A stretch of DNA of 60,171 nucleotides from NCBI GenBank assembly GCA_018821785.1, contig JAHJLI010000032.1, positions 1 through 60,171 on the forward strand. The letters are read 5' to 3'. The stretch comes from Pseudomonadota bacterium (GTDB taxonomy: Bacteria > Desulfobacterota > Desulfobulbia > Desulfobulbales > Desulfocapsaceae). Shown piece by piece: positions 1 to 60,171 of the stretch. The stretch's first letter is position 1. Each line of letters begins with the position of its first letter. The position numbers and the translations under genes are program-made. The notes under the pieces are model-generated. The model did not search any database, was not told the DNA's origin, and saw only the letters and a program-made list of their open reading frames with translations.

Positions 1-538
1 CGAGCAAGTAGGCGGAGGCGGTGGTGCCAATCAATGACAGGGCTGTCGCCGCCAGATCCTCCTCGCTTGCCTGGGCCTGCCGGCTGGCCGCATCATAGTG
101 ATAGCCGAGTTTTCCCCAAAGATCCAGTTCATAGCCGACTGCCGCAGAAAAAGAGAAGGTCCGAGTCTCACCCTGCTCAGAGTTCCCCAGGCCGCGGCTG
201 ATGCCGCTGCTGCCTTTGGCCGACAGCGATGGCGAAAGGGCCGAGTGTGCCAGATCGGTGCGCAGCCAGGCACGACGGGCGACGATGCCGGCCGCCGCCA
301 GGTCATTGTTAGTGGCTAGAACCTCAACTATAAGCTGGTTAAGAGTATGGTCGCCGAACCGTTGCCACCAGCGGTCGTGCAGTCGGCCGTCGACCACCTC
401 CGGCCCATGCTTCCAACCGGCGGGCACTGTTACCGCCGGAGTCTGGTAACCGCTTGTGAGAGAAACACCGCAACCAGCCAGCAAAAGGGCCAGGCAGAGA
501 AAAACAACCCAGAGGATGAGGGAGCAGTGCCTTGTCAT
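1..538 (-). CDS. RND efflux outer-membrane lipoprotein (TolC/NodT/OprM family), 3' part outside the window
   Basis: The minus-strand frame opens at ATG 538 and runs off the left edge, giving the first 179 residues. It begins with a lipoprotein signal ending LLLAGCG (lipid-anchored Cys at about residue 23). The family-typical pattern follows: RWWQRFGD, then LNQLIVEVLATNNDLAAA, and further on YELDLWGKL. These are hallmarks of the outer-membrane factor of tripartite pumps, a trimeric channel spanning outer membrane and periplasm. The start lies 4 bases beyond the macB stop, so it is the last visible gene of the pump operon and probably serves both the AcrAB-like and the MacAB-like complexes. The ORF listing does not contain this frame because no stop lies inside the window; I translated it by hand. 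Confidence 0.93.
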   Translation of the reverse strand, partial: MTRHCSLILWVVFLCLALLLAGCGVSLTSGYQTPAVTVPAGWKHGPEVVDGRLHDRWWQRFGDHTLNQLIVEVLATNNDLAAAGIVARRAWLRTDLAHSALSPSLSAKGSSGISRGLGNSEQGETRTFSFSAAVGYELDLWGKLGYHYDAASRQAQASEEDLAATALSLIGTTASAYLL

Positions 539-542
539 AGTG

Positions 543-2492
543 TCATTCTCGCGCCAGTGCCACCACCGGATCAAGGCGGGCGGCGTTACGGGCCGGTAAA
601 AATCCGAAAAGAACGCCGATCACGGTTGAACAGAGAAAGGCGCTGACAATGGCGGTGGTGGAATAGATCATGCTGAAATCGCTGCCCGAAAACGACACGG
701 CCACCCCGGCCCCAAGGGCCAGGCCAACGCCAAGCAGACCCCCGATAAGACAGACCAGTACCGCCTCGATCAGAAACTGCTGCATGATATCGCTGTGCCG
801 TGCCCCGACCGCCATGCGAACCCCAATCTCCTGGGTCCGTTCGGTCACCGATACCAGCATGATATTCATGACCCCGATACCGCCGACGATCAGCGAAATG
901 AGGGCGATGGAGGAAATCAGCATAGTCATTGTCGCCGTGGTTTTTTCAATAGTCTGGCGAACCGCATCAAGGTTTGAGGTAAAAAAATCCTTGATTCCGT
1001 GCCTGTCCGTCAACAGTTTGATAATAGCCGTCTCGGCCACTGCGCTGGGGATGCCGTCGGCGACCCGGACGGTTATGGTCCGCAGGTAGTATTGACCGAT
1101 CATCCGCCCCATAACCGTCGTATAAGGCACCCAGAGACTCAGATTGTCGCTGTCGCCAAAAGAACCTTCCTGCTTTTTGCTGACACCGATAACTCGGCAA
1201 GGCACACTGCCAAGGAGAATGACCTCGCCGAGTACGTTCTCAGCGGAACCGAACAGGGAGTTGCGGGTATTCTGGTCGATGACCACTTCCTGGGCCCGAC
1301 TATGCACCCCCGCGCCGTCGAAAAACCGTCCTTCCGCCGCTTCAACACCACGCACCCGGAAGAAATGTTGTCCGACTCCGTTGATCTGGCCGCTGACACT
1401 GATGTTGCGAAAACGCAGGGTCATGGAGGAGGTCACCACCGGGGTAACGGCATCGACATAGGGTTGCCGGCTGAGGGCCTCGGCGTCTCCGGGGGTAAGG
1501 GTACGAACCTTGCCGGACCGCATATCGCCGTAGTCCTTGCCCGGATAGATACTGATGGTATTGGTACCCATTGAACTGATATTTTTGAGAATCTGTTGCT
1601 GCGACCCTTCACCCAGCGCCACCACAGACACCACCGAGGCAATGCCGATGATGATCCCGAGCATGGTAAGGAGCGTTCGCAGTCGATGCGAGGCCATGGC
1701 CAGCAGGGCCATTCGCAAGGCCTCAAAGAACCGATCCCGGTGGGCCCGGAGAAGACCACCGGCGGCTGGACTTTTGCTCGTTCGCTGCGGAGGCTCGGCC
1801 TCTTTCCCTGAACGCCGGTCGGCAACAATCCGGCCGTCGCTGAGCTCGATGATCCGCTCGGCATTACCGGCGATCTGGCTGTCATGGGTGACGAGAATAA
1901 TGGTATGTCCTTGTTGATGCAGTTCTTTCAGGATCTTCATCACCTCCTCTCCACTCGCCCTGTCCAATGCCCCGGATGGCTCATCGGCGAGTATAACGTC
2001 GCCGCCGTTCATCAAGGCCCGGGCAATGGATACCCGCTGCTGCTGACCGCCGGACAATTGCCCCGGGGTATGGCCAAGCCGATCGCCCATGCCCAATCGC
2101 TCAAGCAACAGGGCGGCACGGGTGCGCCGACTGCCTTTGCCAACGCCTGCATATATAGCGGGAATTTCGACATTATCAAGGGAAGTAAGGGAGCCGATCA
2201 GGTGGTAACGCTGAAAAATAAAGCCGAAGTGCTCGCGGCGTAAATAGGCGAGTTCATCCGGTTCCAGGTTGCCGGTTTCCTGCCCTGCCACCTGATAACT
2301 GCCTCGACTGGGGCGATCAAGACAACCGATGATGTTCATGAGCGTCGATTTGCCGGACCCGGAGGGGCCGATAATGGCAATCATTTCCCCGGGGGTTATG
2401 GTCAGGTCAATGTCTTTTAAAACGCTCAGCATGCTGCCGCCGGAGAGATACTCCCGGCAAACACCGCGCAGCTTAAGCAGGGTCATGGCCAT
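543..2492 (-). CDS. macB: MacB-type macrolide/peptide export ABC transporter, ATPase fused to permease
   Basis: A 649-residue protein. The N-terminal ABC domain shows Walker [10 protein letters not shown], signature LSGGQQQR and Walker [13 protein letters not shown]. It is followed by one TM helix (about residue 270, [20 protein letters not shown]), a large periplasmic MacB_PCD domain and three C-terminal TM helices of the FtsX type. MacB works as a mechanotransmission exporter that drives substrates from the periplasm through a TolC-like channel with MacA. The chosen ATG at 2492 shares one base with the macA stop (TGATG), which implies translational coupling; a TTG three bases upstream is possible but unnecessary. 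Length is normal for the family and no defect is visible. Confidence 0.95.
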
Positions 2493-3712
2493 CAACGAAT
2501 CCTCGGCATGGCCATTGGCCCCATGTTTCGCATTCTCGGGGTTGTGGAATCTGCCGGTTTATCACCGATCACCACCCGTTCCCCTTCCTCCAGACCCTCC
2601 AGCATGACTGCCAGGACATTGTTGTTGAGGCCGATACGCACCCGCCGTTTTTCAAGAGTCTTCAGGTCTTTTTCCACCCTGACCGTATAACGGCCATCCT
2701 TTGACCGGTCGCCAAGGGCGGCCGAGGGGATGGTCAGGACATTTTTCGCCGCATCAAGAACGATGTTCACCTGAGCCGTCATGTCAATACGCAGTTTGCC
2801 GTCGGAATTGGGGACGTCGAGCAGCCCTATGTAATAAATGGCCTTGCTGGCACTGCTCGATGCCGAAGTGGCGGAAGCGCTGCTGCTTTCAGCGGCGATC
2901 GATTCCGGTGCCGGTTCGATAGCCAGTAAGGTCGTATTGTAACGGTTGTCCGGTTCTCCAAGAATGGTGAAATACACCGCTTGACCCGGGGCGACCCGGA
3001 CCACGTCAGCCTCGGAAATTTCCACTTTAATGGTCACCATATCAAGACGGGCGACCTTGATAATGGTCGGTGCTGACTGATTGGCATTGACGGTCTGCCC
3101 TTCCTTGGTAACTATCGCCACCACAGTGCCATCGATGGGCGAAGTGATCCGGGTATAGTTCAGATCGAGCTGAGCGGTATCGACGGCGATCTTTGCCTGT
3201 TCGATCTGCGCGTCGAGGGCGGCAATTTCCGCCCTCAGCACCTTGGTCTGGGTGTCGGCCGTCTCATAATCGGCAAGCGAACCGGCCTCCCCCTGTAACA
3301 TCTGCTCTTGTCGTTTAAAAGTCAGCTCGGCCTGGTGCAGATTTGCCTCCTTGGCCTGTTTCTGGGCACGGACGGTTGCCAGGGCCGCAGTTTTATTGCG
3401 CAGGGTGTTCTGTTGCGGCAGCGAGTCAATCTCCGCCACCAGCTGACCGGCAGTCACCTCATCCCCAAGTGCCACCTTCAGGGCGTTGATCTGCCCGGAA
3501 ACCTGGGCACCGACGCTCACCAGATTCTTTGCCTCGATTTTTCCCGTGGCCAGAACCGTAGTCTCAACGTCTGCCCGGGCAACCGGCGCGGTCATATATT
3601 GCGGCGGTTTCACTTTACCAAAGGTGAAATAATACACCCCGGCGGCAACGGCAAGCAGCGTCACTGGCACAACAAAATACCACCATCTTGTTTTTCGAGA
3701 TCTCAGTGTCAT
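2492..3712 (-). CDS. macA: MacA-type periplasmic adaptor (membrane fusion protein)
   Basis: A 406-residue adaptor: an N-terminal signal anchor ([20 protein letters not shown]), a biotinyl-lipoyl-like half ([20 protein letters not shown]), a coiled-coil hairpin of about 100 residues, the second lipoyl half ([17 protein letters not shown]), a beta-barrel and a membrane-proximal domain. A low-complexity Ser/Ala stretch (about residues 280-300) interrupts the beta-barrel region. The open frame extends to 3934, but that extra N-terminus overlaps the upstream RND gene and does not resemble the family, so I start at ATG 3712, 22 bases after the RND stop. No strong Shine-Dalgarno is visible there, which fits translational coupling. 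Partner of MacB directly downstream. Confidence 0.93.
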
Positions 3713-3734
3713 GAGGTTATGCCAAATAAGGCTG

Positions 3735-6700
3735 TCATAATCTTTCACCAACGGGGAGGGTTTGCACCACTTCCTGCCGGGCCGGGAAAATCCGCCGCAC
3801 CACAACAAAAAACAAGGGAATATAGAAAACTGCCAGGAAGGTTGCTGTGAGCATCCCGCCGATGACGCCGGTACCAATGGCATTCTGGGCTCCGGAACCG
3901 GCACCGGTGCTGAGGGCCAGCGGCAGAACCCCAAGGATAAAGGCCAGTGAGGTCATAATGATCGGCCTGAGCCGCAGTCGCGAAGCCTCCATGGTCGCCT
4001 CCATCAGACCTACGCCGTGACTCATCTGCTCCTTGGCAAATTCAACGATAAGAATGGCATTTTTTGCAGTAAGGCCGATGATCGTCAACAAGCCCACCTG
4101 AAAATAAACGTCATTGGCCAGGCCGCGCATGGTTGTGGCCAAAAGGGCACCGATGATTCCAAGCGGAATTACCAGCAGGACCGAAAAAGGAATGGCCCAG
4201 CTTTCATAAAGCGCCGCCAGACAGAGAAAGACCACCAGCACCGAAATCGCGTACAGGGCCGGGGCCTGTGCACCGGACATGCGCTCCTGGTAAGAAAGTC
4301 CGGTCCACTCATAACCGATACCAGGCGGCAACTTGGTGGCCAATTCCTCCATCACCCGCATCGCATCTCCAGAGCTTTTGCCGGGTGCCGGCTGGCCAAG
4401 GATCTCCATCGACGGCAGGCCGTTAAAGCGTTCCAGCCGCGGCGATCCATAGCCCCAGTGCCCCTGGGAAAAGGCCGAAAACGGCACCATACTGCCGTTT
4501 TGATTGCGAACATGCCATTTAAACAGATCTTCCGGCAACATACGGTACGGGGCGTCCGCCTGGAGGTAGACCTTCTTGGTACGGCCGCGGTCGATGAAGT
4601 CGTTGATATAGGAACCACCCCAGGCCAGCGAGATGGTGTCGTTTATATCGGTCATCGACAACCCCAGTGCTCCAGCTCGTTGTTCATCAATATCCACCCG
4701 ATACTCCGGATTGTCGCTCTGGCCGTTCGGGCGCACGCCCATCAGTCCCGGATGCTGCGAGGCCATGCCCAACAACTGGTTGCGTGCCGCGACAAGCTGC
4801 TCATGCCCAAGTCCGGCCCTATCCTGCAGCTGAAAATTAAACCCGGTGGCGGTGCCCATTTCAATGACCGCCGGTGGTACGAAGGCAAATACCATGGCAT
4901 CGCGGATCCCTGAAAATGCCGCCATCGCCCTTCCGGCCACAGCCTTCACTTTCAGATTTGGGCTTTTTCGCAGTTTCCAGTCTTTCAGCCTGGCAAAGGC
5001 CAGACCATTGTTCTGACCGCGCCCGGCATAACTGAATCCGGCGACGGTAAAGACTGCGGCGACCGCTTCCTTTTCATTCTCGAGGAAGTGGCTGCGCACC
5101 TGATCCAACACCTTTAGTGTCCGTTCCTGGGTTGCCCCAGCGGGAAGCTGGACCAAGGTCAAGAGAATGCCCTGATCTTCATCGGGCAGGTAACCAGTGG
5201 GCAGGCGAAGAAAAAGATAGCCCATGGCGACGAGAAGCAGGAGGTAGATCACCAGATATCGGGTGCCGGTAACAAGAACTCTGCCGACAATGGACTGATA
5301 CAGGCCGCTGCTGCGATTATAGAGGCGATTGAAAAGTCGAAAAAATCCTCTAAACCAACCGGATTCAGAAGCTAAATGACCTTTAGCTACTGGTTTTAAA
5401 AGGGTAGCGCAAAGTGCCGGGGTGAGTATCAAGGCAACAAATACCGAGAGGATCATGGCCGAGACGATGGTGATGGAGAACTGCCGGTAGATGACCCCGG
5501 TTGAACCGCCGAAAAAAGCCATCGGCACCAATACCGCCGACAGGACCAGGGCAATGCCCACGAGAGCGCCGGTGATCTGATGCATTGATTTCTGCGTCGC
5601 CGCCTTCGGGGAAAGGCCCTCTTCCGACATCAACCTCTCGACGTTCTCCACCACCACTATAGCATCGTCGACCAGAAGGCCGATGGCCAGAACCATGGCA
5701 AACATGGTCAGGGTATTGATGGAAAAACCGCAGACCGATAAAATCCCGAAGGTGCCAAGCAGCACGACAGGTACGGCGATTGTCGGGATAAGAGTGGCCC
5801 TGAAGTTCTGGAGGAAAAGGAACATCACCAGAAAGACCAGAACAATCGCTTCAACCAGGGTTATAAGAACCTCTTCAATAGAGATTTTTACAAACGGTGT
5901 GGTGTCGTATGGAAAAACAAATTTCATGCCCGCCGGAAAAAATTGTGCCAGCTCAGCAACCTTGGCTTTCACCCGCTCGGCTGTTTCCAGGGCGTTGGCT
6001 CCGGTAGCCAGCTTAATCGCCATGCCTGCCGCCGGGTGACCGTTGTAGGCTCCCACCGAATCATAGTTTTCACTACCCAGTTCAACGCGCGCCACATCAC
6101 CGAGGGTGACCATGGAACCATCGCTGTTACTGCGCAGGGGAATTTTCTTGAATTGCTCAGGAGTACGCAGCAGGGTGCCGGCGGTAACTGCAACATTCAG
6201 CTGCTGGCCGAGTGCTGCCGGGGTTTTTCCGAGCTGCCCAGCTGAAACCTGCATGTTATTGCTTTTGATGGCCTGTCGCACATCGGCAGGCGTCATGCCG
6301 TAGCTTTTCAGGCGGTGTGGGTCGAGCCAGATACGCATTGCGTACTGCGAGCCAAAGGTCGAAACCTCACCAACACCGCTGACCCGGCTGATCACATCCA
6401 TGACATTGGCCACCGCATAGTCGGTCAGATCATAACGGGTCATGCCGCCGTCCTCGGAATAGAAACCGATGATCAAAAGAAAGTTCCTCGTCGACTTGGT
6501 GACCTGAACCCCTTGCTGCTGCACTATCTGGGGCAAAAGTGGGGTTGCCAGCTGCAATTTATTCTGCACCTGCACCTGAGCGATATTTGGATCCGTTCCA
6601 GCCGCGAAGGTGAGGGTAATGTTTATGAATCCGGAAGAGTCACTGGTTGACGACATGTAGGTCAAGCGATCGATGCCGTTCATCTTCTGTTCGATGATCT

Positions 6701-6887
6701 GGGTAACGGTATCTTCGACGGTTTTCGAGGAGGCACCTGGATAAACGGCATTTATGGCGATTTCCGGCGGGGCGATGGCCGGATACTGCGACACCGGCAG
6801 TGTGCGGATAGCCAGAGCGCCCCCGAGCATGATAATGATGGCGATGACCCAGGCAAAAATCGGCCTGTTGATGAAAAACTGAGCCAT
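3735..6887 (-). CDS. RND multidrug efflux pump, inner-membrane transporter (AcrB/MexB-like, HAE1 family)
   Basis: A 1050-residue proton-driven exporter of the HAE1 family. The start [18 protein letters not shown] is diagnostic. The proton-relay aspartates lie in [13 protein letters not shown] (TM4) and the relay lysine in [13 protein letters not shown] (TM10). Two large periplasmic loops follow TM1 and TM7, giving the usual internally duplicated 12-TM architecture. An AGGAG Shine-Dalgarno sits 6-10 bases before ATG 6887, and the gene begins 12 bases after the adaptor stop. It should form a trimer that collects hydrophobic drugs from periplasm and outer leaflet and passes them to the lipoprotein channel encoded at the end of the operon. 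Full length, no defects. Substrate range cannot be read from sequence. Confidence 0.96.
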
Positions 6888-6899
6888 GATACTTCTCCT

Positions 6900-8093
6900 T
6901 TATTTCGAAACCGATTGAGAAGTCAGCGCGGCCTGTGCACTGTCGACGACCGTTACCTTCACCGGTTGGCCCGGCCTGGCCTTCTGTACACCCTCAACAA
7001 TCAAACGGTCGCCCTTTTTCAGGCCATCCGTCACCAGCCATTTATCGCCGATGGCCCTATCCACTTTCAGAATGCGGATCTCCACCTTGTCACCTTCACC
7101 AACCACCATGCCAATGGCCCTGCCTGCCGGATCATGGCTGACACCCTGCTGGGGCACAAGGATGGCCTGCTCTTTAATGCCCGTCTCAAGGATGGCATGC
7201 ACAAACATTCCTGGTAAAAGCAACTGCTCCGGGTTGGCAAAGACGGTTCGCAGAGTCACCGAACCTGTACCTTGGTCAACACTCATTTCGGAAAATTTCA
7301 ACACACCGGACATTGGGTAGAGAGTACCGTCTTCAAGTATCAGTTTAACCTTGGCCTCCCCGGTGTTGCTCAACTGGAGTTCACCTGCGGCCAGGGCCCG
7401 CTTCAGAGAAAGCATCTCGATACTTGGCTGGCTGACATCAACAAAGACCGTATCGAGCTGCTGGATTGTCGCCAGAGGAGCCTGTTGCCCGGCTGTCACC
7501 AGGGCGCCGGTCGTCACCGACGAGCGACCGATACGACCGCTTATCGGCGCAGAAATCCGCGTATAGGCTATATTGATCCCAGTGCTTTCAAGGGCCGCCT
7601 TGGCGGCCTCGACATCGGCCTCCGCCTGCTTCAAAGCGGCAAAGGCATCGTCATAATCCTGGCGGCTCACCGCCTCTGCTCCCCGCAAACCCTTAAGGCG
7701 CTGCTCTTTAAGCTGGGCCGGAATGAGATGGGCCTCGGCACGGGCGAGAGCTGCCTTGGCACCGGCCCCTGCCGCCTGGTATGTCGCCGCATCAATCTGA
7801 TAAAGAACCTGCCCGGCCTTGACCTCCGAACCCTCGGTAAAAAGCCGCTCTTTAATGATCCCGCTCACCTGCGGCCGGACTTCGGCGACCAGATGGGCGG
7901 CAATCCTGCCCGACAGCTTCATGGTCATCGGCAGGCGCTGGTTTTCAACCACCACCACGCCCACGCTCGGCGGACCGGCTGGCCCCCTTTTTCCTTGGGC
8001 ATTGTTTTTTTTCTCGCAGCCGCTGTTGACAAGCAACCCAGCCGTCAAAAACACGGCCATGGCAAGCAGTTTATGGCTATTTGGGATCTGCAT
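6900..8093 (-). CDS. RND efflux periplasmic adaptor (AcrA/MexA-like)
   Basis: A 397-residue adaptor. The N-terminus looks like a lipoprotein signal (hydrophobic stretch then NSGCEKK), although the residue three before the Cys is Asn, an imperfect lipobox. The lipoyl halves (VAEVRPQVSGIIKERLFTEG and YTRISAPISGRIG) bracket a helical hairpin, followed by beta-barrel and C-terminal domains. I start at ATG 8093 because an AGAGGT Shine-Dalgarno precedes it by 5 bases; the open frame continues to 8168 but that part overlaps a TetR remnant. It links the AcrB-like transporter immediately downstream to the outer-membrane factor. Confidence 0.93.
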   Translation of the reverse strand: MQIPNSHKLLAMAVFLTAGLLVNSGCEKKNNAQGKRGPAGPPSVGVVVVENQRLPMTMKLSGRIAAHLVAEVRPQVSGIIKERLFTEGSEVKAGQVLYQIDAATYQAAGAGAKAALARAEAHLIPAQLKEQRLKGLRGAEAVSRQDYDDAFAALKQAEADVEAAKAALESTGINIAYTRISAPISGRIGRSSVTTGALVTAGQQAPLATIQQLDTVFVDVSQPSIEMLSLKRALAAGELQLSNTGEAKVKLILEDGTLYPMSGVLKFSEMSVDQGTGSVTLRTVFANPEQLLLPGMFVHAILETGIKEQAILVPQQGVSHDPAGRAIGMVVGEGDKVEIRILKVDRAIGDKWLVTDGLKKGDRLIVEGVQKARPGQPVKVTVVDSAQAALTSQSVSK

Positions 8094-8143
8094 ATCTACC
8101 TCTATTACGTTTTCAGGAAAGAGTATTCGCCTCAGGATCAAAT

Positions 8144-8302
8144 TTACCTCTTCAGCCCATCCCAGCACGCCTCAATGGCTCTGGTAATCTGGGCATCGTC
8201 CAATACAATAAAGCCGAACACATGGTCCCTTGTTACGGCAAGAAGCGGGCCGAAGCACAGGGCAAAAAGAACCGGGAGCGGGAGATCATTGATAACCTGC
8301 AT
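8144..8302 (-). pseudogene. C-terminal remnant of a TetR/AcrR-family repressor
   Basis: A 52-codon minus-strand frame ends with residues typical of TetR ligand-binding domains: ALCFGPLLAVTRDH, then LDDAQITRAIEACWDGLKR, then stop. The frame stays open upstream to about 8405, but nothing there resembles a helix-turn-helix, so the DNA-binding half is missing. It lies directly before the efflux adaptor, exactly where an autoregulated acrR/ttgR-type repressor would be expected. No Shine-Dalgarno precedes ATG 8302. I infer that an intact repressor was reduced to this fragment, possibly by an internal deletion that kept the operator. It is too short to be folded or functional as a repressor. Confidence 0.7.
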
Positions 8303-8305
8303 TGA

Positions 8306-8333
8306 GTATAGGAATGAACGTTCATTCCTATAC
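8306..8333. promoter_or_regulatory. Perfect 28-bp palindrome, probable TetR-family operator of the efflux operon
   Basis: Fourteen-base arms are exactly complementary with no spacer (centre between 8319 and 8320; core GAATGAACGTTCATTC). Length, symmetry and the TGAACGTTCA core fit TetR-family operators. It lies just upstream of the tetR remnant and the pump operon and downstream of the DMT exporter gene. No convincing -35/-10 pair could be assigned. Confidence 0.75.
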
Positions 8334-8444
8334 CGCTTGCCCGTTACCGGCGCAACAATTTTCTTTAACCTTTGCTCAAGTAACGTATCAATCTGGAAGC
8401 TTGACTACGCATCTGACCCTGTCTTTCTTCTCTGCAAACACCAG

Positions 8445-9338
8445 TTAAAGTCTGGTCGCTACCGCACGTCTTTTGCTCAGCACCACAACATTGCCAACCA
8501 GAGTCAGGATCACACCGCCAAAGGCCGGCAATGTCCAGATATACTCCTCAAAGAGGGTCGAAAGCGACAGGGCGACCACCGGAAAGAGGACAGTCACGTA
8601 GGCCGCCCGTTCTGCTTCGATGCGTCCGATAAGGGCAAAGTAGGCGGCAAAAGCTGCCACCGAACCTGCCAGGATGAGGTAAAGCAGGGAGCCGATATAC
8701 GCTGGATGGGGATCAAAGGAAATGGGCCGCCCATTCGCCAAGGCCAACGCCGAGATAAACAGTCCGCCGTAAAACATGGCCCAGGCAGTGTTGGCGCGTG
8801 GCGGAAAGCCTGCCGCCCTGTTCCGTGCAGCAATAATGCCGCCTAAGGAAAAGCATACTGTCCCGCCGAGGCTGTAGAGTAAGCCCCGGCCGACAGCCGA
8901 AGACCAGGTGAGAGCTGCCAGTTGGGGCCAGAAAATTATGCTGATTCCGGCCATCCCGAGAGTCGCACCCAACAGCACACGACCTGCGGGGCGACGCTGC
9001 TGCAATAGGCAGGTAAAAAGGATGGTCATGGCTGATGCCGATGAAGAAATGACGGCAATCAGGCCGGTAGTCAGATGGGCCGTGGCCTGATAATAAAGAA
9101 AAAAATTAGTGGAAAAAATCAACATCCCCTGCAAAAGGAGAAACAGATGATCGCCCGGCGAAAACTTCAGGGGCAACCGACGCATCCAAACCCAAGCAAA
9201 CATGATAAGGGAGGCGCAGCCGATACGGTAAGCAATGGACCACTCCGGAGGAACCACACCGATCTGAAACTTGACCGCCAACCAGGCGGAACCCCAAATC
9301 AGCACGACACTGCTGTATAAAAACAAATTGAGCAACAC
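8445..9338 (-). CDS. EamA/DMT-superfamily inner-membrane transporter
   Basis: A 297-residue, ten-TM protein made of two EamA repeats. The first starts with LIWGSAWLAVKFQIG and the second contains the glycine-rich YSLGGTVCFSLGGIIAA, typical of drug/metabolite exporters such as RhaT/YdcZ-like carriers. Start is GTG 9338: a GAGAGG Shine-Dalgarno lies 6 bases upstream. It precedes the palindrome and efflux genes on the same strand, so read-through is possible, but the 140-base gap and operator suggest a separate unit. Substrate cannot be predicted; metabolite or amino-acid export is usual for the family. Confidence 0.9.
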   Translation of the reverse strand: MLLNLFLYSSVVLIWGSAWLAVKFQIGVVPPEWSIAYRIGCASLIMFAWVWMRRLPLKFSPGDHLFLLLQGMLIFSTNFFLYYQATAHLTTGLIAVISSSASAMTILFTCLLQQRRPAGRVLLGATLGMAGISIIFWPQLAALTWSSAVGRGLLYSLGGTVCFSLGGIIAARNRAAGFPPRANTAWAMFYGGLFISALALANGRPISFDPHPAYIGSLLYLILAGSVAAFAAYFALIGRIEAERAAYVTVLFPVVALSLSTLFEEYIWTLPAFGGVILTLVGNVVVLSKRRAVATRL

Positions 9339-9857
9339 CTCTTACCTCTCACAGAACTTCAACGCCGATCAGGCCTAACGGCCGGCAAGCAAAAAAGTAA
9401 GCGAATGCCTGATCCTTAGATACTCTACACCTCCAAGTAACAGGTCGCAACAGTTGATACCGCGGGTGCGGCACAGTCTGATCGGGCCGTCAATACCGCC
9501 ATGCCAATTAAAAGACAGACGACGGCGTTGAAAATCGATAAAAGACTAAAACAGATCCCCTTTTATCTTCTCAGCAGAATAGGCTACAGCTATATTTCCA
9601 CATGGTTGCCAAATTCAATAACCCGTTCAGGTGGTAAGCCGAAAAACGACGACACATTCCAGGCGTTGAGTGACATGAAGATGAAGAGCATTTTTCGCGA
9701 CACAGATAACACTGCTGGTAGCAAAAAAATGTTTTGACATATTTGACAGGAGATCCTTTTTTGTGATATCCCTGTCAAAACAATGAGTATTTTTCTTTAA
9801 ACTCCCCTGCAACTTACCTTTCAACAGCTAGAAACTCTTAAAATGAGGATACCTCTC
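9339..9857. other. Intergenic region (about 520 bp) between divergent genes, with an inverted repeat
   Basis: No credible gene is seen; a short plus frame at 9501-9737 has no Shine-Dalgarno or recognisable content. Two TTGACA-like hexamers (9733-9738 and 9743-9748) are followed by an AT-rich stretch. The arms TTTGACAGG (9742-9750) and CCTGTCAAA (9771-9779) are inverted with a 20-base spacer. This may be the promoter/operator of the chemoreceptor gene at 9858. Confidence 0.4.
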
Positions 9858-11876
9858 ATGCGCCTAAAAGATCTATCGATCACCAAAAAAATTATCTTTG
9901 CTATTGGCGTTTTTCTCCTGCTTTTGGTCATTCTCGGTTCGGTCGGCTGGATACGCGTGAATGCAATACTGAGCAACATCGATCGTGCCGAGATCGCCAA
10001 GAATTTGAATCAAGATATTCTCAGCCGCGAGATAGACCATCTCAAGTTCGTCAACCAGGCGAGCCGGTTCTTCAGTGAACAAGATGTCCGATCAATCGAT
10101 GTACAGACCGACGATCATCTATGTGCTCTTGGGAAATGGCTCTATGGCCCCGGTCGTAAGGAAGCAGAGGGCTTTATCCCGGCCCTGGTTCCTCTTCTGC
10201 AAAAACTTGAGCAGCCCCATGCCGATCTGCACAGTTCCGTGTTGAAAATTAATAATCTTACGGCTAAACAGGAAAAAAGTGCAATCTTGTCGGAGGCCCA
10301 TGATATTTTTAAAAATTCAACCAACGTGGCTCTGGCCGCAGTCCAGGCAAACCTCAAGGAAGTTTCTTCAACCATTGGGGGAAGTGCCAAAGTAGCCCAC
10401 GAAAGCGTCCAATCTTCAATTGCTTCAGGGGAAGTTACCCTTCTTCTATTGTCGATATCGGCAATTGCCGCAGTAATGTTGGTTGGCTTTATGATCTCTC
10501 GAAATATTGCCGGTACCACCCGCCATTTGGCAAAAATTACCGACAGTCTCGCCAAAGGCGACATGACCGCCCGCAGTTCCTTGGCACAAAAAGACGAGAT
10601 CGGGCAGCTCGCCTCCTCAGCCAATCACCTTGCCGAAAATCTCGACAGCATGTTTCTCCGCGTCAATTGTTCATCCTCGACGATTAACGCCTCCAGCCAA
10701 AATCTTGAAACCCTGTCAGTTTCACTTTATACCACCTCCGAGACCATGACCGGCAGTTGCAGCTCTATTGCCGTCGCCGCCGAGCAGATGAACTCGAATA
10801 TGTCTGCCATCGCCGCTGCAGCTGAGGAAACCAGTACAAATGTCAGCATGGTCGCCGCTGCCGCGGAAGAGATGACTGCTACTATAACCGAGATCGCCTC
10901 AAGCTCTGAACACGCCAGGGCTATTACCGGCGGTGCAGTCAAGGAGGCGGAAAAAGCCTCCGAAAGTGTGAAGGAACTGGCAAAGGCGGCGGAACTCATC
11001 AACAAGGTAACCCAGACCATCAACGAAATTGCCGATCAGACCAACCTGCTGGCTCTCAATGCCACCATTGAGGCGGCACGGGCCGGAGATGCCGGGAAGG
11101 GTTTTGCTGTCGTGGCCAATGAGATAAAAGATCTCGCCAAACAGACGACCGAGGCCACCCGCGAGATAGAGGAGCGGATTGAAGGCGTGCAAAAATCAAG
11201 CGAACAAACCATTGCCGTGATCAATACCATCACTGAAATTATCGATACCACCAACGAGGTGGTGTCGTCGATGGCCGCCGCCGTCGAAGAACAGGCGGTC
11301 ACCAGCAGGGAAATTGCCTCCAATGTCAATCAGGCCTCCCTCGGCATGCAGGAAGTGACGGAGAATATCGCCCAGGCTTCGACCGCCAATGCCGAGGTGT
11401 GCAGTAATATCATCCTGCTGAAAAACGAATCGCAAAAGGTTGCCGCTGGCAGCTCGGACGTCAAGGAACTGGCGGTAGAAATGAAAAGTAATACCACTGC
11501 CCTGGAAAAACTCCTGGACGGCTTTACCTTTCGCCCGGCCCCTTTTGATATCGGTAAAATAAAGAACGCCCATTTCGGCTGGAAGATGCGGTTAACCTCG
11601 GTTCTCAGCGGTTACACCACCATGGAATCAAAAAATATCCCGGATCATCACCAATGCGATTTCGGCAAATGGTATGACAGCGCCCCGGAAAAAATCATAA
11701 AACACCCGCTCTATAAAGAGGTCGGCGTATACCACGCGGCCGTGCACCAGAAAGCCGCCGAAGCGGTTGATCAATTCAATGCAAACAGAGTAGAGGCTGC
11801 TCACAAGACAGTGGACGATTTTGAAGAAATCCGGAAAAAACTCTTCACCAGTCTCGACCAGATGTATCTGTCCTGA
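9858..11876 (+). CDS. Methyl-accepting chemotaxis protein with two CZB-like (zinc-binding) modules
   Basis: A 672-residue receptor: TM1 (about 11-33), a periplasmic helical domain, TM2 (about 200-220), HAMP, a signalling hairpin with the invariant tip [21 protein letters not shown], and a cytoplasmic C-terminal CZB domain. The CZB ligands are H572, C600 (in CDFGKWY), H626 and H630. The periplasmic domain repeats the pattern: H61, C89 (in [10 protein letters not shown]), H121 and H125. The start is ATG 9858 with TGAGGA 8 bases upstream; an ATG at 9843 is in frame but lacks a ribosome site. It would feed CheA/CheW, which are not in the window. CZB domains bind Zn2+ and report zinc or oxidants such as hypochlorite; a zinc- or redox-linked input is inferred. 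Confidence 0.93.
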
Positions 11877-11903
11877 GCCTTAGCTGATAATCCGAAAAAA
11901 GGG

Positions 11904-13052
11904 TCAAACGCCACCAAAGGCCTCAAGACGGTCCAAAGCCAAAGACAGAGAGTTGCCGGACCGAAGGCGCAGCGATTCCCGCCGTACACTCTCGGCTATC
12001 CAAGTGTCGACCTGGATGGACTTGATTGCGTCGGCAAGAGCCTGGGCGCTCAACTCCTGCCGTACAATGACCCTTGCCACCCCACTGGCAAGAGCCCTGG
12101 CGGCAACACCCGGCTGATCACGCCCCCAGGGAATGAGCACCATGGGTACCCCGTGGAACATGCCTTTTAAGACCAGTCCGTGTCCGGCGTGGCTGATAAT
12201 CATCCGGCAGAAGGGTAATACAGCACTATGGGGGAGATAGTCGCTTACATACATATTGTCGGGCAGATTCATCAGCTGACAGAGGCGGTCAGGTGCACCT
12301 AGGGTTGTCAGGACGCGATAGGGTGCGTTCCTCAGAGCCTCAGCCGTTCTATGGACAATTTCCAGATCACCCTCCTGCGGGGCCGTGCTTAAAGACAGGA
12401 GTATCCATGGTGGCCCAGGCGCTGCGAGGAAACTTGGAACATCGCCCGGAATCTCCCACAACAAGGGTCCGGTGTGCAGATGATTTGCCGCAGTGGACCG
12501 GACACCATCAAACAGGGCATCGGTTGCATGCAGGACAAGACCCGCCCGGCAAAGAGGCGGCAGCAACCAGTGTTTATACATCAAGGCCCCGATCGAGGAA
12601 AAATCGCTTTTCTCTGGCAGCCTGTTGCCATCGCCGAAAAAAAAACTCGGATTGACACAACACCACTTGCCCCGGTACGCGGCTGCAACCATCTGAGCCA
12701 GGTGCTGGCAGAACAAGGATCCAATAATCAGCGAGGGTTGCCATTGCACCAGGGCAGTCCGCACACGCGGCAGAGTCGCTTGCCCCCACTCAGCCAAAGG
12801 GTTCGTTGAATCCTTGGCGAGCTCCTGCCTGCCTGCCATAATTTGCTGTAACATTGGATTGAACCGCCGGCCAAGGCTCTGGTGCTCCGGCAGACACAGG
12901 GCCATAAGGTCTGCCGCCTGTACAGCTGGTTCCGTGCCTGGATCGCAAACCATTCTCACTTCATGCCCGCGCCTTGCAAGCCCCGAGGCAAGGGCGAGAA
13001 GAGGCGGCCAGTCGCCTCCGACACAGGAGCTGATAATTCCAAGTATTTTCAT
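11904..13052 (-). CDS. GT1-like glycosyltransferase (UDP-glycosyltransferase / MurG-like fold)
   Basis: A 382-residue GT-B enzyme. The N-terminus MKILGIISSCVGGDWPPLLALASGLARRGHEV is the acceptor-binding Rossmann start. The C-terminal nucleotide-sugar site is read as MIISHAGHGLVLKGMFHGVP followed by MVLIPWGRDQ, the HxGxGxxxE-like and DQ signature of the UGT/rhamnosyltransferase group. The open frame extends to 13160, but homology begins at ATG 13052. Its stop is 28 bases from the convergent chemoreceptor stop. The acceptor could be a lipid, macrolide-like compound or other small molecule; nothing nearby decides this, though the adjacent acetyltransferase gene also belongs to a small-molecule-modifying family. 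Confidence 0.85.
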   Translation of the reverse strand: MKILGIISSCVGGDWPPLLALASGLARRGHEVRMVCDPGTEPAVQAADLMALCLPEHQSLGRRFNPMLQQIMAGRQELAKDSTNPLAEWGQATLPRVRTALVQWQPSLIIGSLFCQHLAQMVAAAYRGKWCCVNPSFFFGDGNRLPEKSDFSSIGALMYKHWLLPPLCRAGLVLHATDALFDGVRSTAANHLHTGPLLWEIPGDVPSFLAAPGPPWILLSLSTAPQEGDLEIVHRTAEALRNAPYRVLTTLGAPDRLCQLMNLPDNMYVSDYLPHSAVLPFCRMIISHAGHGLVLKGMFHGVPMVLIPWGRDQPGVAARALASGVARVIVRQELSAQALADAIKSIQVDTWIAESVRRESLRLRSGNSLSLALDRLEAFGGV

Positions 13053-13253
13053 AGGATAGGGTGCAACCTCATGGTGGCTTATTCTTTGTTGGTCCTGGTA
13101 GATATGGTATTCCGGGAGACTAGGCGATACGACGCCTGGCCTTGCCACGCATCTTGACAACTCCCATCAAAGGAAAATAGTGTCTTTTCAAGATGCTGTC
13201 CAAAAAAATTCTCATATCCCTTTTTCCGACACAATGAACCCTTTCAAAAGACT

Positions 13254-14132
13254 ATGAAGATGCCTGCGCCGGACGCCAGGCTTGATAATGAACTTGTCAC
13301 TCGTATCCTGGCAAAACTTGGTCTGGATGACCGGCCTGCGACGAGCCTCCAGGGGATCCAGGGGCTCAAGGCGATCTATGGAGCCTGGTGCCAAAAGATA
13401 CCATTTGACAACCTCAAAAAACGTATCCATCTCGAATCTTCAACCAGCGGCCCCCTGCCTGGCAATGATCCCACCGATTTCTTTCATGGCTGGCTGCAAC
13501 ACGGGGTCGGTGGTACCTGCTGGGCAGGAAGCGGAGCTCTGTATGCACTGCTTCGCCACCTTGGTTTTCAGGCACAGCGCGTCCTTGCAACCATGCAGGT
13601 TACTGCGCATGAACAGCCCAACCACGGGGCGGTCATTGCTGTCTGCGAAGAGGTCCCCTATCTTGTCGACATCTCGATGCTGCACCAGGTTCCCCTGCGA
13701 CTGGACGAGCAAAACACCGTGGACGTCAGCCACCCTGCCTGGGGGATATCCGGTCGCAGGGAGGATGCGGCCTGGCTGTTGCAATGGCGCCCACTGCATA
13801 TGCCGGGCGGCTGTCGGTGCACCGTCAATGAAGTCGGGGTATCCCACCGGCAGTTCGTTAGCTGCAATGAACAAACAAGGCGATGGGGACCTTTCAATTT
13901 TTCGGTGTATGTCAGAACCAATAAAGGCGATACGGTTACCGGTCTTGCCTATGGCTATAAGATACGGATTGACAGTCAGGGGCGGATAGAGCGTATACCG
14001 GTCGACAGCCTGCAACGGGACAGGTTCCTCATGGAGGAGATGGGGTTCAGCCGGGAGATAGTCCGACAACTCCCGCCCGACAGGGCTGCTCCCCCACCAC
14101 CTCGGCGCACCCGAAAAAAAGAAACATCTTGA
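13254..14132 (+). CDS. Arylamine N-acetyltransferase family protein
   Basis: A 292-residue member of the NAT family, which transfers acetyl (or acyl) from CoA to arylamines, hydrazines or related acceptors through a Cys-His-Asp triad. The triad is readable: C89 in GVGGTCWAGSGALYALL, H124 in NHGAVIAV and D139 in PYLVDISML. The N-terminal IPFDNL (residues 49-54) matches the family's (V/I)PFENL. The gene diverges from the glycosyltransferase with about 200 bases between starts. The Shine-Dalgarno is weak. Because related NATs act in antibiotic amide synthesis or xenobiotic detoxification, the natural substrate is open. The C-terminus is basic (PPPPRRTRKKE). Confidence 0.88.
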   Translation: MKMPAPDARLDNELVTRILAKLGLDDRPATSLQGIQGLKAIYGAWCQKIPFDNLKKRIHLESSTSGPLPGNDPTDFFHGWLQHGVGGTCWAGSGALYALLRHLGFQAQRVLATMQVTAHEQPNHGAVIAVCEEVPYLVDISMLHQVPLRLDEQNTVDVSHPAWGISGRREDAAWLLQWRPLHMPGGCRCTVNEVGVSHRQFVSCNEQTRRWGPFNFSVYVRTNKGDTVTGLAYGYKIRIDSQGRIERIPVDSLQRDRFLMEEMGFSREIVRQLPPDRAAPPPPRRTRKKETS

Positions 14133-14307
14133 GACATAGAACATTGCAAGTAATATCCTCCGGCAGGATGGAGGCGATTATGGTCGATGACGATGCATAT
14201 ATCAGGTAAGGATCCGCGGAAGGAGCAACACATATAAAACTGGCGAGCTTTTCCTATCAGGGTAGCAAATGTATCGGAGTAGCGGCGGAAAAGTAACTGG
14301 ACGGCCC

Positions 14308-16590
14308 CTAAATCCTATCCAGGACTTCCCGTACAGTTCTTGACAGTATATCAAGACGATAGGGCTTGCTCAAGAAAGCAGAGGCGCCGTACTGGCGGGG
14401 ATTTTTGGTGATGTCATAACTGCCGTAACCGGAGGCGATAATAACCTTGATTGACGGGTCCATTTCACGCAAAATCTCCAGGCACTTTTTTCCGCCCATT
14501 CCGGGCATTCCAAGATCCATAAGCACAAGATGTATCTCAGCGGCATGTTCTCGATATATTTCGATGGCATCTTCCCCGCTTCTGGCTGTGCAGGTACTGT
14601 AACCGCATTGCTGAAGAATATCCCCGGCGATTTCGAGAAGCGGTTCTTCGTCATCGACGAGCAGAATGTTTTCGGTGCCGCCACTGATCGGTGTGGTGTC
14701 TTGTTCAGCCAGCAACCTCAGCCGCACCTCGCCGTTCATAACCGGCAAGAAGATCTTGAAGGTAGTGCCGACCCCCTGTTCGGAGTAACAGATGATCTTG
14801 CCTGAATGGCTGGTAATGATGCCGTACACCGAGGACAACCCCAGGCCGGTTCCTCGCCCAGGTGCTTTGGTGGTAAAGAATGGCTCAAAGATACGCTGTC
14901 GGGTTGCTTCGTCCATGCCATGGCCGCTGTCCGTAACTCTCATCAGCACATAGTCGCCGGGGTCAAGCTCCAGATACGTATCGATATACTTTGTCGGCAC
15001 CGGGAAATTCTCCGTTTCGATAGTCAAAGTACCGGTATCGCCCATGGCCTGCACTGCGTTGTTGACAAGGTTCATAATCACCTGTTCCATCTGCATCGAA
15101 TCTGCAGGAATTATTGCCAGATCAGGTGTGAGCGAGGTCCGTATCGAGATCATCTTGGGTACCGTCCGCTCGAGCAGGCGGAGAGCTTCCTCGATCACCT
15201 TGTTAAGGTTCAAGGGAACCTTTTGCGCATCGACCTTTCGACTGAAGGTCAGCATCCGGCGAATGAGCTCCGCCGCCCTGCCCGCCGCCTTATTGACCTC
15301 ATGGAGATACCGATAATCCGGATCGCTGGGACTTTTTTTCATGAGAAGGAGCTGCACAAGCCCTGAGATGATCTGCAGAAGGTTGTTAAAATCATGGGCG
15401 ACGCCGCCGGCGAGATTGCCAAGTGCCTCCATTTTCTGCGACTGCATCAGTTGAGCCTCAACGCGCGCCAGGTCGGCCATGGCCTTTTTACTGCCGCTGA
15501 TATCGGCGACCGTACCCTCGATAAAGAGGGGCTTGCCGGTCGCCTCGTCGTAGACAACGCGAGCGCTCTGGCTGGCCCAGATAGTTGTCCCATCTTTACG
15601 ATAAAACAGGGTTTCAATATTCACGACAAAGCCGTCGTGCATGAGTTTTTCTACCAACTCATTGCGTTGGTTCTTATCGACATAGAGCTGGCGACCGATA
15701 TCAGTCACTTCCGCCATGAGCTGCGCCGGGTTGTCATAACCGATAGCCTTTGCCAGGGCAGGATTGGCGCTGAGAAACCGGCCATCCAGGCTGGTCTGGT
15801 AAATGCCCTCAACCGCGTTGTCGAAAATTGAGCGATATTTGGTCTCCGCTGCCTGCAGTTCCATCTCGACAAAACGGCGATGTTCAAGGGTCTGCTCAAA
15901 TTTACTCAACAGCCTGTTGGTGGTGTCAACCACCAGCCCCAGTTCATCATGTTCATGGCCTGCCGGGATCTCCAGTGGCTCCTGCAGCGGTTTTTCGGGA
16001 TCTATTGCGGCCAAGCGCCCTGACAAGTGGAAAAGCGGCCTGGTCAGCAGATAGTGAAACATCAGGACCAGGATAAGAGACAAAAAAATCAGAGGAATGG
16101 CGGAGGCAAGGATGTTGCTGATGGTCCGGTCGAAAAAACTTGCGGCGATTACGTTGCTGTCAACCCGGAAAGACAATGTTCCAATAGGTTCTTCCACTCC
16201 CTCGATAAAGAGTTGGGAGGAAAAATCCCTGCTCTCCACAATCTTTTCGGCCAACCAACTCAAGTGACCGGGCGCGGAGTGCGGTCGCACCTTTTTCGCT
16301 AAAACGCTGCCGGTATCGCTGGCAAGGCTTGCCTCTTTTATCGGAAGATACTGAAAGAGTCCCGTCGTCACCCGTTCAGCCGCAGCAATGTCCAGGCTCC
16401 ATGCCGCCAGGGCCGCTGATTCTACCTGCATCATCATGACCTGCCGGATCATTCTCGCGGTCTCCTGACGATGGCGGCAGAAATCACTGTAGATCTGGTA
16501 ACTGCCTGTGGCCAACGCCAGAAGACAGGCAAGAAGCAAGGTGTTGCGGGCCTGAACAAATGAGAGGCGGTAGAAGAAGGGGACGTGCAT
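14308..16590 (-). CDS. Hybrid sensor histidine kinase (membrane sensor, HAMP, PAS, kinase core, receiver)
   Basis: A 760-residue protein: TM1 near residue 15-35, a short periplasmic sensor, TM2 about 160-185, HAMP, a PAS/PAC module (about 255-375), HisKA with the H-box GGVAHDFNNLLQIISGLVQL, HATPase with VNNAVQAM, a D-box DSGHGMDEATRQRIFEPFFTT and a G-box GRGTGLGLSSVYGI, then a receiver domain with phosphoacceptor Asp in LVLMDLGMPGMGG. It is the last gene of a minus-strand operon after a chemoreceptor and a periplasmic binding protein (35-base gap), so the binding protein may present ligand to it. A terminal receiver suggests a phosphorelay to an unlinked phosphotransfer protein or autoregulation. 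Confidence 0.93.
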   Translation of the reverse strand: MHVPFFYRLSFVQARNTLLLACLLALATGSYQIYSDFCRHRQETARMIRQVMMMQVESAALAAWSLDIAAAERVTTGLFQYLPIKEASLASDTGSVLAKKVRPHSAPGHLSWLAEKIVESRDFSSQLFIEGVEEPIGTLSFRVDSNVIAASFFDRTISNILASAIPLIFLSLILVLMFHYLLTRPLFHLSGRLAAIDPEKPLQEPLEIPAGHEHDELGLVVDTTNRLLSKFEQTLEHRRFVEMELQAAETKYRSIFDNAVEGIYQTSLDGRFLSANPALAKAIGYDNPAQLMAEVTDIGRQLYVDKNQRNELVEKLMHDGFVVNIETLFYRKDGTTIWASQSARVVYDEATGKPLFIEGTVADISGSKKAMADLARVEAQLMQSQKMEALGNLAGGVAHDFNNLLQIISGLVQLLLMKKSPSDPDYRYLHEVNKAAGRAAELIRRMLTFSRKVDAQKVPLNLNKVIEEALRLLERTVPKMISIRTSLTPDLAIIPADSMQMEQVIMNLVNNAVQAMGDTGTLTIETENFPVPTKYIDTYLELDPGDYVLMRVTDSGHGMDEATRQRIFEPFFTTKAPGRGTGLGLSSVYGIITSHSGKIICYSEQGVGTTFKIFLPVMNGEVRLRLLAEQDTTPISGGTENILLVDDEEPLLEIAGDILQQCGYSTCTARSGEDAIEIYREHAAEIHLVLMDLGMPGMGGKKCLEILREMDPSIKVIIASGYGSYDITKNPRQYGASAFLSKPYRLDILSRTVREVLDRI

Positions 16591-16625
16591 AAAGATCTCG
16601 CAACCTCCACAGTGAAAATCTTACA

Positions 16626-17372
16626 TTAAAACCCATTCGCCTTCATAATGTTCACAAGTGTCCCGTTATCCGTGATGATCTTCAAACCATCATTAAAAGC
16701 TTTGATCTTTGCTTCGGCATCAGGGACCTTTTTCGAAATGCACAGATACAGGCTCTTTTCTTCCAGGGCCGGGGTCACGAATTCAATCTCTCCAACCTTG
16801 TCGGGCATATCCTGCTTGAGAAGATAGGTGCCGACGAATTTGTCAGCCACCACCAGGTCAAGGCGACTCCCCACGAGCTTGCGGAGGTTGGTGAGGTCAT
16901 TGTTGGCCACCTCCTTCTGGAGAAAGTCGGCCTTGTCAAATGCCTCGGTATTAACATAATCGCGCACCACCCCGATTTTGTAGTCTTTAAGGTCGTTCAG
17001 AGTCTTGAAGCTGATGTTATCGGCCTTTTTCTTGAAAAAGCCTAAGGGGCCACCGGGAAATGGCTCCGAAAGAAAGAATTCCGCCTTCAATAATTCGGCA
17101 TAATACTCCGGCAGATAGCCGTCATATTTGCCTTCCTTGGCCATAGCCACGACCCTGGCCCAAGGCATGAAGGCAATTTTCGTCGTGTAACCTGTTGCCT
17201 TGTAGGACTCTCTGACAAGGCTGGCAACGTATCCTTGATCCGGCAGCTTCTCGCCGATATAGGGCTCCCAGTCGAGTGTGGCAAGGGTCACGCTGCCGCC
17301 TGCCTGAAGAGTACCGTGGACAAAGCAGAGCAGGACGAAGAGACTCAAAGACAGCAAACAAAGTTTCTTCAT
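16626..17372 (-). CDS. Periplasmic amino-acid-type binding protein (SBP family 3), no permease nearby
   Basis: A 248-residue secreted protein. A clear signal peptide (MKKLCLLSLSLFVLLCFVHG, cleavage near LQA) is followed by the family-3 fold: VTLATLDWEPYIGEKLPDQG, then MPWARVVAMAKEGKYDGYL, then ALEEKSLYLCISKK. It resembles the polar-amino-acid/opine binding group. It lies 22 bases after the chemoreceptor stop and 35 bases before the hybrid kinase start in the same orientation, and no ABC permease or ATPase gene accompanies it. I therefore infer a sensing role, presenting ligand to the receptor or kinase, rather than uptake. A start at ATG 17372 with GGAG-like bases upstream is convincing. Confidence 0.9.
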   Translation of the reverse strand: MKKLCLLSLSLFVLLCFVHGTLQAGGSVTLATLDWEPYIGEKLPDQGYVASLVRESYKATGYTTKIAFMPWARVVAMAKEGKYDGYLPEYYAELLKAEFFLSEPFPGGPLGFFKKKADNISFKTLNDLKDYKIGVVRDYVNTEAFDKADFLQKEVANNDLTNLRKLVGSRLDLVVADKFVGTYLLKQDMPDKVGEIEFVTPALEEKSLYLCISKKVPDAEAKIKAFNDGLKIITDNGTLVNIMKANGF

Positions 17373-17394
17373 GTGATTCTCCTTTGGTTGGACG

Positions 17395-19119
17395 TTACAC
17401 TTTAAATCGCTGTACTAAAGAGGTGAGCTGCTGAGACAACCCAGCCAATTTTTCGGCGTTTTGACTGACCATGGCACTACTTTCAGACATCTGCCCCGCA
17501 GCCGTGGTTACTTCGCCTATTTCATCGGCGATACTACCGGCAGAGATGTTGCTCTGAGCGACATTGCGATTCACTTCAGTGACTCCCTCGCTGGCCTGGG
17601 AAACGTTCATGGAGATCTCCTTGGTCGCCGATGACTGCTCTTCGATGGCCGAGGCAATGGTTGCAACGATATTGTTTACCTCGCTCACCACCTTGGCAAT
17701 CAGTTCGATCTGCGACACAGTCCCTTGGGTGGTAGCCTGAATCCCTTCGATTTTGCCGCGGATCTGGCCGGTTGCCAGAGCTGTCTGCTTAGCCAGATCC
17801 TTGATTTCGTTGGCGACAACGGCAAACCCTTTGCCGGCATCACCTGCCCTTGCCGCCTCAATGGTGGCATTGAGCGCAAGCAGGTTAACCTGATCGGAGA
17901 TTTCCGAGATGGTCTCGAGAACCTTTTCAATACCTTTGGCAGCCACGCCCAGTTCATCCACCTGATGCGACGCACTTTTTGTCTGTTCCACTGCGTTGAC
18001 TGTGATTTTCATAGCCTGGCTGGCATTTTCCGAAATCTGGCTGATGGTTGCATTCATCTCTTCTGAGGCTGTGGCAACCATGTTGATATTAGTCGCAGTC
18101 TCTTCCATGGCGGCAGCCACCGAGTTCATGTTATTGCTCATTTCCGAGGAAGCGGATGAGACGCTGGAAGCCATTGTCGAGGTTCTTTCGGCACTGCTCC
18201 TCATCTTATCGGAAAGCCCGGCCAGACCACTGGAAGAGCTGCCCAACTGTTCGGAACTTTTTTTAACGTCGGCGATAATGATGTGCATTTTCTCGACAAA
18301 AACATTGAACCATTTGCGCAGATCACCGATCTCGTCATCGTATCTGCTGCTTAGGCGTTTGGTCAGGTCACCCTCACCCTCGGCTATTGCCCTGAGACCG
18401 GCGGTGATCTTGTTCATACGCCTGACAACAATGAATTGCACGGTAAGGGCGATAGCACCGACCAGAATCAGGATCACAACTCCAAATATAATTATCTGGA
18501 AATATGTGCTGTTATTAATTTTTTCATTAATTGTCTGACGCAGAAGGTCAACTTCTTTAGTCAGGGTCTTTCTGCTTTCTTCCCTCTGCTGAACGAGCAA
18601 TCTATCGGTATAATAGAGGGTTGATGAGCCGATCTTCTTTGAATCGTAAACAATGTCCGCGACAAACATTTTTTTCGGATCCTGCACCTTGCCATCTGCT
18701 ATTTTATCACCCTTCTGTATGGTTGTGCCGTCTTTCCAGAGAGCCACAAAGGCTTTACCATCACCATCCAGCACCTGGACGGCAACGACATCAGGCAATT
18801 CGAGAAGATTCTTGAGGTTATTTTTCAGGCCTTCCTGGTCGAAATTGTAAACGAAATACCCGGCCATGCCGCTGCTGATCTTGGCATTGATTGTCTGCCG
18901 CACCTGCAGTGCCTCTTCGTTCTTCTTGGCCTGCTCGCTGAAATTATTTTCAATCTTCTTATCGTATTCACTGAGAATCAATTCAATAAGCGATGTTTCC
19001 ATGGTAATGAAAAATACTGCTGCGCCGGCCAAAAGAGGCACAACCACCAGGCAACCGATCAAGGCCGTCTTGAAAGAAATGCCCAGCTTGCTCCAAAATG
19101 ATGATTTGGTTGTATCCAT
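17395..19119 (-). CDS. Methyl-accepting chemotaxis protein
   Basis: A 574-residue receptor: TM1 (about 18-40), a periplasmic ligand domain of about 160 residues (single-Cache or 4-helix type), TM2 (about 205-227), HAMP ([20 protein letters not shown]) and the cytoplasmic hairpin with tip [19 protein letters not shown]. There is no CheR/CheB-tethering pentapeptide; the C-terminus is [10 protein letters not shown]. Start is ATG 19119, preceded by AAGGAT. It is the first gene of the operon chemoreceptor - binding protein - hybrid kinase, suggesting that one ligand feeds both chemotaxis and a phosphorelay. The alternate TTG six bases upstream is less likely. Confidence 0.94.
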
Positions 19120-19539
19120 AGTCAATCCTTATGCTAAATTGAGACCGAAAGAAGTCTCTTCCATTTTGGGCCGGTGAAAAACCACAAGGTTTCTTCTGGT
19201 TCCGGTAAATTGCAGCAAACAGCAAAGAGACATTTTGTTGTTTCTTGATGGTATCAAAGAGAAAGAAACAAAGTCAAATTTCATTCAAGCAGACGGCCGG
19301 AAAAGTTGTTCAGGTGGGGAGCAGGAACCAGGCGGTACCCGTTAGTCACTTAGAAAAAATATCGACTATTTTTGAAAAAATTTTTAAAGTGGCTTGTCCC
19401 CCTCTCAAGAGGATCTAACACCCTGTCAAGGGGGTATCATAAAGAATCCCGTTTATCGTGTTTAGAGAGGGGGGCGGGAGAAACTCCAACAGCTGATGCT
19501 TCCTGCGCATATCCAGCCCCCCGACAGTAACGAAGCCTA
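19120..19539. other. Intergenic region (about 420 bp) with two operator-like dyads
   Basis: Upstream of the minus-strand chemoreceptor and downstream of the next binding-protein gene. Two imperfect dyads, CCTCTCAAGAGG (19401-19412) and CCCTGTCAAGGGGG (19421-19434), share the element YTSTCAAGRGG and have centres about 20 bases apart, roughly two helical turns. They could be a tandem operator or part of a weak terminator for the binding-protein gene. No gene is visible. Confidence 0.35.
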
Positions 19540-20292
19540 TTATTTCATATCTTTTATGCCATAACCAGCCATTATCTTGGCGAACTCTCCGTTGGCCTTG
19601 ATTTCTGCCAGTCCTTTATTAAAAGCACCGATAATCTCTTGATGTCGAGGATTAGCCAGTCCGGCTGAAACATACAAACTCTTACTATCAAAGGCTTTTT
19701 CACCAAACTTGATTTGCGACAGCAAGGCAGGATCGTTTTTAGCGATCTGAACCTTCGCCACGATCTCGTCTTCCAACGTCAGATCGACCCTACCACCAAT
19801 CACTTTTTTAATGTTTGTCATAAGGTCAGTGACATCTTCCCGCGTGAAGTCTTTTGGCTCTTTAAAGTCATCACTGTAATTATAGCCTCTAATAGCGCCG
19901 ATTTTTTTTCCCTTCAGACTTTCCATCCCGGCATATTCAAATGGGTCATCTGCTCTTTTTATGAATTTCACCACATTCACCGCATAAGGGTCGCTAAACA
20001 GCATGGTCTTTTTGTTTTCCTCATTAATCCAGCAATCTGGAAGAATGTCATATTTCCCCTCTATGGTAAGGGATTTTGCCCTTGCCCATGGGACAAACTC
20101 CATTGTAACCGTATATCCCTGAGTCTTATACGCTGCCCGGATAATGGCTAGTGAAAGCCCTTCCTGTGGGTCCGATTGATCGACGAAAGGCGGATAGGGA
20201 TCTGCCGCAGCTGTAATAACTTTATTTTCAGCCATGCACACCGCAGCAATAGACAAAAACGCCAACACACCAACCATGATTCCCTTTCTCAT
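19540..20292 (-). CDS. Periplasmic amino-acid-type binding protein (SBP family 3), orphan
   Basis: A 250-residue secreted binding protein with signal peptide MRKGIMVGVLAFLSIAAVCMA and mature start ENKVITAAADPYPPFVDQ. The fold continues with MEFVPWARAKSLTIEGKYDI and FDSKSLYVSAGLANPRH. GGAG precedes ATG 20292 by about 7 bases. It is a paralogue of the protein at 16626-17372 (similar PWAR and KSLY motifs). Like that one it has no transport genes beside it. It is probably monocistronic and may supply a second ligand specificity to the adjacent sensor operon. Real solute cannot be deduced. Confidence 0.88.
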   Translation of the reverse strand: MRKGIMVGVLAFLSIAAVCMAENKVITAAADPYPPFVDQSDPQEGLSLAIIRAAYKTQGYTVTMEFVPWARAKSLTIEGKYDILPDCWINEENKKTMLFSDPYAVNVVKFIKRADDPFEYAGMESLKGKKIGAIRGYNYSDDFKEPKDFTREDVTDLMTNIKKVIGGRVDLTLEDEIVAKVQIAKNDPALLSQIKFGEKAFDSKSLYVSAGLANPRHQEIIGAFNKGLAEIKANGEFAKIMAGYGIKDMK

Positions 20293-20607
20293 CGTAGCCT
20301 CCGTTTTTTGTTTGTTTCTAGTTCAGACCTAAGAAAACGTTGCCAGACTGAAAATTCTTCGATATTGCCAAAACAATTCTTTTCAGTCCAGATGAAGGCT
20401 ATCAGACAATTTTACAAAAAGCAAAATCATGAAAATATACCTTGCCAATGATTTTCAAATATTGACACTTTGCCGATTGTCGTGGATCATAGAGCAGTTT
20501 CACCGGCTATTATATGTTTGATGCCGGACAAGCATGATGTGCAGGCGGCAGGCAGGGTTTCCCCCGCTGCCGCTGTAAATCCCGTTTTCAACCAAAGAGT
20601 GATTTTC
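20293..20607. promoter_or_regulatory. Divergent leader region with two strong hairpins before the UGA-containing gene
   Basis: A 315-base region between divergent genes. Hairpin A pairs CCGGC (20503-20507) with GCCGG (20523-20527). Hairpin B pairs GCGGCAG (20545-20551) with CTGCCGC (20567-20573) around a 15-base loop. A TTGACA at 20462-20467 could be a -35 element. The structures lie 35-100 bases before ATG 20608 and may be a regulatory leader. I recognise no known riboswitch class. Confidence 0.4.
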
Positions 20608-22047
20608 ATGAAACACACCCTGCCATTCCCCACAATTTTCCTGTCTCTGCTGGCCGTTATCCTGGCTGGAGCTTCTGCAATGGCTACAAACAACCTTCCT
20701 CCTGTGCAAAAACTCCGATTATTTTTTTCCGGAAATGTTCAGGCTGAGCTTGGACCATGCGGCTGAGGCAGCCATTCAATGGGCGGTCTGTCCAAAAAAG
20801 CATATCAAATCAGCATCCATTCCGACGAGAAGGCACTCCCCACCGTCCTTCTCGATGCCGGCAACCTGTTGTTCAAGCAACCGACTGTTGCCCACTCGCA
20901 GGAGTTGGTTACCGCCGCAGGCATATTGCAAATCTATAAACAGATGGCCTATGACGCAGTGGCAGTCGGACCACTAGACCTCGCCGCCGGCATCGAATTC
21001 TTAAAAGATGGTAAATTGGAGGATTTCCCCTGGCTGTCGGCCAACCTCACCGATAAAAACCATAAGCTGATCTTTCCGGCGGTCAGGATAATTGAACGCG
21101 GTGAAATGAAAATCGGTGTTATTGGACTCACAGGGCAGATCGCTGATACATCGCAGGAGGCTATCGTCACCGACTGGCGCAAGGTTCTCCCTGAACATCT
21201 GCAGCGGTTAACAAAAGAATGTCAGCTGGTCATCGTCATCTCAAGCCTTACAGGCAAAGACAATGCCGAACTCACTCGGCAATTCCCCCAGGTGCATATA
21301 CTTATCAGCGCTGATCGGCAACAGGGCAATATTGTCCCACGGGTTGATAACAGCACCCTCATCACCCAGACCATGAATCAAGGAAAATACCTTGGGGTTC
21401 TGAACCTCGATTGGATTCCCGGCAGTTCCTGGGCCAAAGACCGGGTGCAGGAGAAGCAGACAGCCTCAGAAAAGGAAACGATTCACCCTCTCAGCAGTTT
21501 CAGCGGCAACTTTATTGCTCTTGGTAAAAATCTTCCGGATGATCAGCAAATCGCCGCTCATGTTGAAGAGATAAAACAACAAATTAACAAGCATAATCAG
21601 AAATTGGCCAGCCCTGACAAGCAGCAGGCTGCTGCCGACAACTCGCCCTTCTCCGGCCTCGCCGGTTTTGCCAGCTGCCAGGAGTGTCATCCTCTGCAAA
21701 CCACGTTTTGGAACTCAACCAGACACGCTCAGGCCTACGCCACCCTGCAACGGCAACATCAAAATTTCAACCTGGATTGCCTGCCCTGCCATATCACCAA
21801 AAACCCTGCCCCAAAAAGCACAGCTCCCTCGCCGGTAGAGGCACTCCTGGCTCTTCCTCCCACCCTGCAGTCGGTCGGTTGCGAGGCCTGCCACGGAGCA
21901 GGGCAGGCCCATGCCGATAGCCCCGACACTATCAAACCGCAAAGAAAAGTCGAAGAAAAAATCTGCGTCGCCTGCCACACCAAAGAAAGAGATCCAGGTT
22001 TCGATTACCGGCAGAAAATCCCTAAGGTACGTTGCCCTGCCGGGTAG
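20608..22047 (+). CDS. Putative selenoprotein: metallophosphoesterase-like domain fused to a tetrahaem cytochrome c554-like domain, with in-frame UGA (Sec53)
   Basis: A 479-residue protein if UGA 20764-20766 is read as selenocysteine. It starts at ATG 20608 with a Sec-type signal peptide (MKHTLPFPTIFLSLLAVILA). The UGA lies in ELGPCG-U-GSHSMGGLSKK; 5'-nucleotidase/UshA-like relatives have PCGC-xxxx-GGL there, so UGA replaces the second Cys. The same frame then stays open for 427 codons. The middle follows the phosphoesterase fold, but metal-site motifs are degenerate (DAGNLL for D-GD-L, AVGPLDL for GNHE-like, ISADRQ for GGHxH). The C-terminus has four CxxCH motifs (Cys 357, 391, 425, 453), ending DYRQKIPKVRC as in cytochrome-c554-type relatives. 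Periplasmic redox or respiratory function is inferred. A sequencing error or nonsense mutation is the alternative. Confidence 0.82.
20764..20793 (+). promoter_or_regulatory. Candidate bacterial SECIS element
   Basis: After the UGA, GGGC (20781-20784) pairs with GUCC (20790-20793), including one G-U pair, and closes the loop GGUCU (20785-20789); a flanking U-A pair extends the helix. From memory, the E. coli fdhF SECIS also has a loop containing GGUCU starting 18 nt after its UGA; here the loop also starts 18 nt after. The bulged U of the fdhF helix is not obvious. A competing hairpin, CCAUUCAAUGG, exists just upstream. Confidence 0.7.
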
Positions 22048-22059
22048 TGAAGAAGAGGA

Positions 22060-23070
22060 TCACTTGCCGACACCGCACAACTGGAGGAGATAATAAAACA
22101 GGCCGGCAACAATTGCCGAAGCCGGAATGGTAACAACCCAGGCGAGTGCCAGGTTGGCGGCAAGCTCCCAGCGAACCGCCGACAGGCGCTTGGACGAGCC
22201 GGTACCAAAAATACAGGCGGTAATGGTGTGGGTGGTGGAAATCGGCGCGCCGAGTACCGAGGCGCCGGTGATAATCAAAGATGCTGAGGTTTCCGCCGCC
22301 AGGCCATTCACCATTTCAAGCTTGGTTATTCGATTGCCCATGGTTTTAATGATTTTCCAACCGCCCATCGCCGTGCCGAGGCCCATGGCCACCGCACAGG
22401 ACAATTTCACCCAAAACGGCACCTCAATGCTGCCGATTTGATGAAATAAAAGCAAGGCCAGGGTGATTACCCCCATGGTCTTCTGAGCATCGTTGAGACC
22501 ATGGCTGGTAGCCATGAAGGCCGCCGAGAGAATCCTTACTTTTTTAATCCTCTGGTTGACCGTCCTTCGATCAGTTCCCTTCAGCAGAAACTGTAACATC
22601 AGGGTCATGCCATAGGCGATGGCAAATCCGGCCAGAGGCGAGAGAATCAATGGCAGGATAATTTTGCTGAGGATACTCGAACTATTGAGGCTGGCGAAAC
22701 CGGCATGGGTGACCGCCGCGCCGATCAGGCCACCGATGAGGGCATGGGAAGAGGAGGAAGGAAAACCGAAATACCAGGTGAGGAGGTTCCAGGCGATGGC
22801 GCCGATGAGGGCCGCCAGGACCAGAATTTGACTGCCCATGACTACTTCCGTGTTGACTATGCCCTTGCCCAGGGTATGCGCCACTTCACTTCCGAGCAAG
22901 GCTCCGACAAGGTTCAACACCGCCGCCATGATTACCGCAGTTCGCGGAGATAACACCTTGGTGGTAACCACAGTGGCTATGGCATTGGCGCAGTCGTGCA
23001 CCCCGTTGGTGAAATCAAAGATCAGGGCGACGACAACGATAACAACGAGAAGCAACGGGACATCAAGCAT
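22060..23070 (-). CDS. pit: Inorganic phosphate transporter, PiT family
   Basis: A 336-residue, about ten-TM carrier with two PiT signatures: DFTNGVHDCANAIATVV near the N-terminus and SHGLNDAQKTMGVI in the second half, each preceded by conserved helices. PiT proteins import phosphate as a metal-phosphate complex or with cations. The gene begins within the last 8 bases of the upstream DUF47 gene, the standard pit operon arrangement, and ends 12 bases from the convergent selenoprotein candidate. Length is short for Pit but typical of the delta-proteobacterial DUF47-linked class. Confidence 0.93.
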   Translation of the reverse strand: MLDVPLLLVVIVVVALIFDFTNGVHDCANAIATVVTTKVLSPRTAVIMAAVLNLVGALLGSEVAHTLGKGIVNTEVVMGSQILVLAALIGAIAWNLLTWYFGFPSSSSHALIGGLIGAAVTHAGFASLNSSSILSKIILPLILSPLAGFAIAYGMTLMLQFLLKGTDRRTVNQRIKKVRILSAAFMATSHGLNDAQKTMGVITLALLLFHQIGSIEVPFWVKLSCAVAMGLGTAMGGWKIIKTMGNRITKLEMVNGLAAETSASLIITGASVLGAPISTTHTITACIFGTGSSKRLSAVRWELAANLALAWVVTIPASAIVAGLFYYLLQLCGVGK

Positions 23071-23692
23071 TTTTCAACACCACCTCTTCAATGGCATCCA
23101 CCAGATCATCTATTCGCTCAATCACCTGCTCTATGCGATCATAGACCTGTATCCATTTGATGATATCCACCACTCCGCTGATTTCACTGACAGGTCCATC
23201 CTGGAGCTCCGACAGACCGGTACTGAGCAGCATCTCACAATCCTGTTTGAGATCTTTGCTTTCCCTTACCAAGGGCCCAACTTCCTCTTTACCCTGCAGG
23301 GCAAAGATCAGTTTTCCAGTGCAAGCGGCCATTAAACTGATGTTCTGCACCATTTTCTTGGCTGGAAAACGTATGCGGCTAAAACCGGAGGTGTGGGTGC
23401 GGGAGGCGATGCTTTTCAGGAAGTTGATGGAATCTTCCTGGGCCAGGTTGATCCGGTAGATGTCTTCACGATCGATAGGGGTAATGAAGGAACCTGAGAG
23501 CTGGCGGGCAATTTCCCGGCATAGTTCATCGCCCTGTTCTTCCTTTATAGAGATGCGTTTAAATGCTTCGTCTTCTGCTTTATAATCATTGAAAAGCTGG
23601 CTCAGCTCGGAGGCGACCTCCTTGAGAATTTCATTTTGCTGAATGAGCAGATCAAAAAAACGGATGGATTTGGGAAAGAGAGTGAATGCCAT
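23063..23692 (-). CDS. DUF47 family (PhoU-like) Pit accessory protein
   Basis: A 209-residue, mostly helical cytosolic protein with the PhoU-like pattern FFDLLIQQNEILKEVASELS, EQGDELCREIARQLSGSFITP and IDREDIYRINLAQEDSINFL. DUF47 proteins regulate the neighbouring low-affinity phosphate carrier. The gene overlaps pit by 8 bases, so the two are translationally coupled. No Pho-box was identified upstream. Function as a Pit regulator is family knowledge plus context. Confidence 0.9.
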   Translation of the reverse strand: MAFTLFPKSIRFFDLLIQQNEILKEVASELSQLFNDYKAEDEAFKRISIKEEQGDELCREIARQLSGSFITPIDREDIYRINLAQEDSINFLKSIASRTHTSGFSRIRFPAKKMVQNISLMAACTGKLIFALQGKEEVGPLVRESKDLKQDCEMLLSTGLSELQDGPVSEISGVVDIIKWIQVYDRIEQVIERIDDLVDAIEEVVLKNA

Positions 23693-24188
23693 AGAAATGC
23701 TCCTGCCGGGTTATTTCAAAGGTTGATCAATCATAGTTTTTCTCTGCCTGTAGATACCAAGAAACGGGAAGTGACAACGTGATGCAACTGCCTCAGAAAA
23801 TGGCTGCTGTGGAATGTTGAAGGGTGAAGGATGAAGGTGGTCAAAATGATGTCTCTTGCAAAGATTTCGAAGTGAAAATTCTCTTGCCAAAACTTCACCG
23901 CACAATGCCAGCAGACTATATCTCCTTATGGTATTTTCGCAACTCTAATCTGCGCCCCGAACCTTCGGAAAACCGTGGTGATAGGCCGGTAGATGGAGGA
24001 ATTTATAGCCATGTTTGATCCCTGTCCTTTTTGAACCTCGCAATCGATGAAGCAGATTGCTTGGAACTATAGAATCTGGTAAAAAAACTCGCACACTGGT
24101 ATATTCATGCCAGCCATTACCCCTGAGCTCCTCCTCTTTAATTTTTCGCCTCCGGCAAAACTTTTTCCTGACAGCTCAGCAGAACGGA
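23693..24188. other. Intergenic region (about 495 bp), no recognisable feature
   Basis: Divergent spacer between the DUF47 gene and the glycosyltransferase fusion. Short open frames on both strands (for example 23824-24018 plus) show no homology I recognise and no ribosome site. Promoters for both flanking genes should be here, but none is clear enough to call. Confidence 0.4.
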
Positions 24189-26168
24189 ATGAAAAGAACA
24201 CACACAGCACCTGTTCTCTTCGCCTGTGGAACAGTTCTCTCCCTGGGCGGTGCATACCTGCTCAAAGCCTGCCAACCCTTGGGGCCCGGCTTTGAGCCCT
24301 GGTTTTTTTCCGGTCTCTCTGCTATGGCCTGCGGCATGCTGCTTCTATGGCACTACCATCCCGAGAAACTGGGGCTACCGACAATTCTTCTCCTGGCCCT
24401 GCTGCTGCGGATTGCATTTCTCTCCTGGCCCCACAACTCCGACCTCAATCGCTATATCTGGGAAGGCTGCATGCAAAATGTCGGGCTCAGTCCCTACCTC
24501 ATTGCTCCGTCGGCGGTCGAAACCGAACCCTTTCGGAACTTGGTATGGGAGGGTGTAAATTTTAAGGATTACCCATCCCTCTATGGCCCCTTGGCGCAAT
24601 TTATCTTTCGCGCTGCCGCTCTCACCTCTGACCCCGCCGCAGCATTGAAACTCTTGTTTCTCACCAGCGACATGGGCGTGCTGTGGTTACTGCTCCTTGC
24701 CTTGCAAAAACATGGAATGGCGCGGCGCCATGGTTGGCTGTATGCCGCCCATCCCCTGCCGATCCTGCTTCTTGTCGGTGAGGGACATCTCGAACCGTTG
24801 TTGGTCTTGCCTCTCTTTGCCGGTTTTCTGGCAATCCATTGGGGCTACGCTCGGGGTGGACTCCTGCTCGTTGGTCTGGCGATGACCGTCAAGATATCGA
24901 TTGCGATGCTCATCCCTTTTGCCCTCAGACGTGTTCCCAAAAAAATCTGGCCGATGGTGGTTTTGCCGCTGCTTCTCTGGCTGCCCTTTGACGACGGATT
25001 TTTTGCACACCTCAAGGTGCTGACCACTTTTGTAAGTTCCGAAACCTTCAACTCCCTGGTGCAGACAATAAGCAAAACAATCCTTCCCTCTGCTGCAGGA
25101 AGCACCGTCGCTGCTGCAACATTTATCCTGGGATACTGTTACCTCTGGGTTCTCGACCCCCAGCATCTCCGAGCAGTGCTTTTGGTACAGGGACTCCTCC
25201 TGCTGTGCAGCCCGGTTGTTCATCCTTGGTATTTTGCCGTGCTTCTCCCCTTTGCTGTACTCTACCGCAGCCTTCCCTGGCTGGTCCTCTGTACGACAAC
25301 TACATTGCTGCTCTACGTGACCCTGCATTTCATCGTCTCTGAGGATTGGCGGACACCTTCGTGGTTATTTTCCCTCGAATTTGTGCCATTTTTTATGACT
25401 CTGGCATTCTGTGCCTGTCGCCGACCCTCCCCGCTTGCTCCATCCTGTTTTGCAAAGCCGACCCATCTTTCTATCCTTCTGCCGGTCCGCAATGAAACAG
25501 AAAATATTCAAGATTGCCTTAAGGCCATTGCCATTCCCACTGATATCCCCGCGGAAATTCTGGTCATTGACGGCGGCTCATCCGACAATACCCTAGCCCT
25601 TGCAGGAGATGACCCCCGGGTTCGCTGCCTGCAGTCTTTTCCCGGTCGAGGTACACAGATAGCTACAGGATATCGCCAGGCACAAGGTGATCTTCTGGTC
25701 ATTATCCACGCCGACACCCGCTTGGGGCCGGACACAATCCAGCATATCTGGCAGCATTGCATAGACAACGCCCATGTCGCGGGCGGGGCCTGTACCGCCC
25801 GTTACAATCACCCAGCCCTGCGCTTTCGCGTCACCGAGATGCTCAACGACCTGCGCGTCCTCTGGTGTGGTATTGCCTTTGGCGATCAGGTACAATTTTT
25901 CCGCCGGGCGGCAATCTCGCCTGAGGCCTTTCCAGATTTTCGGCTGATGGAGGACATCGAGCTTTCCATAGAGACCCGACATGCCGGTGCTCTGGCCTTC
26001 ATCCGCACCCAGGTCTTTGCCTCACATCGACGCTGGGAAAAAGTTGGTTATAGCCGGAATACCCTGCAGGTAATCTGCCTTTTCACGGTGTATATGATAC
26101 TCCGCAGTATTGGACTGGTGCGGGATAAGGGAGAGGCCTTTTATCGGTATTATTACGGCAAGCGCTGA
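24189..26168 (+). CDS. Fusion of a GT-C membrane glycosyltransferase with a TIGR04283-type GT2 glycosyltransferase
   Basis: A 659-residue protein. Residues 1 to about 420 form ten or so TM helices. The first loop carries WPHNSDLNRYIWEG, and further on YPSLYGPLAQFIF, like polyprenol-phosphate-dependent mannosyltransferases (GT-C/DUF2029 type). Residues from about 430 are a cytosolic GT2 domain: LSILLPVRNETENI, ILVIDGGSSDNTL, IIHADTRLGPDTI (DxD-like HAD) and FRLMEDIELSIETRHAG. That half matches the TIGR04283 family, associated by genome context with rSAM/selenodomain or arsenosugar clusters. The start is ATG 24189, since the upstream extension to 24057 is atypical. A single protein could thus make a lipid-linked sugar and use it. 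Fusion is unusual as far as I know. Confidence 0.82.
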   Translation: MKRTHTAPVLFACGTVLSLGGAYLLKACQPLGPGFEPWFFSGLSAMACGMLLLWHYHPEKLGLPTILLLALLLRIAFLSWPHNSDLNRYIWEGCMQNVGLSPYLIAPSAVETEPFRNLVWEGVNFKDYPSLYGPLAQFIFRAAALTSDPAAALKLLFLTSDMGVLWLLLLALQKHGMARRHGWLYAAHPLPILLLVGEGHLEPLLVLPLFAGFLAIHWGYARGGLLLVGLAMTVKISIAMLIPFALRRVPKKIWPMVVLPLLLWLPFDDGFFAHLKVLTTFVSSETFNSLVQTISKTILPSAAGSTVAAATFILGYCYLWVLDPQHLRAVLLVQGLLLLCSPVVHPWYFAVLLPFAVLYRSLPWLVLCTTTTLLLYVTLHFIVSEDWRTPSWLFSLEFVPFFMTLAFCACRRPSPLAPSCFAKPTHLSILLPVRNETENIQDCLKAIAIPTDIPAEILVIDGGSSDNTLALAGDDPRVRCLQSFPGRGTQIATGYRQAQGDLLVIIHADTRLGPDTIQHIWQHCIDNAHVAGGACTARYNHPALRFRVTEMLNDLRVLWCGIAFGDQVQFFRRAAISPEAFPDFRLMEDIELSIETRHAGALAFIRTQVFASHRRWEKVGYSRNTLQVICLFTVYMILRSIGLVRDKGEAFYRYYYGKR

Positions 26169-26243
26169 GGAAGGGCGGAGACACCTGTATCTCCCCCCCT
26201 ATAAAGAGTTTTCAATGAAACCACGGAGTGAAAAAGGAATAAG

Positions 26244-26549
26244 ATGATTACCTGCTATCTGAAATATGTTGTCGATCCTTATAAAATTCCCGAATTTGAA
26301 GCCTATGCCAAAATGTGGCTTCCCCTAGTTGATAGCTTTGGCGGTACACACCATGGCTACTTTCTGCCGCACGAAGGGGCAAACAATATTGCGGTCGCCC
26401 TCTTCAGCTTCCCAAGCCTTTTCGAATATGAAGAATATAGAAAGAAAATTCAGGATGATCCTGCTTGCCAGGCGGCATTTCAGCATGCGAACGACACGCG
26501 CTGCATTATCAGCTTTGAACGAAGCTTTATGCGGCCGGTTTTTGCATAA
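26244..26549 (+). CDS. NIPSNAP-family protein
   Basis: A 101-residue dimeric alpha/beta-barrel-type protein with the NIPSNAP pattern: MITCYLKYVVDPYKIPEFEAYAK at the start (N-terminal strand and helix), a central FFLP-like HHGYFLPHEGANN, and SFPSLFEYEEYRKKIQDDP. The family fold resembles ABM monooxygenases, but the biochemical role in bacteria is uncertain. GGAATAAG precedes ATG 26244 by a few bases. It follows the glycosyltransferase fusion by 75 bases in the same direction, so it may be cotranscribed. Confidence 0.85.
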   Translation: MITCYLKYVVDPYKIPEFEAYAKMWLPLVDSFGGTHHGYFLPHEGANNIAVALFSFPSLFEYEEYRKKIQDDPACQAAFQHANDTRCIISFERSFMRPVFA

Positions 26550-26574
26550 AGCCCTAAGCATAATCCGGACACTT

Positions 26575-26612
26575 CACGTATTTTTCTGAACGAAAAATAA
26601 CAGAAATACGTG
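26575..26612. terminator. Hairpin between convergent genes
   Basis: CACGTATTT(TT)CTG (26575-26588) is complementary to CAGAAATACGTG (26601-26612) with two unpaired T and an A-rich loop. It lies between the convergent NIPSNAP gene and the hybrid kinase gene. There is no T-run on the plus side, so a role as an mRNA 3'-end structure or weak bidirectional terminator is inferred. Confidence 0.45.
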
Positions 26613-26665
26613 GAGTATCTCTGATTATTTGTTTATCCCCAAGACTGCTATTTGCCAAGCCTATC

Positions 26666-29476
26666 TCAACCAGACAGCAAAACTTCTTCTATTTTTTCAG
26701 CAAGCTGACGTACACTGAAAGGTTTTTGCAGAAATGGTGTCTCGGGATGACCCAGATCATGGTGGTCAATGAAGTCATCTGTATAGCCGGACACATACAA
26801 TACCTTGAGGTCGGGTCTGTTTTCACGAAGACGCGCCACCAGTTCCTTGCCACTCATTCCCGGCATGACCACGTCGGTGATGACCAAGTCTGGTTTCATC
26901 TTTTTCCCTTCAACAAGTCGCAATGCCTCGTCACCACTAGCGGCAAAAAACAGCTGATGATATCCGAGATTTTTCAGCATTCTCTCCACCATCTTGCGAA
27001 AAGGCGCCTCATCCTCCACCACCAAGATACTGAGATTTTCATCAATCGACCTCTTTCTCTCGGCAACCAGGACATCATTCGCCTGAGGTTCGATCTGTGT
27101 TTGCGGAAAATAGATTTTAAACGTCGTCCCCTGGCCAGGATCAGAGTAAACCAGGATGTTCCCGCCGGATTGCTTGACAATGCCGAACACAGTTGAAAGC
27201 CCAAGCCCCGTCCCTTTCCCTCTTTCCTTGGTGGTAAAAAAAGGTTCGAATATATTAGCCTGGGTAGCTTTATCCATGCCGCAGCCTGTATCGGACACCG
27301 CCAGCATCACGTACCAGCCAGGCTGAACCCCTGGATGATCTTGCGTATAGTCAAAATCGAGCTCAACATTGACGGTCTCAATGATCAGTTTGCCGCCATG
27401 AAGCATGGCGGCGCGGGCATTGACCACCAGATTGATGACAACCTGCTCGATCTGCCCTGCATCGGCCATCACCCTGGCCAGCCGTTCATCAAGCGACAGT
27501 GTCAGCTCAATATCCTCACCGATCAGCCTTCTCAGCATCTTTTCAAGATCACGGACAACATCATTGAGGCTCAGCACCCCAACCTGCAACACCTGTTTTC
27601 GACTAAAGGCCAGCAACTGACGGGTAAGTGCCGCAGAGCGTTGCCCGGCTTTCACAATTTCACTCACAGGCTCTTGCAGGGGATCGTCAGCTGCGAGGCT
27701 GCGTTGAACAATTTCCCCATAACCAAGAATAACACCCAGCATGTTGTTGAAGTCATGGGCCACGCCCCCCGCTAATCTGCCGATGGACTCCATCTTCTGG
27801 GCCTGCCGCAACTGCTCTTCCAGGCGGGCCTTGTCTTCAGTTGCCCGAATATGCGCGGTAACATCCCGCTTTACGGCCACGAAATTGACAATTTTTCCCG
27901 AGGGCGCGAACACAGGTGAAATAGCCGCATCCTCGACATACAGACTGCCGTCCTTGTGCTTGTTGGTGATGCGGCCCTGCCAGCTCCGGCCATTCAAGAT
28001 GGTTTCCCACAGATTGCGGTAGAAGGCCTCGTCCTGCTTGCCGCTTTTCAGGATGCTCGAAGTTTGACCGACAGCTTCCACTCTGCTGTAGCCGCTTACT
28101 GTTTCAAATGCCGGGTTTACATACTCGATGATCCCCTTTTCGTTAGTCAGGATGATCGCTTCTCCAGTCTGTTCGATTGCCGCCATCAGGCGTTTTCGCT
28201 CGGCGAACTCGTTGTTCAACTGCTCTGTTTTAAAAGCTATTTCCCTGTTGAGCGTGGCATCCCACTCCTTCAAATATCCGGCCATACCCTCGAAAGCCGT
28301 AGTGAGTTCCGTCACCTCACGATAGCCTGTTGCCTGTGGAACCTTCTGTGAAAAATCGCCATTGCCCAGGCGCAAGGCCGCCCCAGTAACCCTGCGCAGC
28401 GGAGCGGTAAGAGTCCGGGCAAAGGCCACGCAACAGATGAAGACAACCACAACCCCCGCCACTCCGACCCACAGCGACACAGTCAGGCGACGAATAAATG
28501 CCTTACGCAATTCAGCCACATCCTGTTTGACCACCATGCCCCAGCCGGTACCGCTTTCAAGATTCACATGACGGAAAGCGGCCAGGACAGGTACCTTGCG
28601 ATAGTCCTCGGTAAATAAAACACCCTCCTTGCCGCTGCTGGCCAAAGATATTGGTAAAGAATCGAGTCGATATTTTTCTGATGCTACGCCCCCGTCAGTA
28701 AGTGGCTGCTCAAGCGGTGTCAGGAGATGCCGGTCTTTATCAGTAAGTAAAACCTCGCCGCTCAGGCCAAGCCCTCCCCCGTTGCTGAGAATCGGCATAA
28801 GAACCGCATCGATATCGATGCGGGAAAACAACACGGCAACGTGCATGTCCCCGTCCAGTCCATGGACACTGCGCCTGATAATCATGGATCGATTGCCGCC
28901 ATTATTATTGCTGCCGACAAAGAGAAAACTGTTGTCTTGCCTTGATTCCACAATGCTCTTGAGCTGCTCCCGATCATCCGGTCCTCGGCCCAAATTTCCC
29001 TGCAGCGATGAGACGATGATTTCACCGGACAGGGCATCCACCAGATACATCGCCTCAATGGCAGAGTAGTACCTGGACGTGCTCCTGAACCTACTGGCAA
29101 TACGGATGGCCTCAGGCATGGCCGCCATCGCCGAAGGAGCTATACCCTTTTGTATGCTCTCGACAATTGTGAAGACGTCAGCCTGCACTTCCGGATCATC
29201 TGCAAGGGTGCTGACATCTCCCAATCGTTCCCGCAGCCAGGATTGCAGCAACTCCTTTTTAAGATCTGCCACCAGGCCAAGGCGGATGACTTCCCTCCTT
29301 TGAAAACTCTGATAGTCACCCTCAATTCCCAGTGAAGGAAGGCCAAACGACCTGACCAGACTGACGGATATGACAACCAGAGCCGACAACCCACCAAAGA
29401 CGAGAATCATCCAGAAACGCAGGCTGCGTTGACTTGCCCATGAAACCCGAGGATATTCGACTGACTGTCGGCTCAC
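26666..29476 (-). CDS. Hybrid sensor histidine kinase with periplasmic Cache-type sensor, HAMP, PAS and receiver
   Basis: A 936-residue protein. TM1 at about 22-45, a periplasmic domain of roughly 280 residues with Cache-like features, TM2 (LWVGVAGVVVVFICCVAFA), HAMP, PAS/PAC (MAAIEQTGEAIILTNEKGIIEYVN), HisKA with H-box GRLAGGVAHDFNNMLGVILG, HATPase with VVNARAAML, DTGCGMDKATQANIFEPFFTT and GKGTGLGLSTVFGI, and a receiver with LVITDVVMPGMSG. Start is GTG 29476, spaced 7 bases from AAGGAGG and overlapping the upstream stop as GTGA. It is therefore translationally coupled to the binding protein at 29473-30612, which is likely its ligand-presenting partner. Confidence 0.93.
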   Translation of the reverse strand: MSRQSVEYPRVSWASQRSLRFWMILVFGGLSALVVISVSLVRSFGLPSLGIEGDYQSFQRREVIRLGLVADLKKELLQSWLRERLGDVSTLADDPEVQADVFTIVESIQKGIAPSAMAAMPEAIRIASRFRSTSRYYSAIEAMYLVDALSGEIIVSSLQGNLGRGPDDREQLKSIVESRQDNSFLFVGSNNNGGNRSMIIRRSVHGLDGDMHVAVLFSRIDIDAVLMPILSNGGGLGLSGEVLLTDKDRHLLTPLEQPLTDGGVASEKYRLDSLPISLASSGKEGVLFTEDYRKVPVLAAFRHVNLESGTGWGMVVKQDVAELRKAFIRRLTVSLWVGVAGVVVVFICCVAFARTLTAPLRRVTGAALRLGNGDFSQKVPQATGYREVTELTTAFEGMAGYLKEWDATLNREIAFKTEQLNNEFAERKRLMAAIEQTGEAIILTNEKGIIEYVNPAFETVSGYSRVEAVGQTSSILKSGKQDEAFYRNLWETILNGRSWQGRITNKHKDGSLYVEDAAISPVFAPSGKIVNFVAVKRDVTAHIRATEDKARLEEQLRQAQKMESIGRLAGGVAHDFNNMLGVILGYGEIVQRSLAADDPLQEPVSEIVKAGQRSAALTRQLLAFSRKQVLQVGVLSLNDVVRDLEKMLRRLIGEDIELTLSLDERLARVMADAGQIEQVVINLVVNARAAMLHGGKLIIETVNVELDFDYTQDHPGVQPGWYVMLAVSDTGCGMDKATQANIFEPFFTTKERGKGTGLGLSTVFGIVKQSGGNILVYSDPGQGTTFKIYFPQTQIEPQANDVLVAERKRSIDENLSILVVEDEAPFRKMVERMLKNLGYHQLFFAASGDEALRLVEGKKMKPDLVITDVVMPGMSGKELVARLRENRPDLKVLYVSGYTDDFIDHHDLGHPETPFLQKPFSVRQLAEKIEEVLLSG

Positions 29477-30612
29477 TGCCACTCCTCCTTGTTCTCATAG
29501 TCGAACCGATTCAGTCGCCATTTTTGTGGTTCACTGAGGATCGATTCCATCGATCTCGCGTCGAAAGTGGCGCGTACCTTCTCCCACTCCGTCCCGGCAG
29601 GAATCATATCTTCATCCTTTAAGAACTGAAATGCACTGGCAAGAAGCCCTCTGTCGTCCATATCCGATTCCAAGAGAACCGGCTCACCGGACAATATATT
29701 GGCTTTTTTGCTCTGCGTGATGAAATCGGCAAGGACAAGCGGGTCGGTGGGTGCAAGCGCCCTGCAGGCATCTATCGCCCAACGGCTGGAAGCCACCACG
29801 TTATCGCTGTCTTCGTCGAGCCACCGGCTTGCGCGGGCAAGGGCGGCAAGAATGGCCGCGATCGCCTGGGGCTGTGCCTTCGCGAAATCACCACGGAAAT
29901 ACAGAAAAGAGGCCCACCGGCTCCGATACACCACACGGGCGCCGGGGTTATCTAAACGTAATACGGATGCAACCGGCTCCCAAATGATGCCGGCATCTAT
30001 CTGTCCGCTTCGCATCGCAGCCGGCATCTCGTTGCCATCCAGCGGAACAAGATTCGCCTTTGTTCCAGTAAGCAGCAATGCTTCCACCAGGGCGTGATGG
30101 GCGTCGGAGCCTGGTGTAAATCCAATATTCTTGCCTTCCAGATCCTTGATTGTCAGGGCCTTCACGGCAACGAGATCATAGAAGTTCCTGTCCATGGTGG
30201 CAGCAACGACGACGTCCTGCCTGGAGGCCTGTCGAAGGGTGGGCAGGTAGCCGCTCATGCCTACATCCAATTGACCTTTTTCCATGAAAAAATTAATATC
30301 AGGTCCTTTCAAGAACGAATAAAACTCAAGCCGCAGACCAAGTGTCGTCAAGTCCTCAGTAAGGAGACGATCGCGTCGCATTGCCTCGGCAAGATTGGCC
30401 GCGAACACCCAGAATGGTTGAATCCCGATGCGGACCACTCCTTCCAGCGGAGAAAAGTGATACGTTGAATAGATCGGGTGGTCCGACAGATCCTGCTGGA
30501 TCTGTGCGCCTGCCGATTCTCCCTTCGGTTTCGCCATAATTAAATATATAGCGACAACCGCAACGAGCCCCAGGACGCATCTAATAACCATCATTTTGTG
30601 TCTTCTGTCCAT
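29473..30612 (-). CDS. Periplasmic binding protein of the NMT1/SsuA (nitrate-sulfonate-taurine) type, coupled to a kinase
   Basis: A 379-residue protein with an N-terminal membrane anchor (MMVIRCVLGLVAVVAIYLIM), then the SsuA/NrtA-like binding fold: VRIGIQPFWVFAANLAEAM, FFMEKGQLDVGMSGYLPTL, LEGKNIGFTPGSDAHHALVEA and SGQIDAGIIWEPVASVL. Lack of an obvious cleavage site suggests it may stay anchored in the membrane. Start is ATG 30612 with AAGGAAA 6 bases upstream; the ATG at 30636 lacks one. No permease or ATPase is nearby, and the stop overlaps the start of the hybrid kinase (GTGA). The pair is probably a two-protein sensor for a sulfonate-, nitrate- or pyrimidine-precursor-like solute. Confidence 0.88.
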   Translation of the reverse strand: MDRRHKMMVIRCVLGLVAVVAIYLIMAKPKGESAGAQIQQDLSDHPIYSTYHFSPLEGVVRIGIQPFWVFAANLAEAMRRDRLLTEDLTTLGLRLEFYSFLKGPDINFFMEKGQLDVGMSGYLPTLRQASRQDVVVAATMDRNFYDLVAVKALTIKDLEGKNIGFTPGSDAHHALVEALLLTGTKANLVPLDGNEMPAAMRSGQIDAGIIWEPVASVLRLDNPGARVVYRSRWASFLYFRGDFAKAQPQAIAAILAALARASRWLDEDSDNVVASSRWAIDACRALAPTDPLVLADFITQSKKANILSGEPVLLESDMDDRGLLASAFQFLKDEDMIPAGTEWEKVRATFDARSMESILSEPQKWRLNRFDYENKEEWQ

Positions 30613-30740
30613 ATCCGATTTCCTTTCGTTGATCATCCCAAACTTTCAGGTTTTTTTCCAGGAATATCCCCCCATCCCCCCCAAAAAAAAATCGATTTTC
30701 GCATGCAAAACGTGAAATTGTTGAAAATTTGCTGGAAAAA

Positions 30741-30881
30741 CAGGGACACTTCCCTGGATAAACAGGAAAAAACAGGGACACTTCCCTGGATAAACAGGGA
30801 CACTTCCCTGAATTTTTCATGCGATGAATTGCAAAAATGCGCGGAGTGTCCATAATTAATGGATATATGGGAAGTGTCCCT
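30741..30881. repeat. Cluster of REP-like palindromic repeats
   Basis: Three copies of CAGGGACACTTCCCTG (30741-30756, 30773-30788, 30795-30810) and an inverted partial copy GGGAAGTGTCCCT (30869-30881). Each unit folds as CAGGGA/TCCCTG with a four-base loop. The spacers share TAAACAGG elements. They occupy the intergenic region between divergent genes. Similar GGGACACTTCCC elements are, to my knowledge, associated with REP-type transposases; no such transposase is in the window. Confidence 0.8.
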
Positions 30882-30950
30882 ATTTTTCTTTCAACGTAAA
30901 AATAATTGCAAAAGCTGTCGGGAAAAGGTAGCAATGATGCATTGGATCAG

Positions 30951-32306
30951 ATGGCTCTTCGTTGGAAAGAAAGGGCTTTTGGGAACCCCGAAGAAAGCGA
31001 CTACTTATCACCCGTGAATATACTTATCGTTGAACCATCAAAGATATACCAACTGGCACTTGAGAAAATCTTTGCGCCCTATGCAACCTATATTTTTGTT
31101 TCGCAGTCCGGCGAAGAGGCAAAAAACATCTACCTCTCCGTATCCATCGACCTAGTCTGCCTCTCCTTCTATCTGGCCGACATGGACGGAATAGAATTTG
31201 TCTCCACGCTCAGAAAGCTGAAGTGGGGGGAAACACTTCCTGTTCTCATGATCACCTCCAAGGAAATCCAAAATGCTCCCATAAAGAGCATGCATGATGG
31301 CGTCACAGAAGTTTTCCGCAAGAATGATCTCTCCTCTCTTGAAAAATACCTGATGACATATGCTCAATATGCGCGGCAACATGCAGGCCTTTCAGGGAAC
31401 ATCCTGTTGATTGACAATGACAGACAACAAGCTAAAGCTATCTGTGATTTCTTCAAGCACACGCAACTCAAGTTTGTCCATTTTACCAGCGCAGAGGAAG
31501 CTGCCAATATGGCCCGTGCAGCTGAATTCGATCTGGTTATTACCAATGTTGTTCTCAGTGGGCCAATGAGTGGCATGGCCCTCATCCGCGAAATTCGAGC
31601 AATCAATGAAACGATGTGCCGTGTACCAATACTGGCGATTTCGGCAGCAATCAACGTTTCTCAGAAAATTGAACTCCTTCGCGCCGGGGCAAACGATTCT
31701 GTTGTAAAACCGCTTCTTCTCGAGGAGTTGAGCGTTCGTGTGAAAAACCTGCTGCAGAATAAAAAGCTATTCGATACTGTTGAACTGCAAAAAAAACAAC
31801 TCAGGGAAATGGCTTTTCGCGACCCACTCACCGGTATGTACAACAGACATCTCCTGCTTGACAGCGCCAATCGGGCTCTGGAGGAATCCTATCGGCATGG
31901 CTATCCTGTGTCGATAATGGTCATTGATCTCGACCATTTCAAAAAAGTCAACGACACTTTTGGTCACGCGACCGGGGACTTTGTTTTGCAGGCGGTGGCG
32001 GAATTGCTGATGCGTATGGTTCGGGGAAATGACACTGCAGTCCGCTTCGGCGGCGAGGAGTTCATTATTCTCCTTCCCCATTGTGATGGAGAAGCAGCCA
32101 TAGCCAAAGCGCAATCCCTGCGTCTACAGATAGGGAAACTGATGCCGGCATCAATTGCCGTCACTGCAAGTATCGGCGTTTCCCAGACTCCCGTGAAAGG
32201 CAGGATCAATTACGATGCGTTGTTTGCCGCCGCCGACGAAGCAGTTTATGCCGCGAAGATGAGTGGGCGGAACTGTGTCGTTTTTCGTGAGCCGGTCATC
32301 GGTTAG
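30951..32306 (+). CDS. Diguanylate cyclase with two receiver domains that both lack the phosphoacceptor Asp
   Basis: A 451-residue protein. Receiver 1 covers residues 23-145, receiver 2 148-270 and GGDEF 285-450. The cyclase has the active GGEEF (367-371) and an RxxD inhibitory site (RGND, 358-361) spaced five residues before it, so it should make c-di-GMP with product inhibition. In receiver 1 the phosphoacceptor position is Ser72 (VCLSFYLADMDG), and in receiver 2 it is Asn199 (LVITNVVLSG). The layout matches PleD, but neither receiver can be phosphorylated conventionally. Start is uncertain: ATG 30951 is used, in-frame TTG codons occur at 30906 and 30942, and none has a good ribosome site. 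It is monocistronic. Confidence 0.88.
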   Translation: MALRWKERAFGNPEESDYLSPVNILIVEPSKIYQLALEKIFAPYATYIFVSQSGEEAKNIYLSVSIDLVCLSFYLADMDGIEFVSTLRKLKWGETLPVLMITSKEIQNAPIKSMHDGVTEVFRKNDLSSLEKYLMTYAQYARQHAGLSGNILLIDNDRQQAKAICDFFKHTQLKFVHFTSAEEAANMARAAEFDLVITNVVLSGPMSGMALIREIRAINETMCRVPILAISAAINVSQKIELLRAGANDSVVKPLLLEELSVRVKNLLQNKKLFDTVELQKKQLREMAFRDPLTGMYNRHLLLDSANRALEESYRHGYPVSIMVIDLDHFKKVNDTFGHATGDFVLQAVAELLMRMVRGNDTAVRFGGEEFIILLPHCDGEAAIAKAQSLRLQIGKLMPASIAVTASIGVSQTPVKGRINYDALFAAADEAVYAAKMSGRNCVVFREPVIG

Positions 32307-32448
32307 ATCCATTTATTCCCGATGACAGTGGGCAGAGCACTGCAAGTTCAGCAAAGTAACCGCCAAAAGAACCGCATCTTTTCTCGAGGGAGCTGGAATG
32401 TCATAATCGGGCAATCTCAACATGCTGCCGCCAACCGCTCGGACAGTG

Positions 32449-33747
32449 CTAAAACGTGCGATTATCGATGACTTTTTTGCCTTTGCTGTCGATGGTTTCC
32501 AGGGTTTTTTCCTCGACGAGTTTCACATGCACCTGGATGCCGAGATCGGTAACCAACCGGTCCTGGATAGTGTCGCCCAGGGCCCACTGCTTACGTATCT
32601 GGTCAGAGAACAGCAATTCGGTGACCTCGACCATAACGGTTAGTTTGTCTTCATGGTTCTCACGGTCGACAATGATCAGATAGGGGGTTTCGCTGCCGGT
32701 GATATCGGTAAGGGCCGCCTCGATCTGGGCGGGGAAAACATTCACTCCTTTAATTATCATCATATCGTCGGAGCGGCCGAGGATTCCGCTCATTCGGGTG
32801 AAGGTCCTGCCACAGGGGCAGGTGCCGGGCAGGAAGCGGGCAAGGTCGCGGGTGCGATAGCGGATGACCGGAAATGCCTCCTTGGTCAGAGTGGTGATCA
32901 CCAGTTCGCCGACCTCGCCTTCAGCCACCGGTTCAAGTGTTTTTGTGTCAAGGATTTCGACAAAGAAATGGTCCTCGTTGATATGCAGGCCGTTGCACTC
33001 CAGGCATTCCCCGGCAACGCCCGGTCCCATGATCTCCGAAAGACCGTAATTGTCGTTGGCTGTGATACCTAGCCGCTCGCCAATCTCCCGGCGCATCGTC
33101 TCGGACCAGCGCTCCGCGCCGAACACTCCGTATTTCAACGACAACTCACTGGAATTTACGCCCATGTCCATCATCACATCAGCGATTTTCAAGGCATGGG
33201 ATGGGGTGCAGACCAGGGCCGTGGTCTTGAAGTCGCGCATGATCCGGATCTGTCGCTTGATATTGCCGGAGGAGATAGGAATGACCGAGGCTCCGAGCCG
33301 TTCTGCGCCGTAATGAAACCCGAGACCGCCGGTGAAGATGCCGTAGTCATAGGCGATCTGCACCACATCTTCAGCTGTGACTCCGGCGCCGCAGAGGATA
33401 CGGGCTACCAGGTCCGACCAGTTTTTGATGTCGTTTCTAGTGTAACCGATAACCGTGGTCATGCCGCTGTTGCCGGAGGAGGAATGAATCCTCACAACAT
33501 CACGGAGAGGTACGGCAAAAAGGCCGTAGGGATAATTGACATGCAGGTCCTCTTTCATGGTGAACGGGAGGTTCCGCAAGGCCGCAAGCGAGGTAATAGC
33601 CTCATAGTCGATTTTGGCTTCACGTAGTTTCCGCCGATAAAAGGGTACGTGTGTTCCAAGACGGTAGAGCGTGGCCTGAAGCCTCTCCAGTTGCAGTTGT
33701 TCCAGGTCCTCCCTGGGCATGCATTCAATTGCCTGTTGCCAATACAT
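32449..33747 (-). CDS. paaK: Phenylacetate-CoA ligase (AMP-forming)
   Basis: A 432-residue enzyme that activates phenylacetate (or a related aryl-acetate) to its CoA thioester via an acyl-adenylate. The AMP-binding signature is IHSSSGNSGMTTVIGYTRND (usual SSGTTGxPT region with N instead of T), followed by YDYGIFTGGLGFHYGAERLGA, the second adenylation motif NDNYGLSEIMGPGVAGEC and the hinge FTRMSGILGRSDDMMIIKG. It is the last gene of the liv operon, 113 bases after livF. In anaerobes such enzymes commonly process arylacetates derived from aromatic amino acids by indolepyruvate or arylpyruvate oxidoreductases. The C-terminal region is intact and the size is normal. Confidence 0.94.
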   Translation of the reverse strand: MYWQQAIECMPREDLEQLQLERLQATLYRLGTHVPFYRRKLREAKIDYEAITSLAALRNLPFTMKEDLHVNYPYGLFAVPLRDVVRIHSSSGNSGMTTVIGYTRNDIKNWSDLVARILCGAGVTAEDVVQIAYDYGIFTGGLGFHYGAERLGASVIPISSGNIKRQIRIMRDFKTTALVCTPSHALKIADVMMDMGVNSSELSLKYGVFGAERWSETMRREIGERLGITANDNYGLSEIMGPGVAGECLECNGLHINEDHFFVEILDTKTLEPVAEGEVGELVITTLTKEAFPVIRYRTRDLARFLPGTCPCGRTFTRMSGILGRSDDMMIIKGVNVFPAQIEAALTDITGSETPYLIIVDRENHEDKLTVMVEVTELLFSDQIRKQWALGDTIQDRLVTDLGIQVHVKLVEEKTLETIDSKGKKVIDNRTF

Positions 33748-33860
33748 AGTCTGTTCCCCCAGAGATTAGAAATTACCTGCCAGCGTGGTCCTCTTCTATT
33801 GTCTTTGAAAATGGGATTTTCTGAAAGAAAAAAGTTATGGTTCGCGACAAGAAGGCTTTT

Positions 33861-34586
33861 TTATTCCTCAAGTTTTTCCCGTCCAAGATAAGCACGCTGG
33901 ACGTCCCTGTTGGCCAGCAGGTCCTCGGCCGGTCCCTGGATGATAACCTTGCCGGTTTCAAGGACATAGCCGCGGTCGGCGATGGCCAGGGCCGCCTTGG
34001 CGTTCTGTTCGACAAGGAGGACAGTATTGCCTTCCGCCCGGAGACGCACGATGATCTGGAAGATATCGCGGATGATGAGGGGAGCAAGGCCAGTGGAAGG
34101 TTCATCCATCATCACCAGGGATGGCCTGGACATAAGTGCCCGGCCCATCGCCAGCATCTGCTGCTCGCCGCCGGACAGGGTTCCTGCCAGCTGCAGTCTG
34201 CGTTCTCTTAAAATCGGAAACAATTCGTACTGATGATCGAGCAAACGGTTCAGGTCTTTTTTATGCTGCCGGGCCAGAGCGTGGCCTCCGAGAATGAGGT
34301 TGTCGGCCACAGTCATCGAGGCAAAGACCTGACGGCCCTCCGGTACCATAACACAGCCCTTGCCGGGGATTTTGGCGGCGGCAAGGCGAGTGATGTCCTC
34401 GCTTTTGAAACGGATCTCGCCGGAGGTGGCCTGGATCAGCCCGGCAATTGTAGCAAGAAGAGTGGTCTTGCCTGCGCCATTGGCCCCGATAATGGCCACG
34501 ATCTCGCCGGGGTTGACATGCATTGAGATATTCTTCAGCACCCTCAGCTTGCCATATCCCGCCTCAAGATTTCGTATCTTTAGCAT
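33861..34586 (-). CDS. livF: Branched-chain/aromatic amino-acid ABC transporter ATP-binding protein LivF
   Basis: A 241-residue ABC ATPase. Walker A GANGAGKTT, signature TLSGGEQQML, Walker B SLVMMDEPSTGLAP, and the LivF-typical end TGKVIIQGPAEDLLANRDV, then RAYLG. It pairs with LivG as the cytosolic ATPase of the LIV-type importer. It lies 25 bases after livG and before paaK. The ribosome site is weak, consistent with coupling. No defects. Confidence 0.95.
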   Translation of the reverse strand: MLKIRNLEAGYGKLRVLKNISMHVNPGEIVAIIGANGAGKTTLLATIAGLIQATSGEIRFKSEDITRLAAAKIPGKGCVMVPEGRQVFASMTVADNLILGGHALARQHKKDLNRLLDHQYELFPILRERRLQLAGTLSGGEQQMLAMGRALMSRPSLVMMDEPSTGLAPLIIRDIFQIIVRLRAEGNTVLLVEQNAKAALAIADRGYVLETGKVIIQGPAEDLLANRDVQRAYLGREKLEE

Positions 34587-34611
34587 TGCTCAAAATTCGT
34601 ATTATTTCAGG

Positions 34612-35367
34612 TTATTCGCCAAGATAGACCTTGATTACTTCCGGGTCGCGTTGGACAACCGTGGGGATATCCTCGGCAATTTTGCGTCCGAAACTGAGAA
34701 CGACAATTTCATCAGAGATATCCATAACGAGCGACATATCGTGCTCAACCAGCAGGACGGTGATGCCAAGCTCGCGGATGCGGACAATGAGCCTGCCGAT
34801 TTCCGCTGTCTCGTAAATATTTAAGCCCGCCGCCGGTTCGTCGAGGAGCAGCAGAGCAGGTTCGAGAGCCAGTGCCCTGGCCAGCTCCACCGCGCGTTGC
34901 TGACCGAAGGCGAGGTTTGTCGCGAGCGTATCGGCACAGTCGGCGATACCAAGAAAATCAAGGAATTCAAGGGATTTTACCCGAATCGCCTTTTCTTCCC
35001 TGCGACAGCCGGAGGTACGAAACATCGAGGCGAGAAAACCAGCCTTCGACCGCACATGCCTGCCGACCATGACGTTCTCAAGAGCGGTCATGCCGGCGAA
35101 CATTTTGATGTTTTGAAAGGTCCTGGCAATACCAAGGCCTGCGACACGAAACGGTCGCATCCCCTGGATGGCCTTGCCTTGAAAACTGATTTCACCTGTG
35201 GTCGGTTCAAGCATCCCGGCAATCAGGTTAAAAAGAGTTGTCTTGCCCGCCCCGTTCGGGCCGATGACCGCCTTGATTGCACCTTGCCGGAGCGAGAAAC
35301 TGACATCATCGACGGCCTGGAGCCCGCCAAACCTTTTGCCGAGCTGTTCCACCTGGAGAATAGTCAT
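34612..35367 (-). CDS. livG: Branched-chain/aromatic amino-acid ABC transporter ATP-binding protein LivG
   Basis: A 251-residue ABC ATPase. Walker A GPNGAGKTT, the LivG-specific segment GIARTFQNIKMFAGMTALEN, a signature region replaced by NLAFGQQRAVELARAL, Walker B LLLLDEPAAGLN and the C-terminal QRDPEVIKVYLGE. ATG 35367 has a perfect AAGGAGGT ribosome site 10 bases upstream, inside the end of livM; the open frame to 35427 is only overlap. Partner of LivF. Confidence 0.95.
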   Translation of the reverse strand: MTILQVEQLGKRFGGLQAVDDVSFSLRQGAIKAVIGPNGAGKTTLFNLIAGMLEPTTGEISFQGKAIQGMRPFRVAGLGIARTFQNIKMFAGMTALENVMVGRHVRSKAGFLASMFRTSGCRREEKAIRVKSLEFLDFLGIADCADTLATNLAFGQQRAVELARALALEPALLLLDEPAAGLNIYETAEIGRLIVRIRELGITVLLVEHDMSLVMDISDEIVVLSFGRKIAEDIPTVVQRDPEVIKVYLGE

Positions 35368-35372
35368 CTGAC

Positions 35373-36452
35373 CTAGACCTCCTTCACCGCAGGTGTTTTC
35401 CGCCGGAACAAGGGGATGCGCCGCCATAACCGCCCCAGCTGAAGGCTCAGTATTCCTTCCGGTGCAAAGAGCATGATGCCGATGAGGATCAGCCCGAAGA
35501 CCGCATCGTCATAGCTGCCGAAAAAACCGCGGAGCGAGAGGAAATTGAGGACCATGCCCATCACCAGCGCGCCCCAGATATTGGCCATGCCGCCGACCGC
35601 AACAATGGCCACATAGCGCACCGATTTCATGACACTCGCCTCGGAAGGCCCGATGCCGCCGTTATAATGGGTCAACAGAACCCCGGCCAAAGCCGAGAAC
35701 ACCGCCGACAGCATGAAAGTCTGGAGTTTGAATTTGGCGGTATCGACGCCCATGGCATCGGCCGCCTCCGGCGAGCCGTGAATTGCCCTCAGTGCCCTGC
35801 CCACTCTGGAATTTATCAGATGCCTGAGAAGAACCACGGCGAGGATGAGCACGGTCCAGGCGATATAGTAGTTGGGGACCCGCCAGGACTTGTCGCCACT
35901 CACCAGAAGACCCGGCACAAGCTGGAAACCGGGAACACCGGAAATACCGTCGGCCTCGCCAAAATATTCGCTTGCCAGGACGATCCGGTAGATGATGATG
36001 CCAAAACCCAGGGTGGCCATGGCCAGATAATGACCTTTCAGTTTCAGTACCGGAATGCCGAGCAAAAAGGCAATGATGAGCGCCGTTAGGATGGCGATCA
36101 TACAGGCAACCCAGGGTGTCACCACCAGAAGCGGGTCACCGTAGATGTCCAGCCCGCCCTGAAGACAGCCGAGAGCGGTCAGCAGACGTACCGGAAGCTG
36201 GTCGACAAAGGGGATGAGGTTGTGGGTGGTAAGCGCCGCCGAGATATAACCGCCGATGGCGAAAAAACCTGCGTGGCCAAGGGAAATCTGTCCGGCGTAA
36301 CCCATCAGCACACAAAGGCCGACGATGAGCAGCGAGTAATAGGCCGACATGGTCAATTGTGTCAGGTAGTAGACACTGTCGGTCCAGGCGGTCAGAAGCT
36401 GGATCGCGATGACCGCCGCCACAATCGGCAAAAAGACAAGGTTCTTCCCCAT
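35373..36452 (-). CDS. livM: LIV-type ABC transporter permease LivM
   Basis: A 359-residue inner-membrane permease of about ten TM helices. Conserved segments include LLIVGLCVLMGYAGQISLGHAGFFAIGGY and the cytoplasmic-coupling stretch VGRALRAIHGSPEAADAMGVD. ATG 36452 is preceded by AAGGAG. The much longer open frame (to 36917) is an out-of-frame reading of livH and is rejected. LivM forms the channel with LivH. The gene follows livH by 5 bases. Confidence 0.95.
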   Translation of the reverse strand: MGKNLVFLPIVAAVIAIQLLTAWTDSVYYLTQLTMSAYYSLLIVGLCVLMGYAGQISLGHAGFFAIGGYISAALTTHNLIPFVDQLPVRLLTALGCLQGGLDIYGDPLLVVTPWVACMIAILTALIIAFLLGIPVLKLKGHYLAMATLGFGIIIYRIVLASEYFGEADGISGVPGFQLVPGLLVSGDKSWRVPNYYIAWTVLILAVVLLRHLINSRVGRALRAIHGSPEAADAMGVDTAKFKLQTFMLSAVFSALAGVLLTHYNGGIGPSEASVMKSVRYVAIVAVGGMANIWGALVMGMVLNFLSLRGFFGSYDDAVFGLILIGIMLFAPEGILSLQLGRLWRRIPLFRRKTPAVKEV

Positions 36453-36457
36453 GAGCG

Positions 36458-37348
36458 TTAAAACTCCTTGAGGCCGGCCATGGCGCTTGACCCGAACAGG
36501 CCGTGCGGTCTGACGAAGAGGATGACCAAAAGAATGGCAATAGCTATGGCGTCCTGGAAGGCCAGGGGCACAACGGAGACGGAGAATGCCTCGATCACGC
36601 CGAGAAGCAGACCACCGGCTACCGCCCCCAGGGAATTGCCGAGGCCACCAAGAATAGCGACAGTGAAACCCTTGATGGCGAGTCCGGTGCCGATGTCGTA
36701 CTGGGTGTAGGTGATCGGCGACATGACTGCCCCGGCCAGAGCGCCTATTCCGGCGCTCAGGACAAAGGACAGAGTCACCATGTTCCGGGTATCGATGCCG
36801 CAGAGCACTGCGGCGATGCGATTGGCGGCGCAGGCCCGCATCTCCCGGCCAATGGAGGTGGCCTGGAAAAAGATGTTGAGAGCCACGACCATCAGGCCGC
36901 AGGTGCCGACCACCCACAGTACCTGGGGCGAGACTCTGGCACCTGAAATGGCGATCGAACTGATTTCGTTTCCAAAAAAATAGGGGAGAGAGCGGACATC
37001 CGACCCCCAGACATGTAAAGCCGCCTCACGGATCAGTATGGATACGCCGATGGTGATGATGATCATCCGCAGGATTCCAGGATTTTGCAGCCAGCGGATA
37101 AAAAGCATCTCAATCAATGCCCCGATGCCCATCGTGACAAGAACCGCGAGAAAAATTGCCGGCGGCAAGGGCAGATACTGAAGGAATGTGATCGACAGCA
37201 TGCCGCCGAGCATGACAAACTCACCTTGGGCAAAATTAATAATACCGGTGGTGTTGTAGATGATGTTGAAGCCGATGGCAACGATAGCATAGATGCTGCC
37301 GTAGGTGATCCCGGCCACCAGATACTGAATGAAAAGTTCGGTTGTCAT
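36458..37348 (-). CDS. livH: LIV-type ABC transporter permease LivH
   Basis: A 296-residue permease of eight or so TM helices, opening with FIQYLVAGITYGSIYAIVAIGFNIIYNTTGIINFAQGEFVM, the LivH hallmark, then the EAA-like loop REMRACAANRIAAVLCGIDTR. It lies between livJ and livM in the conserved order J-H-M-G-F. With LivM it forms the translocation path. Confidence 0.95.
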   Translation of the reverse strand: MTTELFIQYLVAGITYGSIYAIVAIGFNIIYNTTGIINFAQGEFVMLGGMLSITFLQYLPLPPAIFLAVLVTMGIGALIEMLFIRWLQNPGILRMIIITIGVSILIREAALHVWGSDVRSLPYFFGNEISSIAISGARVSPQVLWVVGTCGLMVVALNIFFQATSIGREMRACAANRIAAVLCGIDTRNMVTLSFVLSAGIGALAGAVMSPITYTQYDIGTGLAIKGFTVAILGGLGNSLGAVAGGLLLGVIEAFSVSVVPLAFQDAIAIAILLVILFVRPHGLFGSSAMAGLKEF

Positions 37349-37392
37349 ACGATGGGGAACGTTCTGGGGAAATCCTGGTCCTTGATACAGAC

Positions 37393-37417
37393 GACCGGGA
37401 CGGCTTGCGTCCCGGTC
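37393..37417 (-). promoter_or_regulatory. Strong hairpin between livJ and livH
   Basis: GACCGGGACG (37393-37402) is perfectly complementary to CGTCCCGGTC (37408-37417), with a five-base loop. No T-run follows on the minus strand, so it is probably an mRNA-stabilising or processing structure that raises expression of the upstream binding-protein gene relative to the permease genes, as is common in ABC operons. Confidence 0.7.
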
Positions 37418-37429
37418 AAGGATGATCGC

Positions 37430-38581
37430 TTATTTACCCGTATAGGGGACAAACTTGCCGTCTTTTACGGTCATCATCTCGAAGGCGTCTAAGGCCAGAC
37501 CGTTGTGGTCGGTGGTGGAAAAATTAAAAATGCCGCCGGTTCCAGGCAGATTCTTCAGGCCTTCAATGGCCTCGCGAACCTTTGCTTTATCCGCCCCACC
37601 TGCAGCAACCGCTTTTTCGAAGATGATGAAGGCATCATAGGCATGGCCGCCGAAGGTCGAGGCGGTCTCCTTATATTTTCCTTCGTAGTCCTTAACGTAT
37701 TGCACCAGGAGAGCTTTCTGGGGGTGGCCATCCGGCAGGAGACCAGCCATCAGTAAACGCCCGGCGGGAAAGATCACACCCTCGGCAGCCACGCCTGCCG
37801 CCTCGACATATTTGATATTACCGAAACCATGGCTCTGGAAAATCGGCACCTGCCACCCTGACTGGCGGATATTCTTGACGACAATCGACTGGGCCGGAAC
37901 GATCGACCAGTTGATGATACCCTGCACCGCAGCATTGGCCTTGATCTTGGCGACAACGGCCGAGAGGTCTGTAGCCTTGGCGTCGTAGACTTCAGCTTCC
38001 ACTATCTCGATCTTGTAATCGGGGGCGATCTTCTGCAACTGTTCTTTGCCTGCTTTGCCGAACCCGGAATTATCAACTAGCACCGCGATCTTCTCTATCC
38101 CCAGCTTGTTCATCTCCATGAAGATTTTGATCGCAGCCAGAGAATCATTCTGCGGGGTCTTGAATATCCAGGAGGCCAGCGGATTGACGATGACTTCGGC
38201 CGCGGCGCAGGAGATCAGCGGGGTTTTGGCATCCTCAAAGATCTTTTTGACAGCCATGGTTTCGCCGGAGCTGGACGGTCCGAGGACCGTCAAGACATTA
38301 TCCTCTTCCAGCAGTTGCTTGGCAAGCGAGATAGCCTTTTCCGGGTTGCCGGCAGTATCTTTCACCAGCAGGTCGATTTTCTTGCCATTGATCCCGCCCT
38401 TGGCGTTGACCTGTTCCACCAGCATCTCAAGAGTTCTGGCCTCGGGACCACCAAGAAACGAAGCCGGGCCGGTTACGGCCAAGAGGGCGCCCAACTTGAT
38501 ATTTTCCGCCCACACCGACGGAGCCGACAGCAGACAGGCGGCTGCAAACGCACACAGGCTCTTGCTCAACATTTTTTTCAT
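37430..38581 (-). CDS. livJ: LIV-type periplasmic amino-acid binding protein
   Basis: A 383-residue secreted binding protein of the type I periplasmic fold (ANF-receptor-like). Signal peptide MKKMLSKSLCAFAAACLLSAPSVWA, then NIKLGALLAVTGPASFLGGP and EQVNAKGGINGKKIDLLVKD, the family start. AAAGGAGG precedes ATG 38581. The gene opens the livJHMGF-paaK operon. Combination with paaK suggests an aromatic or branched-chain substrate such as phenylalanine-derived arylacetates or amino acids; the exact ligand is inference. Confidence 0.94.
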   Translation of the reverse strand: MKKMLSKSLCAFAAACLLSAPSVWAENIKLGALLAVTGPASFLGGPEARTLEMLVEQVNAKGGINGKKIDLLVKDTAGNPEKAISLAKQLLEEDNVLTVLGPSSSGETMAVKKIFEDAKTPLISCAAAEVIVNPLASWIFKTPQNDSLAAIKIFMEMNKLGIEKIAVLVDNSGFGKAGKEQLQKIAPDYKIEIVEAEVYDAKATDLSAVVAKIKANAAVQGIINWSIVPAQSIVVKNIRQSGWQVPIFQSHGFGNIKYVEAAGVAAEGVIFPAGRLLMAGLLPDGHPQKALLVQYVKDYEGKYKETASTFGGHAYDAFIIFEKAVAAGGADKAKVREAIEGLKNLPGTGGIFNFSTTDHNGLALDAFEMMTVKDGKFVPYTGK

Positions 38582-39051
38582 GCACTTTCCTCCTTTTTAT
38601 TTCTTGTTTCTTACAACATTGACCTTAAATGTTTTCTCTTTGTATGTCAAAAAAACGATAACGCCATGCCTTGAAAAAGTAATTGAGCAACCTACTCCGA
38701 AAGAAGATAAACAGGCAAGTGATTTTTATCAGAAAAGAAGCTGAAAAAGGCAAAACGTTTAACAATATTCGGCCGAACACTGCCTCAGTCTTTGATTTGC
38801 AATGAAAAAAATGAAAACACGTTAATCCCCCTCTTTATCGGCCAGGGAAATCATCCTTGAGGTCCGGCATTCTGCCTTGCAAGTCTTTCACCCAAGAAGC
38901 AATCAGGCCACAACAAAAGGTTGCCGACATCACCCCGGATATGGTACGGGAGTGGTGATTTGATCCCCCGATGGAACAGCCGGAAGGCTGTAATTTATTT
39001 TTCGGTCGCCCTGCTCTTAATGAAGACCGCACAATTTAACAGGAGTTTGAT
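38582..39051. promoter_or_regulatory. Divergent intergenic region (470 bp) with an attenuator-like hairpin before uraA
   Basis: Spacer between divergent livJ and uraA. At 38976-38991 ACAGCC pairs with GGCTGT around a GGAA tetraloop, followed by AATTTATTTTTC, resembling an intrinsic terminator about 60 bases before the uraA start. Uracil permease genes are often attenuated (PyrR or nucleotide control), but no PyrR-binding consensus was recognised. AGGAG lies 8 bases before the uraA ATG. Confidence 0.5.
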
Positions 39052-40338
39052 ATGATTCAAAAGGCAATCCAGGTGGACGAGAAAGTGCCGCTGCTCCAGG
39101 CTATTCCACTCAGCTTCCAGCATCTTTTCGCAATGTTCGGCGCCTCCGTTCTGGTCCCGACTCTTTTCGGGATTGATCCGGCAATCGTCCTCCTCATGAA
39201 CGGCATAGGCACTCTCATCTATCTTGTACTGTGCAAGGGCAAGGCACCGGCCTTTCTCGGTTCAAGTTTTGCCTTCCTGTCCCCGGTATTCGTCGTGCTC
39301 GGCAGCAACAAAGACCTTTGGGGCGGCAATTACTCCTATGCCCTCGGCGGCTTCATCGCCTCCGGTTGCATCTTCTCCTTCGTTGCACTGATCATCTGGC
39401 GCTATGGTTCCGGCTGGTTGAGGGTGGTTTTGCCACCGGCAACCATGGGGCCGATCGTCATGCTGATAGGTTTGGAACTGGCCGGGGTAGCAACCGGTAT
39501 GGCCGGTATCATGCCGGATAAAAACGGTGCCTTCGATGCCAAAGCGATAATCGTCTCGATCATTACCCTCTTGGTCGTAACCTTCGGTTCGATGCTGTTT
39601 CGCGGCTTTTTTGCCGTCATTCCGGTGCTGATGGGTATTGCCATCGGCTACGTGGTTGCCATTTTCATGGGAATGGTAAGTTTCGGCGGGGTATCGACCG
39701 CCCCGGTTTTAGCTATCCCCACCTTCTATACCCCGAAGTTCGACATCAATGCCATCCTGATCATTATCCCGGCTGCCCTGGTAGTCATCTCCGAACATAT
39801 CGGCCATCTGGTGGTGACCGGCAATATCGTCGGACGCGACCTCACCGTCGACCCCGGCCTGCATCGATCGCTGATGGGCGACGGGGTGTCGACGATGCTC
39901 TCCGGCTTTTGCGGCTCGGTGCCGACAACCACCTACGGCGAGAACATCGGGGTCATGGCCATCACCCGCGTCTACTCGGTATGGGTTATCGGCGGCGCGG
40001 CGGCGATTTCAATCGGTCTTGCCTTTATCGGCAAGCTGTCGGCCCTGATCCAGTCCATCCCAACGCCAGTCATGGGTGGCATCTGCATGCTGCTGTTCGG
40101 GGTCATTGCTGCCTCCGGTGTCCGCATGCTGGTCGAGGCCAAGGTCGATTATTCCAAACCGATCAACCTGTCGCTTACCGCCATTGTCCTGATCGTCGGT
40201 ATCAGCGGCGCAGCGGTCAATCTCGGCCAAGTGCAGCTCAAGGGCATGGCCCTTGCCACCGTAGTCGGCATGATTCTCTCGCTGGTTTTTTATTTTCTTG
40301 GTCGTTTCGGTCTCATGAATACTAAATCCGAGAGTTGA
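39052..40338 (+). CDS. uraA: Uracil permease, NCS2 family
   Basis: A 428-residue, 14-helix nucleobase transporter. Conserved elements: QHLFAMFGASVLVPTLFGIDPA, the half-helix substrate motif ISEHIGHLVVTG (catalytic Glu), and GFCGSVPTTTYGENIGVMAITRV, characteristic of uracil-specific UraA rather than xanthine permeases. Strong ribosome site AGGAG before ATG 39052. It imports uracil with protons for pyrimidine salvage. No pyr gene is adjacent. Confidence 0.95.
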   Translation: MIQKAIQVDEKVPLLQAIPLSFQHLFAMFGASVLVPTLFGIDPAIVLLMNGIGTLIYLVLCKGKAPAFLGSSFAFLSPVFVVLGSNKDLWGGNYSYALGGFIASGCIFSFVALIIWRYGSGWLRVVLPPATMGPIVMLIGLELAGVATGMAGIMPDKNGAFDAKAIIVSIITLLVVTFGSMLFRGFFAVIPVLMGIAIGYVVAIFMGMVSFGGVSTAPVLAIPTFYTPKFDINAILIIIPAALVVISEHIGHLVVTGNIVGRDLTVDPGLHRSLMGDGVSTMLSGFCGSVPTTTYGENIGVMAITRVYSVWVIGGAAAISIGLAFIGKLSALIQSIPTPVMGGICMLLFGVIAASGVRMLVEAKVDYSKPINLSLTAIVLIVGISGAAVNLGQVQLKGMALATVVGMILSLVFYFLGRFGLMNTKSES

Positions 40339-40460
40339 ACCCGGCACCAAAACACATACGAAGCCGAGCCGTCCCCATGGAAAGGAAATTACTCTTTACC
40401 TTTGTCCGCCGATAAGTATGATACAAGGAGAGTCTGTTTCCCTTCCATCGGAACGAAACC

Positions 40461-42755
40461 ATGACATTAGCCTCCAACAAGCGCCAATATCGCCGCAGAT
40501 CTTTGCTCCCCCTGTACTTTGGGATCTTTGTCTTGCTGTTCTCGGTGACCGACACGGTATTGTCGGTCACCGCAGCAGACACTGAGACTGCCCAGGCAAC
40601 AGAAGAAAAGCAGGGTGTCTCAGAAAACCAGGATATCTCCCAGCAGGCCCTGGACCTCAGCCCGGAGGAGCAGCAGTGGCTGACCGATCATCCGGAAATC
40701 TCAGTCTCCAACGAATTTGACTGGCCGCCCTTCGATTTTCTGGTTTCAGGAACCCCGCAAGGTTTCGGCATCGACCTGATGAATCTGCTTTCCCAGAAAT
40801 CAGGGGTTAAATTCAAATACATTAACGGCTACACCTGGGACGAATTGGTCGAGATGTTTTTTCGTGGAGACATCGATCTACTCCACTCCCTCAGCATCAC
40901 CCCTGATCGCCTGGAACGAGCCTTTTTCTCGCCGCCTTACTACCACAGCAAAAACGTCTTGATTCTCCGACGTGACACCCCTGACACCCATGACTTGAAG
41001 GATCTGGAAGAAAAAATCATTGCCTTGCCCAAAGGCTGGTCGTCCATCGAGTTTTTCCGTAAACATTATCCGGCAGTGCACATTATTGAGGTGGAGAGTT
41101 CCCGACAGGCCCTGGAATATGTCGACCAGGGCAAGGTTTTCGCCACTGTCGAACAGGAGGGCATCGCCAGCTATTTCATCAGAAAGTTCGGTTTTACCGA
41201 CCTGAAACTGTCGAAATGGATCGAAAATGACGAACTGCAGCAGACATCGTCCATGCACTTTGCCGTACGAAAGCAACAGCCGCTGCTCTTTTCCGTCCTG
41301 GCTAAAGCGCTGGCAACCATTCAGCCGGAAGATTTCGCCAGGCTCGAACAGAAATGGTTCAGCCGCGAAGGGCGGCAGATCGGTGGCGAGGATGTGGGGT
41401 TGACTCCCACCGAAAGAACCTATCTTGGTGACAAGGCAACCATCTCTTTCTGCACCGCTCCCGACAGAATGCCGCTGGAGGCTCAGCAAAACGGCCGGGC
41501 AACCGGGATGACATCCGATCTCATGGAGATATTCGGGGAACGGTTGGGAGTATTATTTACCCTGCTGCCGACCACATCCTGGCAGGAATCCTTGACCGCA
41601 TTCAAGGCGGGTTTGTGCGATGTCCTGCCGATGGTGGGTGAAACCCCGGAAGGCAAAGAATACATCGACTACACCAGCTCTTACCTGAGCTTCAGCATAG
41701 CCATCATCACCCGAGAGCAACACGTTTTTATCGGTGGCCTGCAGGATCTGGCCGGCAAAAAGGTGGGTGTCCCGGAAGGCGATTTTGTCTTGAGCGTTGC
41801 CGAACGTAAATATCCCAATGTCGTCTTTGTCCGCACGGCAGATGTTGCGCAATGCCTGCTCCAGCTCTCATCCGCCACTCTTGACGCCGCCCTGCTCACC
41901 CTGCCAGTGGCCACCTACCACATCCGCCATTTGGGCCTGACGAATCTGAAAGTTGCAGGCCATTCCGGCCTCCAGGATACCATACGGATCGGGATCAAAA
42001 AGAATGATGAAAAACTGCATTCGGTTATGAGCAAAGTTATTCGGGCCATACCCACAAAGGAAATCGATACTGTTTACCAGAAGTGGGTTACCTTGACTTT
42101 TGATCATCGATTCGACTATTCCCTGCTGTGGAAAGTTTTCGCCGCGGTAGGTGTCCTGCTGGTCCTGATCATCCTCTGGAACCGGCAACTGATGAAGCTC
42201 AACAAACAGCTGGCCCTGGCACACCAGGCACTCGAAGGCAAAAGCCATGAGCTGGAACGCATCGCCGTAACCGACGAACTCACTGGCCTGTACAACCGCA
42301 GGTATTTGGAAAACACCCTCGTCTCGGAGCGTCAGCGGCACCTGCGCTATGGTCAACCAATGTCGGTGGTCATGATTGATCTGGATAATTTCAAAAGGCT
42401 CAACGACACCTTCGGCCATCAGGCGGGAGATACGGTTTTGCAGAAGTTTGCGGAAATACTCAAGACCTCCATTCGCGGCAGCGATATCGCCGGCCGCTGG
42501 GGTGGAGAGGAATTTCTTATTGTCTGTACTGCAAGCAGTCTGGAAGGAGCTGCCATCCAGGCCGAGCACCTCCGTGAAAAACTTGCTGTTTTCCCCTTCC
42601 CCGCCACCGGTCGACAAACCGCCAGTTTCGGCGTAGCAGGTCTGCAGCAGGGGGATAGCGTCGATGATCTGGTGCGGCGAGCCGATGATGCCCTGTATGT
42701 AGCCAAAAACAAAGGTCGAAACCGGGTGGAAAGAGATGGGGCCCCTGGTCGATAG
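40461..42755 (+). CDS. Diguanylate cyclase with two tandem periplasmic binding-protein (PBPb) sensor domains
   Basis: A 764-residue membrane sensor. Signal anchor (LLPLYFGIFVLLFSV), PBPb domain 1 (about 75-295, ISVSNEFDWPPFDF), PBPb domain 2 (about 310-545, ATISFCTAPDRMP), one TM (LLWKVFAAVGVLLVLIILW), a short coiled coil, and a GGDEF domain from DELTGLYNRRYL to GRWGGEEFLIV. The active GGEEF and an RxxD I-site (RGSD, five residues before it) are present, so c-di-GMP synthesis with feedback control is expected. Ligand capture by either Venus-flytrap domain should modulate activity. ATG 40461 has GGAA upstream. It is monocistronic. Confidence 0.92.
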   Translation: MTLASNKRQYRRRSLLPLYFGIFVLLFSVTDTVLSVTAADTETAQATEEKQGVSENQDISQQALDLSPEEQQWLTDHPEISVSNEFDWPPFDFLVSGTPQGFGIDLMNLLSQKSGVKFKYINGYTWDELVEMFFRGDIDLLHSLSITPDRLERAFFSPPYYHSKNVLILRRDTPDTHDLKDLEEKIIALPKGWSSIEFFRKHYPAVHIIEVESSRQALEYVDQGKVFATVEQEGIASYFIRKFGFTDLKLSKWIENDELQQTSSMHFAVRKQQPLLFSVLAKALATIQPEDFARLEQKWFSREGRQIGGEDVGLTPTERTYLGDKATISFCTAPDRMPLEAQQNGRATGMTSDLMEIFGERLGVLFTLLPTTSWQESLTAFKAGLCDVLPMVGETPEGKEYIDYTSSYLSFSIAIITREQHVFIGGLQDLAGKKVGVPEGDFVLSVAERKYPNVVFVRTADVAQCLLQLSSATLDAALLTLPVATYHIRHLGLTNLKVAGHSGLQDTIRIGIKKNDEKLHSVMSKVIRAIPTKEIDTVYQKWVTLTFDHRFDYSLLWKVFAAVGVLLVLIILWNRQLMKLNKQLALAHQALEGKSHELERIAVTDELTGLYNRRYLENTLVSERQRHLRYGQPMSVVMIDLDNFKRLNDTFGHQAGDTVLQKFAEILKTSIRGSDIAGRWGGEEFLIVCTASSLEGAAIQAEHLREKLAVFPFPATGRQTASFGVAGLQQGDSVDDLVRRADDALYVAKNKGRNRVERDGAPGR

Positions 42756-42836
42756 ACTCCCGGTCAAGTTAGCCTGCCGATTCTTAAAAAGTGCAGATGG
42801 TGAAACAGTACACCCGGCGTTTAAAGTGTAATATGG

Positions 42837-43925
42837 TTATTGTCCTTTATTTTCATCTATCCGTTGCAAGCCTTCCATCAACATCCCCATGAAACCACCA
42901 ATGGGCGGTAACTTGTCAAGTTCTTTTGGAATTCCTTTGATATAGGAAAAGTGGCCGCTTTTCACCTTTACCAGTGCATACACAACATCCTGATTGCGAA
43001 GATCGAGCAGGCGGGCGTGAATAATTTCTCCCTCTTTGAAAAAGACCATCGCCTTGCCCTGCTCAAGAGCCAGGTCAAGCCGCCCGGTCTTTTGTGAAGA
43101 ATTGATAAGCTGTAACAGATCAACAATGGATATTTCCGCCAGCTCACCAGACATACCGGATGTAATATTGCCCGACCGCAGGGTCATCGTTTGCGCCCGA
43201 ATTACCAGGAGTTTAAAAAGGAAAAGCTGGAGGATCGGATATTTCTTCAGGACATGTTTAAAGTTTTTGACACTCAGCTTGGCAACCTGGGTGTCAGCCA
43301 AAGTGTAAATGGAACTGATCACCGGCTCGCCGGAGAGAAGACTCATCTCGCCAAAGATCTCCCCGTCCCCCATCTCTGCAATTCTTGTCCCGTCATCGGC
43401 CATTACTGCCACTTGACCGGTCAAAACAATATACATATTACTTCCCGGATCTCCTTTTTTTATCACCACCTTATCAACAGGAATGGTTGCAAACTCAAGG
43501 AGCAGGGTCAGATCACTCAGGGCATCATCCTCAAGAGACTCGAAAATATCCAAATTCCGCAACAGGGTGAAAAACTTTTCAAGGTGCTGCCGCCGCCGTC
43601 GCTCTTCCGTCTCATTCAATAATTTCATCTGCAGAGTTGCAAAGTCCCGTTCCTTCTTTAATTCAAAATGGACTAATCCATCACAACCACCACAGTCAAA
43701 TCTCGACTTTTGCCCACCTATTTTCACAAACCCGGAGTGACTGCCCATAACATTCATAGCATTGGCTATCGCCTGCGCCAGATAGAGACAACCGGATTTA
43801 TAGGCGGGAACCGTGAGACTGAAATTCTCGACTTTGAACTCTTCGCCAGTATTATAAATGGGACAGGAACGTTCTTCCGTGATAATAAAAATCGCATCAC
43901 GAAATGTATTGAGCGACTTTTTCAC
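42837..43925 (-). CDS. cNMP-binding and DUF4388 domain protein with a Cys-rich N-terminus
   Basis: A 362-residue cytosolic protein. The N-terminal 100 residues resemble the TIGR04076 type (CPIYNTGEEF ... SGCLYLAQAIANA) and include RFDCGGCDGL, a Cys pair that could bind metal. Residues about 125-245 are a cyclic-nucleotide-binding domain (KGDPGSNMYIVLTGQVAVM, GEIFGEMSLLSGEP). The C-terminus is DUF4388 (PATAN): ISIVDLLQLINSSQKTGRLDL. Start is GTG 43925 with AAGGAG 7 bases upstream. It follows the PilZ gene by 39 bases, so it may act downstream of nucleotide second messengers; no DNA-binding domain is visible. Confidence 0.85.
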   Translation of the reverse strand: MKKSLNTFRDAIFIITEERSCPIYNTGEEFKVENFSLTVPAYKSGCLYLAQAIANAMNVMGSHSGFVKIGGQKSRFDCGGCDGLVHFELKKERDFATLQMKLLNETEERRRRQHLEKFFTLLRNLDIFESLEDDALSDLTLLLEFATIPVDKVVIKKGDPGSNMYIVLTGQVAVMADDGTRIAEMGDGEIFGEMSLLSGEPVISSIYTLADTQVAKLSVKNFKHVLKKYPILQLFLFKLLVIRAQTMTLRSGNITSGMSGELAEISIVDLLQLINSSQKTGRLDLALEQGKAMVFFKEGEIIHARLLDLRNQDVVYALVKVKSGHFSYIKGIPKELDKLPPIGGFMGMLMEGLQRIDENKGQ

Positions 43926-43964
43926 AATGCACTCCTTATGATTCTGAACGAGCAGAGAATCGCA

Positions 43965-44324
43965 TTACGCCTGTGGAGCCTTTTCTACAAACCGCGTTCC
44001 CACCTCAAATTCACCGGCTTTATGTTTGTTTTCCTGGCACCACATGACCGAACCGATAACCTTCAAATATGGATCATCCCCCGCTTCCCACAAATTCCGC
44101 CAGTCTGTTTTTTCATTGCCGAAACTGTCGAAATCAAGCTCGATGAGAAGAGCTGTGTTTTTTTCAAGCTGTTCGCCTGTAATAAATCTGATCCCGGCAA
44201 TACTGTAATCTATCAAAACACCGCCGACTAGATGGGCATTGCTACCGTCATCACTCATTGTTTTAAATTGAAAGGCAAACTGTCTGTTTTTTCGTGCCCC
44301 TTTTCTTCTCTCGTTTATTGCCAT
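43965..44324 (-). CDS. PilZ-domain protein (c-di-GMP receptor)
   Basis: A 119-residue single-domain protein with the PilZ ligand motifs: an N-terminal arginine cluster NERRKGARKNR (RxxxR-type) and the second motif DYSIAGIRF (D/N-x-S-x-x-G). Both are intact, so c-di-GMP binding is likely. It is the first gene of a two-gene operon with the cNMP/DUF4388 protein and lies among four diguanylate cyclases in the window. Output partner unknown. Confidence 0.87.
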   Translation of the reverse strand: MAINERRKGARKNRQFAFQFKTMSDDGSNAHLVGGVLIDYSIAGIRFITGEQLEKNTALLIELDFDSFGNEKTDWRNLWEAGDDPYLKVIGSVMWCQENKHKAGEFEVGTRFVEKAPQA

Positions 44325-44604
44325 ATAAAACTCTCTTGATTAAATTGCCTGCTACATCCATCGCGAAAGATCAATACACCTGCTTTGTTATATCATAAAC
44401 GACAAATATTTATCCAGGGTGGAAAAACTCTTTTCTTGCAGAGGGAAACCAAAACGGTAGAGTGGAAAACATGAGCCAAGAGAATTTTATTACCAAGGGG
44501 GGATTGCCTGGCTTTGGTTTTTGAGGGCGCATTCAGAAAGTCCCTCTGATCGCAGGCACCACCTTCGACACAGTTTCCTCTCGTATTTTACTGGAGCTAT
44601 CCGG

Positions 44605-45063
44605 ATGCAGAAAGGATTCCGACACATAATCACCCTGTATTGTTCGCTTTTCACCATGGCTGCCATATGTTCAGCAGCGCCTCTGCCACCATTCACTCCT
44701 GTTGATGTGATGGGAAAGATAACCGAGATCCGCTGGATCGAAGCTCAGCACATAAAAGGTATATCAGGGATGTCGGGCACCGCCGGACACAACCGGGATG
44801 TCCCCGCCCATTTCATTGTGAAACTGACCGAATACAGCGGTGTCAGCAAAGAAACCGCTAGAGAAATGACGAGATATATCGATTGGCATGCGCTCAAAGA
44901 AGAGGGAGAAAAATCCCGCCCATCCTTTATCCTGCTGCAGATAAACCATGAAAATCGAACTGTGCTGCAGGAAGGAATGAGCATCATGGTGAACGGATAC
45001 ACCGTCAAGGGTGACGAAGGAGGCACCTGGACTTCGCTTGAAAAACTAGACATTCTTCCATAA
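44605..45063 (+). CDS. Secreted hypothetical protein
   Basis: A 152-residue protein not recognised. It starts at ATG 44605 with GGAG 8-10 bases upstream and a Sec signal peptide (about residues 1-25, hydrophobic core ITLYCSLFTMAAICSA). The mature part is a small beta-rich domain: a repeated basic/hydrophobic pattern with VMGKITEIRWIE, FIVKLTEYSGVSKE and SIMVNGYTVKGDEGGTWTSLEKLDIL. The last segment resembles an OB-like or nucleic-acid-free beta barrel, but this is only impression. No operon partner; it diverges from the PilZ operon. Confidence 0.7.
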   Translation: MQKGFRHIITLYCSLFTMAAICSAAPLPPFTPVDVMGKITEIRWIEAQHIKGISGMSGTAGHNRDVPAHFIVKLTEYSGVSKETAREMTRYIDWHALKEEGEKSRPSFILLQINHENRTVLQEGMSIMVNGYTVKGDEGGTWTSLEKLDILP

Positions 45064-45271
45064 CAAAAAGAAATCACTGTGTATTCATACCCTGCCCTGC
45101 GGCAAATTTTGACTGCGTCATCCTAGAACCCGCAAATTTACTTTTACATGCCCTGCAAAAAGCTGTACTCAGTTTTTGATGCAACAGACAATCTTTGGAC
45201 ACTGGGTGAACAGGGGCCAAATCCACAATGGGCTTTGATCTGATTTGCACCGGTACCGACGAGGAGATCAA

Positions 45272-47134
45272 ATGGAAAACGGCCTATCATATGATGAGTT
45301 AGAACAAAAAATTGCGGAACTCTCGAAAGAAATCGCAAGATTAAAAGACAGAACTCCTCTTCAATCCTTTGAAAATACGCCCATATCATCACAAACAAGG
45401 TGCACGGAATATATCTTTGAGGATCTTTTCGACATCAATGAAATCCAGAAGATTCAAGATTCATTTGCCAAAGCGACTGGTCTTACCTCTATAATCACTC
45501 GTCCCGATGGAACCCCGATTACCAAACCAAGCAATTGGAGCCGTCTCTGTTCCGAGATTATCCGCAAAACCGAAATCGGTCTGAGAAACTGCATGAAATC
45601 CGATGCAATTATCGGGCGCTACAATCCTCAGGGACCAATCGTCCAGCCCTGTCTCAGCGGCGGCCTGTGGGATGGGGGCGCAAGTATCACCATCGGCGAA
45701 AAACACATTGCCAACTGGCTGATCGGTCAGGTTCGCAATGAAGAACTGGATGTAGAAACAATGGTCAAATACGCGGAGGTTATCGGTGCCGACGAAAAAG
45801 AGTTTCGCTTAGCCCTGGACGAGATAACCTACATGTCAAAGGCACAGTTCCAGGAGGTCTGTAACGCCTTATTTCTCATTGCCAACCAACTGTCGAAAAT
45901 TGCCTTTCAAAATGTTGAACAGCAGCGCTTTATCTCTGAACTCGCTGAAGAAGAAGAAAAAAGGAAGAAATTAGAAAAACAACTGGGTCATGCCCAGAAA
46001 CTCGAGGCAGTCGGACGCCTGGCTGGCGGTGTTGCCCATGACTTCAACAATATTCTCAGTGTAATAAATGGGTATAGCGAATTATTGCTCCATGAGTTGG
46101 ACAAAGAAAGCCCCTTGAGAAAAAAAATTGAAAACATCCACAGTGCTGGACTGAGAGCCTCCCGACTGACGCAACAGCTTGTCGCCTTCAGTCGCAAGCA
46201 AATCATCAGCCCCAGACCAGTACATATCGGAAAAGAACTTCATGAAATCAACAAGATGCTCATCCGGCTGCTCGGTGAAGATATTGCTGTGGAGATTCAC
46301 CCGAAAGAAGATCTATGGCTGGTGAAATTGGATCAGTCTCAGCTGGAACAGGTTGTCTTCAATCTGGCGGTTAATGCCCGCGACGCCATGCCAAGTGGCG
46401 GAAAACTCATTTTTGAGGTGGCGAACGTATCTCTTGCAGGACCCTTTGCCGAAGAACGCTATGAAGTGATTGCCGGTGACTATGTGGTAATTGCGGTATC
46501 CGATACCGGCCGCGGCATGTCCAAAGAGGTGCAGGACCGGATATTTGAGCCGTTTTATACCACGAAAGGGCCAAACAAGGGAACCGGACTCGGGCTGGCA
46601 ATGGTCTATGGAATAGTCAAGCAGAACGATGGTTATATCTCAGTCTATAGCGAAGAAGGGCACGGCTCGACGTTTAAACTCTATTTTCCAAAGAGTGCTG
46701 TTCAGGATGAAAACCTTGCCAGTTTACTACCGGAGAATGGTACAGAAATTCTGCCACAAGGAAAGGAAAGTATCCTGTTGGTGGAAGACGAAGATCTTGT
46801 CCGAGAGATGTGTGTTACGATCCTCAGCCAATTGGGATACACCGTTCTCGAAGCAACCAATGGCAAAGACGCCTTGCAGGTTTCAAGCAGATATCACGAC
46901 TCGATTGTTTTACTCGTAACCGACGTGGTGATGCCGGAAATGAGCGGACCGGAGATCGCAGACGCTATGCGGCAAAAATACCCTCATCTGAAGGTGCTGT
47001 TCATGTCAGGTTATACTGAAAACGCCATTGTCCACCACGGCGTTTTGGAAAACCATATTAATTTCCTGCAAAAGCCCGTCACCCCAAATTCGCTCTCTGT
47101 GGCTGTGCGTAAGGCTCTTGATCGCAATGATTAA
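45272..47134 (+). CDS. PocR-domain hybrid histidine kinase
   Basis: A 620-residue soluble kinase. After a coiled-coil start (ENGLSYDELEQKIAELSKEI), residues 50-215 form a PocR sensory domain with the Cys pattern WSRLCSE, GLRNCMKSD, VQPCLSGGLWDGGA, which may hold a metal or bind small diols. Then HisKA with H-box GRLAGGVAHDFNNILSVING, HATPase with DTGRGMSKEVQDRIFEPFYTT and GTGLGLAMVYGI, and a receiver (LLVTDVVMPEMSG). ATG 45272 has GAGGAG 6 bases upstream. It is close to the next GGDEF gene (45 bases), so the two may be cotranscribed. Confidence 0.92.
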   Translation: MENGLSYDELEQKIAELSKEIARLKDRTPLQSFENTPISSQTRCTEYIFEDLFDINEIQKIQDSFAKATGLTSIITRPDGTPITKPSNWSRLCSEIIRKTEIGLRNCMKSDAIIGRYNPQGPIVQPCLSGGLWDGGASITIGEKHIANWLIGQVRNEELDVETMVKYAEVIGADEKEFRLALDEITYMSKAQFQEVCNALFLIANQLSKIAFQNVEQQRFISELAEEEEKRKKLEKQLGHAQKLEAVGRLAGGVAHDFNNILSVINGYSELLLHELDKESPLRKKIENIHSAGLRASRLTQQLVAFSRKQIISPRPVHIGKELHEINKMLIRLLGEDIAVEIHPKEDLWLVKLDQSQLEQVVFNLAVNARDAMPSGGKLIFEVANVSLAGPFAEERYEVIAGDYVVIAVSDTGRGMSKEVQDRIFEPFYTTKGPNKGTGLGLAMVYGIVKQNDGYISVYSEEGHGSTFKLYFPKSAVQDENLASLLPENGTEILPQGKESILLVEDEDLVREMCVTILSQLGYTVLEATNGKDALQVSSRYHDSIVLLVTDVVMPEMSGPEIADAMRQKYPHLKVLFMSGYTENAIVHHGVLENHINFLQKPVTPNSLSVAVRKALDRND

Positions 47135-47179
47135 TGAGATCCCCCTAGAAAAGCGGTTATTAAGAAACAGGAGCCACGA

Positions 47180-48292
47180 ATGAAGTTCCAACGACACAGC
47201 ATTAACAAGCGGGTAATTGCCGACCTGAAAAAAAGATCAACTTTTGGCATTTTCTTTTATATGCTGGTCCCTTACTGTATTTTTTTGACGGACAACTACG
47301 TAGATCGACATCCGAAAGTTACACTCCTGTCACTCGGTATTTTCACAGCCATATGTTTATTTCGCCTGGTTCACCTTTCTCTTTCAGGCAGGGCTGCTGA
47401 AAAATATGAGAAACTCAACTATAAAATTTTTTTTGCCAGTGTAGTCCTTACGGCTCTGATCTGGGGAACGATATCGACCTACATTTTGGTTCAGGATGGT
47501 GAACAAAAAGCTCAATTTCTTATGATTATCTGCACTTCCGGATTTGGCGCCGGCGGGGTCATTTCCTTTATACCCGAAAGACGTCTCTCCATCTTTTACA
47601 ATCTCTTCATGCTTCTCCCAGCAGCGACAACCATTCTCGTTAAGGGAGACAACATAACTCTTGGTGCAGCTTTACTTTTTTATTCAGCCTATCTTGTTCT
47701 GATCTCCTTGCGGGGCAATAGCGAATATTGGACGGCGCTGGAGAATGAGTTTCTCCTTGAGAGACAGTCGGAGGAACTCAAGCTGGCAAGCCGTATTGAC
47801 GTGTTGACCAATATTTCCAATCGCCGCCGTTTCGATGAGCTTTTTCACCTGACTCTGGGGCTTTCCGCCCGACGAGGGACCCCCATAACCTTGATCATCT
47901 GCGACATCGACCATTTCAAGACAATCAATGACACCTTCGGTCACCTTGCAGGAGATGAGTACCTAAAATGCATCGGTCGGTGCCTTCAAGACGTTTTCCG
48001 TCGAGAAACAGATGTGGTGGGAAGATACGGAGGGGATGAATTTGTGATTCTACTACCGGACGAGGGCACAGCTGCCGCCCGTGAGTTGGCAGAGTGTTTT
48101 AGAAAAAAAGTCGCCGATGTCGTAGTGGACTACAACGGCGCGAAGATTGCATCGACTGTGAGTCTGGGTATGACCAGCTGTGTCCCCCAGGCCGGCCAAA
48201 GCCCTGAAACCTTTTTTAAGAGGGCCGACACCGCCCTGTATATGGCCAAGAATGAAGGTCGCAACAGGATCGCTGTGCATGGCGAATGTTAA
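47180..48292 (+). CDS. Membrane diguanylate cyclase
   Basis: A 370-residue protein with five or six TM helices (about residues 20-185, MASE-like), a linker coiled coil and a GGDEF domain with intact YGGDEF and an RxxD I-site (RETD, five residues before it). ATG 47180 is preceded by AGGAG. It follows the PocR kinase by 45 bases, so it may be the output cyclase of that pathway. The N-terminal membrane module suggests sensing of a membrane or lipophilic signal, which cannot be specified. Confidence 0.92.
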   Translation: MKFQRHSINKRVIADLKKRSTFGIFFYMLVPYCIFLTDNYVDRHPKVTLLSLGIFTAICLFRLVHLSLSGRAAEKYEKLNYKIFFASVVLTALIWGTISTYILVQDGEQKAQFLMIICTSGFGAGGVISFIPERRLSIFYNLFMLLPAATTILVKGDNITLGAALLFYSAYLVLISLRGNSEYWTALENEFLLERQSEELKLASRIDVLTNISNRRRFDELFHLTLGLSARRGTPITLIICDIDHFKTINDTFGHLAGDEYLKCIGRCLQDVFRRETDVVGRYGGDEFVILLPDEGTAAARELAECFRKKVADVVVDYNGAKIASTVSLGMTSCVPQAGQSPETFFKRADTALYMAKNEGRNRIAVHGEC

Positions 48293-48404
48293 TGCGACTC
48301 CTCCTCTCTCTGCTCAATGAGACGATGATCAAGAAAACAGATCGTCCGACCTGTATCAACACCACTGCGATAAAGTCTTCTTCTTTTGATGGTATGTGCA
48401 AATC

Positions 48405-49340
48405 TTATGATGAGCTGTCGACAGAGATATCAATCGGCGGGATAGGCACGACGCGGTTTCGGCCGGTGTTTTTTGCCTGGTAGAGGGCTTCGTCTGCCCT
48501 TTTCAGAAACGTTTCGACAGAATCTTCTGCTGTCATCTGAGAAGCTCCAAGGCTTATGGTGACCTTGATGTTGTTTTCCTGGCAAGGGGTGACCGTTTTT
48601 TCAACAAGCTTCCTCAGCCGTTCTGCAAGGATATATGCACCGGCCAGATCGGTTCCCGGCAGAAGACAGCAAAACTCTTCCCCTCCATAACGCGCCAGGA
48701 AATCAGTTGTTCGCATGATTGAGGCAATTTTCGAGGCAATGGATTGCAGCACGGCATCACCGCCCGGATGCCCATAGTTGTCATTCACTTTTTTAAAGAA
48801 ATCAATATCAAACATGATCAGACTCAGCGCATTACCGCTGCGTTTGTACCGCTGATACTCTTCATTCAGACGTGTTTGAAAAAATCTCCTGTTATAAACT
48901 CCGGTTAACCCATCTTTAGTATTCAATTCAACGAGCTTCTGTTCATAGGAAGCCAGTTCGGTGACGTCCTGAACTATCAGAAAAATGCCGGTAATTTTAT
49001 TATCGTCATTTTTAAGAGGCCCCATGGTGCAGTTCTGCTGCATATTCTCGAACATGGACGATTGAAAGGAACCGACGGGTTTGAAGGGGAAAAGAAAGCG
49101 ATGGAGTTTTTGCGAAAAAAAAGCAAAGTTACCAAAGGAGAGAACAGCATTGCTGTTTCTCACAAAGCGCGGGGTGTTGATTGCAGGAAAAAAATCGAAC
49201 AGAGATGCACCGATGATTTGTTTCTCATCAATGCCGCTATGCCTTGCCATCCAGTGATTCCAGTGCGATACTTTCAGCTCAGCGTTGAGAATGATAAGGC
49301 CAAAATTTATCGTTTCGAAGATTTGAGAGAATTCATTCAT
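48405..49340 (-). CDS. PAS-GGDEF diguanylate cyclase
   Basis: A 311-residue soluble protein: PAS domain (residues about 5-125; the segment ILNAELKVSHWNHWMARHSG) then GGDEF with RYGGEEF and RxxD I-site (RTTD, five residues before it), so it should be active and product-inhibited. Start taken as ATG 49340, eight bases inside the CheC gene end, with GGAA upstream; ATG 49358 is an alternative. It is the third gene of the CheY-CheC-GGDEF operon, giving c-di-GMP as its likely output. Confidence 0.9.
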   Translation of the reverse strand: MNEFSQIFETINFGLIILNAELKVSHWNHWMARHSGIDEKQIIGASLFDFFPAINTPRFVRNSNAVLSFGNFAFFSQKLHRFLFPFKPVGSFQSSMFENMQQNCTMGPLKNDDNKITGIFLIVQDVTELASYEQKLVELNTKDGLTGVYNRRFFQTRLNEEYQRYKRSGNALSLIMFDIDFFKKVNDNYGHPGGDAVLQSIASKIASIMRTTDFLARYGGEEFCCLLPGTDLAGAYILAERLRKLVEKTVTPCQENNIKVTISLGASQMTAEDSVETFLKRADEALYQAKNTGRNRVVPIPPIDISVDSSS

Positions 49341-49971
49341 ACTGTTCCATAAAATCAACCAGGGCTTTTTTTAGCCAACTCACCGAATTGTTGCTGGTAA
49401 TGAGGAAGAGAAAACCGTTCACATTACGTTCATTGAAACAAAAGACCGTCTTCAGGATAATGGCTGCATTGGAGGGATCAAACAAGGTCTTCGGCATCGA
49501 GACACTGGGATGGTCTTCGATGATGACCCTGGGAGGTGAATAGGTTACCACATCTTTAAGAAGCTCAGCTACTTTTCCAACGCAGGCGCCAATCAGGATA
49601 TTGCCTACTTCCATCAGGGTTTCGCTTTCCAGAATATCACTTGATTGAGGTTCATAAGAGGGTTCATCATTATCGCCAAGAAGAGAAATGAGCTCTTTCC
49701 CGGAATCAGCTGGAAAAATAAGAAGTGCACTACCCTTGAACTCTCCCCAGAAATTCTGCTCCACAATGCTGATATTGCCGAATTCGCTAAACTCCTCCTT
49801 GATATAGCCAGGCAAATCTTCTGCCATTACTATTTTAATATCGGGAATACTGAGGACCACAAAGATATTGATGATCTCGGCAAGGTCGGCGGCTGCTTTA
49901 CCGAAGGCAATGTTCATTATCTCTTGCAGGATATCCCGTTCTTCTTCAGATATTTGAGAAATATTATCCAT
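49333..49971 (-). CDS. CheC-family CheY-P phosphatase
   Basis: A 212-residue protein of the CheC/CheX family. Both active-site motifs are present: EIMNIAFGKAAADLAEI (E, N spaced three apart) and TLMEVGNILIGACVGKVAELL (E, N), the two-helix pseudo-symmetric arrangement. CheC dephosphorylates CheY-like receivers. Here it follows a CheY-like gene by 5 bases and overlaps a GGDEF gene, which indicates that this receiver and a c-di-GMP output form one module. No CheD is present. Confidence 0.87.
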   Translation of the reverse strand: MDNISQISEEERDILQEIMNIAFGKAAADLAEIINIFVVLSIPDIKIVMAEDLPGYIKEEFSEFGNISIVEQNFWGEFKGSALLIFPADSGKELISLLGDNDEPSYEPQSSDILESETLMEVGNILIGACVGKVAELLKDVVTYSPPRVIIEDHPSVSMPKTLFDPSNAAIILKTVFCFNERNVNGFLFLITSNNSVSWLKKALVDFMEQYE

Positions 49972-49976
49972 ATTGT

Positions 49977-50348
49977 TTACCGGAGCTTTTCTTCTGCTTT
50001 GGACAGAGCGTCCTGAATATTCTCTTTGCTAGGAGGTTTTTTGACAACAAGAAAGGCCCCGAGCTCAACGACTTTTTCAATTGATTTCACCTGAACATCA
50101 GCGGTCACAACAATTACCAGGGCGTGTCTATCATATTTTTTTATTTCACCAAGGGCTGTGGCCCCATCCATCACCGGCATTGTCAAATCCATGAAAGTGA
50201 CATCGGGTTGCGTTTTCTTATACATTTCAAGACCAGCCAGGCCGTCTCCAGCCTCGTGGAAAAGATATCCTTGGTCTTTGGGAATACAGCTCTTGAGCAT
50301 CTTCCGTGAGACCGGAGAATCGTCAACAATCAAAATCACATTTATCAT
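49977..50348 (-). CDS. CheY-like single-domain response regulator
   Basis: A 123-residue receiver domain with the acidic pair DD (9-10), phosphoacceptor D54 (DVTFMDLTMPVMDG), T/A switch region VVTAD and the conserved Lys in VVKKP. Start is ATG 50348; ATG 50360 is in frame and also possible. It is the first gene of the operon with CheC and a GGDEF protein. As no output domain exists, it should act by protein contacts. Confidence 0.9.
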   Translation of the reverse strand: MINVILIVDDSPVSRKMLKSCIPKDQGYLFHEAGDGLAGLEMYKKTQPDVTFMDLTMPVMDGATALGEIKKYDRHALVIVVTADVQVKSIEKVVELGAFLVVKKPPSKENIQDALSKAEEKLR

Positions 50349-50577
50349 AAGGGGCGTCATCCAGAGATATGTATTTTTTCATGACGTCATGAAGACCGTA
50401 TCGGCACATCCAAAGCCAACCTTCAAGTGCGATACTATCAATTCTCAGCACCAACGTCAATAACAGTGGTGATGAATAATTATTTCCAGGGGGCCCAAAA
50501 AGACTTCTGGCCGACAGTCGTTTTATCTATCAACAGCTTTCAGCGTCAATTGTTGATCAAAAAACAAAACCACTTCT

Positions 50578-51330
50578 CTATTTTTGGTATTTTGCGGATA
50601 TTTTTGCAAAGGTGCCATCGGCAATCAGCTCATCCAATGCTTTTTGAAGTTGGCCGACAACAGCATCGGAAACGCCTTGATTAAATGCATAACAAAGATG
50701 CGATTCATCAAGGAGATAAACACTTTCAAATTTATTCGGGTCCATCTTCAGTTCCTTAGCGTAATCGGTGACACTCGTCATGCTGGATGCGTAGAGATCA
50801 ATTCTTCCAGCATTCAATTTGTTTACATTCATTTCATAACCTGCATTTATATCCAATTTATTTTCCGGCACTCCGGCTGCAATAACAAGCTGTTGGCCGA
50901 CATCATCTCTAACGCATCCGATTTTGTATTTTAAAAAATCTGCGGTTGAAGCAATTTTAATGTTTTTTTCCTTCAAAGCAATCATCTCTGTCTTGAGCGA
51001 AGCTATAGGACACACCCACTTGAACATCTTCTCTCTTTCCTTTGTTCTGGTTGTCGAAAAAAGAACGGCATTGGGTTGATCCTGGACCTGTTTATATCCT
51101 CTTGCCCAAGGAAGAAGTTCAATATCTTTCAGCGTTTGACTCGATCCTGCTTTTTTCAACATCTCGACCATCACATCAACTGCAATTCCCTGCACTACAC
51201 CATCTTTCTGAAAATTATATGGGGAATACTCTTCTGTCATGATCAACAATTTTGGGAAATCTGCGGCTCCTACAATAGTGTAAGAAAGAAATACGAATAC
51301 AATCGCTGACAAGAAATTCCTTAAGCTCAT
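50578..51330 (-). CDS. Periplasmic amino-acid-type binding protein (SBP family 3), orphan
   Basis: A 250-residue secreted binding protein with signal peptide (SLRNFLSAIVFVFLSYTIVG) and fold PKLLIMTEEYSPYNFQKDGV, LLPWARGYKQVQDQPN, then LDESHLCYAFNQGVSD. GGGAG precedes ATG 51330 by 9 bases. No transporter genes nearby; 230 bases separate it from the CheY-like gene on the same strand. Third family-3 orphan of the window; function as ligand presenter or solute binding is inferred. Confidence 0.88.
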   Translation of the reverse strand: MSLRNFLSAIVFVFLSYTIVGAADFPKLLIMTEEYSPYNFQKDGVVQGIAVDVMVEMLKKAGSSQTLKDIELLPWARGYKQVQDQPNAVLFSTTRTKEREKMFKWVCPIASLKTEMIALKEKNIKIASTADFLKYKIGCVRDDVGQQLVIAAGVPENKLDINAGYEMNVNKLNAGRIDLYASSMTSVTDYAKELKMDPNKFESVYLLDESHLCYAFNQGVSDAVVGQLQKALDELIADGTFAKISAKYQK

Positions 51331-51417
51331 AGCATGTCTCCCTGTAAAGGTTAAAAAGCTAAAAACCAACACCTAGTCAATTAATTCACAAAAAAATCTC
51401 AATGTCAAGAAGCTGCC

Positions 51418-51585
51418 CTAGTAAGCAGTGCGATCAAGTATCGGCAGGGAAATGGCCGACACTTCCGGGTTCCGCAGCTTTTGTCCAACTGCATTAAGAA
51501 GAGCAAGGGTTTTTTCCGCCGCCCCTGAGGGAAAGAAATCTTTATCCATCAGGGATTCGTATCGCTTCCGCAGTTTGCTATACAT
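51418..51585 (-). CDS. Possible small protein, 55 residues
   Basis: A minus-strand frame ATG 51585 to TAG 51418-51420, begins MYSKLRKRYESLMDKD, continues with a predicted helix (GAAEKTLALLNAVGQKL) and ends SLPILDRTAY. Composition looks protein-like (charged N-terminal helix), but it has no ribosome site: an in-frame TGA lies just upstream. It was not in the supplied list because it is short. It could be a remnant of a larger protein. Confidence 0.3.
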   Translation of the reverse strand: MYSKLRKRYESLMDKDFFPSGAAEKTLALLNAVGQKLRNPEVSAISLPILDRTAY

Positions 51586-51851
51586 ATAACTGAGTCAAGA
51601 GAGAGAACAAGGACCACTCTCCTTTTGAGTAAAAAAACAAGGGCAGACGTGAATAAAGGTAGCTTAAGTAAAGGGTGTTGCGGATGATTAACTGAGCTTT
51701 TCGCAGATTATGTCGTCGCGAAAAGTGAAAGGAGGTGAGTGGAAGAGAGGAATGAATAAAGAATGGGGGTCAAAGAAGAATTACCATCTGTAACCCCCGG
51801 TATTTCCGCAGGCGTATTGTCGCCGACGAATGTCATACTATAAAAATACGT
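51586..51851. other. Intergenic region, no recognisable feature
   Basis: About 265 bases between the small frame and the secreted protein gene at 51852. AG-rich sequence on the plus strand (including AAAGGAGGTGAGTGG at about 51729) has no downstream start that opens a plausible frame. Nothing to call. Confidence 0.3.
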
Positions 51852-52202
51852 TTATTCGTAAATTGCCACCGGTTCCCCCTTGACGAAAGTCAGGGTAATG
51901 GCCGAAATTTCGGTAAGCTTTAAGTGCGGCCATTCGAGCGAATCACCTGCTTGATCCATGACCATGATGTCCCAAAATGCTGCTCTTTCTTTGCCACCAA
52001 ATTGTATTTCAACCGATTCACCGTTTGGCAGAGTATCCACAGTCAACACATCTTCGCCCCAATCACCTGCTTTGGCGGGACTGATGTAGAGTTCGTGGAT
52101 CTCAACGCCGGTATCATTTATCAGAGTGAAATCCTGATCACCGGCAACAACAACTCCGGCAAACATCATGCTTAAAAAAAGTGTCAAAAATAGCTTCTTC
52201 AT
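51852..52202 (-). CDS. Secreted hypothetical protein, small beta-sandwich type
   Basis: A 116-residue protein with signal peptide MKKLFLTLFLSMMFAGVVVAG. Mature part: FTLINDTGVEIHELYISPAKAGDWGEDVL, then a beta-rich tail. Proteins with the pattern LxNxTGxxIxxLYxSPxxxxxWGxDVL are common small secreted domains of unknown function (often mis-annotated). Start ATG 52202 with AGGAG 11 bases upstream; a TTG just before is rejected. It is monocistronic. Confidence 0.85.
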   Translation of the reverse strand: MKKLFLTLFLSMMFAGVVVAGDQDFTLINDTGVEIHELYISPAKAGDWGEDVLTVDTLPNGESVEIQFGGKERAAFWDIMVMDQAGDSLEWPHLKLTEISAITLTFVKGEPVAIYE

Positions 52203-52614
52203 CAAAATTGAATCTCCTGTAGGGGGTTGGGACTAGAGTAAACCAAGTTTTTTTTCTTTACCCGAACGGAAATTGAAACGCAAAAATATAAGAGCATTCC
52301 GGTGAAATTTTGCAACCGTTTCCATTCGGTAACATTCGGCAACCCTTTCCGCTACTAAAGGGTAACATCCCGTTTCTTTTTTTTCCGAACAGCTCTCATC
52401 CATTATATAAGAAATTGTGTTGGATCGAAAATTTCGTTTTGCAACATCTCCTTCGAGTATTATCGCATCTTATGGTAAGATAGTCGCAACTTGAGGCCGC
52501 CAGGTTCAGGCGTCCGTTATAAGGGTGCCGATTCAAAGTCGTTTGCTGCGCTCTGACCAGCGCCCCGGAGAGATGAGATACCCGGATGACACAGGAAGGA
52601 GAAATCACCTTTTG
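52203..52614. other. Intergenic region (about 410 bp) with a tandem 10-mer and hairpin
   Basis: Divergent spacer. The near-tandem 10-mers ATTCGGTAAC and ATTCGGCAAC are at 52324-52343; next to them ACCCTTT (52342-52348) pairs with AAAGGGT (52357-52363). It may be regulatory for either flanking gene. No gene is seen. Confidence 0.35.
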
Positions 52615-52965
52615 ATGCTTTTAAGAGCTCAATATATCCCGTGGGCATTCGTCTTGGGCATGTTCTTTTTTTCAGGAGCACTTGGGAATTCTTCCGAGGT
52701 CTGGGAATCAAGATACCTGCTTGCGAAAGCCGTTATCGAACTGGAACATGAGGGACAAGACATACATGGCGTGGTGTTCCTCAAGGAACCTTTTCGTGAA
52801 GTTGCGCCCTACCACTTCAAAGGCAGCATAGAAGGGGATGTGGTTAAAGCCTCGCACTACTCAGGTCATTGTTTTCGGGGCAAGGTGGTCGACAACGGGG
52901 AGATCGCCGGCATTTTGACCACCAGAACGGGAATACGCCTTAACCTTAAGGCAAACCGCCGCTGA
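52615..52965 (+). CDS. Secreted or membrane-anchored hypothetical protein
   Basis: A 116-residue protein, not recognised. A hydrophobic N-terminus (PWAFVLGMFFFSGALG) looks like a signal peptide. The mature part has a repetitive beta pattern: YLLAKAVIELEHEGQDIHGVV, PYHFKGSIEGDVVKASHYSGHCFRG, and GEIAGILTTRTGIRLNLKA. AAGGAG lies 13 bases before ATG 52615 (in-frame TTG 52612 possible). It precedes the haem-sensor kinase operon by 240 bases. Confidence 0.65.
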   Translation: MLLRAQYIPWAFVLGMFFFSGALGNSSEVWESRYLLAKAVIELEHEGQDIHGVVFLKEPFREVAPYHFKGSIEGDVVKASHYSGHCFRGKVVDNGEIAGILTTRTGIRLNLKANRR

Positions 52966-53098
52966 AAGCCGCTCTCCACCAACCACTCTCTGCCATAATT
53001 CTTCATACATCGGAAAAGGCAAATCCGAATCGACCGCGGATTATAAATTTGTGATCTGGCATACATTGTAGTCGGTCTGCATAATGGAGGGAAACGTA

Positions 53099-53114
53099 TT
53101 GGCGCGAAAATTGC
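53099..53114 (+). promoter_or_regulatory. Candidate sigma-54 promoter of the haem-sensor kinase/NtrC operon
   Basis: TTGGCGCG (53099-53106) and TTGC (53111-53114) match TGGCACG-N4-TTGCW with one change; the -24 GG (53101-53102) and -12 GC (53113-53114) are separated by the required 10 bases. It lies 90 bases before ATG 53204, upstream of an operon whose second gene is a sigma-54 activator. Confidence 0.6.
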
Positions 53115-53203
53115 CTACTGAAGAGTATGGCTGTCGTTCAGGAACTCGATGTCCCTTGCACGACAACCAATAAAAGCACCTTTTCTAGGAGATCACACAG
53201 ACA

Positions 53204-54784
53204 ATGGCCCGAACCTTCTCCGCACAATTGTCTCTCCGCACCAAATTTATCATCTTTATCGGTGCCATCATTTCGGCCTTCTATCTCTTCATGCTGTATC
53301 GTACTGCAGTATTCGACGAAAAGATGATCCTTAAACAGGCGGAGCAACAGGCCCGCATGCTCTACAAACAAATTCTTCTGACCAGACAATGGGCCGCCGA
53401 CCACAATGGGCTTTTTGTCCTTGAGGGGAAGGGGGTCGAGGCCAATCCGTATCTCGAATTGCCGGAGGTCCGGGATTCCCAGGGCAACACCTTCTTTCTG
53501 CGCAATCCGGCGATGATTACCAGGGAGCTTTCGGTGTATGCGAAAAAAGATGGCCTCGGCCATTTCCGCGTCACCAGTCTGAAACCGGTAAACCCCCAGA
53601 ATGCCCCTGACGACTTTGAAAAAGCCGCACTCAATGCCTTTGCCGAAGGTGCCGACGAAATAATCGATGTAGACAATACTGATTTGGGCCGGGTCGTGCG
53701 CTTCATCGCCCCCCTCAGGGTCAGCGATTCATGTCTCGGCTGTCATGCCCGGCACGGCTATGCCCTTGGCGATATCCGCGGCGGGCTGTCGATCACCATC
53801 CCCATCAACTGGGCGCACGAGCTGATCCAAAGAAACATCAACACCCTGATTTTCATCGGTATCGCCAGTATTCTGATTGTGACGGTGGCTCTCTTTCTTA
53901 TGTTCGAATCGCTTATTGTCCGGAGGATTCACCGGTTATCGCAGGCGATGGACAGTTTCCCCGAGGATCCCCCGGAACAGTATCTGCAACCGGCGCTGTT
54001 CAAGGATGAGCTCGACAGTGTCAGCTCATCCTTCGTGCTCTTTTGCGACCGCCTGAAGAAATCACAGGACGAACTACTGAAGACAAAAGCCCAGACCCAT
54101 CTCAGTGAAAAGATGGCATCACTCGGCATCCTCACCGCCGGCATTGCCCATGAGGTCAACAACCCTTTGGGAGGAATGCTCAACTGCGTCAAATCATTGC
54201 GCGAAAATCCCGGTGACCGTGAACTGGTCGAACGTTACCTGCCCCTCCTCGACAAGGGTCTCAGGCAGATCGAAATGATCATGCGCCAGCTCCTCAATTT
54301 TGGTAGGACCGAACCTCTGAACAACAGAAAAGTGGGTCTCCAGGTACTTTTCGACGAGTGCATAGTCCTGCTTTCCTACAAACTGAAAAACATTCAGCTG
54401 GAAACCAGCATAAATGTCGCAAAAGAATACCTGCTCGACGCTGAAGCCCTCAAACAGATCATCATCAACATAGGTCTGAATGCCATTCAGGCCATGCCGG
54501 AAGGCGGGAAGCTGTCTATCCGCTGCCATGAATCGGCAGATCAGCTGGTTCTGGTTTTTCAGGATACGGGGATTGGCATTTCCACAGAAAACATGCCGCA
54601 CATCTTCGACCCTTTTTTTACCACCAAAGGCGTTGGCGAAGGAACCGGCCTCGGCCTCGCCGTCACCTATTCCCTGGTGCAGCGGATGAACGGCAAAATT
54701 GCTGTCGACAGTAGTCCCGGCAAAGGGACGACCTTCACCATTACCCTGCAGGTCACCGAAAATTCTACATATAAGGGCGACTAA
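53204..54784 (+). CDS. Membrane histidine kinase with a haem-c (DUF3365/Tll0287-like) sensor domain
   Basis: A 526-residue kinase: TM1 (about 12-32), a periplasmic DUF3365-type domain with one c-haem site C177-x-x-C180-H181 ([11 protein letters not shown]), TM2 (about 210-232), a HAMP-like linker, HisKA with H316 in [17 protein letters not shown], and HATPase with [34 protein letters not shown] and [12 protein letters not shown]. The haem points to redox, O2/NO/CO or electron-flow sensing. Start ATG 53204 with a plausible ribosome site (AGGAG 18 bases upstream is weak). It lies one base before the NtrC-type regulator gene, its cognate partner. Confidence 0.92.
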
Positions 54785-54785
54785 C

Positions 54786-56123
54786 ATGCCAAGGATACTC
54801 CTCGCTGAAGATGATGAGATCATGCGGATCTCCATTTACGACCGATTGAGAAAACACGGCTGGCAGGTAGACGAGGCGGAAGACGGCCTCAAGGCCATGG
54901 CTCTCTACGAAAAAAATCAATACCATCTGATCATCTCCGATATCCGCATGCCGGGCATGGACGGCCTTACTCTGCTTGGCAATATCCGCAAACACAACCA
55001 GGAAACCGACGTCATCATCATGACCGCCTACGGCTCAGTCGATGATGCGATTAAATGCCTGCGCATGGGCGCCGCCGATTATATCCTCAAACCCTTTGAC
55101 CTCGACGATCTGATCATCCGAGCCACTCGACTCCTGAGCCACCAGGCAGTCAGGGCTCGCTGCGAAATACTCGAGGCAACCTGCCGGCAAACCCATGACA
55201 AGGAACTTTTCGGAACCAGCGAGGCCATGCAGCAGGTCTATTCCCTCATTGCCCAGGCAGCCCCAACCAACGCCACCATCCTCATTACCGGCGAGTCGGG
55301 CACCGGCAAGGAACTGGCGGCCAGAGCCATCCACAATGCCAGCCCCAGACGCGATAAACCGTTCGTTTCGATCAATTGTGCGGCCATCCCCGAAGGGCTG
55401 ATGGAATCCGAGCTGTTCGGCCATGAGCGCGGGGCATTTACCGGTGCCGACCAGCGTCGCAAAGGCAAATTCGAGCTCGCCGACGGCGGCACCCTGCTCC
55501 TTGATGAACTGGGCGACCTGCCCGGTCCGCTCCAGGCCAAACTGCTCAGAGTGCTGCAGGAAAGTCAGTTTGAACGGGTTGGCGGCAGCAAATCGATCCG
55601 GGTTGACGTTCGTATTCTCGCCTGTACCTCAAAGGATCTGACAAAGGAGGTCACGGCAGGCAGGTTTCGCCAGGATCTCCTTTATCGGTTGCAGGTCATT
55701 CCCCTGAGAATGCCGCCGCTCAGAGAGCATAAAGAGGATATCGACGAGCTCTGCCATGCATTTATCAAGGAGTTCAATGCACTGCACGGCAGGTCGGCAA
55801 GAATCACCAGAGAGACGATCCAGTGCCTGAAACAGTACGATTTTCCCGGTAACACCCGCGAGCTGCGTAACCTCATGGAAAGGGCCTCGGTACTGTGCCG
55901 AGGTCCGCAAATCATCCCTGGCGACCTGCCTTTTGAACTCACCCACAAGACCGACCATCTCGACGCCGATTTCAACCTCAGCGCCAGACTGGCAGTGGCC
56001 GAAAAGGAATTCTTGCTGACCGCCCTGCGACAAAGCAACGGCAACCGCACCGAAGCGGCACGACTTCTGGGGATAAGCAGAAAAAATCTGTGGGAAAAGA
56101 TGAAGAGCTATAGCCTGGAATAA
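54786..56123 (+). CDS. NtrC-family sigma-54-dependent response regulator
   Basis: A 445-residue activator: receiver (D52 in [13 protein letters not shown]), AAA+ domain with Walker A GESGTGKE, the sigma-54-contact loop GAFTGADQ, Walker [13 protein letters not shown] and arginine-finger region, and a Fis-type HTH ([17 protein letters not shown]). ATG 54786 follows the kinase stop by one base. It should activate sigma-54 promoters, possibly its own, in response to the haem-sensor kinase. Confidence 0.94.
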
Positions 56124-56147
56124 GGCCGACAGGTGCAGAACCGATTG

Positions 56148-56732
56148 TTAGGTATACTCAGGAAGTAGATCCATTACCCAGGCAGGTAACGGATTCACCT
56201 TTTTCTCGCAGTAGCCGCTTTTAATAATGGCAATCTGTTGGAATCTGTTTTGTTCCGATGAGTTGTCAAGAATCCAAGCTTCATCCACAAGAGGTAGTGC
56301 CGTCTTAATGTTTTTCATGGTCCTCGGAATACGCAATTGTATTTTTTCATTGGGCACATCATGACCGCCTTCCAGCGTGCGCTGATATACCCTGGCCTCG
56401 TTCAGGCTTGGGTCGGTCAGATGGATATAGACCAGTATGACGGTATACCCGTGGGTTTTAGCCACTGCGATAAAATCAATTTTCGATTCATGGGAAAAGA
56501 CGGTTTCGAAACAAAAGGATTCTCCCTGGGCGATCATGTTTTCTCTCATTTCCGTGGCCAGAGTCGCAGCCTCGTAACTCAACCTTTCCGGGTGATCCGA
56601 ATCCATTGCCCTGGCGATCAAATCAGCGTTGACGAACTTGATACCGTATTGGGACAAGTATTGATGATAGAAAGTGGATTTACCCGCACCGTTCCCACCC
56701 GCCAGCACCCAGAGTTGTTTTTCTCCGGACAT
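56148..56732 (-). CDS. Zeta-toxin-like P-loop kinase
   Basis: A 194-residue P-loop protein with Walker A GGNGAGKS (12-19), VNADLIARAM and SFCFETVFSHESKIDFI, as in zeta toxins that phosphorylate UDP-N-acetylglucosamine (some relatives have other substrates). ATG 56732 shares a base with the stop of the upstream antitoxin-like gene (TGATG), indicating coupling. Actual toxicity or substrate is unproven. Confidence 0.85.
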   Translation of the reverse strand: MSGEKQLWVLAGGNGAGKSTFYHQYLSQYGIKFVNADLIARAMDSDHPERLSYEAATLATEMRENMIAQGESFCFETVFSHESKIDFIAVAKTHGYTVILVYIHLTDPSLNEARVYQRTLEGGHDVPNEKIQLRIPRTMKNIKTALPLVDEAWILDNSSEQNRFQQIAIIKSGYCEKKVNPLPAWVMDLLPEYT

Positions 56733-57130
56733 CAAATTGCCTCAAAAGTACCGTTTTGAAATTTCCCTGTTTGCCTTACTCCAGTTACTGTATCGACCTT
56801 ATCCAGGAAACCGGGGTGATTGATACTTGTCTCAAAATAGAAGGGGGCAGATGTGACCGGTTTCCCGGAGAAACCTTTTGCCCTGTCCTTCTCAAGTTCG
56901 TTCCGCACAGTTTCGGGATCAATGAAAATATTTCTGGCGGGCTCCAAACGAATTTCCTTTAGGCCTTGGGTCACTGCAAAGGCATCAGCTGCGCTGATCT
57001 TTGAAGCAATAGCCTTACCCAGTGTCGCCCAATATTCTATCTGACCATTGATAGATCTGTGTTGAACCTTCGCTTGTCGTTTGGCCTGGATCACCAAATT
57101 TTCGTCGATTCTTAAAGATCGGGTTCCCAT
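56732..57130 (-). CDS. ParD-like antitoxin-type partner of the zeta toxin
   Basis: A 132-residue protein. The N-terminus GTRSLRIDENLVIQAKRQAK, then NGQIEYWATLGKAIA, matches the ParD-like antitoxin group (PF11903-type), probably a ribbon-helix-helix DNA binder; the C-terminal half may embrace the toxin. Start is ATG 57130 with GAGG upstream. Order antitoxin then toxin, with overlap, is normal for type II modules. Confidence 0.72.
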   Translation of the reverse strand: MGTRSLRIDENLVIQAKRQAKVQHRSINGQIEYWATLGKAIASKISAADAFAVTQGLKEIRLEPARNIFIDPETVRNELEKDRAKGFSGKPVTSAPFYFETSINHPGFLDKVDTVTGVRQTGKFQNGTFEAI

Positions 57131-57520
57131 GGATGCCTCACTATATTGAGTTGAGTTTGTAGTGCTCAGCATCGCAAAGATGCATATTGCCACAATATTA
57201 ATGCTCCAAGCTCGCATTGTCAATGTGAATTGAATTGCAAGGGGTGCCAGCTATCCACCGCGTTAGAGGCACACAACAACGACTGATAGGGTAAGAAATG
57301 AATACGTATACCAGGAATAAGCTTAGGTATTCCTTCTCACGACTGAGGTAAAGAGACTCATGGAAAAGCTCTAATCTGAAATTCCTGTTCTGTTGTTAGG
57401 TATTTGAAACTAATAGTATTTCCCTGAACAGTAGAAAGATCAAGCTGAGCCACATTCCAAATTAGTTTAGGTTCTGTCTGGCAACATTGTGTGTAGTTTT
57501 TTTTAAAGAACTTCTTGTAA
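57131..57520. other. Intergenic region (about 390 bp), no clear feature
   Basis: Upstream of the toxin-antitoxin operon and downstream of the truncated HDOD gene. A short minus frame at 57358-57597 overlaps the HDOD C-terminus and has no recognisable content. Promoter for the antitoxin is expected here. Confidence 0.35.
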
Positions 57521-58210
57521 TCACGTTTTGTTACCCATAGCTGAGCCGTAGGATGGGCATTGTGAAGTTTCAATTTCAAAGATTTCTCCCCAATCATACC
57601 ATTGAGTAATTATGGAATCGAAGAGTGACCAAAACACTGTTTCATTAACACCTGCCTTTTTGGCGACCTTTTCGATTGTACTAAGCTGCTCTTGTGCCGC
57701 GGTTGAATCCATGCATATTGTGGAAATTTGTTGAGCAGTGTAGAGAATTTCGGCAATATGTTTTGTTCTTCCTGTGCCCAGTTCTCCATTGTCAAGATCG
57801 TCGTAATATCCTGCGGCTAAGGCATAATGTGCAGGTAGACCCCAATCTAAAAAGAGCTCAAGAGTCAATTCCGAACTGTCGATCTGAAAACTATCTTTCT
57901 CCATGAACTTACGTACGTGACGAGAACCATCTGGTTCGTCAAGTGGTTGAAATCCAATTTTCGTGAGAATAGCCTCATATTGTTCCGGAAAAAGGCTGGC
58001 CAAAGCGAGTTGTCCTATATTGGCAAGCAGACCGCAGATAAACAACTCTTCCGGGTCAAACTCCTCTCCGAGCGACGCAATCGATTTTGCAGCAATGGCT
58101 TGCAAAAGTGAACTCGACCAGAATTTTGCATAGTTAAAAGTACGACATTTTCCTTGTTTATTGCTGGAGAGAAGAGAAAAGCCAAGAGCTACGTTGACAA
58201 CGGTTTTCAT
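57521..58210 (-). pseudogene. HDOD-domain protein, N-terminus deleted
   Basis: The open frame reads from a 5' limit near 58210 to 57521, 229 residues. Homology to HDOD domains starts abruptly at GMKTVVNVALGFSLLS and continues FWSSSLLQAIAAKSIA, EELFICGLLANIGQLAL and so on, to a C-terminal helical region. The typical first 60-70 residues are absent. The open frame beyond 58210 is the antisense of a kinase fragment. HDOD proteins are regulatory domains without a known catalytic centre. It meets the truncated kinase head to head at about 58195-58215, so it is probably inactive. Confidence 0.75.
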
Positions 58211-58939
58211 GCCATGGAAGAAACAGGTGGCACTTTGTCTATTTCCCTGCAAAAGAAAACCCTTACCGACGATGATGTTGCAGGAAAACCGGAAATGCAT
58301 CCAGGGGATTTCGTGCAGTTATCAATCGGTGACACTGGACCAGGGATAGCTCCAGAGCTTTGGGACAAGATATTTGACCCCTATTTCACCACCAAGGAAA
58401 TCGGCAAAGGGACCGGCATGGGTCTTTCGATCATCCATGGCATAGCAAAGAATTATGGTGGATATGTGTATTTTCGCAGCCATCCCGGCGAAGGCACTGT
58501 TTTTCATGTAATGCTGCCGGTCATGCCGGGCGAGACCGTGGTTGAGGATAAGCCGGAGGAGCTCATTCAACTCGGCAATGAACGAATTCTCTTTGTAGAT
58601 GATGAGGAGATCCTTGCTGAAATGGCAAAAAACATGCTCGAACGGCTCGGGTATCATGTAACTACCCGAGCAAACGGCATCGACGCCCTGACAACATTTC
58701 AGGGTCAGCCGGATCAGTTTGATCTGGTTATCACCGACCAGACCATGCCGGGCATGACAGGAACCGACCTGGCTCAACGCATCATGCAGATACGACAAGG
58801 GATGCCGATCATTCTCTGTACCGGCTACAGCAACCCCATAACGGAGGAGAAGGCAAGAGCGCTTGGCATAAAAGGGTTTGCGATAAAACCTCTGGCCAGG
58901 AAAAGTATTGCAGCCCTCATTCGGGATGTGCTTGATTAA
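58154..58939 (+). pseudogene. Hybrid histidine kinase remnant (HATPase and receiver only)
   Basis: The frame gives 261 residues but kinase homology starts at VDNGFHAMEETGG, the middle of the N-box. It continues DTGPGIAPELWDKIFDPYFTT, GKGTGMGLSIIHGIA, and a complete receiver (LVITDQTMPGMTG). HisKA and every sensor domain are missing. The 5' end abuts the 5'-deleted HDOD gene on the other strand. The receiver is intact, so a residual ORF could be translated, but there is no promoter or H-box. Confidence 0.8.
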
Positions 58940-59310
58940 AGAAGACTGTGCCCTATGTGCGTAGCCAAGTTGTTCTCAATTTCCAAACTGCATCTTCGAA
59001 GGAGAAGTTACCTGAAAATCTGGGGATGCCGGAGTTTCCAAGGTTCTCCTGTGGATTTTGACTCAACAGTATTTCAGCAGATATAGATTTGTCATGCCAA
59101 GCCTCAATTTGGGAGCATAGCACGTGGGTTTAGACTATTCCTGAGACAGTAGGATCGACCAAGGGTAGAGAATTGCTCCAAAATGGAGCAACTGCAAGGA
59201 AGAGATACTCAAAGAACACACCTCTCGAAAGAGCAACAGAACTCCAGCGAGACATGTCTACTGAGCCGTCAAGGGCGAGGGTTGTCTGCCCCCCGCCCAT
59301 AGAGGTGCGG
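58940..59310. other. Intergenic region (about 370 bp) with a small hairpin
   Basis: TTGCTCC (59173-59179) pairs with GGAGCAA (59185-59191) around AAAAT; no T-run follows. A minus frame 59130-59354 has no recognisable content. No gene is supported. Confidence 0.35.
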
Positions 59311-59483
59311 CTACCCGTAAAGAGTTTCAATTCACCGGATCGCTTCGGAGTCATTCACCTTCCCGAGGTGCCGCTGCGTTGTTGACAGATCAGCGTGTCG
59401 AAGAATGACCTTGCTGACGATTTCTACCGGGGTGCCAGACCTGGAGGCATACGTCGCTGCATGCCGCCTCAGATTATCCAAAC
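59311..59483 (-). pseudogene. Tyrosine recombinase (phage-integrase family) C-terminal remnant with a nonsense codon
   Basis: Read on the minus strand: LDNLRRHAATYASRSG, EIVSKVILRHADLSTTQRHL, GKVNDSEAIR, then TGA (59332-59334), IETLYG and TAG (59311-59313). It matches the C-terminal catalytic region of site-specific integrases (HxxR-type RRHAAT, RHADLSTTQ). The family usually reads AIRWIE, so the TGA is most simply a TGG-to-TGA nonsense change. The 5' part ends in an inverted repeat at 59483. Confidence 0.72.
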
Positions 59484-59499
59484 GTTTGGATAATCTGAG
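59468..59499. repeat. Perfect 32-bp inverted repeat at the recombinase remnant's truncation
   Basis: Arms of 16 bases (core ATCCAAACGTTTGGAT, centre between 59483 and 59484), followed by a third partial copy TTATCCAAAC (59500-59509). One arm is the integrase coding sequence (TTTGGATAATCTGAG); the other is its inverted copy. It may be a recombination scar. Confidence 0.7.
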
Positions 59500-59772
59500 T
59501 TATCCAAACCTAAATAAAATCCAAACCATTTTTATAGCGGCCTGATATTTAAAGTTTTTTATAGTAAAATGTTCGGATTTTTTTTTACTGTATGACTTGC
59601 GTTTGCGGCCAGTAGGCATAAAAAAGCCCGATTCCGCTACAGCGCCAAAAAAATTATCAGCAAAAACTGCTTAGTGCAAGGCGCCAATGTTAGGGTCTGA
59701 TCGAAATATGTAGTCACACACATTGCAATTTATTCCTTGTTAACAACTGAGATACATGCTAAGTCAGTAAGC
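59484..59772. other. AT-rich region before the IS1634-family element; IS end not located
   Basis: About 290 bases. Contains AT-rich sequence and an apparently unique GTAGTCACACACATTG near 59710 that could lie at the IS terminus. No second terminal repeat is in the window, so the boundary is not assigned. Confidence 0.3.
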
Positions 59773-59780
59773 ATGTATCT
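59750..59780 (+). promoter_or_regulatory. Hairpin enclosing the transposase start codon
   Basis: AGATACATGCT (59750-59760) pairs perfectly with AGCATGTATCT (59770-59780), spaced by nine bases. The start ATG (59773-59775) lies in the right arm, so folding would hide it and the ribosome-binding region. This resembles translation control that limits IS transposase expression. Confidence 0.65.
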
Positions 59781-60171
59781 ACGAATCACAAAACGAACAA
59801 ACAAGGACGGCTCGGTCGTCGAATACTTCCAGCTTGCCCATAACGAGCGGCATCCGGACACCCGCAAACCCGTCGCCAAAATCATTCACAACTTCGGACG
59901 GGTTGACCAGCTCGACCGCCAGGAGCTGGTACGTCTCTGTCAATCCATTGGCCGCGTTTGTGGCCTGCGGTTTGATGATCCTCTGGCTGCAACCCGGGAC
60001 CTGGCAGTTCCCGTCGGCTTGTCTGCCGACATGAAAATCAAGCAGACTCTCGCCTTGGGCTGTCCCTTTGTAATAGACGTCCTTTGGGAAAGACTGGGTT
60101 TGAAAAAGTGCCTCGAAGCCATTGAACAAGCGGCAAGTGCAAAGCTGGAGCGAGCCCTGCTGGCCATGGTC
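59773..60171 (+). CDS. IS1634-family transposase, 5' part (continues beyond the window)
   Basis: The first 133 residues: MYLRITKRTNKDGSVVEYFQ, VAKIIHNFGRVDQLD and LVRLCQSIGRVCG, which I recognise as the start of IS1634-type (IS4-superfamily) DDE transposases. The frame is open to the right edge, so the catalytic DDE core is not visible. It marks the right end as mobile DNA. No Shine-Dalgarno is accessible because of the start hairpin. Confidence 0.88.
   Translation, partial: MYLRITKRTNKDGSVVEYFQLAHNERHPDTRKPVAKIIHNFGRVDQLDRQELVRLCQSIGRVCGLRFDDPLAATRDLAVPVGLSADMKIKQTLALGCPFVIDVLWERLGLKKCLEAIEQAASAKLERALLAMV

Follow-up and report, generated by a model that had tools for sequence, protein, structure and literature searches.

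Does the UGA at positions 20764-20766 end a short reading frame, or is it read as selenocysteine (Sec), and what kind of protein results if it is? The codon lies on a contig from a member of the Desulfocapsaceae (assembly GCA_018821785.1, contig JAHJLI010000032.1), of which 60,171 nucleotides, here called the window, were analysed. An earlier note on this DNA had proposed an undescribed selenoprotein in which Sec takes the place of Cys in an UshA-like protein fused to four haem sites. Our reading keeps the Sec on a Cys position and the UshA-like, four-haem architecture, but not the undescribed status.

A single reading frame across the UGA

Translated with TGA as Sec, positions 20608-22047 give a single frame of 479 residues with U53 at 20764-20766 (Table 1). 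PCG stands upstream, with PCG-UGA forming residues 50-53, and GSHSMGGLSKK follows. The two open reading frames that the earlier note saw on either side of the UGA are thus one frame on translation, its "427 further codons" agree with our count of 426 residues plus the stop, and its four CxxCH haem sites were found to start at residues 357, 391, 425 and 453. Two Pfam families match the protein, Cytochrome_C554 at 47.1 bits (cut-off 20.8) and Cytochrome_C7 at 28.9 bits (cut-off 24.8). A profile built from 27 relatives matches the solved 5'-nucleotidases 3ivd and 1ush in its front part, while the matches of its rear part are to cytochrome c-554 (1bvb) and to 6i5b, an uncharacterised protein. The frame is more than a chance extension because the match to the NCBIfam model NF041198 runs across the TGA, the same TGA occurs in the nearest relatives, and a hairpin is conserved behind it.

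Table 1. Features of the selenoprotein gene and its surroundings, in window coordinates
Feature	Position	Strand	Remarks
UshA-like (seleno)protein gene, NF041198	20608-22047	+	479 residues with TGA as Sec; TAG stop 22045-22047
Signal-peptide-like N-terminus MKHTLPFPTIFLSLLAVILAGASAMA	20608-20685	+	Called by eye; start aligns with the two closest relatives
CxU motif	20758-20766	+	Cys51 (TGC), Gly52 (GGC), Sec53 (TGA 20764-20766)
Metallophosphoesterase (5'-nucleotidase N-terminal)-like domain	20713-21459	+	Most positions for metal and catalytic ligands hold other residues
Tetrahaem cytochrome c554-like domain	21673-21990	+	Pfam PF13435 and PF14522; profile match to 1bvb
SECIS-type hairpin	20779-20795	+	Stem UGGGC/GUCCA (20780-20784 with 20790-20794), loop GGUCU 20785-20789
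Sigma-70-like promoter TTGACA-17-GATCAT	20462-20490	+	Consensus match only; conserved in the closest relatives L062 and L063
PHO4/PiT-family phosphate transporter	22060-23070	-	Convergent neighbour; context only, no system membership claimed
PhoU_div (DUF47)	23063-23692	-	Next to the phosphate transporter; context only

Decoding of the UGA

Two of the checks that the earlier note had suggested for its proposal are the residue that relatives carry at position 53 and the presence of sel genes in the genome; neither refutes the proposal. Both nearest relatives, at 70% and 64% identity along the full length, have TGA at the same codon. Fifty family loci were then drawn from among the class matches listed (30 given directly, 20 fetched); codon 53 in these 50 listed loci is TGA in 38 and TGC or TGT in 12, with no other codon. 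The Cys codons belong to the stop-free rows among the matches listed (L017, L020 and L041-L050), where TGC or TGT stands at the UGA position in 12 of 12. The residue is therefore conserved as either Cys or TGA at exactly this place, and the claim that the UGA sits on a Cys codon stands for the matches listed.

The sel genes were likewise all found. The source genome holds selA (624.9 bits), selB (356.2 bits against a cut-off of 242.25), a tRNA-Sec gene (69.9 bits, anticodon tca) and two selD genes over their cut-off, each with an in-frame TGA of its own (L086 on contig C175 and L087 on contig C156). SelB and the Sec-tRNA would decode the UGA at 20764. A second tRNA of the same genome, at L079 1501-1591 on contig C289, lies over the Rfam tRNA-Sec threshold (54.7 bits) and is called tRNA-Cys (gca) by ARAGORN.

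Two other ways of reading the codon have to be weighed. The UGA could be a real stop codon or arise from a sequencing error, with the downstream frame a separate gene or a pseudogene; it is a stop under table 11, and a separate 422-codon reading frame could begin at the ATG at 20779. Against this stand the TGA or Cys codon at every one of the 50 family loci among the matches listed, the conserved hairpin and the complete Sec machinery, which together make it very improbable. Frameshift, pseudogene and true stop were rejected on the recurrence of the same TGA in many genomes together with the retention of the hairpin. Decoding of the UGA as Trp, or readthrough by a near-cognate tRNA, seems more improbable still, and nothing was found in its favour: the codon is replaced by Cys and never by Trp in the 12 stop-free relatives listed, on which ground Trp decoding was rejected, a tRNA-Sec gene with anticodon tca is present, and the one tRNA-Trp inspected has the anticodon cca. 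As judged by sequence comparison, the reading of the UGA at 20764-20766 as Sec is strongly supported.

A conserved hairpin behind the UGA

Counting the U of UGA as 0, offsets 15-20 pair with offsets 26-31 around the loop GGUCU to form a SECIS-type hairpin. In the window the outermost, sixth pair (20779/20795) is A-A and does not form. The five inner pairs form in all 40 UGA forms of our alignment A2, the window included, as compared with 2 of its 12 Cys forms. In four UGA forms that lie outside this alignment (L052, L054, L057 and L069) all six positions pair, the loop being GGTCT in three and AGTCT in one, which brings the five inner pairs to 44 of 44 over all UGA forms examined. The loop sequence GGTCT is found in 35 of the 40 UGA forms and in 4 of the 12 Cys forms, and the outermost pair of the 40 UGA forms is UA in 18, CG in 11 and unpaired in 11, the window being among the last.

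The codons were also compared. Gly59 is GGC and Leu61 is CTG in 40 of 40 UGA forms, while Gly85, Gly128, Gly259, Leu88 and Leu194 use mixed codons in the same forms. Because the codons of Gly59 and Leu61 are fixed while other conserved Gly and Leu codons vary, constraint acts on the RNA as well as on the protein. The resulting signature GGC GGT CTG, held with UGA and relaxed in the Cys forms, could be used to test the shorter TGA-bearing relatives that occur across the phylum and score below the family cut-off.

Pairing cells make up 95.4% of the total, versus at most 58.3% when the alignment is slid by 1 to 3 columns. Both the covariation score and the number of cells changed on both sides are higher than in any of 500 shuffles. 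Two pairs are changed on both sides, a number that 13 of the 500 shuffles reach. The count of pair types is not above chance, being attained in 500 of 500 shuffles. When the 61 bases of the window around the UGA were folded by themselves, z was -0.26; 73 of 200 shuffles reached an equal or better fold, and the structure of lowest energy is not the SECIS hairpin alone. Rfam at gathering scores has no match in the window, and a known RNA element was discarded on that account. Given this fold and the lack of an Rfam match, the argument for the hairpin comes from comparison and not from energy.

A selenoprotein family that already has a name

In the NCBIfam scan the protein scores 461.8 bits against NF041198 (UshA_like_PCGU, "UshA-like (seleno)protein", an equivalog model with a cut-off of 275), and the first matched stretch, residues 17-289, spans the TGA. 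On the genome, two stretches in the same frame match: the first spans model positions 5-287 and contains one TGA, and the second, over positions 336-518, covers the haem part with 188.9 bits and shows the C-terminal haem region to be present. All 27 members of our alignment A1 match NF041198 at E <= 1e-5. Against NF049981, UshA-like (seleno)protein family 2, the protein reaches 53.6 bits, below the cut-off of 140, and it falls outside that family. We regard it as very probable that the window protein is a tetrahaem member of the NF041198 family whose UGA is decoded as Sec.

The family had also been listed in the literature. In extracts of PMC2398784 (2008), the UshA-like protein (COG0737) is entered as a CxU selenoprotein. 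The entry gives 76, 20 and 92, by our reading the counts of Sec sequences, of samples and of homologues with Cys. Extracts of PMC9312934 (2022) give the UshA-like protein (COG0737) with CxU, those of PMC13188914 (2026) give NF041198 as CxU and enter the UshA-like family 2 separately as CxxU, and an excerpt of PMC7435645 counts COG0737 UshA among predicted selenoproteins. These excerpts on UshA-like or COG0737 selenoproteins describe neither a function nor a haem part. The claim of novelty is refuted by the NF041198 model and by the listings in the excerpts of PMC2398784, PMC9312934 and PMC13188914. Since the family is already named in databases and papers, the window gene is an ordinary, well-supported member of it and no discovery. 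The Sec prediction is secure yet already known, and interest shifts to the role of a widespread family.

Distribution, haem domains and exchange of Sec and Cys

Among the genomes of the class that were searched, 190 of 257 exceed the NF041198 cut-off. In the phylum sample (completeness at least 95) 10 of 59 genomes do so, the window's own included, and each of the ten matches carries one TGA. The phylum sample also contains further, shorter TGA-bearing matches and stop-free ones below the cut-off. Two family matches contain a TAG in frame in addition to the TGA (G169 contig C40 48265-49503 and G270 contig C1 441233-442339). Single-protein scans of the genome_contigs and viral_contigs collections found no relatives, and a plasmid search returned seven distant matches, of which the six annotated ones are named nucleotidases or similar.

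For the comparisons of members, several rows were set aside: L030 as a near-copy of L029; L009, L010 and L061 as the window's own gene; L065-L067 and L072-L074 as lying in the same genes as L051-L053; L071, read as an ordinary 5'-nucleotidase-type gene; and L075 and L076, where only the haem part matches. L052, L054, L057 and L069 escaped the first motif search, which required PCG followed by TGA or Cys and then by GG. The TGA of these loci is preceded by PCG, GCG, ACG and ACG, respectively, so that Gly or Ala replaces Pro in the last three, and L052 has GSL for GGL. The first three carry four CxxCH in frame and L069 carries none.

Four CxxCH sites occur in 49 of the 52 distinct aligned rows and in 3 of the 4 rows found later, or 52 of 56 in total, a share that is probably inflated because the rows are mostly the top-scoring ones among the matches listed and the model itself includes the haem part. 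A tetrahaem tail is the usual state among the high-scoring members examined and no speciality of the window copy. Four members of the same genus (L064, L068, L069 and L070) lack the four haem sites and keep CGU, with one extra Gly in L068 (PCGGU); on the coding strand within their fetched flanks no CxxCH is left. Because they retain CGU or CGGU, the role of CxU, whatever it is, does not depend on fused haems. In the tree, from which L069 is absent, L068 groups with the haem-bearing L053 (pair support 96/70), and the haem domain has therefore probably been lost more than once.

The same kind of analysis was applied to the Sec position itself. In the tree of 40 Sec and 12 Cys rows three changes are needed, and the well-supported branches also force three. 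The Cys forms lie among the Sec forms, which, under a midpoint root only, fits three replacements of Sec by Cys. Genome G242 has both a Sec copy (L040) and a Cys copy (L042), a pair that is useful for comparing the two chemistries.

Promoter and neighbouring genes

The promoter candidate of Table 1 sits about 120 bases ahead of the start codon. An upstream hairpin was considered and rejected, being no better than shuffles in a stretch that is poorly conserved in L063. The divergent neighbour of the window gene encodes a solute-binding protein. Among the 41 loci whose neighbours were mapped, a manganese-dependent inorganic pyrophosphatase is the next downstream gene, on the opposite strand, in 21 (L051, L053-L060, L092-L094, L097-L099, L101-L103, L105, L108 and L109), the neighbours having been taken from simple longest-ORF calls and one of the 21 having been named by NCBIfam. 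The window differs from these loci in that its convergent gene is the phosphate transporter with PhoU_div instead. Upstream, 15 of the 41 loci have a RarA-like ATPase; the one that was scanned falls below the RarA cut-off. None of the neighbours at the 41 mapped loci names a substrate. That the recurrent pyrophosphatase is encoded on the other strand speaks against a shared operon, and an operon partner that would reveal the substrate was rejected for this reason and because the neighbours differ.

A decayed metal site beside a retained CxU

In alignments with 1ush and 3ivd, the window protein has N43, Q45, N86, P122, L123, A126, D236 and Q238 at positions that, by our reading, correspond to the metal ligands and the His-Asp catalytic dyad of UshA. 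As the alignment is read, the window protein thus does not have the UshA set of metal ligands together with the dyad. Over 52 aligned rows residue 43 is Asp in 38 and Asn in 14. The remaining ligand and dyad positions vary, and His is found at residue 45 in 8 of these rows and at residue 123 also in 8. The remark in the earlier note that the "phosphoesterase metal residues look degenerate" thus extends to these 52 rows. Cys51, Gly52, Sec/Cys53, Asp124, Gly128, Gly59 and Gly60 are invariant over the same rows, although the invariance of PCG-U/C is in part a matter of construction, as the 52 rows were picked with that motif. With the ligand positions varying and Cys51-Gly52-Sec/Cys53 staying, the phosphoesterase site appears to have decayed while CxU was kept. 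A single-sequence AlphaFold model of the protein has a mean pLDDT of 37.8, too low for a Sec-haem distance to be read from it.

The arrangement suggests a redox role as the most likely function, and the redox centre that the earlier note had considered is plausible. The protein would be exported, probably to the periplasm, and carry haems attached at its four CxxCH sites. The CxU pair would lie in the loop that follows the first UshA metal ligands and could cycle between a selenol/thiol and a selenenylsulfide form, with electrons passing to or from the c554-like haems and thence the periplasmic cytochrome pool. The variation of the UshA-ligand positions next to a constant CxU, and the c554-like C-terminus, speak for this redox step from CxU to the haems, which, judged from sequence, we consider quite possible, if short of an even chance. 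We tentatively picture the protein as a hydrolase fold turned oxidoreductase, in which a Cys-Gly-Sec redox pair wired to a tetrahaem module would replace the decayed di-metal site. We know of no characterised selenol-to-haem electron-transfer enzyme of this kind. If true, a selenol beside a decayed phosphoesterase site and linked to four haems would make this a redox enzyme of a new type.

Several of the observations can be turned the other way. Cys-Gly-Sec could, with nearby Asp or Asn residues, make up a new metal site, and the protein could be a metal-dependent hydrolase or a metal sensor, its haems serving only for tuning or anchoring. CxU follows directly on the strand with the first UshA metal ligands (NDxxGE-x-PCGU); Asp83 (49 of 52), Asp124 (52 of 52) and Asn219 (51 of 52) are retained; and a metal could still be bound by Asp/Asn43 together with the invariant Asp124. 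The haem domain is dispensable in some members, and the same-genus members without it keep CGU or CGGU, which counts against the redox role as well. On the other side, most rows have other residues at the positions of the UshA and 3ivd His ligands and dyad, and Sec is seldom kept as a plain structural metal ligand. The extracts of PMC2398784 name UshA-like, SelD and FdhA as the exceptions among major families containing conserved Cys-based redox motifs, which favours a metal site and speaks against the redox role. On balance we judge such a metal site unlikely, and retain electron transfer between CxU and the haems as our tentative proposal.

Comparison with known systems

The hairpin shares with that of E. 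coli fdhF the GGTCT (GGUCU) loop that starts at offset 21 from the U of UGA. It differs in that the six-pair register does not fit fdhF (0 of 6 pairs), where we read the stem as shifted by one. Among protein families, NF041198 has in common with the window protein the PCG-U/C motif, the 5'-nucleotidase-like domain and the C-terminal haem part, all within a model of 519 positions; model positions 288-335 are left unmatched, and the linker before the haems is shorter in the window protein and its two nearest relatives. Family 2 (NF049981) has a related phosphoesterase-like domain, but the window protein lies below its cut-off. The SoxB thiosulfohydrolase (TIGR04486; 2wdc) also has a phosphoesterase-like domain, weakly homologous at 29.9 bits, and the window protein is far under the SoxB cut-off of 550. 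With E. coli UshA and other 5'-nucleotidases (1ush, 3ivd) the N-terminal domain is homologous by sequence; unlike them, the window protein has most metal-ligand and catalytic positions replaced and has gained CxU and haems. Cytochrome c554 (PF13435, 1bvb) shares the haem-rich region, which is C-terminal in the window protein. In 1bvb this is a chain of 211 residues without a phosphoesterase-like part, whereas in the window protein the c554-like region is a fused domain.
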